Shown piece by piece: positions 1 to 64,000 of a DNA stretch of 64,000 nucleotides. Positions within the stretch are counted from its first letter, which is position 1. The number at the start of each line of letters is the position of its first letter. The position numbers were made by a program, and so were the translations under genes. The stretch is from Nothopassalora personata. Lineage: Eukaryota; Ascomycota; Dothideomycetes; Mycosphaerellales; Mycosphaerellaceae. The notes under the pieces are model-generated. The model did no database searches. It was not told where the DNA came from and saw only the letters and a program-made list of their open reading frames with translations. Location of the stretch: positions 1,116,001-1,180,000 of the forward strand of contig CM066291.1 in the NCBI GenBank assembly GCA_033816765.1, written 5' to 3'.

Positions 1-1633
1 ACTATCGACCATGTATGGCGTGGCGTAAGCAATAGCCCAGTTCAACAACCAGTTGCTCGCGGTCGTCATCGACAGCGACTTGGCTCGGACCTTCAATGGG
101 AAGATCTCACCCGTCACAACCCAAGCGACAGGTCCCCATGAGCACGCGAAGAAGAAGATGTAGATGCAGACGAAGGCGATGAGGGCCTTCTGAGCTGACT
201 CGTTGGCGGTGCCGGCTCCTGTGCCAACACCACCGACAATGAACTGGCAGACGGCCATGCCGATGGCGCCGAACAGCAGAAGATAGCGGCGACCCCAGGC
301 TTCGACAAGGTAGAGTCCCGGGAAGGTAGAGCCGACATTGACGGCCGCGGTGATCATGCTGACGACGAACGAGTCGGTGATGCCTGAGTTCTTGAAGAAG
401 GAGGTGCCATCTACAGGTGAGATATGTCAGTCTAACTGTCTCAAGGGCAAGCAGAAGCCACCGTCGTAAGACGGCATTTGAACGGGATCTTGCTCACAGT
501 AGAAAATGAAGTTAACCCCAGTAAGTTGTTGCAGCGCCTGGAGTAGGCAACCAGTTGCCAGACGCTTTCCGAGATTGCCCTTGAAGCAGTCCAAGTATGT
601 GGCTTTGCCGAGTGAGAGCTCATACTCGTGGTTGGCGATGATCTCTCCCATCTCCTCCACCAGTGAAGGGTGGTCGATGTCCAGGCGGCGAAGTGTAGCG
701 AGAGACTTGGCTGCCTTTTCTGGCTTGCTACGCTTGATCCACATACGGGGTGTCTCGGGAAGGACAAGCATTCCACCCATGAGAATGATGGACCAGGCAA
801 ATTGCACAGCGATTGGGATGCGGTATGATCCACTGTCGTTGCGATCTTTCGTGGCGTTGTCGACGACGGAAGCGAGAAGTAGACCAATGGTGATAGCAAG
901 CTGGTACGCGCCAACGATTGTTCCTTATCAAAGAGTGAGCAGATTTCTAGCAACAGGGGGAAGAGCCATGCTTTCGTGCCCGAGCAAGCAATGTCTTTCA
1001 GCACTCCCCTCGGAGCTCTGCTGAGGTGCCATGCTGTCGTTGTCTAGGACAGCTTAGCCCGCTCGAGACGTCGCTCGCTCAGACATGACGGTATGTACTC
1101 CCTGCATTTACTTACCACGAATCCACTTGGGCGCAGTCTCAGACTGGTAGAGAGGAATCGATGCACTGATCATACCGACACCATAGCCGGCGAAGAAGCG
1201 ACCAGCCACGAAGAGTGGGATTCTAGTCGCGGCGATTTGAAGAATCACACCCACGATGAAGACCAAGTTCGACAGGATCAACCCAAGACGACGACCAAAG
1301 AAATCGCATGTTGGCGCGGCAGTCAAGGCTCCGAAGAAGGTTCCAGCGCTAAGGAGGGAGACGATCTCGGATTTCTGGGAGGCGGTTATAGCAGGTCCTC
1401 CGGTCTCTGGATTGATGTGACCGGTAGAGAATGTCTTGAGCCAGTATGGCATTGCCAAGATGCCGCTAATCGTACCGGTGTCATATCCATACAAAACACC
1501 TTCCCCAGGTGTAAGCGTCTGGTCACGGCAATAGCAGGCGGAACATACCTCCAAAAGCCACGAACAGGCCGACGAGAATGGCCGGCCATGCTTTGCCGGG
1601 CGTTCCAGGCGGAGGCCTGATGGTGACAGGCAT
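1..1633 (-). CDS. MFS sugar (hexose) transporter, 3' end cut by the window
   Basis: Twelve-helix major facilitator of the sugar porter family, expected in the plasma membrane and carrying monosaccharides with protons. Four exons read on the minus strand: 1633-1549, 1499-1116, 923-498 and 410-1 (open at the edge). The start encodes MPVTIRPPPGTPGKAWPAIL. Family marks are GVLYGYDTG after helix 1, DFFGRRLGL between helices 2 and 3, PETPRMWIKRSKPEKA in the central loop, QQLTGVNFIFYYGTSFF in helix 7 and GPVAWVVTGEIFPLKVRAKS in helix 10. The last visible residues are in helix 11, so about 100 C-terminal residues lie outside the window. Introns are 49, 192 and 87 nt, all GT-AG. Substrate is inferred from family resemblance to fungal glucose transporters; a closely related pentose or galactose carrier cannot be excluded. 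Confidence 0.9.
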
Positions 1634-4600
1634 GAGGAAAAGTATTCAATGCCGTCACCCAAATGACGGTCGTGCGAAAGTTGACCTGAGGTTGGAAGTG
1701 ATGTCGTGAGGAGGACGAGATGAGGCGAAAACCTTGACCGGCAAGCATCGACTTTATGTGCTTACCCCCGTCGAAGGACCGTTGCAACGGTATGGTGCAC
1801 CCACAGAGGGGTCCCCAAAGTCTTCGGTAGGCAAGCTTCCTAGCTCTATGCTCTAAAGCAACTAAAAGGCGCCGTGTTAAGCAATACTGTAATAGGTGAA
1901 GCTTGTCGGAGGTGGCATACAGTTTGGAACGCCGCTCCTGCTCTTGCCCTCACACGGTCGTATCCCGCCGAGCAGCTCGCTTAATAGGCGCACATGAAGC
2001 ACCATGTCCTTGCTAGATCGCACGCGACATGCTTGCACAGCGGCACTTCTGATCTGAGCGTGCCGTCCTCTTGCTCTGCAGCAAATACAGTCCAGTGCAC
2101 GAATTTTGCAACACCTGTATTCACGCTTTACTATCTCAGGCTATCGTTTGGAGAGCGTCCGCAATGCGCTGTAATGGCCAGTGAGCGTATTTGTATAGTG
2201 CCCATATCTGGCCCTTCTTGAATTTAGTAAAGGCGCGCCTACGAGCTATACAGAGAGATGGTTGATAAGGTTGTTAATATTTTAGAGGGATGGCAACAAC
2301 AAGTGATAGCCTGATACGGTGAAGCGTGAATACAGGGGTTGCAAAATTCTTGCACTGGACTGTAGCTGAGGCCCTGTCCATTTGCCCCCCACCCCCTCTT
2401 GTTGGCCGCCCTCCCCCTAGCTTTACATCAAGTTCTAATCAAGGATTTTCAAGTTGCAACTCGCTTTTAAGAGCCAGGGGCCGCTCGTACGTCGCTCCCG
2501 GCCGAAAACATAGGGTTGAGGGTTTCGAGGTGCAGTATAGAGTGTTTGGGCCCATCAAATTGATCGGTATCTGTTGGGAGGAAGGCGGCGAACTGGGGGG
2601 AGGGGCCCGCCGGAAGGACTTGCTCCGAAGTTTTAGCGGGAGAGTTTTCGGATGCAAAACGCACCTTTTCGCTGGGTTCTTGCTGCCGATCGGCGCTGCG
2701 CTGCTCGCAGCAGTTTGACCTAGGGCCCAAGTCCGTGCACTAAGTAGAGCAACAGGGCACTTATCCTCGAGATAGCGATTGCCTTTCTTTACCTACCTCG
2801 CAAGCGCTTGCCATCTGCTGCCCTCATAGTAAAAGGCACGGCCTAGCCAAAGCACTCGCCCTCCACGCCCTTAGAGACGCAGATATGTAGAGAGTCGATA
2901 TGCGCGAAATTATAGTTATAGCTATGGGCCTACTAGCACGCCCTAGCCGAAAAAGTTGGCTAGTAAGACAGGGCAGTGGGGCACCAGTGAGACCTCAATT
3001 TTTAATCTTGTATTCACCTCATATTGACTGCCGACACTGCAAGTGCATGGAGCTCGATGGAAAATGAGGGTTTCGCCGAAGCAGCTGATCAGATAAACGA
3101 GGATCAAGATCGAGAGCTCTCATCCGTCCAGTGGTTGATTGGTCGGAAGCGCCACTACTTTCACCATGCCGTGCGTGCAGCTGCTCATGCACTGGGGCTG
3201 GGAAGATCGGCTCCGTTGGCAATTCAATTCGTGAGCATACCTTGTAGAATTATAGAAGGCCCAAGTATTATGTTTTCAAGTTCACCACCTGGTTCAATAT
3301 TGCGTGATTTTGGTGATCGACCTCTGCAGCTGGGTTCGTCCGCCAAATTCCCTCAGCAGGCTCAGACTCGCTGCTGGAATTGCTTGAGGGTGCGGGCAGG
3401 GCAGAGCGGGCACTAGGCATTGAGCCAATCATAGCGAGCCGACGCTAATTCGCGCAAGGCTCTCTCCACTGCTCCAGAGGGGGTCACCCCATTGCCTAAC
3501 CAATACCGAAGGTAACCGCCAGACGCCGACCCGCTGGCGCCAGAGATGTGCCATCATATGACGGCGGATCTTGCTCCGAGGCATGCCTCCGTAGCAAAAG
3601 CGCTTTCCTGCCACGTTGATACGACGAGATGACTGATCACCGTGGAAGATTTGACCATCAGAAAGCCCTGCCAAAGATGCATTGACCGGAGTCATCTGGG
3701 CGACAGTGAAATCGACTGGACAGCAACTTCTAGAGTCGTACTGTTTGTATCGTTGCTGTGACCAAATAGTCGAAGATTTAGCACCAAGACCGAAGGGAAA
3801 GAAGCAGTGCAGTAAACAGCTGTACATACCAGTCGACAAATTTCCAGCTAGCCTTGTACTCAGAGTGTCTCTGTGCCAGGAACGGCGATAGCAGAAGTGG
3901 TTATACCAAATTACGGGGGAGACATTGTCCGGTCACCTAGCTGCGTTGCGCAGCATCATCTGCCAGATTATGCAGTGATACTGGAGATCTTTGCATTGGA
4001 GGCTTGAACAAGACAAGAGCAGCATCTTGGGGCACGTTAATGTTTAGATCGTCCGCTTTTCATAGATATGCGGCTACAAAGAATAACGTAGTCTGCTTTG
4101 GTTTCCAGCACGCGAGGGCCTGATTTCTGTTATCTTGTCATGGGGCATAAATTCACTATGGATCTTCATTTCACAGGCCAGTGCTGCAATGACAGAGTGT
4201 CAGACATTGAATGTCATTGACTTTTGCTGCCTGAATATTGAGCTCTGTACCCGCTGGCGATCATGGGCATTGCAGGAAGGTAGGGCTGTGGAAATCGTCC
4301 AAGACGATCGGAGCACGATCATGTTGCCCAGCCTCTCATTGCTCAATAGGTGACATTTTCTGCCTTCTTGACAGGCAAAAGCACAAGTCATATCGTTTTG
4401 GTTGAGCGTTTAAGATAATGTGAGTAGATTGATGTATTGAGAAGGATCTACGAGAATGCGAAGAACAGCTAGCTATAAGAAAGTGCAAGAAAGCGCGCTA
4501 GTGGCTTGGCATCCAAAGAACTGCTGGGACACAGCCAGCCAGCATCAAGTGTTTAGAGACTGAAAAAGCTTTAGGAAAGCGTTCGGATGAAGATATACAT

Positions 4601-4678
4601 AGATGACTACATAAGGTGCTTAATGGCAACCACGGGCGGCCAGAAGCGATGAGCACACTCTAATGGAGCAAAAAAAGA
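1634..4678. other. Gene-free stretch containing one MITE
   Basis: Apart from the inverted-repeat element at 2088-2362, no reading frame here resembles a protein or can be joined by plausible introns. Around 2830-2980 there is a TA-rich patch with a small inverted match (CCTAGCCAA near 2840 and TTGGCTAG near 2968) that may be a decayed repeat. The 5' part (1634-2085) would hold the hexose transporter promoter. Confidence 0.6.
2088..2362. mobile_element. Tc1/mariner-type MITE, 275 bp
   Basis: A 275-bp element bounded by terminal inverted repeats of about 64 bp. The left arm (2088-2151) and the reverse complement of the right arm (2299-2362) both begin CAGTCCAGTGCA and match at close to nine of ten positions. 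Both ends abut the dinucleotide TA (2086-2087 and 2363-2364), the target duplication of Tc1/mariner transposons. The interior has no transposase, so the copy would depend on an enzyme encoded elsewhere. Many arm mismatches are C/T or A/G transitions, as expected from repeat-induced point mutation, but the number is too small to prove it. Confidence 0.85.
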
Positions 4679-4831
4679 TTCCGACACGGGGAATTGAACC
4701 TATTTGACAATCAGTACGTGGCAAACAGACCTTTTAGACTGGTGCTTACCCCGGCCACCTGTGGGCTATCGTTGGATGCGCAGATCGCAAGCAATGAGAG
4801 ACAGGTATCCTAGCCACTAGACCATATCGGA
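4679..4831 (-). tRNA. tRNA-Glu(CTC) with anticodon intron and a T-arm GT-AG insert
   Basis: On the minus strand the acceptor is TCCGATA paired with TGTCGGA. The D-arm is GTCTAGTGGCTAGGAT, and the anticodon stem is CCTGT/ACAGG with loop CTCTCAC, giving anticodon CTC. A 31-nt intron sits at the canonical site after position 37. A second insert of 50 nt (4700-4749) splits the T-stem between positions 52 and 53. It begins GTAAGC, contains TACTGATT and ends AATAG. Removing both gives a 72-nt tRNA with T-arm CGGGG-TTCAATT-CCCCG and an intact cloverleaf. The gene is followed directly by a T7 run (4670-4676), a normal RNA polymerase III terminator. Identity as tRNA-Glu is firm; the nature of the second insert is inference. 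Confidence 0.9.
4700..4749 (-). other. Spliceosomal-type insert in the tRNA-Glu T-arm
   Basis: Fifty nucleotides with a GTAAGC 5' end, a branch-like ACTGAT 15 nt before the 3' end, and a TAG 3' end. Because the insert ends in G, the B-box core GTTCAATTCC is still contiguous in the gene. Length and signals match the 47-57 nt introns of neighbouring protein genes. Confidence 0.7.
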
Positions 4832-7362
4832 CACCAATTTCGGATGTAATATGAAGTCACTCGACTTGATTAAAAATCATAATACTCATTAATTGAAATG
4901 TCCAAGAGAAGCCGAGAAAATTTCCATATGACGTCAACTTTCACTTCCGTTGTTATCCCGGAAGAAGGTTCTTCCGCCGAGCCCGCTCAAGTCATTCCTT
5001 CCTTTGCTCTATGCTGCAAGTGATATGATACATACATTCACTCGCACATCAACATTGACAGTATGTTCTCGTATGGCGACTGGATCTAAACTGCATCCCC
5101 GAGCTGCCATGGCCAGGTGAGGCAGCCGCGGACCTTCGCTGGACAGCGCAACGCGCACACTCTTAGCATTGCGAGGCACATGCAGCATGTGAAGCCCTAC
5201 TGCATGACTATCTAGGTAGGTCACGTCGCTGATCCTTAGGTATACGATATGGCCGCACTCATTGTCCTCGGGAATGCCGACCTTTCACTATTCATTCATG
5301 CCCGCGCATGTAAGTTACGCGGCTGACCAGGAGTGCCAACCTTTGACATGGCGAAAGAGGTAGTCTGCACTCCGACATTGTGCATCAGCATGTGACCCCG
5401 GCCCGGCAGATTCAAGAATGAGCTCTTGAAAGGTTACGAGACTGTCCTGGTAGAGGCGGAAGAGGCGTTCGATGTGCGGGACCCCGAGAAGGAAGGGGAG
5501 GAATGTATTCCCGACGAAGGTGAGAACCAGGGCAAGAAGATCAAGAGAAAAATTGGGATCGAATCTGAGGATCAGGCTAGGAACCAGGCTGGGGCGGATT
5601 TCACTAGACCTCCGATCGCAGTGAAGCTACCGAAGTGTCAGCGAAAGGAAAGCGAGCGAAAGAGTTCTGCTGTTGGCGACTGATTAGAATAACATCGCTA
5701 GTCCTCTTTTGTCTCCACTACCGATGGGTCAATCAGGTAAATTGGGCCCCCAGACTTGTGTGAGAGCTTGGACTCAGCATTTTACCTCCAATAACATTGA
5801 CATGGAGAATGTTGGATCATAAGAGCTGGACTACACGACGATTGCGAGCAAGTTCCTCAAGAGGAAGCAGACTACTTGGACGAGTACAATAGTTCCAACG
5901 TTGTTCGACCTGGGATCATTCAGTTCCTTGCATATGAGTAGACCAGCACCAATCCCGGCGCGATATCGTCCCCTCCATAAGGACGTTATGCAAGGCAGTA
6001 AAAGCAATTCAAGCTTCTGGAGGAGGGGCTTACTGCTGAAATACATGCAGTAAGAGTTTGAACGAGGTTGTATCATGAGGAGATTGCGCGTGGAGTAGTA
6101 CTCGCTCCTTGGAGCATCACGACGATGGGAAGAGGACGAGTGGCACATCAGCCGCATAGAGCTTGCCACAGCTCATAAGCAAGACCGTAGCACGTAGCGA
6201 TGGTTCTTGGTCAATCCGGAAGCGCACGAAGCCTAGGACCCAGCAGCACCGTGTGCGATCACATCAGCCAGATGGTGCAGAGTACCAGGATGCGCCCAAT
6301 GACACCATTGTCGAGTAGTGCTCGCAAATGCGGATCGCCAACGACTCAGCCTCACAACCACGCTCCGCGTTTCAGGATATCTAAAAATCCCAAATGGTTT
6401 CAGGCGGTGCACCCAGCAAACATGGCAAAGTCTGAGATGAGCTTCGAAACGTGATCTTTGCTCGTGAAGCCGTGGCTGGCAGAGACCTCCAGCAATTCCA
6501 GCAAAAGCGTGAGACGACTGACAGCGGATCAGTCTGGGTCCTCAAGTCCAAGGTTGCAGGCAAAAAGAAGGAGTTGATTGGCACAAGCATGCGGATGCCA
6601 TGCACAATGCTTCCGAATGAAGCTCCCACACCTGATGTAGAGGGTGTGGACCTAGAACTCGCCCGGATCTACAACACATGGCCAGGGTCTATCGAGCACT
6701 GCCTGTATAACTGGATAGAGCAGTATCGTAATGTACTGCAAATATGAATAATCGAATGATGCAATACCCCGGGTCATGTCTCGGCGTATATAGTAGCAAC
6801 CCGGTCGATCCCTCCGCAGGGTCTGTCATGGCGAAGTGGGGGTCGGACTTTCCTGTGTCACCTCGCAGTCGACCAGATCGCCGAAGCTTTCTTTCCACCG
6901 TTTCCTTCTTACATCCTCAACCGACTATGTTGCCGACCTCACGCCCTCGCCCACTCCTGCGTTGGTAGTCGTACCTGGCGTAATGTCATTGTACAACGGA
7001 CAGGAATTGGTAGACTTCAAAGCGACATCCTCGGAGCATTGTTAAACATTTTCTCAGCGGGCTCAAAGGACCAACAAACAATCCTAAGCGGCATATCCAC
7101 CCGCTGCTTATTCCCTACGCAGGCCACTGTGAGATAATGTGCGTTGGCAGTATCTCCCATTCTCTGTTGTTGGCTGCAAGCTTGTGCTGCCATTAAGAGC
7201 ACAGTACCGCGCCAATGTCATCTGCTACAGCACTGCGGCTTTTCCCTGACGACCACGCTAACAACTTCACTTTACACAGCTGCTCTTCAGCGTATCCCGC
7301 TCAACGCCACCTCATATACACGAACCGCATAACGCATCCTCCCGACGCTCGCTACCGTCAGC
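4832..7362. other. Gene-poor stretch with weakly coding-like patches
   Basis: No recognisable gene. Two plus-strand patches look coding-like without a known family. One is 5403-5683, very rich in Glu and Lys, ending KSSAVGD, with a stop just upstream of its first Met. The other is 6451-6747, whose frame includes NEAPTPDVEGVDLELARIYN. They do not join into one gene with plausible introns, so they may be a decayed locus. The last 300 bases would hold the MTHFR promoter and leader. Confidence 0.4.
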
Positions 7363-9315
7363 ATGCACATCACTCACAAGCTGGCCGCGGCCCACGAGAA
7401 GGGCCAACCAACTTTCTCCTTCGAGTACTTTCCGCCGAAGACGGCTCAAGGTGTACAGAACTTGTATGATCGTATGGACATGATGCACGGTCTAGGTCCC
7501 GCCTTCATCGATGTCACCTGGGGCGCTGGAGGGCGCCACTCGAATCTGACAGTCGAGATGGTCAAGACTGCACAAGCTGCATACGGTCTGGAGACTTGCA
7601 TGCATTTGACGTGTACCGACATGGAACTCACCAAGGTCGATGGAGCCCTGAAGGACGCATATGATGCTGGCTGCACGAACATCCTGGCCTTACGAGGTGA
7701 TCCTCCCCGAGAGCAAGAGAAGTGGGTAGCAGCACAAGGAGGCTTCAGATATGCCAGAGATCTGATCAAGCATATCAAGAAAACATATGGCGACCATTTC
7801 GATATTGGTGTGGCAGGGTACCCGGAAGGACCGGATCCAGAGACAACTGCAGATGAACACATCAAGTACTTGAAAGAGAAGGTCGATGCTGGAGGTACAT
7901 TCATTGTGGCGCAGATGTGCTACGATGCAGACATCTTTATCCAATGGGTGAAGAACTGCCGTGCTGCTGGAATCCCAGAGTCTGTACCCATCATCCCAGG
8001 CATCATGCCTATTTCTACCCATGCGGCATTCATCAGACGGGCGAACTGGACAGCATGCCGAGTCCCGCCCGCATGGCACGAGGCTCTGGAGCCAATCAAG
8101 AACGACGATGGCGCAGTGAGAGAGGTCGGCTGTGATCTGATTGTGGAGTTCTGCAGAAAGCTGATGGACTCTGGCATCAAGCATCTCCACTTTTACACTA
8201 TGAACCTTTCACGAGCCGTGGAGATGGTGCTCGACAAGCTGGATCTCCTACCTGCTGCTACCAGTCCGAACCCAGATCTCAAGCCGCTTCCTTGGCGACA
8301 ATCGCTCGGCAAAAACAGACGAGACGAGAACGTGCGTCCGATCTTCTGGCGAAACCGGAACCGAGCATACGTCGCTCGCACTCAAGATTGGGACGAATTT
8401 CCCAACGGCCGCTGGGGTGACAGTAGATCTCCTGCTTTCGGTAGTCTTGACGAGTATGGTATCGGCTTGAAGGGCACCAACGAGCAGAACCGTAAGCTGT
8501 GGGGTGAGCCGAAGACATTGAAGGACATTTCGGACCTCTTCGTCGGCTACATGCGTGGAAAGGTTGGAACTCTGCCTTGGTCAGAATCTGCCATTAACGA
8601 GGAGGCCAGCACACTCGTGAATGACCTCGTCGACCTCAACAGCCGCGGTATTTTCACCATCAACTCGCAGCCTGCCGTCGATGGTACCAAATCGAACCAC
8701 CCTGTGTACGGTTGGGGTCCACAGAACGGTTATGTCTACCAGAAGCAGTACCTCGAAGTCCTGGTCGCCCCAGAGCTGATCGATGAGGTCATTGAGCGTA
8801 TGAACCGCGATCCGGATGTCACGTATTACGCTGTCAATTGCAGCGGCGAGCTTAAGACGAATGCACCTCCGGATGGCGGTCCAAATGCTGTGACCTGGGG
8901 TGTCTTCCCCGGTAAAGAGATCGTACAGCCGACCATTGTCGAGACGGTATCGTTTTTGGCCTGGAGAGACGAGTTCTACCACCTCGGCTTGGAGTGGAGC
9001 AAGTGCTACGATGAAGACAGCGTCAGCAGGAGCTTGGTGAAGGACATCACCCAGAACTGGTACCTGATCAACATCGTGCACAACGACTACCGTCAGAACA
9101 ATGGCATCTTTGACTTGTTCAAGGGCCTTGCAGCACCGGGATTTGATGCGGCTACCACGAACGGTGTCACGAACGGCCTTACTAATGGAGTCAACGGCCA
9201 CCATGACGACTCGAAGACAAACGGTACTCCACCAGAGACAAATGGTGTACCAGACGGGAACAATGCCGTCAACGGCGCGGACAAGGCGGCCTCCGTCAGC
9301 CCGCTGAAGAATTAG
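7363..9315 (+). CDS. MET13: Methylenetetrahydrofolate reductase (MET13 type)
   Basis: Reduces 5,10-methylene-THF to 5-methyl-THF, the methyl donor for methionine synthesis; cytosolic FAD enzyme. Uninterrupted 650-codon frame. The N-terminal TIM barrel (about 1-300) opens with FSFEYFPPKT at 18-27, whose Glu21 corresponds to the family's catalytic glutamate, and contains CMHLTCTDM and ILALRGDPP. The C-terminal domain (about 320-595) carries HGWGP-like YGWGPQNGYVYQKQYLE and AVTWGVFPGKEIVQPTIVE, as in the regulatory half of eukaryotic MTHFR. It resembles yeast Met13 closely along its length. The last 50 residues are an odd low-complexity tail of Asn-Gly repeats (TNGVTNGLTNGVNG) not usual for the family core. 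The start is the first ATG after the leader and fits the family N-terminus. Confidence 0.96.
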   Translation: MHITHKLAAAHEKGQPTFSFEYFPPKTAQGVQNLYDRMDMMHGLGPAFIDVTWGAGGRHSNLTVEMVKTAQAAYGLETCMHLTCTDMELTKVDGALKDAYDAGCTNILALRGDPPREQEKWVAAQGGFRYARDLIKHIKKTYGDHFDIGVAGYPEGPDPETTADEHIKYLKEKVDAGGTFIVAQMCYDADIFIQWVKNCRAAGIPESVPIIPGIMPISTHAAFIRRANWTACRVPPAWHEALEPIKNDDGAVREVGCDLIVEFCRKLMDSGIKHLHFYTMNLSRAVEMVLDKLDLLPAATSPNPDLKPLPWRQSLGKNRRDENVRPIFWRNRNRAYVARTQDWDEFPNGRWGDSRSPAFGSLDEYGIGLKGTNEQNRKLWGEPKTLKDISDLFVGYMRGKVGTLPWSESAINEEASTLVNDLVDLNSRGIFTINSQPAVDGTKSNHPVYGWGPQNGYVYQKQYLEVLVAPELIDEVIERMNRDPDVTYYAVNCSGELKTNAPPDGGPNAVTWGVFPGKEIVQPTIVETVSFLAWRDEFYHLGLEWSKCYDEDSVSRSLVKDITQNWYLINIVHNDYRQNNGIFDLFKGLAAPGFDAATTNGVTNGLTNGVNGHHDDSKTNGTPPETNGVPDGNNAVNGADKAASVSPLKN

Positions 9316-9921
9316 ATGATAGATTTGGGCAGGATGATTCACTGGCATTTAGCGAGGCGTTGCAAGCTCATGCAAAACGAGTGAGCACGACTTCTTCTTC
9401 AACAAAAGGTTGGCAAAAAGTAGGATTATTGGCGTTGCGGCATTCCCTTACAGAGATACCCCATTCAACTGGACAAGACCAAGGGAGGACAATCTTGGCA
9501 ATATTTTATGAACTGGCACGCTATGAATCAAGGAGATTCAACACTAAGGTATCAAGATGAAGGTGTGTGTAGTATCATAGCATTGCGAGATGATACAATG
9601 GATCATGTTGGGCAGCACGACACATCTGATGATCGTTCCGACACCTGGGGCTAGCCACATCATGTGGGAGATTCGGTGAGCATGTTTTTGAGTAAGTTTG
9701 AGAGATCACGTGCCGACCACTGCACTCCGCCTACCTTGATGATATAACCTTGATGACTGCCCTTCCGAGAATGCTCTCCTGACCTATACGCCATACTCAC
9801 CACTGATAGATTGATGCTTCAGCAAGTTCTGCACCATTAAACCTAAGCAGATTCAACCTTCCTGCACCATCGGGTCAAACCCTACCCATACACAAAGACT
9901 CAAGGCAACAATACAGCAACA
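9316..9921. other. Intergenic spacer
   Basis: MTHFR 3' region and the promoter of the next small gene. A CACGTG palindrome lies near 9708 (context GATCACGTGCC). Nothing else recognised. Confidence 0.5.
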
Positions 9922-10375
9922 ATGTGCAACGGCGAACATGGCAGAGCAAGTCAAGGCGGCACAGTCGCCATTCTCAAACCAGTCTCATCATCGGGCCGTC
10001 CTATACTACGGAGAGAGCTCTCTTTACGATTAGCCGGAGACGCATCAAACGGAGGGACGATGGCGATTGTTGACGGGCTCGATGGGAGTTTTCGCGGGAG
10101 CCATTTCATTATTCAGTGAGTCAGAACCCCACCGTGATAGTCAAATCCGAGACTGACGAGATGTTAGTCGTGACGGCGACCTACGATCCGAAACACCCCT
10201 GGAAGAATCCATCCTGCATCGGTTCTCGTTACCGGCCGTAGCACAGGACAGGGTGCCCTTCTTACTCGCTGCTCCGTTGGATCTTGGAGTCGGCGGGGAT
10301 GGCATCATTGGAAGACGGATCTCGTTCGTGCAGGATCGTGCGTTGGTGGGACAAGGGATTATTGGCTTCAACTGA
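9922..10375 (+). CDS. Small two-exon protein of unknown function (133 aa)
   Basis: Exon 1 is 9922-10115 and exon 2 is 10168-10375. The 52-nt intron begins GTGAGT, carries GACTGACGAG as branch site and ends GTTAG. Splicing joins two open segments in phase into a 133-residue protein with hydrophobic and Gly-rich stretches: GGTMAIVDGLDGSFRGSHFI before the junction, and VPFLLAAPLDLGVGGDGIIG then a terminal GQGIIGFN after it. I do not recognise a family. Support comes from the clean intron signals and continuous frame. The gene converges on the dehydrogenase gene on the other strand, with stop codons only about 70 bp apart. Confidence 0.55.
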
Positions 10376-10448
10376 TTTTGACTCTGTCTTGCTGTGTATC
10401 TGTCGCGTTCAGCGTGGCGTGTCTCCTAGGCACAAATCGTCTGTCATT

Positions 10449-11762
10449 TTATCTACTGTGCCGATCCTGTCCACGGACAGTCTTGTCTACCAGGGCAGCG
10501 AAGTGAAACTGCTGCAATGCACTCGAAGCCATGGGAGTTGGATACTTGATCGCCTGCGCTTTTTGCACGGCATCGGCAAGCTGCTGACCAACTTCTGCTG
10601 CTCCGGGGCAATCTGCGAGGGTCCACGAGTCTTTCTCGAGCATGGCTGGGATGTATTTCGTGAACGTGGCGTTCCAGCCTGCGGCTTTGGAGATGATCTC
10701 GTAGAGAGTTTGGCGATCCATTCCGAGGTCTTTGCAGAATGCCATGCCCTCTATGGATGCTGCGAGATGGATGCCGGAGAGGAGGTCGACGATCGTGTCT
10801 TTGCTGACTTTGTGCGAGGAGTTCATGGCAACGTCGGCGGAGGTCATTTGGTGGACGAGGTCGGGTTGGGACTTGGGGAGGTAGAGCTGCACAAGTGCTG
10901 CATCGTCGACTTTTGTGAGGCCGGCTTGGCCGCCTTTGATGTACATTTGCTCTGCTGTGTCTGCGACGGGAGTGGGGATGAGGGCTTTTCGAGCTGTGTC
11001 TGTGACGATGGCGGCGTCTTTCCAGATGATGGCGAGGGCTGAGTAGGGGTGCCAGTCGTTCTTGAGCATGTGTGGTGCTCTGTTCTCGAACATGAAGCTG
11101 GCGCCGTCGGATTTGTTGACGTAGTCTACCACTGCTTGGGTGTTGAGGCCGACTGTAGCTGCTAGTCCCATGGCTTCGGAGGCTGAAATGATGTTGGTTG
11201 CTGCGAGAAGTTGGTGCACAGTCTTGGTCTTCGTGCCAAAGCTGATACCTCCCATGCGATAGAGGTTACGGGACATGGTTTGAAGCACCTGCTTAGCATT
11301 GTCGAGGTCCTCGTTTGGTCCGGATTCAAAGATGGAGAGAGTACCATCCGCTGCCCTGATCGTTCCTCCAGATACCGGGCAATCTAGTAGCTTCACATCT
11401 GATCGTCCGAACTCTTCATCGAGCCTCTTCCTCAACTCGTGGAGGAAAGCCGGTGGGGTTGTTGAGCACAAGATGAAAGTCTTGCCCTTGCCGAGTCCGT
11501 TGAGGACGGAATCGTCACCTTCAAACAGGAGGCTTGAGTTCTGTGCTGCGTTGGCCACCATCGATACGAAAAAGTCTGCTTGGAGGGCGGCTTCTTTGGG
11601 AGTCTTCGCTGCCTTGCCACCTGCTTCGATGAAGCTGTCTACTGATGGCTGGTAGACGTCGTAGCCATAGACTGTGAAGCCATTCTTGACCAGGTTCTTC
11701 GCCATGCCACCTCCCATTGCCCCAAGGCCTGCGAAGCCGATCACGGGCTTTGTGTCAGACAT
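10449..11762 (-). CDS. Beta-hydroxyacid dehydrogenase with duplicated C-terminal domain
   Basis: NAD(P)-dependent dehydrogenase of the 6-phosphogluconate/3-hydroxyisobutyrate family, closest in architecture to L-threonate dehydrogenases. Single exon, 437 residues. The N-terminal Rossmann fold has GFAGLGAMGGGMAKNL at about 9-24. DCPVSGG is the substrate-binding motif, and GTKTKTVHQLLAATN contains the expected catalytic lysine. Two all-helical domains follow: one with ASEAMGLAATVGLN, and a second, similar one with ASIEGMAFCKDLGMDRQTLYE, so the dimerisation domain is duplicated and the protein is about 140 residues longer than classical enzymes. Substrate is not determined by sequence. The ATG is the first in frame and begins directly before the Rossmann strand. 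Confidence 0.88.
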   Translation of the reverse strand: MSDTKPVIGFAGLGAMGGGMAKNLVKNGFTVYGYDVYQPSVDSFIEAGGKAAKTPKEAALQADFFVSMVANAAQNSSLLFEGDDSVLNGLGKGKTFILCSTTPPAFLHELRKRLDEEFGRSDVKLLDCPVSGGTIRAADGTLSIFESGPNEDLDNAKQVLQTMSRNLYRMGGISFGTKTKTVHQLLAATNIISASEAMGLAATVGLNTQAVVDYVNKSDGASFMFENRAPHMLKNDWHPYSALAIIWKDAAIVTDTARKALIPTPVADTAEQMYIKGGQAGLTKVDDAALVQLYLPKSQPDLVHQMTSADVAMNSSHKVSKDTIVDLLSGIHLAASIEGMAFCKDLGMDRQTLYEIISKAAGWNATFTKYIPAMLEKDSWTLADCPGAAEVGQQLADAVQKAQAIKYPTPMASSALQQFHFAALVDKTVRGQDRHSR

Positions 11763-12888
11763 GTTGATACTGGTGGTCTCCTGGTTCTTGGATTGGCTGT
11801 CTTTCGAGTTTCTGCTTCTGTTCTGCTTAGCGATCAGTCCTCGTCAAGTCCATGTAACATCCGTTACTCGGCAGTGTCGACTTGTCATACACTCTCGCTC
11901 AATTTTATGCCTCAATGTTTCTCTGAGCGCATCAGAGACCGATGGTCGCCGCTGAAGTGGGTTGCTCGGGTTCTGACGTCCCGCCGGCTAAAGTCAGCTG
12001 CGTGGAGTTAGTTGGTGGAGTAGTCTGTCTCTCTTGGGAGGATGTTTTTGATCATCAGAACTCATGACAATTATTACCATGAGACCATGGAAGCGGCAGT
12101 GAAGCTTGCGGACAGCATGTCGATCAGCGAGAGCAATGCTCTTCTTGCCAGCAGGATATTGATCAGATATCGCTCATTGATAGACCGGCTCTGCTTCGTC
12201 CACCGATGTCGACATGGCGTGGCTTTACCAACAAGTTGTCCCACTTGTGAAGCAGGAGACGATGCCACGTGAATGCAGCAGCACTGATCGCTTGGAGGCC
12301 TTCTCCTGACCTCAGAAGATGCCAGCAACCATACCTCAACACCGTATGAGCTATCACCAAGCCACCCAACCCTAATAAGCCGCCTACAAATGGTCTATAT
12401 CTGGCCGCTGCGAGGGGTAACAAAACAAAGACCTCGCAATAGATGCTCAAACGGCATAGCGCATCGAATCCTTCGCGCCTTGGCCTTTGTCAGGACCTAC
12501 CACTGTGTACGGCCGATAATGTTCGACAGATCTTGGATCCTGGACCACATGTTGTTCAGGCACACCTTGATCTCGCTAGTTTCTAATCTGCCTCGCAGTC
12601 CTTTGTGATTGGACCAGCACTCTCTCTCTATGCTGCGCAGCATCACGGAGCCTCTGTTCGGAGACGTGAGTGCGAGGCTAGTAGCCTTCTCGTCCGTATG
12701 AGTGTCTACGACATCGCTTGATGCTCGTTGAGGTGGTGTATATATAAATGTCGGAACATGCCTGGTAGGTAGACTCGTCAGAACAGCACAGAACATTCCG
12801 CCTACATAGCAACGAGCATCACTCTGCCGAGGGCAGCGAACACCGAGCGAACAATTGCAAGTCCCTGTGATCACAGTGCACATTAGCA
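11763..12888. other. Divergent intergenic region, 1.1 kb
   Basis: Lies between two divergently transcribed genes and must hold both promoters. A TATATATAAA box at 12739-12748 belongs to the RTA1-like gene. No reading frame or repeat of note. Confidence 0.6.
12739..12748 (+). promoter_or_regulatory. TATA box of the RTA1-like gene
   Basis: TATATATAAA about 140 bp before the ATG at 12889, at a plausible distance for a fungal core promoter. Confidence 0.55.
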
Positions 12889-13818
12889 ATGGAGACTCTC
12901 CATCTAATCAAGCGACTCGATCCCAACCAAGGCTGCACAATATCAACATGCGACCCTTCACAATCCGTCTACGGCTACAGACCTAACCTTGCAGCCACGG
13001 TCTTCTTCCTCATCCTATTCACCCTCTCTGGCCTCTTGTACGCTTATCAAGGACTTCTCACCAAGACCAGATTCTTCACGACCGCCGTGGTCCTAGGCTG
13101 CCTCAGCGAACTCCTCGGCTACGTAGCCAAGATTCTGCTCTACGAAGACCCTTTCAACGACACGGGTTTTAAAATGAGTGTCGTGCTACTCACCTTCGCG
13201 CCCGCCTTCTACTCCGCGGGCATCTACTACAATCTTAAGCACATCTGCCTCACCTTCGGCTCTGGCTTCAGTCGTCTGAGACCCCATCTCTACACCTGGA
13301 TCTTCATCAGCTGCGATGTTTTCAGCATCATCCTGCAAGCGGCTGGCGGCGCGACGGCTTCAGCAAGTGAAGATGAAAACGTGCTGAGGATTGGAGACAA
13401 CATCATGATCGCTGGACTCGCGACGCAGGTGGCCACCATGCTCGCCTTCGGCGTCCTTGCGGCAGACTATGCCTTCGCGATCTACAGGAATCGAGCACAT
13501 CTGAACCCTGCGACGGCGCCTTTGAGGAGACAGAGGAAGTTCAAGCTCTTCTGCGCGGCGTTGTGGTTGGCATATCTGACGATTCTGATCCGGTGTGTTT
13601 ACAGACTTGCCGAGTTGGCCAAGGGATGGGGACCACAGGACGATATTCTCAGGAACCAGAGTCTGTTCATCGGACTGGACAGCGTCATGTGTGGAATCGC
13701 GAGCATCGTGCTGAACATTTGGCATCCGGGATGGTGCTTTCCCAAGCAGGAACCGGATGGGGTGGAGAAGCTTGTGTCGAGTGAGAGTAGTGATGAGGAG
13801 GAGAGAATTGGACAATGA
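12889..13818 (+). CDS. RTA1-like seven-helix membrane protein
   Basis: Lipid-translocating exporter family (RTA1/RTM1/RSB1), tied in yeast to resistance against toxic amphiphiles and sphingoid-base export. Single exon, 309 residues. Seven hydrophobic helices are visible, starting with LAATVFFLILFTLSGLLYAY. Family marks include the glycine-rich SELLGYVAKILL and FAPAFYSAGIYYNLKHI, and FISCDVFSIILQAAGGA in helix 4. The fifth loop holds LRRQRKFKLF, and IRCVYRLAEL precedes the last helices. The tail is cytosolic, acidic and Ser-rich (SSESSDEEERIGQ). Length matches the family's 300-350 residues. The actual substrate is unknown. Confidence 0.92.
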   Translation: METLHLIKRLDPNQGCTISTCDPSQSVYGYRPNLAATVFFLILFTLSGLLYAYQGLLTKTRFFTTAVVLGCLSELLGYVAKILLYEDPFNDTGFKMSVVLLTFAPAFYSAGIYYNLKHICLTFGSGFSRLRPHLYTWIFISCDVFSIILQAAGGATASASEDENVLRIGDNIMIAGLATQVATMLAFGVLAADYAFAIYRNRAHLNPATAPLRRQRKFKLFCAALWLAYLTILIRCVYRLAELAKGWGPQDDILRNQSLFIGLDSVMCGIASIVLNIWHPGWCFPKQEPDGVEKLVSSESSDEEERIGQ

Positions 13819-14429
13819 GGAGACGACCTTCTTTCGAACTGTGTTTCAGCCAGTTTAGAAACGCCAGTAGCAACGTACATTGTACAATACTGCCTTTAGT
13901 GTAGACTCGGCCGCTGTTCTGCACTCGGGGGCCGGTTGGTGACATACGCCGCCGAGCGCCTCGTCTGCTTCACTCACAATGCCGCTGCCCGATCCTGCTG
14001 CTGCGCTGAGAAGATGCCTGGAGTTGAACAGATTGGGCGAGACATGAAGCGCACTCGTCATATGTGTCAATCAACGCGCGTGCTTTATTGACAGTGTCCT
14101 CTGGGACCCGGAAGATCGTGGCCGCAAATGAAGAAGCAGCGATGCGCTTGCCTTTGAGTGTAGGCAACAGACTAAGCAAAGGAGCGACGCGTTAGCAGGT
14201 TTGAGCGCAAGAGCTCGCTGTTGGAGAGACCAAGCGCTGTCGGTGGCAACGTAATGTGGTCACAGCCCTTGGCAGCATACAGGACATTTTACTTCTCTCC
14301 TCTCACGAAACAGGACAGAGTCCTACCAAAGGTCAGAGCGCAACGCGCCTGCGTGAAAATGGTATCATTAGAGATAATTGGCTCTATCTGTGAAGCTCGC
14401 ACTCACAACATGAAGCTCAAAGTCAACCT
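13819..14429. other. Convergent intergenic spacer
   Basis: Lies between the 3' ends of the RTA1-like gene and the bromodomain gene. No coding signal or repeat recognised. Confidence 0.5.
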
Positions 14430-16860
14430 CTATGGCCTGGTCAGATTGGCAAACACAGTGACCTTCTCAATGTCCAGCCCTTTCTCCTCGTTGGTTTTCG
14501 CTGCCACGACCTCGACCTCAATCCTGTTCACACCCGATGCCAGACTCCCCTCGTAGACATGCGTCCGTGTGCCATCTTCTGTATGGTATTGCGTGTCCCG
14601 TTGTGTCATGCGGCTTCCGTTCACACTCACGAATACCTTGTATGCGCGTCCCATCGACAGTTCGCGGGATATCGTAGGCGCTATCTGCAGCCAGTAGTGT
14701 GTCGAAGGTAGTGTGATCGTGGTACTCTGGTGTGATAGTGTCGGATGAGGCAGGATCTTCTCTCTGTACTGCACCTTTGACAGCTGCGGATGTGTGGATA
14801 TCCTAACCACTGGAAGCAGTGCTTCAGATGCTGGATACGATCGGATGGGTGTTGGTGGCAGTAGTGCCGGCGCAGTGTAATGATAGCTCGTGACACCCGG
14901 ATAGCCTGGCGCGGTCGGGTAAGGGCTACTACTTGTGGGTCGGACGACTGGTGGTGGCATCATGCCATTCGTGATGGGTTGTACGGCTGGAGCGGCCGTT
15001 GATTGTGTTGGTGCTGGCGACAAGGTAGACATCTTCTCATACTTGACGTTGGAGGCAGGCGGGCTCATCGCCTGGGCGTTACTCGGAGGCCGAGGCGCAT
15101 CCGGGTTTGAGAGCTGCGATGTTGATCTCGCCATGCCGTTCACCTCAGGAGTAGGTCGCGATTGTGTCTGCTGGCCATTGACACCCGCTGAGACCATAGC
15201 GCGTTGTCGCGCCAATGCCTCGTTGTCCACGCTCACGCCGGGTGTGGGCGAGTTGCGGTGCTGGTTCAAGTTGAGCGTGATGCCAGACTTCGGTGCTTGC
15301 TGTGGCGGCTTCGGACCACCCAGCTTGATGCGAGTCGCCGCCGGCTCTTCCACCTTCTCCTTAGCCTCAGCGAGTCGAGACTTGAAGTGCCGCTCGAGCT
15401 CTCCTGCGAGCTGGTACATGTCGCTGCCATCTTCGTTGTAGTCTCTTGCATTCTTCCAGATGAAGCTGGTCTCCTCTTCGAACGCATCCCACGTCTTGTA
15501 GTCCGTCACCCCCGTTGGGGGTGCCCGACCATGGATGCCGTTGATGCGCTTCTGTAGCATTTTCAGGCATACAGGATGTCGAATAACCTTATAGTAGTCT
15601 TCGAGTTTTCGAGAAGGCAAATTGACGAATGGAAAGAAGACGGGTTCGCCCCTGTGCATGTTAGCAAGGTCAGAAGAATGTGCTATAGACGTGTTCACAT
15701 ACTCATCGTCTGTGTAACGAATGCACTCCTTGATGATCATCTCCTGTGCCTCCTGGAAACTCTTGCCGGTGAAGTCCATACTCTCGTCCTCGGCATCGCC
15801 AGCGGTAGGAGCTGCGCTTGGTGCTACTGAAGACTTCCTCTCGGACGGTGGCTCAGACGCCTTTGGTGCAGAGGGCTGTCTCGGTCTCACGCTGGTGTCT
15901 TTGCTTTCCGCTTCGTGCTTGATGGGCTCGGGCTGCCGGGCTGCACCGTTGGTGAGCTTGAGGGTCGGACGCGGCGGTGGACCGTCTGGGATGGGCGTCG
16001 CAAAGGATGTGTATGTTGGGTCGTTGTATGCAGGGTTGTGCTGCTTCATGAAATTATAAACGAGTTTGCGTATCCGCTCCGCGTCTTCAAACACTTCGCT
16101 CTTGGGCTGATTGTAGTCTTTGGCGTTCTGGACCATGCGCTTCAGATCGCTCTCAAGAGTAGTGACGGTCGGGTAGGCATTGCGGTCCAGCTTGTCCCTG
16201 ATCGTGCTGAGTGCCACGGGCAGCTTGGTTTGCTGGTAGTAGTCTGGTAGTTCTTCGCGTGAAGGGAGCTCGAGGAATGCGCCTGCGATCTTGTGCCCGC
16301 TGCGTGGGAGTTAGCATCACCTGTTGCTATCGCATGAAACAGCAGGGAGACATACGTCTTATCGGCAGCTCTGCCCAGATACTCGAGCAGTTTATTGCCG
16401 ATTTGATGCACATTTGCTTCTGCTTTCTGCTTGGGCGCGGCCGAGTTCTGCGGAGCGACATCACGTTAGCAATGGTTGGGCAGCGAGTCCCAGGACATGA
16501 GATGCAGTGCGGGGCGGAGCCGAGCGGGGCGGTTCGGTGTAGGTGTAGGTGAAGGTGTAGGTGTAGGGCCTGGCGACGCGATGACGGAGGCTGGGGGTGC
16601 TTGGGAGTAGGATGAACTGCTGCCGCCCATGCTTCCTCCGTCGACACTTCCCCCGTCGCGTCGCTCCTCTTCCTCCACGACTTTCAACACCACATCTCTC
16701 ACACCCCAAGTCGCGCACGATTGACTGCGTGTACCCTATGCCAGGAGAATGAGTGAGCGCAACATACCAGCAACTTGATCTTCTTCGAGGCGGATGCCAC
16801 CCCTTCAGATGCCGTCGGGGTTGCGTTGGACGCTTTGCGCTTACGCCCTGATGAGTCCAT
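14430..16860 (-). CDS. RSC4: Tandem-bromodomain chromatin protein, RSC4-like
   Basis: Reads acetyl-lysine on histones as part of an RSC/PBAF-type remodeller, in the nucleus. Proposed exons: 16860-16768, 16447-16356, 16299-15703 and 15651-14430, giving 667 residues. Exon 1 encodes a basic, NLS-like start (SGRKRKAS, KKIKLL). Bromodomain 1 includes ELPSREELPDYYQQTKLP, DRNAYPTVTTLESDLKRM and VQNAKDYNQ. Bromodomain 2 includes FVNLPSRKLEDYYKVIRHPV and IWKNARDYNEDGSDMYQLA. A Pro/Ser/Thr-rich linker and a beta-rich C-terminal domain (from about RISTHPQLSKVQY) follow, as in fungal Rsc4 proteins. The first intron (16767-16448, 320 nt) is long for this genome and could hide another small exon, though the direct join keeps phase. 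The third intron (15652-15702) is 51 nt without a stop. Confidence 0.87.
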
Positions 16861-17283
16861 CTGGCCAACTTCGAAGCTATCCCAAGAAGCGCGCAAGACG
16901 ATTTTGTGCGCTCCGGCGCGGCCCAGCAGGAAGATGCTGGCAAGCAGAACAAGAGCGTGGTAGGCTGTATTATGGGTGATCGGGCATGCGACGCGCTGAG
17001 GATTGGGAGTGACTGCTCATACACGTGATGCGGGAAGATCCGCTTTTCTTGCCTGAGGCATTCACACGCCTGCCTTGCATACATATACAAACACTGCTCA
17101 CTCAATGCTCACTCTTGCCTTGTCTCAGACTTGAATAGGCTACAATGGTTAGATCCAATCGAGCTCACTCGACTTAGCTGCAATTCATAAGAAACTACCG
17201 CTTCTCATCCGCTACCACGCGTTTCAACAGCACACCACCACGTCGCCCTCCACGCTCTTTACCATCCAAGCCGACAATCAAAC
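16861..17283. other. Divergent promoter region
   Basis: 423 bp between the bromodomain gene and the F-box gene, transcribed away from each other. Nothing beyond promoter sequence is recognised. Confidence 0.5.
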
Positions 17284-18029
17284 ATGGCAGACGCGGCAGC
17301 TACCCCGTCAGATCACTCACTCGAGCAGTAACAGACACCTAAACCACCAAGCGGTCTGTTCAGCACCTACGAATTGATCGAGTTGATCATGCTGCACATG
17401 ACAAGCTTCGACATAACAGTGGCCATGCGAGTCTGCAAGTACTGGCGAGAAGTGCTGGAATCCTCTAAGGCACTCAAGGTACGTGCCCCCGAACACTTCG
17501 GACTTCATATCGCTAACCGATATAGGAGTACCTGTCCACACTCCAGATCGCGCCAATGCGGAAGACGAGACCAACCAAGAAGTACGGCAAGACCCATCAC
17601 CTCGTAGTGGCGAAGGGCGGACGTGGTAGATTCGTCCTGACTTTGTTGGGCAACGAAGAGACCACCATCTACGTCCCTCACGCCAAAGACGAGAAGCTTC
17701 ACCTCCTCGACCAACGCTACACCAGGACTGTAATCCATGGTGAAGATTCAGACGAGACCGGCATAGAGTGGCACGACAAAGAAGGCAATTTTATCTGTCG
17801 GCTGGACGCAAGAGGTTACGGCAACTTCTACGAGACGTTGATGCAGATCTACGGCTGTGAGCCCAGAGCAAGAGAGCAACCAAGGGCCGTCAGCCGGCGA
17901 TCCGCCAAGGGTTTGCGCGCACCTCCCAACACTCGGACCACTCCGCCTACTGGTCTTGGGCTGCAAGCTTACCGAGTAACTCCATTTCCGCTATCAAGGA
18001 TCTGTGGGTTGGCTCTATCGAGGCGATAG
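17284..18029 (+). pseudogene. F-box gene with an in-frame TAA at codon 16
   Basis: Exon 1 (17284-17478) and exon 2 (17526-18029) flank a 47-nt intron (GTACGT, GCTAACC, ATATAG). The product would have an N-terminal F-box-like helix bundle (LFSTYELIELIMLHM followed by VAMRVCKYWREVLESSKALK), as in fungal F-box proteins that bring substrates to SCF ubiquitin ligases. A globular region follows (ATTIYVPHAKD-like ETTIYVPHAKDEKLHLLD). From the only good upstream ATG (17284) the frame hits TAA at 17329-17331 after MADAAATPSDHSLEQ, then continues open as QTPKPPSGLFS. A start at the internal ATG (17389) would lose half the F-box. This may be a recent nonsense mutation, a read-through case or an error; the rest of the gene is undamaged. 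Confidence 0.6.
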
Positions 18030-18478
18030 ATATCTTACGATTCGGGAAGTGATGGTAACGCGCTCTAGCTACAATCACGGCGCCAAGGCCTTTGCCACCA
18101 GGAAGCGTGTTGCTGCGGTTAGAATGTCGTGAAGATGGTTGAGAACCGACATCAGAAGGAGACTTCGGGACGAAAACAGCACACTCCGTTACTCGTGGGT
18201 TCATCGCGTTGGCAGGCTCTAGCAACAGCTTTTCTCTTCCATGAGCTGTAGCATCTAGCGGCTGGGAGGTTTAAGATACGTTCGGGAGGTAAGCTTGTCA
18301 ACGCGAGCAATCGAGAAAATTGAAACATCGGGCGAATGATGGTGAGATGTTACTCATGACTTGCTCCAAGACTCTCCATTTTCATGCACACATTTTGTTA
18401 CTTTATCCCTTCTCCTCAGCGCACAAATCTGCCTCTTTGCCCTCTACGACTTACCTGCCATCCAGATTACCATCAACC
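18030..18478. other. Intergenic spacer
   Basis: About 450 bp, with pyrimidine-rich sequence just before the following ATG. No gene or repeat seen. Confidence 0.5.
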
Positions 18479-18733
18479 ATGCCGCTATCAGAAGAGCTGC
18501 ATCAGGCAACTCAACAAAGTCCTGGACAGTCTTCGGAAGACCCGAAAGCGCACGTCAAATGGGCGCAGAATAATACCACACGAAGTAAGGAGGAAGAGCG
18601 CCGGGTGATGTTGGTCGACCTCAAGGAGTTCTCCAAGAACTTTCAGCTCAAGTCGAATGCCACTATTGACGATCTTGGAAAGCGCGAAGGACCATCGAGT
18701 GATGTCTCGTCAAAAGATGTCTCGTCAAACTGA
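18479..18733 (+). CDS. Small charged protein of unknown function (84 aa)
   Basis: An uninterrupted frame beginning MPLSEELHQATQQSPGQSSE after a TC-rich leader typical of fungal start sites. It is hydrophilic and rich in Ser, Lys and Glu. The segment VDLKEFSKNFQLKSNATIDD faintly recalls short motifs in ataxin-2/PBP1-type proteins, but the match is too weak to name it. The tail repeats SSDVSSKDVSS. Translation is plausible from context and composition only. Confidence 0.4.
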   Translation: MPLSEELHQATQQSPGQSSEDPKAHVKWAQNNTTRSKEEERRVMLVDLKEFSKNFQLKSNATIDDLGKREGPSSDVSSKDVSSN

Positions 18734-20647
18734 AAGACGAAGTGTAACAATGAAGGGCCGCCGACACTCACGAAGTCCTGAAAGTCGAATAAGCCAGGCT
18801 AGCTCCTGAGTATCGAAAGTCTTTCGACCACTGTCGTACCTGATGGTTGAAGGGAATTCCTGGGGGTTCCTCACAATGCGAATGCCCACCTTGGAGCAAA
18901 GAGCTTCAGTTGATGGAACAACGCTGGAGGGGAGTCGTCGAGATCATCAGACGCCATCAGGCTGAGATTTGATCTGTTGGGAGTTATGTCATGTCAGTCA
19001 TGATGAGGGGGATGGCTGTGACGAAAGCTGGCACCCTGTACGACCAACCAAAAAGCATCCAGACCTTGATCGGTGGTACAAGACGCATGTGCGTGTGCGA
19101 CCAGTCTTGCACTTAAGCGTTCGACGGCGCATTGGTGATGTGGAGACGACAGAAGTCTGTTCCGATAGTCTGGGCACGAGGCGCCATCTGTGATCTCAGA
19201 TCTTCCGCCGAGATAGTTGTACTTTCTTCTTCTGGTCTTTCTTGTATCACACTCCAGCAGGTCACTTCTCACATTCTCGCGGGCCTGCCAATTGCGTTGA
19301 CCGGGCCGGTCTCAGCGCTCTAGCGTGCAGAGCGCCACTCCGGGGGGGCGGGGCGTTGTATGCATATCGTGTGGCATAAAACCTTTCGAATCAAAGCATC
19401 GGATCTTCTCAGGCATAACGAAGAGTGCGCCGGCGCTTCATTATTATGTACTGTAGCCAGCCACGCTGTCCGGGATCCACAGAGCCCACGAGGCGTCTCC
19501 CTCGTGGCCGTGATCCGCGAGGCAGCATCCATGCTCTAGCCTGCACGGCGCGTGGCATCCTTGCGGCGTTGGGTTCGAACCTTAGTCATCATCAGAGTTG
19601 CCAACGCGCAGACGATGCGTGCGCTATCTGCCTGTCGCCCAGCCGAGTATCGCCGCCATCTAAACCTCCAGCCAAGACGGTACCGCTTCTCAGCGGCCGA
19701 GGCACTGGCATTCCACAAGCCACGCATCACTCTCCATCAAATCGGAACGCACTCAAAAGCCATTTCCGGACCCGAGCTGTGTTCTGCATACTGTACGGCC
19801 AAGCTAATCAGAGCCCAGTAGATTGGGTGGGCCAGGTCCCTGCAACAGAGCCTTCTGAATCGAAACACAGGTGCTGTAACGATACTGTACAGTACTGTAC
19901 TGGCACGGCCATGAGAAACACGACCTATCCCCGCCGTGCCCTGCTGAGTCTTCACGGCATCCCGCAGAGAAGGCCGTCGGACCTGCAGTGCCCGCCCGCT
20001 AGTGCGAGCGAGCATTGATGAGGCTCAAACATCCTCAGAATCATTAATCGGCGTGGCGCCTGCCCCCGTCGCTTCCTTTTCCCACATTCTGACGACTGCT
20101 ACGCGACACATCCTGCTGCTTGATGTGCTGTCGTCAAGATAGACTCCTCTCTGCACCTGTCGGCAGTCTTCCGCCCGCGAGCCTCTCCGACAGCTCGGGT
20201 CCATTCTCGGAGCAACGCCGTGCGCTCATCATCAACCTGGTCTTGGACCTGCTTCGACCAGGAATCTTTCCCAGGACCCTGGACAAATACTGTACTGTAC
20301 AGCGTCTGTCAACAGCCGAGTAACAAAACTGATCCCGCGTCCCATCGTTAATCCTAGCAAAACCCAGGATTACAGCAAATCGGCGAACAGCAACAGTGCG
20401 GCAGCTAAAATCGAGTTGTGACTACGCTGCTCACAGATGCTGTAGTGCCATACGCAGCCTTGCTAGTCTCTTACTGCGGCCAGAATCAACCCGTCGAGGG
20501 CGCTACAGTACGTGCACCACACCAGGAGAGACGCCTCGCCCTTGAGTGCACCCCATCTCCCGCAAACAACCACCGAGCACCCCATCAGACCAGACCATGA
20601 CCGGAGGCAGGCGATATAGAGGCTTAGTTTCCTGTTAGTCGGATCGC
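18734..20647. other. Long 5' region of the Zn2Cys6 gene
   Basis: 1.9 kb without a supported gene. It contains alternating ACTGTAC units: near 19883-19901 (context GATACTGTACAGTACTGTAC) and near 20286-20300 (context ATACTGTACTGTACAG), each partly palindromic. These could be regulator binding sites for the downstream transcription-factor gene. Everything else appears unremarkable. Confidence 0.45.
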
Positions 20648-23600
20648 ATGGCTCCGGATATCAAGTCGGAGGACTTCTACGACAATGCGCGACCTCTTCC
20701 GGCTGACACTTCCGCTGCTGAGGCCGCCTTGAAGGCAAAGCTATCCCGGAAGCGGACCAAGACTGGCTGCTTGACATGTCGCAAGCGTCGCATCAAGTGC
20801 GGCGAGGAACGCCCTGTGTGTAAGAATTGCATCAAGAGCAAACGGCACTGCGAAGGATATAACCAGCGCGTCATCTTCAAGCAGCCTACCTTCGACTATC
20901 AGCCAGCTCCCAATGGCGGCGCCCACATCACCTTCCAGGCGGGATCCCCGGCAGGCCCGTCGAGTACACACCCAGACTTGCATGCGCAAGGATTTGACCC
21001 TTCGGCATTTGCCCACGCCCAACAGCAACACCCTCTCCCACAATACATTCAGGTATACGATACGCAGCTCCAGCAACACGTGACGATAGAGCAGCCGCGC
21101 CAACAGATCGTGCCGCATCTGCAGTCTCCCATACCGCACGTAAATGGTCAGCATCTGCCTCACCTCCAGCATGCCGCGGCATTCGCCTTTGAGAGGGTCC
21201 AGCAACCGTCCTTGCAAGCACAATATTTGGAGTCGACGCACGATGCTGCATCCAATATCCCGAGTTTTGCCTCGGCGGTCGAATTCACGGATGGCTACGC
21301 TGCCGCAAACTTCCAGCCAGTGACTGCAACAGCCGCGCATTTCAATTCCCATCAGGTGGATGGACAGAACGGGCAGATGATGCCTGTGGTATCGATGCCA
21401 ACTGGACAGATCTCGGATACTTACAGGCCAGCGTACGACCTCGCTGGTGTTCAGCACAACGTCAAATTTGAGCACGCTCGAACGCAAGCATGGTCAGATA
21501 CTAAGCCTTTAGCAGATGAACACGATATTGTTGTACCGACCCCTGTGTCAGCGACTTCAAGTCGAACGGTATCGTTCTCTCAGACACAGGCGGCAGTGGC
21601 GAGGCAACATTGGGAACTAAATAACTACGTTCATCATCCAGATACCGCCCGAGCGAAGGACTACAATATCCCCCTCGAGCATAATCCCCATCCTCAGATC
21701 AGCCCCAGCCTTTCGGGACCTCAGGGTTCGCTGAACGCAGATTACGTAACACCAGAGTACTACGAACAGGAAGCACACGCTGCTCCATATGCAACGCCCA
21801 CCTACATGCTGAACGCCGCCGCGGTGGAGATACAAGATGATGATTACTACGATGTGGAGCAAGATGATGAGATGGACGTAGACACAAATGCCTCTCTAGA
21901 ACATGGCATTGAACGGCAAAGGAAGTTGAGCAGGATCCTTGCACTTAACCAGATTAGCATCCACGACGGACAAATGCGACGGTACGACACCTTCATATAC
22001 GCTGGGATACTGGACAAGTACAGAGTGGAAGAGGTGGCCAGTCCGCTGAAGAATCCGGCGACTGCGAGGGTATTTGCGCACTTCATCTCGGCGACAGGAC
22101 CAAGCCTCTCAATCTTCGAACGTCATCCCAGGAACACTTCGATGATGTTCAACGAGAGCTCAATACCGGTATCGCAACAAGGTTTATGGACATACACCTT
22201 GCCGGTGGCGGCTCTCCGCAATCAAGGGTTGCTGCACGCGATGTTGGCCCTTGCCAGTTTACATATCGCCCGACTGCAGAATGCATCGGTAACGCCGTCT
22301 ATGCAGCATTACGCATGGGCCCTCAAGCGCATCCACAAATCCGTAGCTACGCCGAAAGGGAGACTGAAGGTCACGACTATCGCAGCTACCATGCTGCTCG
22401 GCTTTTACGAAGTGATGACGGCAGACCACATGAAATGGAATGCTCATCTTGCAGGCTCAAAACAGCTCTTTGTTGACACGGATTTTGTGAGCATGACGAA
22501 GGAATTTCGACGACTGAAGCGCGAGAAGGCAACGCGCATTCAGCTGGGCAGCAGGGGACGGCATGACTCGGAGGAGCCTTGGATGCAAGATGATCTCCTC
22601 GATCAGATGATGGACGTCGATGAGCGCGTGGTGAGTCACATGGTGGGCAAAGAAGTCCGATACGAAGATCATGGTGGTATTGAGACACCTCATGTGAATA
22701 CGTATCCTGGACTGGATCTGAGCAAGTTCGAGATCCTCAAGGATCTGTACTGGTGGTACTGCAAGCAAGATGTGATTCAGAGTATCTTGAGCGGCAATCA
22801 TCTCCTGTAAGGCCTTCGCGCGATGGACGATGTGCTGGAGCACATATACTGACTTGCCGCAGCATGGACTTCAGTCGATGGGCGAACTGCCCTCCGCGAG
22901 CACCACTAGGTCGAGGAGACGCAGTTCACGGAACCTTCGATCATCTTGTACTCCTTCTCGGAAGAGTCGCAGATTTCTCCTCAAGAGATCGTGAGCGGAA
23001 ATTGAAGCAGATGGAGGCCAATGGAGGGAATTGGAGACCAGCACCAAATATGAGTATACCGCGCCCACCGCAACAGCCACCGCCCCCTCCTACACCGGTT
23101 TCTGCCACGAACAGCTTCCCGATGCCAGGCACTGCAATACCTCCCCAGGGTCCATCTGGAGGCCCCCCGGGGCTCGCCATGCCGCAGTTCTTCGGTATGG
23201 CGCCTCCGCCTCGAGCAAATGTTCAAATGCCATCGGTCTACAGGCCGACACAGTCTACGACGTCGCCTCAGAGTGCGCGGCCTTACGATCCTCCTGAAGG
23301 CGATCTCCAAGCCCAGACGACGGCTGCTTTGGAAGAGTATGGACGTATCCGCGCCGCGCTCCGCACGTTCCAGATCAGTCTCGGCAAGGACTTCGAACCT
23401 CTTGGTCCAGATTACCATGTGCCTCAGATGACCGCCTTTGGCCAGGCATTGGTCTACCGGTCTTACGATATCGGCTGCATTTGGGCCCTATACAACATGG
23501 CTGTCATTATCGCCATCCGCGCTCATCCGCACATGCATCCAGCAGCTCATGCCGCCGCAGCGATTGCCGCCCACGAAACAGCATTCTTCGCCAACGAGAT

Positions 23601-24063
23601 TGGAAGGATAGCCGCAGGCATTGTACCAGGACCTCCGGAACAGCCGCTAAACCCAAGCCTGGGTGCTGCACTATGTGAAAGCTGCATGCCATCCTTCTTC
23701 GCAGCGGTACAATACCAAGATCCTCATCAACGGCGCGAGACAGTCCTACGGATATGGAGTATCGCGAAGCGTACCGGCTGGGGTAGCGCTGAGCTAATCG
23801 CTAACGGTTGCGAGACTGCTTGGGTGAAGGCAGCCGCTGCAGGAAGAGGACCACCATACGAAAGGATTGCCAGGCCACAGGAGTATACCAACGATCCTCG
23901 ACTGAACGGAAGCTGGGAAAGGCTCGATCCCAACGCTCAGCCAAATGAAATGGAAGATACAGACCGACGGCTTGTGAAGAAGAAAGCCCAGGCTCGACTC
24001 AACTGGGCTATCGGAGTGCTGGGCGTGGAGGATGACATGCATAAGATGCAACTCAGCGACTGA
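20648..24063 (+). CDS. Zn2Cys6 fungal transcription factor (1119 aa)
   Basis: Nuclear DNA-binding regulator. Exon 1 is 20648-22806 and exon 2 is 22863-24063, separated by a 56-nt intron (GTAAGG to CCGCAG). The binuclear zinc cluster has Cys41, 44, 51, 58, 61 and 68 in C-x2-C-x6-C-x6-C-x2-C-x6-C spacing (GCLTCRKRRIKCGEERPVC). A 350-residue Gln/Pro/His-rich region follows, probably for activation. The fungal transcription-factor domain starts near 440 (ERQRKLSRILALNQISIHDG) and includes LLHAMLALASLHIARLQ and, across the intron, MDFSRWANCPPRAPLGRGD. A proline-rich insert (PPQQPPPPPTPV) sits in the C-terminal half. If the intron is ignored, the frame ends at NHLL and the gene looks like two separate ones. 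Target genes are unknown. Confidence 0.9.
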
Positions 24064-25371
24064 CTAAGATACAAACAAGTGATTTGGAGATATCCCGCAA
24101 ACAGTCTTGGACGGTTAGCGGCTGCAGGCAGGCAGCCACGGTTGGAAAGTACTCGCTAGAAGCATGTCTCAGTACAGCCTTATGTGTAGATATTGGTCGC
24201 GGCACATGCGGCAGCATGTAAGTCATTTTGAAAGGGGTCGGAAGACTACTTATCAGCCAACCCGCCTTGTTTCAACTGCAGCTCTGTCATGTTCTGACCG
24301 CGCGAGAACGACCATGCATCAGCGCTCCAGATCTCCGAGCCGAGAGACAACGGCAGTGACTGTTCAAATCGGCTTCTCGGACGAACATGATGAAGCCAGA
24401 GGGTGAGAGCATCGTAGAGCTTCTGGAGAAACTTCTCCTTCCTGTGCCATACCCGGGCATTCTACTCGAGGACAGAGTGATATCATCAAGATCTCGAAGG
24501 CTCTCTATGGAAGAAGAGAAAGATGGCTAGCCAGACAGTTCGCGCTCCAGGAGGAAAAAGACGTAGCTCGAACGAGACGAGACCCATGCATGATGCTCGC
24601 GATCCTCGTCGCCGCACCTTCGATGGACCGGGTCGCTGTGCAATGCGATTTGTTTCATTCACCCTCTCTCTCTCTTGGAGCTTGGATGAGCATGAAGTGG
24701 TGGAAATGTATATCACGACTCACGGTATAGTCTGGAGTCTCCACTTTTCGGCAAAAGACTTGGTCCTAAGATCAGGAGGAGTGCGAAGAAGGGAAGGGCC
24801 TTCCTTGGTGGCGAGCGGAGCGTGGCAGGGAGTCATCCATCGCTTCACGGAGACGAATTCCACTACTGTAACGAGCTAGTCTCATCTCAGCTTGTGTGTG
24901 TGTGTGTGTGTGTGTGAAAAATGTGTGCACTTTCTTTGTTTTGCTCTATCGCAGCGCGAGCAAGACGGGTTCGAGGTGATGTCAGACGGCTGTGTCGCGT
25001 GCAGCCCGGTTGAATTTGCATGTGATGAGCCGCCGCGCGCGCATCTGCATATCTCCATCAGACTTTCAACTCCCGCCATCTACAAGATGTGAAGGCAGAA
25101 ACTGTGTCTCCAAGCCAACAGGGAGTCTTCGTGCACCAACCCGATTTTCCTTGATTGTGCCCCTGTCTGAGGCGACGCAACAGCTACGCCGTGGCCGCCA
25201 AAGCAACTATAACTTCATTAAGTCACTACAAAATACCTCCGCCGACTACACAACACCAGCAAGTGGTATCCCAACTCCAGCGTCCATCAAATCCTAAGAA
25301 TGGTATTCATCAACACGCGCCAAAGAACGCCAAGCAAGATCAACTTAAGTCAGAGGACACCTTGGATGCAT
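24064..25371. other. Convergent spacer with a TG microsatellite
   Basis: Lies between the 3' ends of the zinc-cluster gene and the myosin gene. A perfect (TG)n run occupies 24893-24916. A 118-codon frame at 24523-24879 has no recognisable content and is not called. Confidence 0.55.
24893..24916. repeat. (TG)n microsatellite
   Basis: Twelve uninterrupted TG units in the spacer between two convergent genes. Confidence 0.95.
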
Positions 25372-28300
25372 CTACCAATCGTCGCCGCCTTTATCGTTGT
25401 TCATAGCCTGCTGCCGTGCCTTGAGAGCGGCAGCCAAACCACCTGCCAGCCCGGCGCCGCCACCTCCGCCCTGAGGTGTCGCCGCACCGCTGTTTCCTCC
25501 CGATGCCCCTCCATTCGTGCCGTATCCGCTATCTCGAGGTGTTTGCGGCGCAGGCGCTGGCTTTCGCCCTGCAGGTCGTTTTGTCGGTGGCGCCGGCGGT
25601 ACTTTCTTGCCAGCACCAGCACCAACCACACCATTCGTGATGCCGCCGTTCGACATAGCAGGGGCTGGCGGTGGTGCTCGACTTTGTGTCGGAGGAGGCG
25701 GTGGAGGTGCTTGTTTGACTTCTTCGAGGTATGCAGCAGGCGTCCAGCCTGAGCCGGAGCTATCTAGTCTGCGGGCAAGCCACCAGCCTGTGATCTGAGT
25801 CAGTAATGATGTCGATTTACGGTTCGTGAGACGAGCTTACCATTGTTCTCCTTTTGTGTCACCACAATGATCTCACCTGCCTTGAGACTCATCTCCCCGC
25901 CCGTCTGACCTTGGAAGTCATAGAGAGCCTTGAATCGATCCTTCGGCGCTGCAGCAGCTGCAGGTGGTGGAGGGGGAGGAGGCACACGTCCGGACGATGC
26001 CGACTCATTGCGCGCATGACCGTTAGGAATAGCTGCAACAGGCTGTGGTACGGCGCGAGGTTGAGGTGTCGCTGCTGGCTGTTGGAACGCGATAGGCTGA
26101 GGCACCACGCGTTCCGCTGGTCGTGCATTGGCGCCAGGTAGAGGCTGAGCTTGGGGTATAGGTCGGCCAGATCGCTGCGCTGCTTGTTGTGAAAGCTTAC
26201 CACCAGTACTCTTCTTGAGGAGCTTGCCACTTGTGATCGCCTTTCCTGGCACGCTCCGGCCTTTCGGCGTGGGCTTGCTGACGGAGTTCGGCGGCTCGCC
26301 TGGGCCAGTATGGATGGTACCACTCTTGTATACATCGTCTCTTGGTACTTGTGGGTCCTTGACAGCCTTGACGGTTGCTGGTTTGCCGGGCTTCTTGTTG
26401 TATTGTATCGTCTCTGCAATCTGCAGTTGAGTAGCGCCTCTCGTGACTTGCTTGAGTTGAGTGAAGAATTCTGTCTTGAAGATACAGCTAAGAAGCGGGT
26501 CTGGTTCCTGAGGGCTGCCAACACCAAGCGCAAACCAGTCATCCTTGAGTGTGCTCGTACTGACGAACTTAATAGCACCGACCGGTATCGTCCTCTCAGA
26601 CACGATTTGCAGTTGCTTGTTCACCAAAGCTTGCTTCACAATGTAGACTGCTCGATTCGTGAGGACCAAGAATCGCGATTCAGGCTTGCTTGATCTTCCA
26701 AGCTTGGCAACCAGAAGCTCTGCTCGACACGAGAAATATGTCTTCTCACCATTGCCTATCCCAGCATTACTGCGGATCAGTGAGCCAGTACCTCCTTGGT
26801 TGTCGATCCCAAGGTAGTCGCCCATGAAACGTCGGTAGCCGACCAGGGAATACCGCCTGCGCTCTTTGCGGCCCTGCAATGTTCTGTGGCCTTCATCTCT
26901 GAGTTCGATGAATTCTCTGCCACCAGTCTTCTTTCGCCAGAACCGTTGGATTCTGGTCGCGGCTTCCGCGCGGTAGCGTAGGTAGTTTCGCCATGCCCGC
27001 TGGATGCGGATTGCCATGTTGTGCCAGTATCGGTCTCGCATCGTTTCCAGCGCGAAAAGTGTCTCGGGCGTCTTGATGAACGCTTTTGACACACCCATCT
27101 GCCACTCTTCTGCAGGGATTGACGTGTCCTTGAGAATCTGCCTCACGCCAGACTTGGCATCGCCAGTCCAGGTGTACTCACCAGCATAGCTACATTTCGG
27201 TGAGAGTAGGTAGAACCGCTCCACGAACTTCTCGAACGTTTGTCGGTACGCAAATCCTGCTCTTCGGATGCGAACGTTCTCCTGCAGACCAAGATACTTG
27301 ATTTGATGAAGCACATTCGGCGAGTTGTACTCAGTCGGGCTCTTGTTCTCGTTCGGCTTGATGGTTCGGATATAGCTCGGGGTGCACTTCATCAAGGTAG
27401 CCACCAGGTCGTTCGCAGATGCCTTGATCTTATCACCGGCCGTTGGTGGCCTTCTCCTGTTATCCTGGTCCACTTCGTGAGGGAACATGGTGTGCACGAA
27501 GTTGTTCGAGCTTTGTCCGACCAGGTTCAGTAAGTCCTTCAGCAGCTGGTCCTTGTTCTTGTCGGTCATTCCCTCAACGGCGTAGCTCACGTCACCAGCG
27601 TAGTGCTTGATCACGAATTGACCTTGCCTTGGCGCGAAGTTGGGGTTGCCTGATAGAGCGTTGAGCCTCTGCACGAAAGTTCCATCTGCAGCTGCCGGGT
27701 CCGCGTGCGCTGTCGCACATGCATCGTTCAGAGCTGCAAAGACACCAGGCGGTCTCTTCTCCTCGATAAGCTCGCACACGACCTTGTTGTCGAAGTACTT
27801 GATGGGTGTCCACTGGATTTGTTCCCTGGCGTACTCCTCCTGTTCTGTCTTCAACGTCAATTGAATGAAGATCTGCTGAAGCTTCTCGTTGACGTAGTTG
27901 ATGCAAAGTTGCTCAAAGGAATTCTTCTCGAAGATCTCGAATCCGTAGATATCCAGAATTCCCACGCTGTGCGACATGGCACCTCGAGCCTTCAGAGCCT
28001 GGTTCACGCGCTGCACGATCCAATCGAACATGTTTGTGTAGATGGCTTTGCTCAGAGCGTCTCGCACTGCCGTCGCTTGTGCAATATTCATGGGCGAATC
28101 GTAGACTGACCCTCTTCGGCCTCCTCTGCTCGTCTCGATGATCCTCGTTGTGAAGGCCTTGTTTACGTGGGCGTTGTCCACCTCCAGCAGGTACGCCACG
28201 AAATCGATGACTGACTGATCGCGTACTGCCGCATTGCCTTGTTCATCCTCCTGGAACGAGACATTACCGATCCACAGAATCGCAGCTAGCATGCGGAAGA

Positions 28301-29240
28301 TATCGTCCTGTTCTGCCTTTGTCATACCGATCACCCTCATAGCATCCACTGTGTCCTTGAGGTCTGCCACATCATCGATGCCTGGTACATCATAACACTT
28401 GCTCTTGGCGGTGTAGGTATATGTCGTTGGTTGCTGCACTCCAAAGTTTGTCCTGTGCTCCTGACTCGCTGCTTTCGTAAACTGGTAGAAGATGTGGAAA
28501 TTCCGCTCGTCCTTGATCTGCCCAACGACTCTGCTCTTTTCTAGGAGGTAGTTGTTGATATTCGCTCCGACCGGCTCGCCCTGCGCGTTGAACTGAATCT
28601 CGAGGTACTTTCCGAACCGCGAGGAGTTGTTATTTCGCAGCGTCTTTGCGTTGCCGAAGGACTCGAGAAGGGGATTCGTGGCTAGTACCATGTCCTTGAT
28701 CTCCTGGATGGACGAATTGCTGCCTCCCGAAACGTTCGCAATGTACTGCATGATCCGCTTCGCTGCCTCTGTTTTTCCCGCGCCGGACTCGCCAGAAATG
28801 ATGACACACTGGTTCTCGTTGTACGCCTTCATGTTGTAGTATGCGCTCTCGGCGATCGCGAAGACATGCGGTGGCATCTCCAGCCTGTTCTTCCCCTGGT
28901 AGCTTGAGAGTACCTGATCCGTGTATATGCCCAAGTCTCTGAACGGGTTGACGGACACCAGCACGTGTCCGATGTAGGTATAGATCTCGGCATTCTCGAA
29001 TCGCTTCTTCAGGTTGTCGTTGATGGCCTCGTTACTAATCTTGCTGATCAGCGTCAAGTCTGAGACTCCGACCTCCTTCTTCTTGTTCGTCTCGTAAGCC
29101 GCCTTTCGAATCTGTGGTTGACCGCCAGCTTGCGGTTGTGCCTGCGCGGCATCCTTCTTGCGCCCAGCGCGTTTGGTGACGGCCTGCGAATCTGTTAGCA
29201 GAAGATGACGTCGCTCTCACGGTCGCTTCTTGCGCACCAT
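25372..29240 (-). CDS. MYO1: Class I unconventional myosin (MyoA/Myo5 type)
   Basis: Actin motor of endocytic patches and polarised growth. Three coding exons: 29240-29238 (only the ATG), 29183-25841 and 25787-25372, for 1253 residues, the usual length. The basic start is [15 protein letters not shown]. The motor domain spans about 40-730 with P-loop GESGAGKT at 132-139 and [25 protein letters not shown]-rule phosphosite lies in [11 protein letters not shown]. Two IQ motifs ([20 protein letters not shown]) precede a TH1 tail that binds membranes. A Pro/Ala-rich TH2 region and an SH3 domain ([20 protein letters not shown], continuing as [17 protein letters not shown] in the last exon) follow. 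The protein ends in an acidic NNDKGGDDW that activates Arp2/3. Confidence 0.96.
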
Positions 29241-29918
29241 ATTTGTGGTATAGATGTGTTTCTGGTAGCCCTTCTGCTGGGCAAGCTACAGTAGTGCGAC
29301 CACCACCACCACCACCACCACCAGCAGTCTGGGGAGCTGCTTCTGGTCACCGGTCAAGAAATGCGCTATGAGAACGAACAAGCAAACGCTTCTCACGCGC
29401 AATAATAGCACCGACAGGCAGAAGTCACCACCGTGAAAATGTCGGGGGAGCGAGGAGTAGTCATCATCCCACTACATCATCCTCTTGGCGGGAACAATGC
29501 CGGACTTCCCTCTGTACAGCCACATCAATGACGGAAACGCGCGTTGCCTTCAGGCTTCAACATTCTTCACCGCAGACACGCAGTGGCAACATAGACGTAT
29601 GTATACATCCAGCGTCTCGACAACGGATGTCTGACCGTTTGCTCGTCAGCCACTGCATCATTGTAAGCAGCAATCAATGTATTGATATAGCTCTTCGATT
29701 TTCATCGATTTTCGGAAACTCATGCATCCACTACACTTCTGCTTTCGGTCATTGCAGAGGCCAAGGTTCTGCTCATGAGCGACTATGACGAGATACGTCG
29801 ATCAGCAGTAGGTGTAGTCTGAATGTCTCTCTCCGAGCACTGTACTCTCTCTCTCTCTCTCTCTGGCTTCTTTGTTTCCCTTCCGCAAGAACCACACGCG
29901 TGGCCATCGCTTTACGCC
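29241..29918. other. Divergent promoter region with two microsatellites
   Basis: Holds the promoters of the myosin and GMC genes. Contains an (ACC)n run at 29299-29323 and a (CT)n tract at 29845-29864 shortly before the GMC start codon. The CT tract is typical of fungal leader regions. Confidence 0.6.
29299..29323. repeat. (ACC)n microsatellite
   Basis: About eight perfect ACC units upstream of the myosin gene. Confidence 0.9.
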
Positions 29919-31850
29919 ATGCGAGGAGGAACAACACTAACTGCAAGCCTGCACGCCACCTTGGCCTTCGCAACCGCACGACCTTACGAAGGCACCCAGC
30001 AGCGAGTTGCTGGAAACGATTTTGGCCTTCCTGGGCATAACGCAACCTATGATTATGTCGTGGTCGGTGGTGGAACGGGAGGATTGGCGGTTGCGTATCG
30101 TCTCGCTGAGGATGGCACGAAATCGGTGGCGGTTGTTGAAGCTGGAGGATTTTACGAAATTGAAAACGGCAATATCTCAGTCGTTCCGGCTTACAACATG
30201 GAGTACAACTACATCACGCCGGATTCGCAGTGGGACAACCCGCTGGTTGATTGGGGCTTCCTCACCACTCCACAAGCTGGAGGCATGAATCAGCGCTTCC
30301 ACTATGGCAGAGGAAAGATGTTAGGAGGATGGTAAGTTGAGGCGCAGGGACCAGATGTATAGACCCGGCTGACCCGCATCAGCTCTGCCGAGAATGCCAT
30401 GAACTACAACCGGCCCACTGTTGGGACACTCCAAGCTTGGGCCGAAGCAGTTGACGATGCTTCCTACTCTTGGGAGAACTTCCTTCCATACTTCCGATCC
30501 TCGATCGAATACACTACTGCCAACACGTCGCTTCGTGCGTCTAATGCCACAGTGCCTGTGGTGAAGGGTGAGAATGGGACGGCGCCATTGCAGGTGTCTT
30601 ATCCGCACTGGGCTTCGCCGATGTCTTCCTGGGCACAACTTGCGTTCCGTGAACTTGGAATTGAAGACACGAACGACCAGATCAGTGGCGACCTTGTCGG
30701 ATCGCAATACAATACTCTGACTATCAATCCAAAGGATCAGTCGAGAAGCTCTTCGCAATCGGGGTACCTGACGGCAGCACTCAACAACCGCAGATCGAAT
30801 CTCAAGGTCTACACCCATACGCTTGCCAAACAGATCATGTTCAGCTCAAACAAGACCGCAACAGGCGTGCGGGTACAGAGTGGTCCATCGCCACAGTCAT
30901 ACTTCCTGGAAGCTAGGCAAGAGGTCATCTTGTCTGCTGGCGCATTTCAGTCGCCGCAGCTGCTCATGGTCAGCGGCGTCGGACCAGCAGCACAACTGAA
31001 GCAGCACAATATCTCGGTAGTTGCCGATCTGCCTGGTGTTGGGCAGAATATGTGGGACCACGTCGTGCTCACCGTTGGCCGCCAAATAGGTGTCGAGACC
31101 TACGGAAGCCTCATGAACCAAACGCTGGCAAGAGCAGCAGAGGCCAACTATGCCAGCCCGCCACACACCGGCATCTTGACCAATGACCAGTCCGATTACC
31201 TTGGCTGGGAGAAGATTCCAGCCTCATATCGTTCCAACTTCACGGCAGCCACAGCTCAGATCCTGAACAACACCTTCCCAGCCGACTGGCCTGAAGTCGA
31301 ATACGAAATTTCCATCTCGCCGTTCGGCGCGCCGTCCTTATCCACACCTTCGAACCCAATTGACGTAGGCTACTTCCAGGCCGACCTCATCGCACCGCTC
31401 TCCCGCGGCAACGTCTCAATCTCCAGCGCAGACATGTCCGACCCTCCTCTGATCAACCCGAACTGGCTCACAGACCCAGTCGACCAAGAAGTCGCCATCG
31501 CCGCCTTCAAACGCGGAAGAGCTTTCTTCAACACTTCCGCCATTGCACCCATCCTCATCGGAGACGAACTCACGCCAGGTCAGGACTTACCCGTGGGCAG
31601 CACTGATGCCGAGACTTTATCGTACCTGCAGCAGAATATCGGCTTCAACTGGCATGCGAGCTGTACGTGTAAGATGGGGAGGAAAGATGACCCGATGGCG
31701 GTGGTGGATTCTCATGCGAGAGTGATGGGAGTGCAGAAGTTGAGAGTGGTGGATGCCAGCTCTTTTGCGTTGTTGCCGCCGGGACACCCACAGGCAACGG
31801 TGTATGCGTTGGCGGAGAAGATTGCGGCGGATATCCTTGCTGGTCGATGA
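29919..31850 (+). CDS. Secreted GMC-family FAD oxidoreductase
   Basis: Glucose-methanol-choline flavoenzyme, probably an aryl-alcohol or related alcohol oxidase/dehydrogenase. Exons 29919-30331 and 30383-31850 flank a 51-nt intron and give 626 residues. A short signal peptide (LTASLHATLAFATA) suggests secretion; an in-frame ATG at 29823 would bury it, so 29919 is preferred. The FAD fold reads YDYVVVGGGTGGLAVAYRLA. The intron splits GRGKMLGG-C-SAENAMNYNRP, where most relatives have Ser instead of Cys. GMC signature 2 is GAFQSPQLLMVSGVGP. The active-site pair is likely His in FNWHASCTCKMG and His in PPGHPQATVYAL. There are many N-glycosylation sequons. The substrate is not predictable from sequence alone. 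Confidence 0.93.
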
Positions 31851-32637
31851 GCTCATGTGAGAGGCCTCAAGTTCCAAGTCTTTCGCTCCGGTTATGACTC
31901 ATGAGCGGGATTGCCAAGGATGGTTGCGAGGGCTCGTGGTACGTACTGTCAGCGATGCGGCCGCATTGGTGTGAGCAGTGCCTACCCGTGGCATAGCGAC
32001 CCGGGCCATAGCCGCATCGTCACAAGTCGAAACGTGCTCCACGCAGGAATTTAGCTAGACGCTCACCCTGAAGTTGATTGCCTTCTGACGAAATGAAGAA
32101 TAATGGAATAAGCGGATCTCAAAGCGCAACAAACGATGCAGCGTTTTGTACAGAGCATTGACATATGACCAACTGGATCGTCTAACCTCCGGCACAAATC
32201 TCAACTCCACTCTTTGCGTAGTACCATCTCAACACAAGTTCCTCCTCCAAGTCCCTTGATCAAGACCTTCAAAGCCCAAAATAATAAGGCGACACAGTAG
32301 CCGGAACGCCACCCTGCCATCCTCCCGTACTGCAAGTCTGCATCAGAATTCGTTCGTTGGTCTCGTTCCGTCGCCAAAAAGACAGCAGTAGTATCACCAC
32401 GTAAACAAGGATGGTCGACGATGTTGCTTAACCAAGGACCACCACTACCACGGAACGCCATACACGAAATACACCTCAGCATGGAACCGCCCCAACCGAA
32501 AGTAGAAAAGAGGGAAGAAAAAATCTCACCTCCCAATGGATTCCCCAACCTCTGCGTCGATGCGTACATTCTGCGAGGAAGAAAGGTTTCGTCAGAAGAG
32601 GCACTGGGTCGGTTTGTGAGTAGGCATGTGCTACACA
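31851..32637. other. Convergent spacer
   Basis: No recognised gene. A minus-strand frame at 32201-32638 could be a 3' exon or UTR of the next gene but has no protein-like features. Confidence 0.4.
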
Positions 32638-33174
32638 TCAGATGAACATGGGTAAGGCGACGGGGAGTTCTTTGTTCTTGATGATGATGATGATGAAGTC
32701 AGAAGACTCGTTTTCTTGGTTTCTTGGAGGAAGAAGAGCGAGACTTACTTCGTAACCCATACTCCTATTCCTCCACATAGCATTCCTCTCCCGCCTCTTC
32801 GCTTCGGGGTCCTCGTCGAGGTCGGAATCGGATTCGCCGAGCAAGACGCGTTTGATCCAGCTGCGCGAGGACTTGTTTGGTTTGGTGGGTTTCGCTGCGT
32901 TGCTGGACTTCCGGGATGAGGAGTCGATTGTGCTCGTGGTTCGTGTTGACGTCGCCGATGAGGTATTCCGGCTGGAGCTGATGCTCTTCTTATCGGAGCC
33001 GTAAGGACGACCGTTATCTGACGTTTCTTCTTTCTTGGCTTTCCTGCTCCAACGCGATCGTTTTGAAGATGTGGTTGACTTCTTATCCGCCTTGTCGGAG
33101 TGGAACGGTTGGTTACTCTTGGTAGCAGAGTAGGACTTGCTATGAGCCGGTGGAAGTGGCGTGGTGAAAGACAT
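32638..33174 (-). CDS. Ser/Lys-rich protein of unknown function
   Basis: Starts MSFTTPLPPAHSKSYSATK at an ATG at 33174. The first 142 residues are basic and Ser/Thr-rich (SSKRSRWSRKAKKEE, KKSISSSRNTSSATS), followed by SWIKRVLLGESDSDLDEDPE and a conserved-looking end, RRERNAMWRNRSMGYE. At GAA the sequence GTAAGT (32748) is a strong splice donor. If unspliced, the frame runs on to a stop at 32638 through an unlikely tail containing five Ile in a row. A splice to an acceptor near 32628 (TGTGTAG) is possible, so the true 3' end is uncertain. No family recognised; probably disordered. Confidence 0.5.
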   Translation of the reverse strand: MSFTTPLPPAHSKSYSATKSNQPFHSDKADKKSTTSSKRSRWSRKAKKEETSDNGRPYGSDKKSISSSRNTSSATSTRTTSTIDSSSRKSSNAAKPTKPNKSSRSWIKRVLLGESDSDLDEDPEAKRRERNAMWRNRSMGYEVSLALLPPRNQENESSDFIIIIIKNKELPVALPMFI

Positions 33175-35080
33175 TCTGCCGATGTTGTGATACCATGTGA
33201 GATCGTGATACATGAAAGAAAACTCAGAAATGAAGTCGAAGAGGGAAGTATGGTATATGACTTATGCCTTCGTAGCAATCTTCACTCAACGGTGTATACC
33301 ATGTCCTCTCACCACTGACAAGCCCTCAGCCCTGGTTCGCATACACCAACCTCGTCAAGGTTCTACCCGGTTGGTACACATGGCCCACCCAACGCCTTGC
33401 TGGCATTCTCCGGAGGATTTCTCTCACACATCGCAGGTCGCATGAAACCAGCGCCCAACAGTTGCAGTGGAGCAAACCTGAATCGCTCCTTTTAGATCTG
33501 CAATACCGTGGCATTATCCGGACCAATGTGCTGCAACGCAGCCGCGACCATGCCGGTATCAGGCCCAGCGATCGACAAAAAGTCATGATCTCTCAAATTG
33601 CTGACAAAGAGCGAGAACTATCCAGGGTGTAGCCATGACTGCCGTAGCCTTGCACATGGAAATTGCCGAAATGTGCGGATGGGGACGTCTGATTCGTCAA
33701 TGCTCGCCTGTAACCAACAACGTGCCGGATCCTATGTCCGATCCTGCGATCCTGATGAAGGATGCAGTTGATCAAAGAGAATCGAGGTTGGAGACCTCAC
33801 TTGTCGTGGTTTGGAGAGGATTCTACAAGCTACTGCATCCTCCACGGCGCCTCGCAAGAGCTTGATATCCAGTTCGTCATGCAGCTTTGGGGGTCATCGA
33901 CCATGCCACCAAGATTGCAGTTTCTGTCGTGACAACTCACACCTGTCCAACGTAAGGCCGAGACAGCTTTCGCTCGAGCCCAATACCGAAGGTTGCGTAA
34001 TCAGTGGCATGATTTGAGACCACCTTGGCTATCTTAAGTCCCACGCGAGCGTGCCACGCTGCTCGAGTCCGAGTTCGATTCTCGTCTGAGTTCTGATCAC
34101 CAGCCTCGACGCGAAGACACAAAGAGGACTGTAGTCAGCATGAGGGTAAGACAGGTACGGCTGGCCCTAATGGCGCTAGTGTACATCGTCCGTGCGAATG
34201 AGAATGCTTGATGATCCTGTTGGAGGTAACCTTCAAGGTCGAATTGGAGGCCTCATCCTTTCAGCTTCTTCATTGCCTTTTTCGCAACGGAAATGCTGGA
34301 ATCTTGCAATGGGTTGTGCGCGTACGACGGCACGTCGCAAGTCAACGGCCTCGCACTGACTGTGCTCTGCGATATACGCGAGCACTTTCCTCCATCATTT
34401 CGCGAGTTTCTCCTTGTCGAGATATCACGGTAGGTGTCGTTTCAGAAGCATCTTGCAATGCGCGCGCCTGGTATCGTGGTTGAGGAGCCAGTTTGGGGTC
34501 ATGTTTGAGGTGGAATGTCGACGGGACAGGCTTGGAGGAGTGTGGTGCGCTTTCGACGCGGAAGGAGCAGGAATCAAGCGTCTGACCTGAGGGTTGCATA
34601 GAGCGCCTGACTGGCTGCCGTTAGTCGAAGATGATGGAGAGGGTCTTCGTGGAGGGTGGAGGGAGGGAAGAACAAGGCGCGACATTGCGCTCAGCAGCCT
34701 GCGCCCTCAGCGACACAGTTCAAGCCCACATCGAGCCTGCAACGCATGACCGTGCCTCGCGCAGGACCCTGCTCCAGTCCTGGTGATAGCAGCTTCAAGA
34801 GGTGAATAGGGTGCGCAGTGGAGAAACAGAGTCCGCGTTCGTGCTGTCTCATGGTGCAGGCATGGTATCTGTCGCTCGTGTCCCGCGCAGCTTGCGTTGA
34901 ATCTCCATCTAGCATACCTTCGTAATGCAGTCCCTTGGGTATCTTTCGCGAGATCCGGCTAGCGTCCTGTTTCGTGACCCATCCCACCCCCAGAACGCCG
35001 TCGTTATGCCGTACTTTGAAATGTCATCACCCAATCGCCCTTCACCCTTGACACAGATCCTGATGACACTGTGGCTCACC
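33175..35080. other. Intergenic, 1.9 kb, nothing recognised
   Basis: No supported reading frame, RNA gene or repeat. The distal part (34700-35080) is the 3' flank of the SDC1 gene. Confidence 0.45.
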
Positions 35081-35605
35081 TTATGACCCCTCAATCTCTT
35101 TGCTCCTCTGCTGCAGGAACTCCGCCAGCCATTGCAGAGGCTTCTCAGGCTCATACACCGCCAAGTACTTCATCCCTTCCAGCAGATGCGGGGTGACGTG
35201 GGCGTTGAGGTACTGCCTCGTAGGCCCACCATGCGCGACTGGCTTGTCGGGTCTTGCCGAAGGTTGAGGCGGCATTGAGCCTGGCCTGGCGGATGCGCTG
35301 GATGCGACTGGTGGCGTCGCTATCGCTGGTGCGATGGAAGACAGGTGCTCAGGCTGAGAGAGCATGGCGGGGTTGATCGATTGTGTTGCCTGTGGAGGAG
35401 GATTCGGATCAGTTGGGTCCTGCTGTTGTTGTGGTTGCGCCTGTGCTTGTGTGATGCTGGAGATGGATGTCTGGAAGCCGATGAGCATCTCATGCAGGCG
35501 AGCAGCATAGTCGGCCGGTATTCGTACCTCGTGCGGTTCTTCTTTCATCTCCACGTCAGCATTGGTGGCCGACCCATTTGCGCCGTTTGGTAGTCCATCC
35601 GCCAT
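35081..35605 (-). CDS. SDC1: COMPASS subunit Sdc1 (Dpy-30 motif)
   Basis: Subunit of the Set1/COMPASS histone H3 lysine-4 methyltransferase, in the nucleus. Single exon, 174 residues. The Dpy-30 dimerisation motif lies at the C-terminus: TRQYLNAHVTPHLLEGMKYL followed by EPEKPLQWLAEFLQQRSKE, as in yeast Sdc1 and animal DPY30. The N-terminal 120 residues are Gln/Pro/Ala-rich and probably disordered, with an acidic VEMKEEPHEVRIPADY segment. Length is typical for filamentous fungi. The start is the first ATG, MADGLPNGANG. Confidence 0.92.
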   Translation of the reverse strand: MADGLPNGANGSATNADVEMKEEPHEVRIPADYAARLHEMLIGFQTSISSITQAQAQPQQQQDPTDPNPPPQATQSINPAMLSQPEHLSSIAPAIATPPVASSASARPGSMPPQPSARPDKPVAHGGPTRQYLNAHVTPHLLEGMKYLAVYEPEKPLQWLAEFLQQRSKEIEGS

Positions 35606-36574
35606 TGTGAGAAATCTGTCATGTGATTGTGGTTTCGTGTGAGTTGAAGAAAGTGAAGCGCCGTCCGAGACCGCGTCAAAACGCGTCGCGGTGTCTTGGC
35701 AGAACCGACGACGCTTTCTTCTTCTCTAACATTTGCCTCTGCCTGTCCTAGTACACATCACTATACAATGTATAGAGCATGGCATTGAATCAAAGGCAGT
35801 ATTGCGGATCACTGCCGTATTACCCACGCTTCGTACGATGGTCCAGAGTGCCCGCAACATTCCAGCTATCATCTCAGCGCGTATGATGCATGTACAGACA
35901 ATGCCCAATTACCACAGGCTAGGAGCGCAACAACGATCTGGTTCAGGACTTGCAAGAAGACACATCAAGAGCACGCTCTCGGGGAACAAAGGAAGATCAT
36001 GATGGCCATCGTGACAAGATGTCGAGCCCAAGGACCAGCTTTTCAAGCAACGAGAGCGTCATATTGAGAATGGGTTCAGTCCAAGTGCTCCTCAACCCCA
36101 CCAGGGACTACTGAACATATTGATATCCAGTGCTCATCGATCACGAAGCTCCTTGCAATTCAGGTCTGCGACCGAAGCTGGATTCATCAATGACGAGGGG
36201 TGCATCCATCTTCGCTACTCGCCAAGCAAGCCCTCGTTTGATCGAGCACAAAGCGCTGCTCACTTTGCTTCACTTGAGAATTCTGGCAGGCTTCACGGAC
36301 ATCATACGTCGCGGACTGCTGCCGCGCCTCATACGATTGGCTGCAGCGCGGCTATCAAACGCTCACAAGCTCACTAGAGCCTACACCTGAATATGTGAGG
36401 TCTGAAGTGCACCATTTCACAAATCAACCTGCCCTGCTGCTCTCCTTCGCTCGTTCCCCTTCGTCTCATCCTACAGCCATACAACCACATACCGCGCCGC
36501 AAGCCTCTCTTATCGCACTGTATGCACAACACCACACCACAACCATCTTATCCACTCTAGCAGCATCACTGACC
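35606..36574. other. Divergent intergenic region
   Basis: Promoters of SDC1 and the F-box-like gene. A frame continues upstream of the chosen start to about 36395 but lacks a good ATG and looks like translated leader. Confidence 0.45.
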
Positions 36575-38114
36575 ATGTTCAGGCCACTACCGAAGCATTC
36601 GATCGGATACCAGATCCAACAGAACGTACTTGGCAACAGACCAATCAAAGCGAGCAGGCCGAACACTTCCAGCAAAATGCCTCCAAAGGACGCAAAGGCT
36701 AGTCCGCCGCTTTCACCACGTCGGTGGACACTCTCACTAACTCTTTCACAGAAGCCAAAGCCCGCGAAGGAGCAGCCATCTACACCTGAGAAGCCGAAGG
36801 CCAAGCCCAAGCCGGCGGAGACACCTAAGAAGGCTGTGAAGGCTAAGGACGAAACACCAAAAAAGACCCCGCAGAAGAAGAAGGGAGATGTCAAGCTTGA
36901 TGTCAGCAATTTCTTGACTTTGCAGGTCGACACCACTGGCGGTGCGGTGCCAGTGGAGATCAAAGTAAGCGGCTCATCCCTGCAAGCCCAACACTACGAG
37001 AAGAGCAAGACACATAGGAAGGTCTTGCAGATCCGTGGCGAGGACACCTTCACCATGACCAAGACTGTGAGTTTACTGTCGTTTCTGAAGGGGTCTTCTA
37101 TACCACTGACACGCTCTCCAGGTGATGCTCACGGAGGGTCCCTACGCCGGCCACCAAGCCATCCTCCTTCGCCCAGCAAAAGCGATGGAGTTCATGAAGT
37201 TCCCTGACGAGGTCCGCAATCGCATCTATCGGCACTACTTCGCTTGTCAGGGTGTCCAGAACGAGGCTATCGTCCTCGATGGCAAGCGCAAGGAGACCAA
37301 GGAGACGTACGCCAAAACATATGCCGAAAAGCAGAAGAACCGCGTGGCACTCTTGCGCGTCAGCAAGGAGGTACGTCGGATCCGGATTCACTGACATCGT
37401 GGTCTGCTGACAACTCCCATAGGTATTCAAGGAAGCTCTTGGCGTCTTCTACGCCCAGCCCATCAAATTCGAATCCACCGCCTCCGTCATCGACTTCATC
37501 GGCGTCGTCTCTAAAGACGTCCTGCCACGTATCCGCCGCGTGGAGATCGTGAACTACAAGTCGACCTCGAGCCGAACTGCTATGCACTTCCTCGCGGAAG
37601 CCAAGAACCTTCAACACCTTACCATTCACAGCGGCGTGTACGCCGACGGTGACCCAGTCAAGGCGGCCAAGTCATTCCACGGCGACACCTATAAGTTTCT
37701 CACTGCAATTGGCGCCTCCAAAGGCAACAAGACCGCTGGTGTCGACATCTTGCACTTCGCCAAAGGGGCCTTCACTTACCGTGACGCCGACAAGACCACG
37801 AAGGTCTGGTCGGAGGAGATGGTGGAAGAGTTCAAGGAGAATCTCAAGAAGAAGCTCAAGTAAGCAACCCCTTCCTTTATCCCCAATCACTCTGCCCATG
37901 AGCACCAGACTGATCGTCGGAGGTGACCCACAGCCCAAACTCCATCGCTCCCAACACCTTCACGTACTTCACCTCACCAGAAGTTGAGGCTCCCGTCCCG
38001 ACTTCCCCTGAGGCAAACGTAAAGACCAAAGCACTTGCACCAACTCCACCAGCATCAACCTCACCTGAGGCTGAAGCATCAGCACCGACTTCACCAGACA
38101 CTACTTCAACCTAG
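36575..38114 (+). CDS. Basic protein with an F-box/2EXR-like domain
   Basis: Likely exons: 36575-37066, 37122-37370, 37423-37859 and 37934-38114, 452 residues. The N-terminus is rich in Lys, Pro and Ala (AETPKKAVKAKDETPKK), resembling histone-H1-like tails. The middle holds MEFMKFPDEVRNRIYRHYF and ALLRVSKEVFKEALGVFYAQ, the hallmark of the F-box-like/2EXR family that is expanded in Mycosphaerella-type fungi. The third exon ends at a GTAAGC donor overlapping a TAA codon. Without that splice the protein stops at 37863 after KKKLK. With it, a tail repeating TSPE units follows. Translation could instead begin at MPPKDAKAS (36677). Role unknown. Confidence 0.75.
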
Positions 38115-38938
38115 CATACCACGCGCTAACCGTACGACTTCCTTCAGCTTCTGGGCGTTATCATACTGGACCTGCATCTGCGGCTCTGAAGATCCTGGCC
38201 ATGTCTGCCAGGACGTGATTGGAGAGCGCTTGAAGCAGGAGCGGGAGCGGGACGCTTTGAAGGTCTTCCACGAGGGTGCTTTTCGACACGACCCTCAAAT
38301 TCAGACGCTGGCAGTTTCTTAGGCCAGGCATTATGAGTACTATGTGCAGGACGACCGAGAAACGATCAAGCACGCGAGTCCATCTGGGATGGACGACAGT
38401 TGCACAGGTAGAGTCTATGAAATGGTTGTACACATCTCCTCTTTCTCGTTATCGTCTGTGGTACCAAGAAGACTTTTCTCCCGTCACAGCATGCAGCTCT
38501 CAGGTCACATCAGCTTCACAATAACACCGATTCTACGTCACAAGTGCCATGTAAGCCGGACCGTATGCATCAACGATGTGCTTGGACTGCCAGATGCTCG
38601 AAACGACGGCAGCCTCCAAAAGGACAAAACCTGACCTCCTACCAGATTGCTTGTTCAATAGCAACAGGCCACTTCCTCAAGAGCTTTGATCGGCGCCATG
38701 TACACTTTGATCATGAAGTGCTTTCCCAAACACTGCTCTAAATCACTACCTCGGTCATGAACATAACATATACATGTTTGGCTTGTCTTCCCCACGGGAA
38801 GCGCGCCAGGGAGCTTTTCGCCCGATACAATAAATGCTCCTTTCAACGCCATGCATCGCTTCCCCAAGCAAAAAGCTCCATGCCCTCAAACGAGCTGAGC
38901 CTGTACACGAGAGTCGTAACATCCATTGCCCTCACCTC
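38115..38938. other. Convergent spacer
   Basis: Sequence between two converging 3' ends; no gene or repeat seen. Confidence 0.5.
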
Positions 38939-40300
38939 CTAAGAATGAAACGCCGCCCTTTGAAAGCTCTCGACCGGCACATCACCACCCTTGCCAGGTG
39001 GCAATGTTGGCGCCTTCTTGATCTCCGCCTTCTCCTTATCCGTAATCTTCATGCTGTTTGCACGACTTTGTGCAGCAGCCGAGTTTGTGGTCATGGTGTT
39101 GAGTCTGCTTCCTGCCTCGCTTCCAGGTGCACTCTTCGCCGTGAGCTGCGCTTGCTGCGGCCGCCTCTGAATCGTTTCAAGGTATGGCGAAGGAAGATAT
39201 CCTACACCTCCGTCTCTTGCTCTGCAGCGCCACCATTCTGATGGCTGACCCATTGGGTCTGATTTCGAGAGAACAGCGACGAGGTCTCCCTTCTTCACGG
39301 CGAGGTCAATGCCTTCTTGGAATGGTTGACCGGGCTGTGTCTGTGGTGTGTAGTCGTAGATGACTCGGCAGAAGTCGAGCTTGCTAGGATCCAAAGGTTG
39401 GGGTTGGCCATCAGGACCCATGATTTGGCCTTGCTGCTGTTGCTGCGCTTCCTGGGAGGCAGCAAGGGCGCGGATCAGCTTGCCCATGAGCCACGGCAAG
39501 CCGAACACTGCGACAACAAAGAATATGAATGGCTTGCGGGAGGGCTTGGAGACTGGCTGGCCGTCTGGTCCGGGTGCGCCGCTGAATTGGGCGAAGTTGG
39601 CGGGTGTCAGTTCCTTCGACGATGCTGGTGGAGGCCGACCCGTAAGCTTAGCAATCGCTGTCCGTATCCACCTCATGATCGTGAAGATGCCTAGGACTGA
39701 GCCGAGCGTCTGTTTGAGTGAGCCGAACTGCTCGGCCACGCTGACCATGGCGAAGAAGGAGGAGTGGGTGGCCATGTAGGTGCTCTCCAGCATCTGCGCG
39801 AACCCCCCGAATGCGCCCACTATGCTCTCGATCATCTGGAAGGTCGCTTGCGTGCTGTTGCTGAAAGTCTGCGTGAGACTTTGTGGTTGACCGTCTGGGC
39901 CGATCATGCCGGGCTGACCATACATCCCACCGCCATATCCTCCCATTCCGCCGTAGCCACCCATGCCGCCGTACATGCCTCCTCCGTACATGCTACCCAT
40001 GCCGCCACCAAACCGGCTGTAGGGCGAGCTGTATGATGACATGCCGCCATATCCACTCATTCCGCCCATGCCATAAGGCGAGGAGTATGCCGATGCCATG
40101 CCGGGTCTGTTATATGGGGAGGAGTAATTTGAGGCAGTGCGTGTGGCGACTTGGTTGAGAGCGTCGGTTCGTGCTGGCAGTGTGGGAGCGCCGGTTGACG
40201 AAGGCGTCGCTGCCGTCGCAGTCGTGGTGGATGCCGGCACTGCTGCCGATGATGTTGCGCCTCCAGTCTGCCTTTCCCACGGTTTTGGTGGCGACGCCAT
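38939..40300 (-). CDS. PEX13: Peroxisomal docking protein Pex13
   Basis: Integral peroxisomal membrane protein that, with Pex14 and Pex17, docks the Pex5/Pex7 cargo receptors. Single exon, 453 residues. The N-terminus begins SPPKPWERQTGG, the conserved Pex13 start, then a Gly/Tyr/Met-rich region (GMYGGMGGYGGMGGYGGGMY), which in other Pex13 proteins forms a phase-like pore. Helical region: FQMIESIVGAFGGFAQMLES. A membrane segment is FIFFVVAVFGLPWLMGKLI. The SH3 domain (about 325-395) includes FCRVIYDYTPQ, DLAVKKGDLVAVLSK, WWRCRARDGGVGYLPSPYLE. Length and order fit the family. Confidence 0.95.
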   Translation of the reverse strand: MASPPKPWERQTGGATSSAAVPASTTTATAATPSSTGAPTLPARTDALNQVATRTASNYSSPYNRPGMASAYSSPYGMGGMSGYGGMSSYSSPYSRFGGGMGSMYGGGMYGGMGGYGGMGGYGGGMYGQPGMIGPDGQPQSLTQTFSNSTQATFQMIESIVGAFGGFAQMLESTYMATHSSFFAMVSVAEQFGSLKQTLGSVLGIFTIMRWIRTAIAKLTGRPPPASSKELTPANFAQFSGAPGPDGQPVSKPSRKPFIFFVVAVFGLPWLMGKLIRALAASQEAQQQQQGQIMGPDGQPQPLDPSKLDFCRVIYDYTPQTQPGQPFQEGIDLAVKKGDLVAVLSKSDPMGQPSEWWRCRARDGGVGYLPSPYLETIQRRPQQAQLTAKSAPGSEAGSRLNTMTTNSAAAQSRANSMKITDKEKAEIKKAPTLPPGKGGDVPVESFQRAAFHS

Positions 40301-40499
40301 GCCTGTTGTGTTGTGTGGTGGGTAGATCTATGCTTACCACATGTCGCAAGGTTGAGAGATAGAGATGTAGGCAGCGAAAGACACCACCACAATGACCGAA
40401 CCCGAATGATGAGCCGAGGTTTCATGCGCGGAGGACATTTCACATCAGCATCTTTGCCAACCACAACACATGCCTCCTTGTCCGTTGTGCTGTACTGCT

Positions 40500-41068
40500 G
40501 CTACATACACCACTGTCTTCTCATGCGCCAGGCAGTTGAGTGAAGACTTTGTCGCTACGACTCCTACATTGCCGGTCAAGTCCGGCAAGATGGCAACTTC
40601 TCCTTCGCGCGCGTATACCAAGCTGGCCATGCTGTACCAGCTTCACAGACGGACACTGCACACCGGATCTTCTCCCGTGCTCTTCGCGGCCAGGACATAG
40701 CCACCAGCGAATTGTTTGCCAGTATCGATGGAGAGCCTTATCAAAGTAAAGGACCAAGCAGTAGCTGGCAGTTTAAGAATGATCCGCCGTCGGAGCAGCC
40801 ACTAGCCATATGCTACACCTGGTACTTGCAGAATACCTGTACAGAGGAGCAAATGTACCAACTAGGTAATGCCACAGCATTGGTTCAAGATTACAGTCTT
40901 GTTCATAGGCATGCGACGCAGCTATATCCGGAAATGGGAAAAGGTAGAGGTGCTGGTTTGAATTCGCGTAGTCGATGTCCTCGTCGGCGGAAGAACTCAC
41001 ATCGAAGTAATCTCGACACTCAAATGCTATTCCAATTTGACGGCTTCTACACAGCACTAACCAAATAG
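40500..41068 (+). pseudogene. 3' fragment of a serine carboxypeptidase (S10) gene
   Basis: The frame open from 40544 to 41068 reads GQVRQDGNFSFARVYQAGHA, then RIFSRALRGQDIATS and a Cys-containing end (NTCTEEQMYQLGNATALVQD). This matches the C-terminus of fungal carboxypeptidase S1-type enzymes, including the catalytic His of AGHxVP. Just upstream, another frame gives RQLSEDFVATTPTLP, which fits the segment normally preceding it, so a frameshift separates them near 40560. A TGA at 40541 also cuts the frame. The roughly 400 residues with the catalytic Ser and Asp are absent, and the PEX13 gene starts only about 200 bp upstream. It is a truncated, decayed gene. Confidence 0.75.
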
Positions 41069-42206
41069 TATAATAATGCACACACCGGTAGTTTACGGGC
41101 GGCAATGATGTAAATTGATCGACAAGCGTATAGCTGGTATAAGCAGTACATCCGCTGACATGGTACCTTCGTCTTCCACCGTCGCGGGCATCGGAATTGA
41201 CAATTGGGGCTTGAACCGTTTGCACATGTGCAAAAGTCTGAGGTCGTCAACTTGATAGGTATGATCGCATCATGCGCAGCTTGTCGACTACTCAGAGCGA
41301 GGGAAATGGACAAAATGTAGGTGGCGTTGGTCGGAGAATTTTTGTTCGACGGCAACACAAAGCGAATACTAAAATGAAGCTTATAGAGCCATCACCTGGC
41401 GTCTCAGGAGACCACCAATCATGCTTATAGGGCTGATGTTCTTCTTTGTGTACAACCCCTAGCGTATGCACGACCGAACTATTGCTCTGATGAAGTCGCC
41501 ACTTATGCGACCAATCACCGCCAAGCTGCAGCATAAATCATCAGATGTGGCTCAAACACCTGCCATCTCGCTGCCGGTCGACTACCGCCATGGCAAATAC
41601 TCTAACAAACAAAGTCCATCGGTTCCTGCGGCTGTCGGAACGGTGACTGTCCTTCCTGGCCGCCGACCATTATACCATCACCTTCCTGGACCGTTGACTG
41701 GCTTTCACGTGCTGCACCGTCGACAACTCTCCAGAGGCATTTCATTGCGACCCACAACGGATCGAGTCCTATAAACTATCTAGGTGCCAATGATTGTCAG
41801 GTCCAAACTCAGGAGCTCGAAGTCTGGACGATGTTCTACCAGCATGAGCTGCTCTTGAAGTGGTAGACACGCGGCTTGCATGCAGTTCACTTCGGCCCCA
41901 TAGTGTCCCATAGCGACCCATAGCGAGTGCTGCAGGCACGACTCTACCTCAGCTACCTTGCACCGGATCATGCCCAGCCTCGGCCGTGACATTGGCCTGT
42001 CTGTGGTGCATGCTCTGCAAGCGTGGGCATCTGATGCCGTTCAGCAGACCTCTGCATCGCCATGTGGAGAAAGGAGACTCCTGCGACTGGATACATAAAC
42101 GCCGTTAGATCCCCCCGTCAGTATGCGTGTACAGTCTTCACCACACTCTTTTCTTCATCACTTTCGTTAGACCTTCTTGGCCAGGTTGGAAATCACACAT
42201 ACAGCT
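41069..42206. other. Intergenic, promoter side of the GH64 gene
   Basis: No gene seen. Near 41900-41930 the short unit CCCATAG(T/C)G is repeated three times in tandem-like fashion. Confidence 0.45.
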
Positions 42207-43574
42207 ATGCATTTGTTCTTCACAGCCTTCTTGGCGGCGACTTCCACTGTCGGGAGTGCATTAGCAGCACCAGTCGTACACCGCGCCGATGACTCTGTAA
42301 CACCAGTACGCCCAGGTGGAGTTGAGGATCTTATCATCACGGCAGAGAACACTCTCAATGCTACCAACTCACAGCCCGTCACCAATTCTGCGACTGGCGC
42401 CAAGCCAAAGGAAGACATGATGCGCATTCAGGCAAACTCCCGCCTGCCACTTGCTCTCGTCAACAACATGGGCGGCGCAGTCAATGCCTACGTTACCGGT
42501 CTCGATCCGTCCGGCAAAATCGTCTTTGTCCAAAGCAACGGACAATTCTACTACCCACCCTGCGACGCCTCATACACCTCGCCGAGAGAAGTGACTGGGC
42601 CAATCGCCATCCCACTCAACTCTGCTAAGGGCAGCACTGTCGCCGTTACTCTTCCCGACTACATCTCTGCAGCCCGTATCTGGTTCGCCCAAGGCAACCT
42701 CCACTTCTACTCCGTCTGGAACCCAGCGACCAACTCCCCAAGCCAAGTCCAGCCCTCCTTCGCCAACCCGCAGGATCCGTCTGCGGGCATCAACTGGGGC
42801 TTCGTTGAACTCACCAATAACTCAGGAGGCCTCTACGCCAACCTCTCCTTCGTCGACTTCGTCGGTCTCGCTCTGGGAATGTCCATCCGCCGAGGCAATG
42901 GCGTTACAGATACAGTCCGCGGTCTCCGCCCTGGCAGCGTTAGCACAATCTGCAATGCCCTCCAGGCTCAACAGCGTTCTGACGGACAGCCATGGGGCAA
43001 CCTCTGCCAGGCTGGCGGGAACGGTCCTCTCCGTGTTGTGGCACCAAACATCTACGTGTCCTCCGGCAACGGCGCTTTCGGCAACTACTTCAACTCTTAC
43101 ATCGACCAAGTTTGGTCCCGATTCGGCGGCAAAAACCTCTATGTTGATACCCAGAACAATTACGGCAAAGTCACATGCCGCGTGAACGGTAAAACTCTCT
43201 CCTGTAACGGCGACAACCGCGTCTACAACAAGCCCACAGCCGGCGACATCTTCGGCTGCAACTCTGGTCCTTTTGCTATCATAGGCAGTGATAATGGTGT
43301 CCACCGCGCCGTTGTCCCACGCTTGTGTGCGGCGTTCAACAGAGGTACTTTCATGATCAATGGCGGCGACACACAGCCTGGGCCGCATGCGGATCAGTAC
43401 TATACCTCTTCGCCAAACAACCAGTACAGCATGATCATGCACCAGCAGGAGGTTGATGGGAGGGGATATGCTTTCTCTTATGATGATGTGAACCCATCTG
43501 GCGGCGTTGACCAGAGCGGAACTCTGGCCGAAGGCAACCCACAGCTTTTGAGTGTGTTTGTTGGAGGTGCCTAG
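42207..43574 (+). CDS. Secreted GH64-type beta-1,3-glucanase
   Basis: Predicted endo-1,3-beta-glucanase of glycoside hydrolase family 64, acting on wall glucan outside the cell. Single exon, 455 residues. Signal peptide: MHLFFTAFLAATSTVGSALA, followed by a short pro-segment. The catalytic region starts near LPLALVNNMGGAVNAYVTGL and includes ARIWFAQGNLHFY, GINWGFVELTNN, YANLSFVDFVGLALGMSI, YFNSYIDQVWSRFGGKNLYV and a C-terminal NQYSMIMHQQEVDGRGYAFS with YDDVNPSGG, all typical of fungal GH64/thaumatin-like enzymes. The acid catalytic residues are probably Glu in WGFVELT and an Asp in the following strand; this is by family analogy. The first frame codon upstream is TTG, so the ATG at 42207 is the start. 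Confidence 0.9.
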   Translation: MHLFFTAFLAATSTVGSALAAPVVHRADDSVTPVRPGGVEDLIITAENTLNATNSQPVTNSATGAKPKEDMMRIQANSRLPLALVNNMGGAVNAYVTGLDPSGKIVFVQSNGQFYYPPCDASYTSPREVTGPIAIPLNSAKGSTVAVTLPDYISAARIWFAQGNLHFYSVWNPATNSPSQVQPSFANPQDPSAGINWGFVELTNNSGGLYANLSFVDFVGLALGMSIRRGNGVTDTVRGLRPGSVSTICNALQAQQRSDGQPWGNLCQAGGNGPLRVVAPNIYVSSGNGAFGNYFNSYIDQVWSRFGGKNLYVDTQNNYGKVTCRVNGKTLSCNGDNRVYNKPTAGDIFGCNSGPFAIIGSDNGVHRAVVPRLCAAFNRGTFMINGGDTQPGPHADQYYTSSPNNQYSMIMHQQEVDGRGYAFSYDDVNPSGGVDQSGTLAEGNPQLLSVFVGGA

Positions 43575-44193
43575 ATGGTACATATAAAAAACTTTAGACT
43601 TCTTGTCGATACGTCCGTATTAGTGTCATGCTATCCTGTCGTCCAGTCTTTCCATTGTCATTGGCATTGGTCATGGTCCTCATGTATCGTCAGATGCTGA
43701 CATTCACCTCCAGCGCCCGAAGATCTGGAAAGTAAATCAGACGAGGCATGTGATTGCATACCTCTCGACCAAATGATATGCAAATGCAAGGAGTGTGCAA
43801 CAGCACTATACTAGACCAGGATCTGCGACATGTCGAAAAGGAGTCGTTTGCCCATGGCGATGCTGCCTCTGCTCGCATCCGACCACGCTGTCTTCTCGCA
43901 CCGTATACGTTACCATTCCTCGCGACCCGACACCTAGACAACACGATGCTCTCGACATCACAATGTTCACCATCCATCGTCGTCGTTCTGGCATTGTGCA
44001 TCTGGCGATTGAGGCAGCGACCGGATCAGCCCGACCCCAGGATGAAAATTCTGGTCCCAGCGGAATCTCGCTTTCGCCAAGACGGCAGCAGAATTCAACA
44101 CCAAGAGGGCCGCAAAGAGCCGACGATAAGCTCCAGCAGAATCAGGCTATATATATGGCGTTGACAACTGCACGATTATTGTAGCGCCTCGTT
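43575..44193. other. Intergenic spacer
   Basis: No coding signal. A TATATATA stretch near 44147-44156 lies about 40 bp before the tRNA-Lys gene and may help position RNA polymerase III. Confidence 0.5.
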
Positions 44194-44262
44194 GCCGGGG
44201 TAGCTCAATCGGTAGAGCGTGTGGCTCTTAGCCTTGAATGGCGAGATCACCTCAAGGTCGTG

Positions 44263-44320
44263 GTATGTTCTCACCGATCGAATTCGGATTGAACCTCAAA
44301 AAGACTGACCCTTCACCCAG
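44263..44320 (+). other. First spliceosomal-type insert in the tRNA-Lys T-arm
   Basis: 58 nt with a GTATGT donor, GACTGACC as a consensus fungal branch site 15 nt before the end, and a pyrimidine-rich CACCCAG acceptor. It splits the T-stem after GTG (positions 51/52). Confidence 0.75.
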
Positions 44321-44329
44321 GGTTCGAGC

Positions 44330-44386
44330 GTAAGCATTAACCGATGTTCTCAATGATTAGAACATGTTGTTAACAAACTCTTGAAG
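44330..44386 (+). other. Second spliceosomal-type insert in the tRNA-Lys T-arm
   Basis: 57 nt with a GTAAGC donor, GTTAAC as candidate branch site and a TTGAAG acceptor. It lies between the T-loop (TTCGAGC) and the 3' T-stem strand (CCCAC), so it breaks the last two C residues of the B-box. Confidence 0.7.
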
Positions 44387-44399
44387 CCCACCTTCGGCT

Positions 44400-44897
44400 A
44401 TTCCTATACAAAGTCTCCTGACCTTCACCAATTTTTTTTGGTTCTTTCGATGCATGTTCTGGGTTGAGGGAGATGTACTTGAAGGTAGTAGAATCAGATA
44501 TTTGCCAAATTTTGCCTACACAGAGCTCAAATCGCAAGTCATCTTTTTGAGGGTATCCCAAGGTCTGAGCAAATCCCTTCAATCCTGGATGGCATCCTGG
44601 AAGTACAGCAATGACCAGTCCCTCAAACTGACGATATATAAAAGAAGTTTTGTACACCTCACGGACCCAAAGGGTCATTTGAATCGTTCTTTTTCACTTT
44701 GATATGTTGAAGTGACGAGATCGACGGTATTTTGGAAGGCATTTTCTTCCATTGCCCATTGCCATCTCCATTTTGGACGTCGTCATCTCGGATTGTACTC
44801 TACATCAAAGATGGGCATGCCGTCCATCAATATCACGTCTATGTATGACCTGTGAAGCCATGTCAGGGCATGGCCGCAGAAATTAGTCGGAAGAAGC
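44400..44897. other. Spacer with one doubtful minus-strand frame
   Basis: A 102-codon minus-strand frame (44370-44678) starting MTLWVREVYKTSFIYRQFEG overlaps the tRNA-Lys end and has no recognised family; I do not call it as a gene. Confidence 0.35.
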
Positions 44898-45683
44898 TCA
44901 GACGATGTTCTTCTGCAACCATTCCTCCCACTCTTGCTTGCTGCTGCTGCTGCCAACGCCATTCTCGACTACGCCCTGCAGAATCGTAAGCACCGATCAA
45001 TCATCGACGTGAATGGAAACGTACGTTGAACAGAACAGTAGGCGATACGTGAATGCCTTGCAAACGGTTGTGCTTCACAAGAGGTTTCAGGTCGTTCGTG
45101 ACACCATTGCCAGTGTTCAAGCGACCGTCCTTGCCGGGCTTGTCTGAAATCTCGAGCTTTGAGTAGATGGTATCCGAGTCAATACCGACGGTACCAGCCA
45201 GCTTGGCCAACCTTTCGTAGGTTTTGTTCCTGGTCTCGTTGACGACGTTCTCATCGAAGTACTCTGTCTGCTTGTCGAACAAAGCCTTTGAGAACTCCCA
45301 GAACTTCTCTGGCTTGGTTTGCAGCACAGCGACCCCAGCTTCGTGGACCAATGTAGATGATGGATGCCATGGCTGGATCTGCTGGCGGAAGATGAATTGG
45401 ACTTTGTCTGCATACTTTGATCTAGCCACTGGAAGGACATCGTCGTAAACTCTGTCAAACATTTTCTTGGAGAACTGTGATTATAAAATCAGCTCTACCG
45501 CTACGACGTCACACGCATCGACCATACTGGGCAGACATAGTCCAGGACTGTGACATCTCGTCAGCATTGTCCAACGACTCGTCACGGACGCATGGTCAAC
45601 ATACAAAGCTCGAGAGTGTGTAGCGTTTCCGGCTTAGCTGAAGCAACCCACTTCTGCCCTGCATACTTCGGTGCGAGCGCCAT
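44898..45683 (-). CDS. DsbA-like thioredoxin-fold protein
   Basis: Four exons: 45683-45605, 45547-45528, 45474-45025 and 44975-44898, 208 residues. The fold starts HTLELFLDYVCPFSKKMFDR, matching the first strand and helix of the DsbA/thioredoxin_4 family, but the motif is CPFS rather than CPxC, so the second cysteine is missing. Later marks are FIFRQQIQPWHPSSTLVHEA, KFWEFSKALFDKQ and the cis-Pro loop VSPTVLFNG. The C-terminal helix is EWEEWLQKNIV after a Ser run coded by AGC repeats. Exon 2 is only 20 nt and carries most of the active-site motif. Without a CxxC pair it is more likely a glutathione-type or structural relative than a disulfide oxidase. Confidence 0.85.
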
Positions 45684-45973
45684 GGTGACCGTTTCCCTCT
45701 GTGGCCAAAAAGTACACAGTGTTGTTGTTGCTTAGGAGAGAAGATGGATCGCGGCATACTGACATGATTGCTCGGTGAGTGATTGACTACCTCAATTGCG
45801 TCATGCTCCTCGCCTCGGATCCGATTTGAGGCAAGTAGCGCGTTCAGACGCGTCGATATTCTTTCGAGGATGACAACACCAAGAACAACGCTTCCTCCAT
45901 GATTGCGATATGAACATCATTTTTTAGTCTTCACTTACAACACATACGTCAATCGCATGAGCGAAACGTCACC

Positions 45974-48863
45974 ATGGGCATCCAGGCGCTGCCACAGACC
46001 ACAGTCCGGGCGTTGGGTGCCACTCAGGTACTGACTGATCCGGCGGCTTTGGTCAAGGAGCTCATTGACAACGCACTCGATGCAAACGCAACGTCAATCG
46101 CGATTGAGATACACAGCAATACCCTTGACCTCATTCAGCTCCGCGACAATGGCCATGGGATTGCACCAGAAGATCGTCCTTTGGTGGCGAGGCGATACTG
46201 CACAAGCAAGATATCTCATGACAGCGAGCTCAAGGACATTGGTGGCTCATCACTCGGCTTCCGAGGCGAAGCGCTTGCAAGCGCTGCTGAGCTCAGTGGT
46301 ACACTCACCATCAGCACACGAATCGAAGGCGAGCAAGTCGCGGCAGTCTTGAAGATTAATCAGCTGGGCGAAGTCACCAGTCAGGAACGAGGCTCGCTAC
46401 CGGTCGGCACCACTGTCAAAATCACGGACTTCATCAAGGCGAATCCTGTCCGGCGGCAAGTATGCTTGAAGAACTCGGAGACCACTTTGAAGAAAATCAA
46501 GCGCACTCTTCAAGCTTATGCCTTTGCTCGGCCGAACGTAAGGTTAGCATTGCGTGTGCTCAAGGCGAAGAACACTAAAGTTGACTGGGTGTATGCTCCG
46601 AAAGTCAACGGTAACGCGGAGGACGCTGCTTTCAAGATTGTTGGGGCGGCATGTGCTTCACAATGCACATGGTCTGTTCTTGAACACGACGGCTTCACGT
46701 TCGAAGCCTTCCTCCCCCGGCCAGATAGCGACTCTGGTAAGATCAGCAACATTGGTCTTTTTGTGTCTCTCGATCGTCGTCCAGTCTCAACTGCGAGGAA
46801 CACCTTCAAGCAGGTGGCTAAGATCTTCCGAGAAGCGTTAAAGAGCTCTACCAAGCATCTCGCTGACATCAAGGACCCTTTTCTGTATCTGAACATTAGC
46901 TGTCCAGCAGGAACTTACGATGCGAATTTGGAACCAGCAAAGGATGACGTGGTTTTTGAGGATCCGGGTAAGGTGGTTGAAGTGGCTAGGCTACTATTTT
47001 CGGCAGTCTATACTGCAGCCGTCGAGCCGGAACCAGTCCCAGATCAAGTCACAGAAGAACAACCAGAAACGCCAGTGCAGAGGGCTGAGGATCTTGACGA
47101 TGGTTTCACTACTCTGTTCGAAAAGCAACCCGAAGAACAGCGCATGCTCGAATATACTGGGCATGATAATCTACCAACTGCTCGTGGTAGACTGTCAGCG
47201 CGTCTGGCGACACCCGGTCAAAGTACAAATGCGGAAGAGTGCGAACAGCCCAAGAGAAAGTTTCGTTCAAATATGTACGGCTGCGATGAGGAAGACATGA
47301 ACCTTTTCGATGACCGCCAACCAACTGCTCGGACGGAGGCGGAATTGGAGGAGCTTCGTCAAGCGAGGAACGATGTCAACGTCTCGAACCCCTGGGTGCT
47401 CGCGAAGGTGAACTCCTCAATACGCAAACCCATCGCGCAGAAAGACGAGGAATCAACTCCGCTCCAGGCCTTCACTAGCATTAATCCCTCCACTACACCG
47501 TCGAAGCGCGCTGGAGGTTTTCAAAGCATACTGGCACTGCCGACGCCTCGGCCTTCGTCTCCTCCGCCAGACGCAGCATTATTTCATCCGTCGGACCACG
47601 TTCCTGACTTTCGCTTAGCAAGGGATGGCCGGGTCATCGGATCATTGTCCCTGCCGTCACCACAGCCGTATACGCCAATGCCATCCAGCGATGCTCGAAT
47701 TCTGGAAGACGAACCACATACTGTGTCACGTGGAGCACAACCCCCAGACTATGACTACAACCTTCACTCAGGCGATCCCAGTGGCACGCCACTTGACGCC
47801 ATACCAGATGTCAGCGCGAAGCCACGGCGAAGACGAAGGGAGCAGCTTCAACAAGGGAACATCAACAAACCCTTCGTACCGCCTATGAAAAGCCGTCAGC
47901 CTCCAGAACAGGTTTGGTTCGATCGTCTTCAGGACGTTGACACTTCTCGCCCTCGGCCAGGCAACAGGACATCACGTCATAATGCGGATGGTCCTGCTCT
48001 CGTGTCACAGGGCGAGCTTGGTGATCTCGCCGATGATCCACGACCAATGACTCCACCACGACGCAATCGCGACATCCGTGACTTTGCACAGCGGCATATC
48101 ACAGACTCTGTCGCTTCCATAGTGGAGGGGCGGAATTATGGACCTGCTGAAGCAGCAGCAACAGCAATGGAGCAGGAGAACCAGGCTACTGAGCCTCAGC
48201 CTCGTCAGGAAGGCGTTCTCGAGCGCCGTGGCTTCATGCCTGCAAGTGAACTCGCTAACCTTCAAGCACATCTCGGATCACCTGAAAAGCCGCCAGCACC
48301 AAAGACCAAGCGCCGGAAGACTAGTCAACGGCAACCTCTGCAGAATTTGGAACCAAATGCTTCAACACCAACCGCTGCTTGGAGTGATGCCGATGAGGAG
48401 TGGCGACCTGCCACTGATAGTCGGGCAGTCTCACGCCGAAAGAGCTCGGGCAAGCTAGGTCGCACAAAGTCATCAAAGGTGAGTAGAAAGCGTGCGCTAG
48501 AAGTCCAGGTTCAAGACTAACCTCGACTAGCTTCCACTCGAACGCATACCTGCCGGTCAAGGCACACATAACCTTCTCTTCAACGATGAGCTGAGCTTGA
48601 CGGGCATCTCGCGTCTCGCTGGCAAGCTCGACGAGCACAACTCGTTGCTTGGCTACAACCAACCAGCGCTCGACCCGCCTGGCATATTCCAGTCCACTGC
48701 GCTGGACATCCACGATCTTACAAATAGCCTGCACGACCTTCTCATCAAGGCAGGCTCTGATGACGACCCTCCTGCTCCAGACACTTTGTTCAAGGCGTTG
48801 CAGTCTGCTTTTGCGCGACGCATTGCGACAGAGATTGAGGACGATGTCCTGTCCTCTGCGTGA
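45974..48863 (+). CDS. MutL-family mismatch repair protein (MLH2/PMS1-like)
   Basis: Exons 45974-48478 and 48531-48863 (52-nt intron with GACTAAC branch site), 945 residues. The N-terminal GHKL ATPase has ALVKELIDNALDANATSI (Glu and Asn for ATP hydrolysis and Mg), LRDNGHGIAPED, TSKISHDSELKDIGGSSLGF and GFRGEALAS. A transducer domain follows, including KKIKRTLQAYAFARPNVRLA. The middle 450 residues are polar and low in conservation (PRRRREQLQQGN), with KTKRRKTSQR as a possible nuclear signal. The short C-terminal domain (LPLERIPAGQGTHNLL) lacks the DQHAxxExxxE endonuclease motif of yeast Pms1/Mlh3, pointing to the MLH2 (human PMS1) type. Partner would be MLH1. Confidence 0.85.
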
Positions 48864-50010
48864 TTGAATAGGCCTTATCATCGACTCCGTTTGTTTTGCT
48901 TTAGCGAAGGCGCTGGAGACGGAAGATACCCCATGTTTGCTCATTTTGCTCAAACCTGCTCTCAAGGCGTGGGACGAAGGGATGTAACTAGCTTGCTTGG
49001 AGCCGTGTCAACAGTATTCGTGCTCTGCTATCTTCGCCTACAACTCTTCAATACGTTCAAAGAAGGACTTCAACTCCTTTTCAATGTCTAGCGTCCTGAG
49101 TCCTTCTAGTGTGTGCCGGATTCTCCGCTTAAAGATCCTCCATCCTGCGACAGCAACACTCGGCCAAGCCATCCAAGTCGTCCGGAATGTTCGGCATATA
49201 TCAAGCCTGTATGAACGAGAGTCTTGGCTGCTCTGAAGCAACGCACAAGGTCCGAATCGACGACTTGCGCCTCCAAAAAACAGTACGACCGTCCAGAACA
49301 CAAACAGAATCCCTCCACGGCGTCCCGATTGCCACTTGACGTGGCGAACAGGACAAGCAGAAGCCATGCGAGAGTCCACGTCACCACCAACCACGCCAGA
49401 TTCCAATGCAACTCCGCAACCTGCCTCGAATAGAAGTCGACCACCTCAGCCTCAGCACTGCAGACATGCTTCCACTCCCCCAAAGCCCATCGCACTCTTC
49501 CTCCACTTCCAGCTATGCTTTTCAACAGATGATAGACTCTCAAGAGCTTCCTGCTAATGTCAAGTTTTTCGGTATCAGAAACCATTACAAGTGTATGAGG
49601 CGTATATCTATATACGACAAGTCGTCTTCAGCAGAGCGTCCAGCCGGCGTCCTCAGCGCCGTGTTGATTGAGTGCTCCAGAATCTTGTACGTGGTCGGTA
49701 TACAGGCCATTTTCCTATGCTTCGAGGTGATCTATGCCGTAACATCGCCGTTGAGTACCTATGCTTCACGCTCTCGATCGTCGACTCCGTGCTGGATACT
49801 GGTCCCACAAGGTATTTGTGAGGTGCACCATACGACCAGCGGTCCTCTGCACTATGTCGGGTCGGTGTCCTCAGCACCGCGCATTAGCTGCCGAGTGCTT
49901 GCATGATCTTGAAGCATTCTCGTCTGGATGCAGGCCGTATTATTATGCTCCCTGGCGCTCTACTGAAACAAAATCGTGGGGTATCATATGCTTCACACTC
50001 GATCATTAGC
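48864..50010. other. Intergenic, with overlapping minus-strand hydrophobic frames
   Basis: Minus-strand frames at 49585-49106 and 49406-49038 contain hydrophobic spans (ELHWNLAWLVVTWTLAWLLL and GILFVFWTVVLFFGG) in different frames and could be a two-helix membrane protein broken by a frameshift. No intron joins them. Not called as a gene. Confidence 0.35.
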
Positions 50011-51580
50011 TCAGTCCTCGACACTCTTTCCCGCTTCTTCCTCACTCGCGGCAGGCGACTCGGTTGGCTCGATCGCCTCAGCCTTGATTTCTGGCTCGTC
50101 ACTTCTAGGCTTTACCTCCTCCGCGATATCATGCGGGATGACCGTACTGTCGCCGGCCGCTTCTTGTTCCTCCTTATCCCGCCCTATCTCTTTCTCGGCC
50201 TGCTTCTCTGGCTTGATGGTTTCGCTCCGGCTCAAGCGTGACTGCGATTGTGGCTCTTCTTGCGGTTCATCCTTGACCTCTTTCACCTCTACTTTCGTCT
50301 CTTCTACCTCCTCGTTTGGCCTTGACTCAGATTCATGCAAGATTGTTGATTCTCTGTCCAAGCTTGGCTTTGCATCAATCTGATCTTCATCCTCCTCGGC
50401 CTCTTCCTGTATCGGATTGGTGACTGACATGTCGTTCGGCTGGCGTGCATGATATTTAGTGGTGCCTCCTGCGGAAATTTGGGTGTTGCCTGCTGGTTCT
50501 TGATCATAGCCCTTCTCGTCACCCAATGCGCCGGGTCGTGGCAGAATTGAAGTCGGACGGGGTCGGTCTTCTGTCTCGTGCTGCTCCGTCGGTTCTGGTG
50601 GCTCGATACCCTCTGCTTCTGCAGGGATGGTGTAGTTCTCGGGCTGGATCAGGTTGTATCGATCACACACTGTCTTGAAGAAGATGTACAGTCCTGTTCT
50701 GGCCTCAATCTTCCAGAACATGTCGCGGTGCTGGAACCACGCATGAGCGTAGATGCGGTACACACGACGGAAGATGTTGGTGATCTCCTTCATCTGTTGG
50801 TTCAAGAACTTGTCGTGGCCGCCCGCCCCACCGCTTCCCAGACCCAACCGCGACGGGAACATCTTGGTACTGGTCAACGACCCAGCGGCCCAGTCCAGAG
50901 TGTGACAGCAGTAGTCAATGGCCGAGCAGCTCTTGGGTGGGTCGTGGACGGCACAGAGGTACTGCCATTCGCTGGCACGCATCTCGGGGCACGTCTGTGC
51001 ACTACACGGCGGGCTGTCTGCGAACAAGGCGACGATGAAGGCATTGCTCTTCTGCACCAGAAAGCGACCGAGCTCGTACAGCCAGATCGCTCCGGTCGTG
51101 TTGGACGGTGGCTCGGCGAGCTGGTGCGCCAGCTCTTTGGTGATGGCCTGGACCTCGTTCGAACCGGGTGGATGGGTGTGGTGGTAGTATAGAGCTTTCA
51201 GGTGCTCGGTGAGCTGGAACGCCGAATCGATCTGCATCTCACGTCAGCCCCGGTCGTCACTCTTTGTATATGAGACGAGACCATCACACCTCGTGGAGCT
51301 CGACCAGGGGCGGCCCTTCTGCCATGTCTGCCGACCTCGTGCCTGGCCTGATGCGTCGGGCTGCACGCGTGTCGAGATGGCTGCCACCGGGGAGTTTGCC
51401 ATGATCATCCAACAGCGACACGCCCGGCGACGTCGGTCCAATCTGGTCTTCAGCTATCGGCGGAGGTGACGGGAGCCGCGGAGAGGACGACGGCGACTGT
51501 GCCGCCATGTTGTTGGGTGGTGTTGGTGGTGGTGGTGGTGGTGGTATCGGTGGATGATGCTTCCCATCGTTGCTTCCCAT
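50011..51580 (-). CDS. MOB3: MOB3/phocein-type MOB protein (STRIPAK subunit)
   Basis: Exons 51580-51290 and 51237-50011 flank a 52-nt intron (GTGTGA to GTGAG), giving 505 residues. The start is MGSNDGKHHPPIP with a poly-Pro run coded by a GGT repeat. The MOB core begins RPGTRSADMAEGPPLVELHE and continues SAFQLTEHLKALYYHHTHPP. It then has zinc-binding-like CPEMRASEWQYLCAVH and DYCCHTLDWAAGSL, and the helix IFRRVYRIYAHAWFQHRDMF. This is the phocein-type pattern found in STRIPAK, which controls hyphal fusion and sexual development in filamentous fungi. The last 200 residues are acidic and disordered (Glu/Lys/Pro-rich), longer than in animals but usual in fungi. Confidence 0.9.
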
Positions 51581-51794
51581 CCCGTCTGTTTCCCGCACGC
51601 GCCTTCTTCAAAACCTTAATACGACCACGACGCGAGACAAGGTTCGGCAACTTCGGCTTGCCGACGTGTGGGGCGTCCGGACGAATGGTAAGCTTGTTAT
51701 TAGCCGACGTCTTTCTGCGGCAGATGCCATCCGATTCAATCTTCGATGCTCTCCGCACACGCGTTACACTCACCGGGGGCGTGCACGCTCCGGT
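51581..51794. promoter_or_regulatory. Short bidirectional promoter
   Basis: Only 214 bp separate the start codons of the divergent MOB3 and zinc-GTPase genes, so core promoters and leaders must share this segment. Confidence 0.6.
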
Positions 51795-53195
51795 ATGGCT
51801 GAAGATGACGACGGACCGCCGCTCCTCGTCGCGACAGACGCTACGAGTGCTGCTGATCCGGGCGAGACCACCTTGAGCGCCAGAATGGAGGACGTCAAGC
51901 TTGCCAAAGTGCCAATCACCATCATCACAGGTATGATGCTGCCCTGCCATGAAGCACATCTCAGGACCCCGGCGTGATGTACACCTTGGCGTAGTTCTGC
52001 CTCGTGCCTACACGGTTGGAACCCGCGAGATGCAATTTGGCTGACGGACAAAGGCTACCTGGGAGCTGGCAAGACTACTCTACTGAATTACATCCTCACC
52101 GCTCGTCATGGCAAGAAGATAGCCGTCATCCTCAACGGTGGGTCAGTAGGTTGGGTGGGGCGAATCGGTAATCACAGCTTCTGACACTGGCCAGAATTTG
52201 GTAACAGCAGCGACATTGAAAAGTCCCTGACCGTGAACCAGGGCGACCAGCAAGTCGAAGAATGGCTTGAACTTGCCAATGGTTGCATCTGCTGCTCTGT
52301 CAAGGATCAAGGTGTGAATGCTATCGAGTCTTTGATGGAACGTCAAGGCTCATTTGACTACATCCTGCTTGAGACGACTGGCTTGGCACACCCCGGTAAC
52401 ATCGCACCAATTTTCTGGGTGGATGAAGGCCTCGGAAGTACCATTTACCTTGACGGCATCGTCACTTTGGTCGATGCGAAGAACATTCTGAAATGCTTGG
52501 ACGACCCAATTGGCGACGAAGCAGTTCACGATGACCAGCAGCAGAACCAGCATGCTGGCGAACTCATGTCTACGGCCCATCTTCAGGTGTCCCACGCGGA
52601 TGTCATTGTCATCAACAAGGCAGACATCGTTTCAGACGATGAGCTTGCTGCAGTGGAAGACCGTCTGAGGTCCATCAATGCTCTCGCGGACTTCCACGTT
52701 ACCGACCACAGCAAAGTGCCCGAGTTGGAAGGTGTGGTACTGGATCTGCATGCGTACGACAATGTCTCCGCCGAGGCTCTAGAGGCTGCCAGTAGGGCCA
52801 AAGGACACAGTCACCTGGACCCAACCATTGGAACCATGACATTAGACCTCCCTGTACTGAGTGACGAGGCTATGGTCAACCTGGATCGCTGGCTACGTTC
52901 TGTCCTGTGGGAGGAGAGACTTCCTCGTGGAGACGCTGCCGATGACAAGAACGGCCTAGCGACTTGGGAGATTCACAGAATCAAAGGTCGCATTCCGCTT
53001 CAGAGCGGTGGCATCAAGATGTTACAGGGAGTCAGGGAGATCTTCGAGCTCACCGATGGCCCTCCAGCCGATGCCAGAAACGCGGCTGCAGAGCAGCAAA
53101 CAGGTAAGATGGTGCTTATCGGGAAGCACATCGGAAGTGGAGAGAGTAGAAATATCTTCCAAAAGAGTCTGGAGATCACACTGAATGTTGTATAG
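51795..53195 (+). CDS. ZNG1: CobW/COG0523 GTPase, zinc chaperone (ZNG1-like)
   Basis: GTP-driven metallochaperone that in other eukaryotes delivers zinc to methionine aminopeptidase; cytosolic. Exons 51795-51930, 52054-52137 and 52195-53195 give 406 residues. Walker A is [10 protein letters not shown] at 45-54, split by the first intron. The zinc-binding GCICC motif is at Cys104, 106 and 107 ([12 protein letters not shown]). Walker B is [12 protein letters not shown], and the guanine-specificity motif is VINKAD. His-containing linker KGHSHLD precedes the CobW C-terminal domain ([15 protein letters not shown]). The first intron is 123 nt. Start [16 protein letters not shown] agrees with acidic N-termini of relatives that bind the MetAP zinc finger. 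Confidence 0.93.
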
Positions 53196-53546
53196 AGTAC
53201 CAGTCGTCGATTCGAAGTATCTTCCAGTCCAGCTCATGTAAAACATGTCGCACTCATAGCTCCAGATATCCGGCATCCCCGGCCAGGAAAGTCGTTCGAA
53301 GGATCATATCCTCGCTCAAGGCGCATCACGTGTCTCAGCATCACTACTATCTCCGGCCCGATCTTTGTCAGCTGGGTCAGTATTGAACCGGTCCGGAGCT
53401 CTCATACCACGATAGCCACTAAGCGACTACGATGCATAACATGATACATATGGCACACCCGACGGACGGAAGCAAGATCCCTCGGCGGTCTCTCTACAAC
53501 GAACCCAGTCCTTTCTCAATCTAGCAATCTAGTCATCTCCAACATC
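53196..53546. other. Intergenic spacer
   Basis: About 350 bp containing the promoter of the small membrane protein; nothing else seen. Confidence 0.5.
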
Positions 53547-54002
53547 ATGTCGACAACAAACACCCTAGGCCTCCGCCGTCCAACAAAAGCACCTGCCATC
53601 TTCACAGCTCTATATTCCGCTTTCATCATAGCCATTCAAGTTCCGACCCTCTATGACCCTTCATCAACCCAAGAAATGCTTGGCATTCGAGATGCTACCA
53701 GTGCACGCTTCATCGGTACTGACCTCTTAACCCCCGCCATCCTATCCCCTCTCCTCTTCGATCATACTAACACACTATCACCAGCCTTCTGCTTCATCGC
53801 CATCAAAGGCTACGAATTCATCGGCGCCCTACAAGACAACTGGCCAGTGTACTGGTTCGCTGTTGTTGGACGCCTCGGAGCGGCTACGATGATGTTAATG
53901 AGTGGAGGTGGGTGGGCGAGGATTGCACCGTTTGATCTTGGAAGTGCGGCAGTGTTGGTGGGGTGTATGTGGTTCTCCAGTGGTAAGGGCAAGAGGTCTT
54001 GA
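53547..54002 (+). CDS. Small four-helix membrane protein of unknown function
   Basis: Single exon, 151 residues, ATG in a good context after an AT-rich leader. Four hydrophobic spans: APAIFTALYSAFIIAIQVP, LLTPAILSPLLF, WFAVVGRLGAATMMLMSGGG and FDLGSAAVLVGCMWF. The second half has FCFIAIKGYEFIGALQDNWP. It ends with a basic GKGKRS. I recognise no family; its even hydrophobic pattern and coherent frame support it as a real gene. Confidence 0.65.
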   Translation: MSTTNTLGLRRPTKAPAIFTALYSAFIIAIQVPTLYDPSSTQEMLGIRDATSARFIGTDLLTPAILSPLLFDHTNTLSPAFCFIAIKGYEFIGALQDNWPVYWFAVVGRLGAATMMLMSGGGWARIAPFDLGSAAVLVGCMWFSSGKGKRS

Positions 54003-54469
54003 GATGTCACGATTCGTGCTCTCACGGCCAACCCGTCAAAGGCGGGCACGCGCTTGACGAGGTATCAACCGTTTGTATGAGACCCACCATGCAACTGCTG
54101 CCACGACAGCCTGATTATTCCATGGAATCCAATCCACCATCTCTCAACTTCCCGAGGTACTATGCATGTGGAACGATGACATTCGCGCTCGCTGTTCCGT
54201 CTCTAGCAAGGAGGAGGTTAGTCTCCAATGCTCTCTTGGACAACTTTAGTCCCTGGCTAAGTCCTTATCGTGCTGCCATCAATTGGACAAGATTGCGCAC
54301 TTTGTTCCCTGCAGCCCAGCACTCGTCCAAGTGACGGAACAGATATTCAAAGACTTCGGCTTCCCGTGCATCGTCCGTTTCGCCCGGGTGACAGCGCAGC
54401 AATACGATCGTGTTGTGTCCCCCGTTCTCGAAAGTGGCACTGGGGGTCGGAGACAGTGTGGAAGCATGT
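54003..54469. other. Spacer between small membrane protein and MULE-like element
   Basis: No gene recognised. Confidence 0.45.
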
Positions 54470-55090
54470 GCGGGAAATCGGTGAATTACTCCCATGGGGA
54501 CAATTATGTCAGAAATTACTGCTATAGGGATTATTATGCAAAAATTACTCCTATAGGGACTTATAGGGATGCCAAATTACTGCTATAGGGACACATTATA
54601 GCAATCTTTAGCCTTCAACTTAGGGCATGTTGTAGGGTACAAAAAGATAGGTATATTAGCTATAGGTGCAAAAAGTTAAATTTTTGCACCTACAATATAG
54701 TTAACTATTGTTTCCGTAGATGCTGAATACACTGCAGTATAACGATGTTGCTCCGAATGTCGGCTCTCGACTATGTGTCCGTATTATATGTCTTAGACAA
54801 GCCCTATCTTGCTTGTTATGTCGTCCTTACTCCCCGAGCTACTCTTTACCTACTCGTAACTTATATAAGCCACGAGCTGCGACTCGTTAGGATTAAAACG
54901 TACTACTATTATTTAATATGCTCGTATAAGCTAGCAGAGCATATTACATAATAGTAGTATATAAAGAAGTCGTAAAGAGCGACTGCTATAATATGTCCCT
55001 ATAGCAGCAATTTGGCATCCCTATAAGTCCCTATAGCAGTAATTTCTACATAATTGTCCCCATGGGAGTAATTCACCGGGCGGGAAATCG
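54470..55090. mobile_element. Non-autonomous Mutator-like element with 11-bp target duplication
   Basis: A 599-bp element (54481-55079) flanked on both sides by GCGGGAAATCG (54470-54480 and 55080-55090). Its ends are long inverted repeats, about 120 bp on the left and 95 bp on the right, both starting GTGAATTACTCCCATGG. The left arm has an extra 29-bp unit because the block ATTACT(G/C)CTATAGGGA occurs three times there and twice on the right. The interior is AT-rich with a further palindrome (TACTACTATTATTTAATATG near 54902) and no transposase. Long arms with a 9-11 bp duplication fit Mutator-like elements. A CCGG versus CG difference at the extreme tips makes the duplication length uncertain by two bases. 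Confidence 0.8.
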
Positions 55091-58000
55091 AACGGGGGTG
55101 TTCTCGGGAGTCAGAATGACTTATCTTTCCTCGTAGCCACATGTAATTGCCATCCGTCCTGGTAATATCTTGAAAGACTCAATTTGCTGGAAATGGATGT
55201 GAAGTGGTGGAACGTGAGGATGGTTGTGCCCTTGAACTGACAATCGCTTTCAGAGGCTCAAGGTCAAGTGCTGTCTTAATGCACCTGCATGTCATCGATG
55301 CCTTAAGTCTGGACATGCGTGCCGCTACAGCGGCGTTGATGATGTGTTCCGAGTTATGCACAGGGGGGCAGAGCGGAAAATTCTCGCACGTGCAACACCT
55401 TGGCCTCAGGAATAACCATGAAGCCAACGCTGTCAGACAAATCCGATGCAGATCTTGCACCGTGGCTTTTCCACGCCTTGCCGGAAAGGTCGTCTGAGCT
55501 GTGGAGCGTTTGTCACTAGCAAACAGGTTGCTGTTGGGGACAGTCGCTCTGTGAAATGGCATCGCGCTCGACAAGAGGGCGGGTCACATTGCATCTGTTG
55601 AGCATTGATATTGAGTCCAAGGTCACGGGCGAGACTCTGCTGTCACCGTATTGCTACTCGAAAGAGCGCATGCTGTCGTGACTAATCCAGCAGTTCGCCA
55701 ATGCGTCGACGGAGTTTGTGCACATGGTGATATGTTGCCTGGCACTTCTCGCGATGCGAGAGAGGAACTCTGTTACAACGAGGAAACACACGCTTGCTCC
55801 GCGAGAAATGAACAACAGATTTCCCTTGCCATACTCGCTCTGTAACATGTGCAAATGGGTCGACATCATCAGCGCTATGATCATTGAGACCGAGTCGCTT
55901 GTGTGCCCTCCGGACAGGCACGGTGACCGCGCAGTCACCTTCCCGTGTTCCCTTCCGCATGCGTTGGCCGACGACGGGATACTGCTTCGCGGTCTGCACG
56001 ATCTGGAAGTTCAGGCCAGCCAATTTGACACTGGACGTACAGCTGCAATGGATATGGGCCAACATCTCTGCTGTTTACAGGCGAAGCAATGTCCTTGGTT
56101 TGTGCGAAGCACCACGATCGCTGCTTTACCGCATTTCTGGCAAATCTCTAGCCGGTTAGCTCCACAATCCCGTCGCTTCTACTCTGTCCTTGTTACGCGA
56201 CTTCGAGAATCTCACCCTGGACTTGGAGATTAGGCGTTGAGCTCTCCTACAGCTTCCATGCTTTGGGCGACTGTGACTGGATGTTACCTTTTTCGGACCT
56301 ACCATCAAGGCTGGCATCTTTTTTTCCATACGCCGCTTCCAGGCATCTGATATTATATCTTGCACTCTACACGCTTTCCGGGATTTCCTCGACGTTCAAG
56401 AGGTAACCCGGATTACAAATTTATCTCAGCGACTGTGGAATACAATATGCAGAGACCTCATGCCGTAGGAGAAAGCTAGTCCTGGGTCAGAGGAAGCGCC
56501 CGGCCGCTACACAGCAGGATCGCAGACTTTCTTCACAAGTTTTGAGTTCAACGTAGTTGGTTGGATATGATATTGCTTGTGGCCTTCGAGTTGGACTTAT
56601 GCAGGCACCGTCGTCGCCTGAAATCAGGCGCTTCGGTATGCCGAGTCATTGCTTGTCCATTCGGAGCCGTTCGCATAGCACGGCAGTAGATCTTGCGTCC
56701 AGGCCACATTGATGGAAAAGGTCAAGACTCAAGCTCAAGCAAGGATACAGCTGTTGCAGCCCCATGAGTGTGGCAGCATACCAGATACTGCTGCCTCCGC
56801 TGGCAATGACTATGCAGTAGTAGTGACGTGGAACTTCGATGTTGTAGGACCGCTTCGAAGACCAGCTTCCGGCTTCTGCCAAAGCCCACGCGAACGGAAA
56901 CAATGCCACGCTCATAGGCCGATTGAAGGCTGAATTTGCGCTAGGGTGTCTATTGGAGGCTGACGGTGGGTAGGATGTGCTTCGCTGAGATATTGCGGAC
57001 ATTGTTCTGAGGCGAGAGTTGCAAGAGCTTCCAGTCAATAGGAGAATTCCAGCTCATTTCCGACTCAGAAAACAAGGTCTTGCGTCTCGGAGCAGTCACA
57101 TGCGGTGGTGTTTAGTGCGAAGTTTGCAACATGTGGATGAAGTCAGCCTGCGCGATGCCGATCCATGGGTTCTCCAGGTAGTAGTTGCATCCCTGTATGC
57201 GCATCTCCACGAGGATAGGCTGTTCGCAGCTCTCGTGACATCAGCGAGCATTTCATTGGCGCCGAAGCTCATCACATCGCATAAACGCTGTAGCACTGCA
57301 TTTGACAGCAGGCATGAGAAGTGCGTAGATGTGCGGCACCACTTTTGGAGTCCGGTGAGGACCACCAGTGCAGTGATCGGTATTCAGCTGAGGCTTCACC
57401 GAGCTTGAATGTGTTGAAATCGCTTGTACCTCCTATGCTGCTGGAAGACGAACAGTCTGCCCGCCTGGCTTCAGGCACACAAAGGCACCTACCTAGCGGT
57501 CCGGGTAAGCACGTGGACGACCATCATCGGCGACAGCTGCAGGATGCTCCCTGTCAAGTGTTAGGCTTGCATTACTCATGGCCGAATGGGAAGGGCTTGC
57601 GCCTGACGCCTTCTGCGGGCGAGACTCGTTGAATGTGATGGCAAAGCCTGATAGCCGCGCACGCAGAGATGTTCGCAGCCATGCGGGCCATGGTAGTAGG
57701 TGTTGGCGTCGTTGGGTGTTCAGAAAGAGGAAGTTGTGAGCGGCGGCATGATGGGCAGAGAACGAGTCAGGTCGGACCATCTGCCAGCGAATATGAAAGT
57801 CACAGAGATGGTGGCGTGAAAACAGCAGCGATAGGCCGTTGAGGTCCAATCATTGACAGCTCGGCTGCAGAGGCACGGGTACTGCAGGGATCCCCGCCTC
57901 ACAGGTGCAGTGGTTCACTTCCACTTTCTGTACTGCGTGCGCATGCCTCCCTGAAGATACAGTAGATGCCCCATCACTCTTCTTGGTGCGTTCCGCCTTC

Positions 58001-58285
58001 GACGACCGTGGGTCAGTGAAAGTGGCTTCCTTCGCTGTGATGGTTCAGGCCCCTTTCATGAAGACGATCGCTGTGGCGACAGGCAGCCACTAGGAAGTGC
58101 GAGCACAGCAGCAAGTCGTTCCTGTCACGCATATCGCCTGCATCGCATACTGTTGTGCACGGCGACACGCACGTACATAGGTGCTGCGTGGAAGCTCTGC
58201 GAGATCTGCCTAGCGATCCAGCCATTGCCATAAGAATAAGATTATACTCGACTTCACCTCGCCTTGCTAGAGCACTACCACCAAC
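55091..58285. other. Gene-poor relic zone
   Basis: 3.2 kb with no intact gene. A broken BTB domain lies at about 57050-57260. Plus-strand frames at 55718-56233 (with SRRFYSVLVTRLRESHPGLG) have no recognised family and may be decayed coding sequence. The last few hundred bases are the promoter of the next gene. Confidence 0.5.
57050..57260 (+). pseudogene. Fragment of a BTB/POZ domain gene with frameshift
   Basis: One frame gives SEQSHAVVFSAKFATCG, the start of a BTB domain (HxxVLxxxSxFF-like). A stop follows, and a second frame continues VDEVSLRDADPWVLQVVVAS and LYAHLHEDRLF, the expected next strand-helix of fungal BTB proteins. A shift of frame at about 57133 separates the two. No intact start or C-terminal part is present. 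Recognition rests on the motif pair only. Confidence 0.55.
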
Positions 58286-59752
58286 ATGGCGCTCCACCAC
58301 CGTCCTGAGATCGATGATATCCGATCTGCTTACTCGGGCAGCATGGCTTACAGCGATCGCTCCTTCCACTCCGACCACGAGTCCCGCCGTTCTTACCAAC
58401 CATCGCACTCCAGCAGCGACCGGTCCTACTCGACGCAACCGACCGTCTACTCGGGCACTTCCGCACGACGACCACCGCTGGTGCACTACAACACCTGCGA
58501 CGACTACAACGCAGCTCCGCCAAAGTCCCGATACTTCCCCGAACGAGCCCCGCAAGAGAGTCCGAGGGCATCAGTAGAAACGTACGCTTCAACAGTCCCG
58601 AGCGAAGAGCATCTCCCAGCAGACACGACCGAGTATGAGGTACCTCGGTATACAGCTCGTCCTTACGAGTCAGCTGCCATCGCTGCAACTCCCTCCGACT
58701 TCTCAGAGCTGTTTCCTTCGCATCGCAGAATGGCGATACGGCACGACGATGCGACATTAGATGGCAACATGAATCTTCGTGTCGATACCGAAGTGACTAT
58801 GCATGGTGGCCGTCGTTGCGATATGACCCTGTTCCATCTGCGAATGCATGATCTCAGAGATCGCGACTTCTCACTTCGCCGATACTGCAGAGACTCTGGG
58901 CGCGAAGTTTGTCATTCTGCCCGAAAGCAGCAAGAGCCAGCCGCACCCAAGAGGCCCAGCTTCCAGCGGTCGCTCAGTAATGCGTTGAGCAACATGCGAT
59001 CCAGGTCCGAGCCGAGGAGTACTACCTTGGCAAGCCTCAAACGCAACGATTCCGGCTATGGCTCGGTTCATTCGTCGATAGATGTGGATCGTGACGATCC
59101 TTCCCAGTCGTTGCACGCTCCGGCACAGTCACAGCAGGACTTTGAGCCCAACACCGTCAAGTTGGAGTTCTCAAATTACGCTCAGCTTGCCGTAAAGCGA
59201 GCAGGCACCAAAGCCAACAAACGATATGAATTCGAGTACTGGGGATCCCATTACGCCTGGAGGCGGGTCGCTAAGAAAGATAACCCGCTCAAGCAGTGCT
59301 CGTATCACTTGATAAAATCAGGCAGTGAGGAAGTCCTTGCATACATCATTCCCTCGCCACTCACACCTGCACAAGCAGAAGAGGAACAGAGCAAAGGTGG
59401 CTGGATACCGCCTTGCTCGATGTGGATCGCGGATGATAGCATCGTCCGCGGTCAGAAAGATGTAGCTGAGTAAGTGGGTCTCAACCCGTTTCAATGCTCT
59501 TGCTGATAGTTCTTCAGTGTCGTGATTGCTACAGGTTTGATGGCGCTTGTCGATGACAGCATCAAAACGCGCTTCCACGCGCGTGACTCGAAGCAGCTGC
59601 TCATACCGAAGCTCCACATGGGCATTGAGTACGTTGGTCCGAAACGCCTGATCAACGAAATGTTCAAGCGCGAAGGAAGCGGTCAACACAGCCGACAGGC
59701 ATCGCACAGCAGCCGTCCGTCCAGCGGTGCCGGACCGTCAAGTGCGAGGTGA
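58286..59752 (+). CDS. Conserved fungal protein of unknown function (472 aa)
   Basis: Exons 58286-59469 and 59518-59752 flank a 48-nt intron and give 472 residues. The N-terminal 300 residues are Ser/Tyr/Arg-rich and probably disordered (SYQPSHSSSDRSYSTQPT). A globular domain (about 290-420) reads VKLEFSNYAQLAVKRAG, RYEFEYWGSHYAWRR, HLIKSGSEEVLAYIIP, WIPPCSMWIADDSIV and, across the intron, ADVVIATGLMALVDDSIKTR. The alternating beta pattern ending in a helix recalls tubby-like/LURP-one folds that bind membrane lipids, but this is a loose resemblance. The Ser-rich tail ends GAGPSSAR. Start is the first ATG after a good leader. Confidence 0.75.
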
Positions 59753-61466
59753 ATCCGGGCTGCCGTCAGACAGTCAAGCAACAACTGGTGATGACAGTAC
59801 TTACTTTTCCTGCCATCGGTGGCTGAGGATCCGGTAGGGTCTCACTGTGCAACCCTCCTTTTGCGGTGTAAGGCTGCGCAGTGTACTGTCTGGTGGGTGG
59901 CAGATTCGATTGTGGCCACTTTTGTTGCTTGGCTCAACACTTCAAGGGCGGTCAGACGAACTGCATGTTGCGCTGAGGCTTGCTTCATGCACCTTTCCGA
60001 CGGGTGTTTGAGCCTCTCGTTACTCCTCGGCATGTGAAGAACAAGTATTTGGTTTGATCTTGATGCAGCCACGGTACGCATAGCATTGCAGATATGCATA
60101 GCGGGTGGAGCATTGTGTCCAGATGGGGATATGGGCATTGCAGTAGTGGTTTGTTTGCTAGGCGTTTGACAACGGGTCATGTATTGATGTGGGGCGTTTG
60201 AGGACGTCCCATGCACTTCTCGGACCATTTGTGCTGTGTATGAGCCGTTCCGCCACCAACGCCTTCAGTAGCATCGGCACTTGCAAGTAGTCTACCAACG
60301 ATCCCACGTCGCCTGAAGTATGGCTTGACTCTTCGCGCTTTGCTTTGGAGCTCTGTCGAGCAGCTCCGCCCTTCATCACTGCAGGACTCCAATCGTCCAC
60401 CCCAGTACATGTAGATGCATGCCTTCGAGCCCAACACGCACATTGTCGCTGCTGCCACGCGCTCTTCGTGCGGCGGGACTGTCAATCGGTAGGTACCCGC
60501 TTCCTGAACCAAACGGCAATAGATTATCTTACGTGTGACGAGCATGATTTGCGACTTCGCGCGCGACGCAACCTGAGACGACCTGTGCACGCAAACAGTG
60601 CCAGCAAGTTTGCCATCCCCACTGGAGGTCTCATTCTCCTCTGCATGCGGACGTCATAACCAGTAGCTGTCATTGCTCGGGTCGTGGGCTTGAAGCCATG
60701 AGACACGTCACTGGACTGTGCAGTAGTTTGATGCACTACATTACCTTGCTGGACCTATCCTTCGCTCGCGCAGGATTCTTGCATGAACGATGCCTGGTGC
60801 ACACGGCAAATAGCAGTTCTTTCTTGTGGCCGGCGTGCTGATATGACCAGTGATATGACCAGTCATGCCTTGGAACAGCGGGACAGCTATGTCCAATGTC
60901 CTCGTGAGCACCTTACCACGTATATGTGGTCGATGAACCTTTTGTGTCTCACGGCAGACCTGTCTCGGCTCGGTCCAAGGCTACGCGCGCCGATCCACTG
61001 GGCTACTGCAAACATTGCATGGGCAGGACGAAGGCCGTGAGTGCTCGAATCGTTTACCCCGTCCTGGGGTTTGTCCTATTTGACTGCGGCAGACAGCCGT
61101 GATGTGGGCTCGCATACCAACGACGGCCCTGCTCTGTCACCATCTTTCACCTCACACGCTTGATGGGTGTGTGCATGCCTGACAGCTGAGAAGATGGGAG
61201 CATGCTGTCGATAACGCCGCCACGTTGTATCGGTCGGTCACAGAGGAAACGCAGAGAGAGCTGACGGGTTATAAGCATCTTTCAGAGGGCACAGCTCAGG
61301 ACGAATCTCACCTGCGGCTAAGTCAAACTATCTCGTCCTTGATACCCAATTTACAGGCCTTTGCTTTTTTGATCGCCTTTGTCCCTATACTCAAGAAAAC
61401 CCTATTGGACTTGAAGACCCTTTCCCTATTACAATCAACACAGCAATCTATTCAAACCGAACGATC
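59753..61466. other. Intergenic, 1.7 kb, nothing recognised
   Basis: No supported gene, RNA or repeat. The last 100 bases before 61467 are TC-rich leader-like sequence of the next gene. Confidence 0.45.
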
Positions 61467-61904
61467 ATGTCTTCGGTCGGATCTTCCGGAAGCGGCAACG
61501 TAGACCAGGCCTCACCTCATCAGGAGAGACTGATAAGTTCGTCAGCCAAGTACCAACACATTGTTGACAAGAGTCCTGACAAGGTCGCAGATTTCTGTCG
61601 TAGCCAAGGTGTTCGAGCACCCAACTTCCAGATCGTTTCTGATCGCCGAGGTAGAAGTTCCTTCTCCTCTCAAGAATGTTCTGGACGCTGACTCGACGTT
61701 GCAGGTGGTCGTACGGCCTGGAGCTGTATGGTTACAGTACACGGTCAAAACATCCAAGCCCGCTTCTGGTACGACGGCCAATACGTCAACAATGCCCGCG
61801 AAGACGCGGCCGAGCGGGCACTGCAACTGCTAGGCGTCTACCGTGCTCCACCATCTCAACACTTTCAACAACAGGCTGGACAGATGTATGGATTGAGCTC
61901 CTAG
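61467..61904 (+). CDS. Small dsRNA-binding-motif-like protein (127 aa)
   Basis: Exons 61467-61650 and 61705-61904 with a 54-nt intron (GTAGAA, CGCTGACTC, GTTGCAG). The joined protein has YQHIVDKSPDKVADFCRSQG in an N-terminal helix, then FQIVSDRRGGRTAWSCMVTV, a beta hairpin, then ARFWYDGQYVNNAREDAAER and a final ALQLLGV helix. The alpha-beta-beta-beta-alpha order with a terminal AxxxAAxxAL helix matches a double-stranded RNA-binding motif, although the usual KKxAK lysines are absent (NNAREDAAERAL). RNA binding is therefore uncertain. The splice recreates GGRT exactly in phase. Confidence 0.7.
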
Positions 61905-62821
61905 ACGACAAATGTACGGATCGACTTCGTCATCCGTCGGAAAGACACAGGCGTGTCGAGATTCTTGGTTCTTTTGTAGGATAGCGAAAGCTGTTGGGTT
62001 TGATCGAGAGCATGGCTTTCCGAGCTCCAGTGATTGGGAGGGTCTCATTCGTTCTGGTGATGGAGGGTCGTCCAAGAGCATTGGCGACAGGAGTTGTGGT
62101 TGCATGGCAAGGTCGTCGGGACACAAAACACAGACTGAGCGGTTTCAGCTTGGTGTTTCTGACATCTTTGCATCGTGGATTTGGCATAGCATAGCGCGGC
62201 AGTCGCATCGAGAATGGCATTGTATCAGCAAAAGATGCCGTACACTTCCTTCATGTTGATGGAAGAAGGTGGTGACTTCTCAGATTGCAAACCTCCTTCT
62301 CCGGCGCTCGCTTTCAGACCCACCCCTCCCAGACTGGGTATAAAGGGGAAAGAAAGGGTCTGGCCACAGCTCCAAAATCTTTTGCTTCGCGAACAGTCAT
62401 CAACATGCACACTCGTTATCTGGAGGCGCTGATAACGCTCCTCGCCGCCATCCACACATGTTGTCCAGCTCCGATGTCCTTTGGGTGGGCCCATGCGGTG
62501 GTGTAGGCCGTGGATTAACCAGAGTCTGTATATGATGCTTGAGCCGTAAGTGAGCTTGTTCTTTATCAGATAGCAGGAAAGCGACAGACACAGACACAAA
62601 TACACAAAAGCATCAGAGATATTGCACAGAAAATCATCGTCAGCACCGTCGGTAGTGGCCCGGTGGCCTTCTCTCGCGCTTTAGGGGGTGAACGACATAT
62701 ATGTGCTACCTGGCAAACTATCCTCACGACTGGAGACGCCGAAGGACCATCGCATAGAACGTGGACATTGGAAATTGCCTGAATAGTCAACAGCACTCTC
62801 GGCCGAGCTTTACATTTCAAC
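61905..62821. other. Intergenic, promoter side of the permease
   Basis: A TATAAA at 62339-62344 has no clear gene after it. A GATA-type site (TATCAGATAG) near 62563-62572 lies 250 bp before the permease start and fits nitrogen control by an AreA-type GATA factor. Confidence 0.45.
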
Positions 62822-64000
62822 ATGACATCTACAGATTATGTGAAGGACGATCACTCAGATCAAGTGGTTCCCAACAAGTCTCGCAAGCAGACATGGACAG
62901 ACCGAAGTCGACAGCTCGTCAAGGCGTTGTTGTCGAAGGAAGGACTCGTCGGCGACTATGACTATGCCTTTCTGTTCACACCAAACATCCCCTTCCTCAA
63001 CCGGCCGAGACGAGCAGCTCCGTTCTTCGGCTTGAACGACAAGATGCCAGTGTTACTGGCTCTTTTGCTTGGGTTCCAACACTCACTAGCAATTCTGGCC
63101 GGCATCATTTCGCCACCCATTATTCTTTCCGGAGCTGCCAACTTCACACCTGAGCTGCAGTCGTATCTGGTCAGCACAGCATTGATCGTCTGCGCTATCC
63201 TCTCGGCCGTCCAGATTAGCCGATTCCACATCTTTGGTACACCGTATTACCTCGGTACTGGGTTGATCTCCGTGGTAGGAGTAAGCTTCACAACAATCCC
63301 CGTGGCGACTGGCGCACTCACTCAAATGTATGCGAACGGAATGTGTCCTACAGCGGCTGATGGCACGAAGCTTCCTTGTTTGGTAGGTTATGGGGCGATC
63401 CTGGGTACTCAATGTGTCTGCGCTCTGCTGGAGATTGCCTTGTCGTTCATGCCACCACGCATCTTGAAGAAGGTCTTTCCTCCATTAGTCACCGGTCCGA
63501 CAGTACTGCTGATTGGCGTCAGCTTGATCGCTTCTGGCTTTTCAGACTGGGCAGGCGGCTCTGGTGATTGCATGAGCCGACCGAAGACTGGCATGTATCG
63601 ACTTTGCCCGAACGTGGATGCTCCCCATGATGGGGCAGTGCAGAGTTCATCGGCCTCGGGTTTCTGGTATTGCTCACTATCATCTTGTGCGAGCGATTTG
63701 GTGCTCCGATCATGAAGAGCTGCGCGGTCGTCATCGGCTTGCTCGTGGGTTGTGTTGTTGCAGCGGCTTGCGGCTATTTCGACCGATCTGGAATTGATGC
63801 TGCACCTGTTGCGAGCTTCATCTGGGTGCATACATTCCCACTAAGCGTGTATGGACCAATCGTGCTACCGTTACTGGCCGTTTATATCGTGGTTATGATG
63901 GAGGCCATTGGCGATATCACAGCTACCTGCGACGTATCACGACTGCAAGTCGATGGTGATCTCTTCGACAGTCGAATCCAGGGCGGCATCCTCGCGGACG
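62822..64000 (+). pseudogene. Uric acid/xanthine permease (UapA/UapC type) with a frameshift, 3' end cut
   Basis: Nucleobase-ascorbate transporter of the plasma membrane. From MTSTDYVKDDHSD, the protein follows the fungal UapA/UapC pattern: LNDKMPVLLALLLGFQHSLA in helix 1, FGTPYYLGTGLISVVG, FPPLVTGPTVLLIGVSLIAS, then TGMYRLCPNVDAPH. At about 63629-63645 the frame is lost and the original frame ends at 63713. The expected continuation EFIGLGFLVLLTIILCERFG is in another frame and runs open to the window end, including MMEAIGDITATCDVSRLQ, the loop before the substrate-binding helix. A one-base loss or two-base gain would explain it. Everything else is well conserved, so the break is recent or an assembly error. 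Confidence 0.8.

Follow-up and report, generated by a model that had tools for sequence, protein, structure and literature searches.

The window analysed here is a stretch of 64,000 nucleotides of contig CM066291.1 of Nothopassalora personata. It contains a tRNA-Lys(CTT) gene and a tRNA-Glu(CTC) gene, which carry two GT-AG introns and one, respectively, besides an ordinary tRNA intron after nucleotide 37 (Table 1). In tRNA-Lys(CTT), the first GT-AG intron reads GTATGT...CTGAC...CACCCAG, with the branch site CTGAC 12 nt from its 3' end, and the second reads GTAAGC...TTAAC...TTGAAG, with TTAAC 13 nt from its 3' end. The first-pass annotation had described these as two inserts in the T-arm, and their coordinates, their ends and the branch site of the first all hold on re-reading. 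As it had claimed, removal of both inserts gives the T-arm GTGGG-TTCGAGC-CCCAC, and the acceptor strand CTTCGGC pairs with GCCGGGG, two G-U pairs included. Once the GT-AG introns are cut out, ARAGORN names the gene tRNA-Lys(ctt). Its genomic B box agrees with the consensus in 9 of 11 letters, two of the 11 places being free.

Table 1. Features of the two tRNA genes found in the window (positions are those of the window).
Feature	Position	Strand	Remarks
tRNA-Lys(CTT) gene	44194..44399	+	nt 1 to discriminator T73; four exons, three introns
Ordinary tRNA intron of tRNA-Lys(CTT)	44231..44248	+	18 nt long, after nt 37
GT-AG intron 1 of tRNA-Lys(CTT)	44263..44320	+	58 nt long, between tRNA nt 51 and 52
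9-nt exon GGTTCGAGC of tRNA-Lys(CTT)	44321..44329	+	holds B-box core
GT-AG intron 2 of tRNA-Lys(CTT)	44330..44386	+	57 nt long, between tRNA nt 60 and 61
T8 run, presumed Pol III terminator of tRNA-Lys(CTT)	44432..44439	+	
tRNA-Glu(CTC) gene	4679..4831	-	Rfam tRNA score 30.7 bits; T-arm gap of 56 nt
Ordinary tRNA intron of tRNA-Glu(CTC)	4764..4794	-	31 nt long, after nt 37
GT-AG intron of tRNA-Glu(CTC)	4700..4749	-	50 nt long, in the T-stem between nt 52 and 53
T7 run, presumed Pol III terminator of tRNA-Glu(CTC)	4670..4676	-	

The GT-AG intron of tRNA-Glu(CTC) reads GTAAGC...ACTGATT...AATAG, with CTGAT as the branch site. A splicing-aware scan of both strands, starting from seven D-arm anchors, found exactly these two tRNA genes in the window, and both contain GT-AG introns; the reversed window, with two anchors, gave no tRNA gene. 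ARAGORN reported no tRNA on the raw window, and Rfam at the gathering score matched a tRNA at the Glu locus only. For the methylenetetrahydrofolate reductase of the window, the closest protein with a species name is that of Dothistroma septosporum (93%), which would place the fungus in the Mycosphaerellaceae.

The first-pass annotation had treated tRNA-Lys(CTT) as a single odd gene. Instead, the phenomenon is widespread: in the 54.5-Mb assembly (40 contigs), GT-AG introns were found in 17 of the 33 nuclear tRNA genes that were readable by eye or script, which are an incomplete set, and these 17 genes hold 25 introns at 15 positions, with up to three per gene. The loci were gathered by a DNA search with the Lys gene, which yielded the three other Lys-CTT genes, and with five D-arm patterns (25, 5, 25, 73, and 14 matches); from the third and fourth patterns, 18 of 25 and 22 of 73 matches were fetched. 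The pattern search is blind to genes with an interrupted D-arm, and Phe, Trp, Ile, Cys, Gln, and Ser are among the isotypes absent from the readable set. Intron-bearing genes code for Lys-CTT (four genes, 9 introns), Lys-TTT (2 introns), Glu-CTC (two genes, 1 each), Gly-TCC (1), Arg-ACG (two genes, 1 each), Arg-TCG (2), Tyr (1), Leu-TAA (1), Val-AAC (1), Asn (2), Ala-TGC (1), and Thr-TGT (1). The positions used, numbered by hand, are 6/7, 25/26, 45/46, 46/47, 47/48, 50/51, 51/52, 52/53, 53/54, 58/59, 60/61, 61/62, 62/63, 63/64, and 69/70, and they lie mostly in the variable loop and the T-arm. The D-arm and the T-loop TTCRA are cut by none of the 25 introns, which says little because the search itself required both to be intact. 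In the acceptor stem, GT-AG introns were seen in L121 (Arg-TCG) at 69/70 and in L060 (Asn) at 6/7, so that a few end nucleotides are split from the remaining tRNA; the proposed splicing would leave the Asn tRNA with an A-C mismatch at 7:66. The position-37 intron is kept in 16 of the 17 genes, the exception being Val (L082).

The 16 genes without GT-AG introns are Tyr (L069), Val (L085), Met, His, Gly-CCC, three Ala-AGC, five Gly-GCC, two Pro-AGG, and Arg-TCT. For Tyr (L066 and L069) and Val (L082 and L085), one gene has a GT-AG intron and the other does not, and these pairs are natural material for a comparison of expression. Within the incomplete set, Lys, Glu-CTC, Arg-ACG, Asn, Leu-TAA, and Thr-TGT are known in the interrupted form only, with all Lys genes interrupted (CTT 4/4, TTT 1/1). 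Since the census is incomplete, isoacceptors besides Lys-CTT may have intact copies elsewhere in the genome.

Fourteen D-arm loci in all were left uncounted. Thirteen had no convincing tRNA (L077, L092, L095, L096, L099, L100, L101, L102, L107, L123, L124, L128, and L131), and L109 showed none by eye. Partial tRNA features and no full cloverleaf were seen at L095, L101, L102, L107, and L128, which may be genes with hidden anticodon-arm introns or decayed genes. L104-L106, L108, L129, and L130 look like repeats and were rejected as tRNA genes; L129 and L130 represent a second tRNA-derived repeat family. A search of the genome with the Rfam tRNA family (63 of 2063 candidates scored) gave no tRNA census because it was filled by one tRNA-derived repeat, which accounted for all 27 loci read outside contig C17. 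This repeat is a large family (L004-L030, e.g., G000:C1:7751404-7751477) and is typified by the sequence GGCTAGGTAGCTCAGTGGTAGAGC. Two DNA queries built from fungal tRNAs returned the Glu gene of the window only, or nothing.

The intron borders were fixed by the tRNA structure in a blind search, which sought the best cloverleaf with at most one insertion on either side of the T-loop and had no knowledge of splice sites. Among the 46 loci searched, 16 were uninterrupted, 17 needed insertions, 2 had no cloverleaf, and 11 lacked T33. For 20 insertions at 14 loci, the set of equally good borders included GT..AG in 17 cases, against 0.3 expected for random dinucleotides, and the next commonest border pairs, at 5, were slid versions of the same borders. 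Three loci with four insertions were set aside from this count, namely L060 and L127, in which some or all introns fall outside the regions covered by the model, and L124, which was not taken for a tRNA. The best blind borders of these three are not GT..AG, and with them included the count is 17 of 24. The three of the 20 insertions without GT..AG among the best borders are those on the left of L032 and L033 and on the right of L121; L033 has three introns, more than the blind model allows.

Removal of the GT-AG introns also made the genes visible to ARAGORN. It found all 17 after removal, naming 13 of them as read by hand, which may be set beside the 16 genes without GT-AG introns, where it found 16 and named 13 as hand-read. 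When equal lengths shifted by 8-12 nt were removed, ARAGORN found only 1-3 of the 17; small shifts were tolerated (16/17 at -1, 13/17 at +1), with the maximum at shift zero. Before removal it had missed 14 of the 17 genes and misnamed the remaining three, so tRNA finders may overlook such genes. The program tRNAscan-SE 2.0 is described as seeking non-canonical introns among the candidates that its archaeal model yields (PMC8450103). Shuffling of the sequence 3' of nucleotide 37 gave no cloverleaf in 3600 trials (12 intron-bearing loci, 300 each, with up to two introns allowed). In addition, all 298 kb fetched were scanned automatically with the splicing-aware method. The 208 anchors led to 36 hits, of which 5 are on C17, taken as mitochondrial, and 31 are among the 33 nuclear genes. 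L098 and L122 were missed because they have no matching branch site, and at L033, L082, and L121 the scan placed introns differently from the hand reading, or placed fewer. The reversed 298 kb gave no hits, from only 23 anchors, as the loci had been chosen for anchors.

Judged against published fungal values, the 25 tRNA introns look like ordinary fungal spliceosomal introns. They are 49-59 nt long, with one of 74 nt, and the published fungal length of regular introns is 50-55 nt (PMC4457414). At the 5' splice site, position 3 is a purine in 24 of the 25, position 5 is G in every one, and position 6 is T in 19, while the last three letters are CAG in 16, TAG in 5, and AAG in 4. The published fungal branch site is RCTRAY at 6-36 nt from the intron end (PMC5832005). 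In this interval YTRAY occurs in 22 of 25 introns, compared with 30% of shuffled introns, and the branch site lies 10-14 nt from the end in 21 and reads CTRAY in 19; the three introns with no YTRAY there are those of L098 and L122 and the 5' intron of L060. Thus GT..AG at borders fixed by structure, a 5' splice site of GTRNGT or close to it, and an RCTRAY-like branch site, which mark U2-type fungal introns, are all present. Group I and group II introns are longer than these inserts and were set aside.

The sequence behind the genes points to transcription by RNA polymerase III. A run of T5 or longer lies within 60 nt of all 17 intron genes and of 14 of the 16 others, and at 2.1% of random window places. 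The genomic B box has 8-11 of 11 letters, two places being free, in 16 of the 17 intron genes; L033 was excluded from the box measurements because the script picked a site inside an intron. The presence of A and B boxes is a biased test, since the same elements, including an intact TTCRA, were used to find the genes. A point against spliceosomal introns in these genes is that U6, the best-known example of a spliced Pol III RNA in fungi, has two full-length matches in this genome, at G000:C3:3902167-3902266 and C6:4370284-4370383, both without an intron. The usual substrates of the spliceosome are Pol II transcripts, and the A and B boxes of these tRNA genes are 60-127 bp apart (16 genes), with 104-127 bp in 13 of 16, which would suit genes read by RNA polymerase II with splicing coupled to it as in mRNA. 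However, this reading is very unlikely, because T-run terminators stand close behind every one of the genes, the B boxes are preserved within the bias just described, and the spliced U6 and U3 of fungi indicate that small RNAs other than mRNA can be spliced (PMC5832005).

A second alternative is that the inserts are tRNA-type introns at unusual sites, which the tRNA splicing endonuclease cuts. Archaeal introns are known at 25/26, 45/46, and 53/54, sites that are used here too, and T-arm introns occur in nucleomorph tRNAs (PMC4090602). The endonuclease is also presumably active in this fungus, as 16 of the 17 genes keep a position-37 intron. However, the bulge-helix-bulge motif is absent as a signal: its 4-bp helix, in which intron nucleotides 2-5 pair with nucleotides 2-5 of the second exon, is complete at only 2 of the 25 introns, and the mean number of pairs is 1.68, compared with 1.74 for shuffled partners. 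Cleavage by the endonuclease would also leave unexplained the GT..AG ends at the blindly placed insertions and the branch motif, and we regard it as extremely unlikely. The introns share no common stable structure, with a folding z-score below -2 in 3 of 25.

The four Lys-CTT genes (L031-L034), which lie on contigs C1, C4, C5, and C7, allow the spliced product to be compared with the sequences around it. In all six pairs, the first 37 and the last 35 nt of the spliced tRNA agree completely (100%). Introns at like positions share 49-65% identity, around the 55% that the same aligner gives on average when all 25 introns are compared in pairs. The 100-nt flanks are 49-55% identical upstream and 58-64% downstream, and a weak leftover similarity may persist among the introns and flanks. 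The upstream intron lies at different sites in the copies (45/46, 46/47, 50/51, and 51/52), and the product is the same. At the level of sequence, this unchanged product with its diverged introns is the trace left by selection on the spliced RNA. Similarly, the two Arg-ACG genes are 97% identical at their ends and 60% in their GT-AG introns. Lost constraint on the tRNA body, the hallmark of a tRNA pseudogene, is found in neither the Lys-CTT nor the Arg-ACG genes. An intron at 60/61 or 61/62 is present in all four Lys-CTT genes, suggesting that it is probably older than their duplication. All four also have a U-U mismatch at 29:41 in the anticodon stem. The smallest exons, of 5 nt (TCGTG) and 9 nt, are those of L033. 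The 3' trailers of L031-L034 open with the same nine letters, ATTCCTATA.

The first-pass annotation had also raised the matter of intact tRNA-Lys(CTT) copies elsewhere, and the joined T-arm with at most two mismatches was not found in the assembly. Nine matches had three mismatches, of which two are inside the tRNA-derived repeat and the others resemble it. That the interrupted genes are dead copies damaged by intron-like insertions, as has been assumed for eukaryotic tRNA genes with insertions in the D- or T-arm (PMC4090602) and as the intact partners of Tyr L066 and Val L082 might suggest, is scarcely credible in view of the identical Lys ends at four diverged loci, the lack of an intact Lys-CTT gene in that search, the T-runs behind all 17 genes, and the six tRNA kinds that the incomplete set contains in interrupted form only.

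The genes are thus very probably working nuclear Pol III tRNA genes, with U2-type spliceosomal introns at places other than the one where tRNA introns usually lie. The first-pass reading of the inserts as spliceosomal-type introns in a Pol III gene gains support from the recurrence of such introns in about half of the readable tRNA genes, from splice-site, branch-site, and length statistics that match fungal mRNA introns, from the absent bulge-helix-bulge signal together with the T-run terminators, and from the unchanged spliced product of the four Lys loci. Pol III would transcribe the whole precursor from the A and B boxes, and the major spliceosome, working by intron definition, would remove the introns of about 50 nt, including those that border the 5-nt and 9-nt exons. 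The T-arm or tRNA body would fold after the GT-AG introns have left, RNase P and tRNase Z would trim the ends, and the tRNA splicing endonuclease and a ligase would take out the position-37 intron. Because the endonuclease recognises the folded body of the tRNA, the spliceosome would have to act before it, and two unrelated splicing machines would therefore process one pre-tRNA in turn.

The textbook view recognises a single class of nuclear tRNA intron, situated after position 37 and removed by a protein endonuclease. Reportedly, mRNA-type introns were described in 1993, in a paper cited by PMC11782384, in the nuclear 18S rRNA genes of ascomycetes, which would likewise be spliceosomal introns in a non-mRNA gene not read by Pol II; those are in rRNA transcribed by Pol I, whereas ours are in tRNA. 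The introns of fungal U6 snRNA and U3 snoRNA resemble the tRNA introns in having GT-AG ends and RCTRAY branch sites within small structured RNAs other than mRNA, and in being present or absent between paralogues; according to a 2017 paper, no small structured RNAs besides U3 and U6 are known to contain introns often (PMC5832005). The present case differs in that the RNAs are tRNAs, with up to three such introns per gene, 15 positions in use, and an ordinary tRNA intron beside them. In archaea, nucleomorphs, and Cyanidioschyzon merolae, tRNA introns also lie outside 37/38, several per gene and in the D- and T-arms included, and they are ascribed to the endonuclease and the bulge-helix-bulge motif or to an unknown route (PMC4090602). 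By contrast, the introns described here have no bulge-helix-bulge motif and do have GT-AG ends and branch sites. The same 2014 review, where it deals with insertions in the D- and T-arms, lists them as supposed pseudogenes, with nucleomorphs and a red alga excepted (PMC4090602).

Multiplication of spliceosomal introns has been described in the same fungal group. The genomes of Fulvia fulva, Dothistroma septosporum, and relatives contain introner-like elements that have multiplied, the cases described being in protein genes (PMC4457414), while ours are in tRNA genes. With the length of regular introns and with no similar pair by blastn among the 25, the tRNA introns do not look like fresh introner copies, and they may be old, decayed introner-like elements. 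Among the matches listed in our literature search, whose scope excluded preprints and most subscription papers, no title or abstract reported spliceosomal introns in nuclear tRNA genes, and the first-pass statement that no fungal case is established stands uncontradicted within that scope. The type of intron and the machine are already known; the gene class, tRNA, is new.

Making the intron-bearing tRNAs probably depends on the mRNA splicing machine, as judged from these genes, and such a dependence is not known for tRNAs. It is likely that the tRNA supply of this lineage depends on the major spliceosome, that a large part of the nuclear tRNA set has come to contain these introns as they spread, with what are apparently the only Lys genes among those affected, and that pre-tRNAs with exons down to 5 nt are processed by both the spliceosome and the endonuclease. 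If this is true, Pol III precursors besides U6 are good substrates of the spliceosome, and these genes offer a small, strongly constrained RNA for studying intron gain, exact splice-site choice, and micro-exons. Moreover, mRNA splicing would be joined to translation capacity in this fungus.
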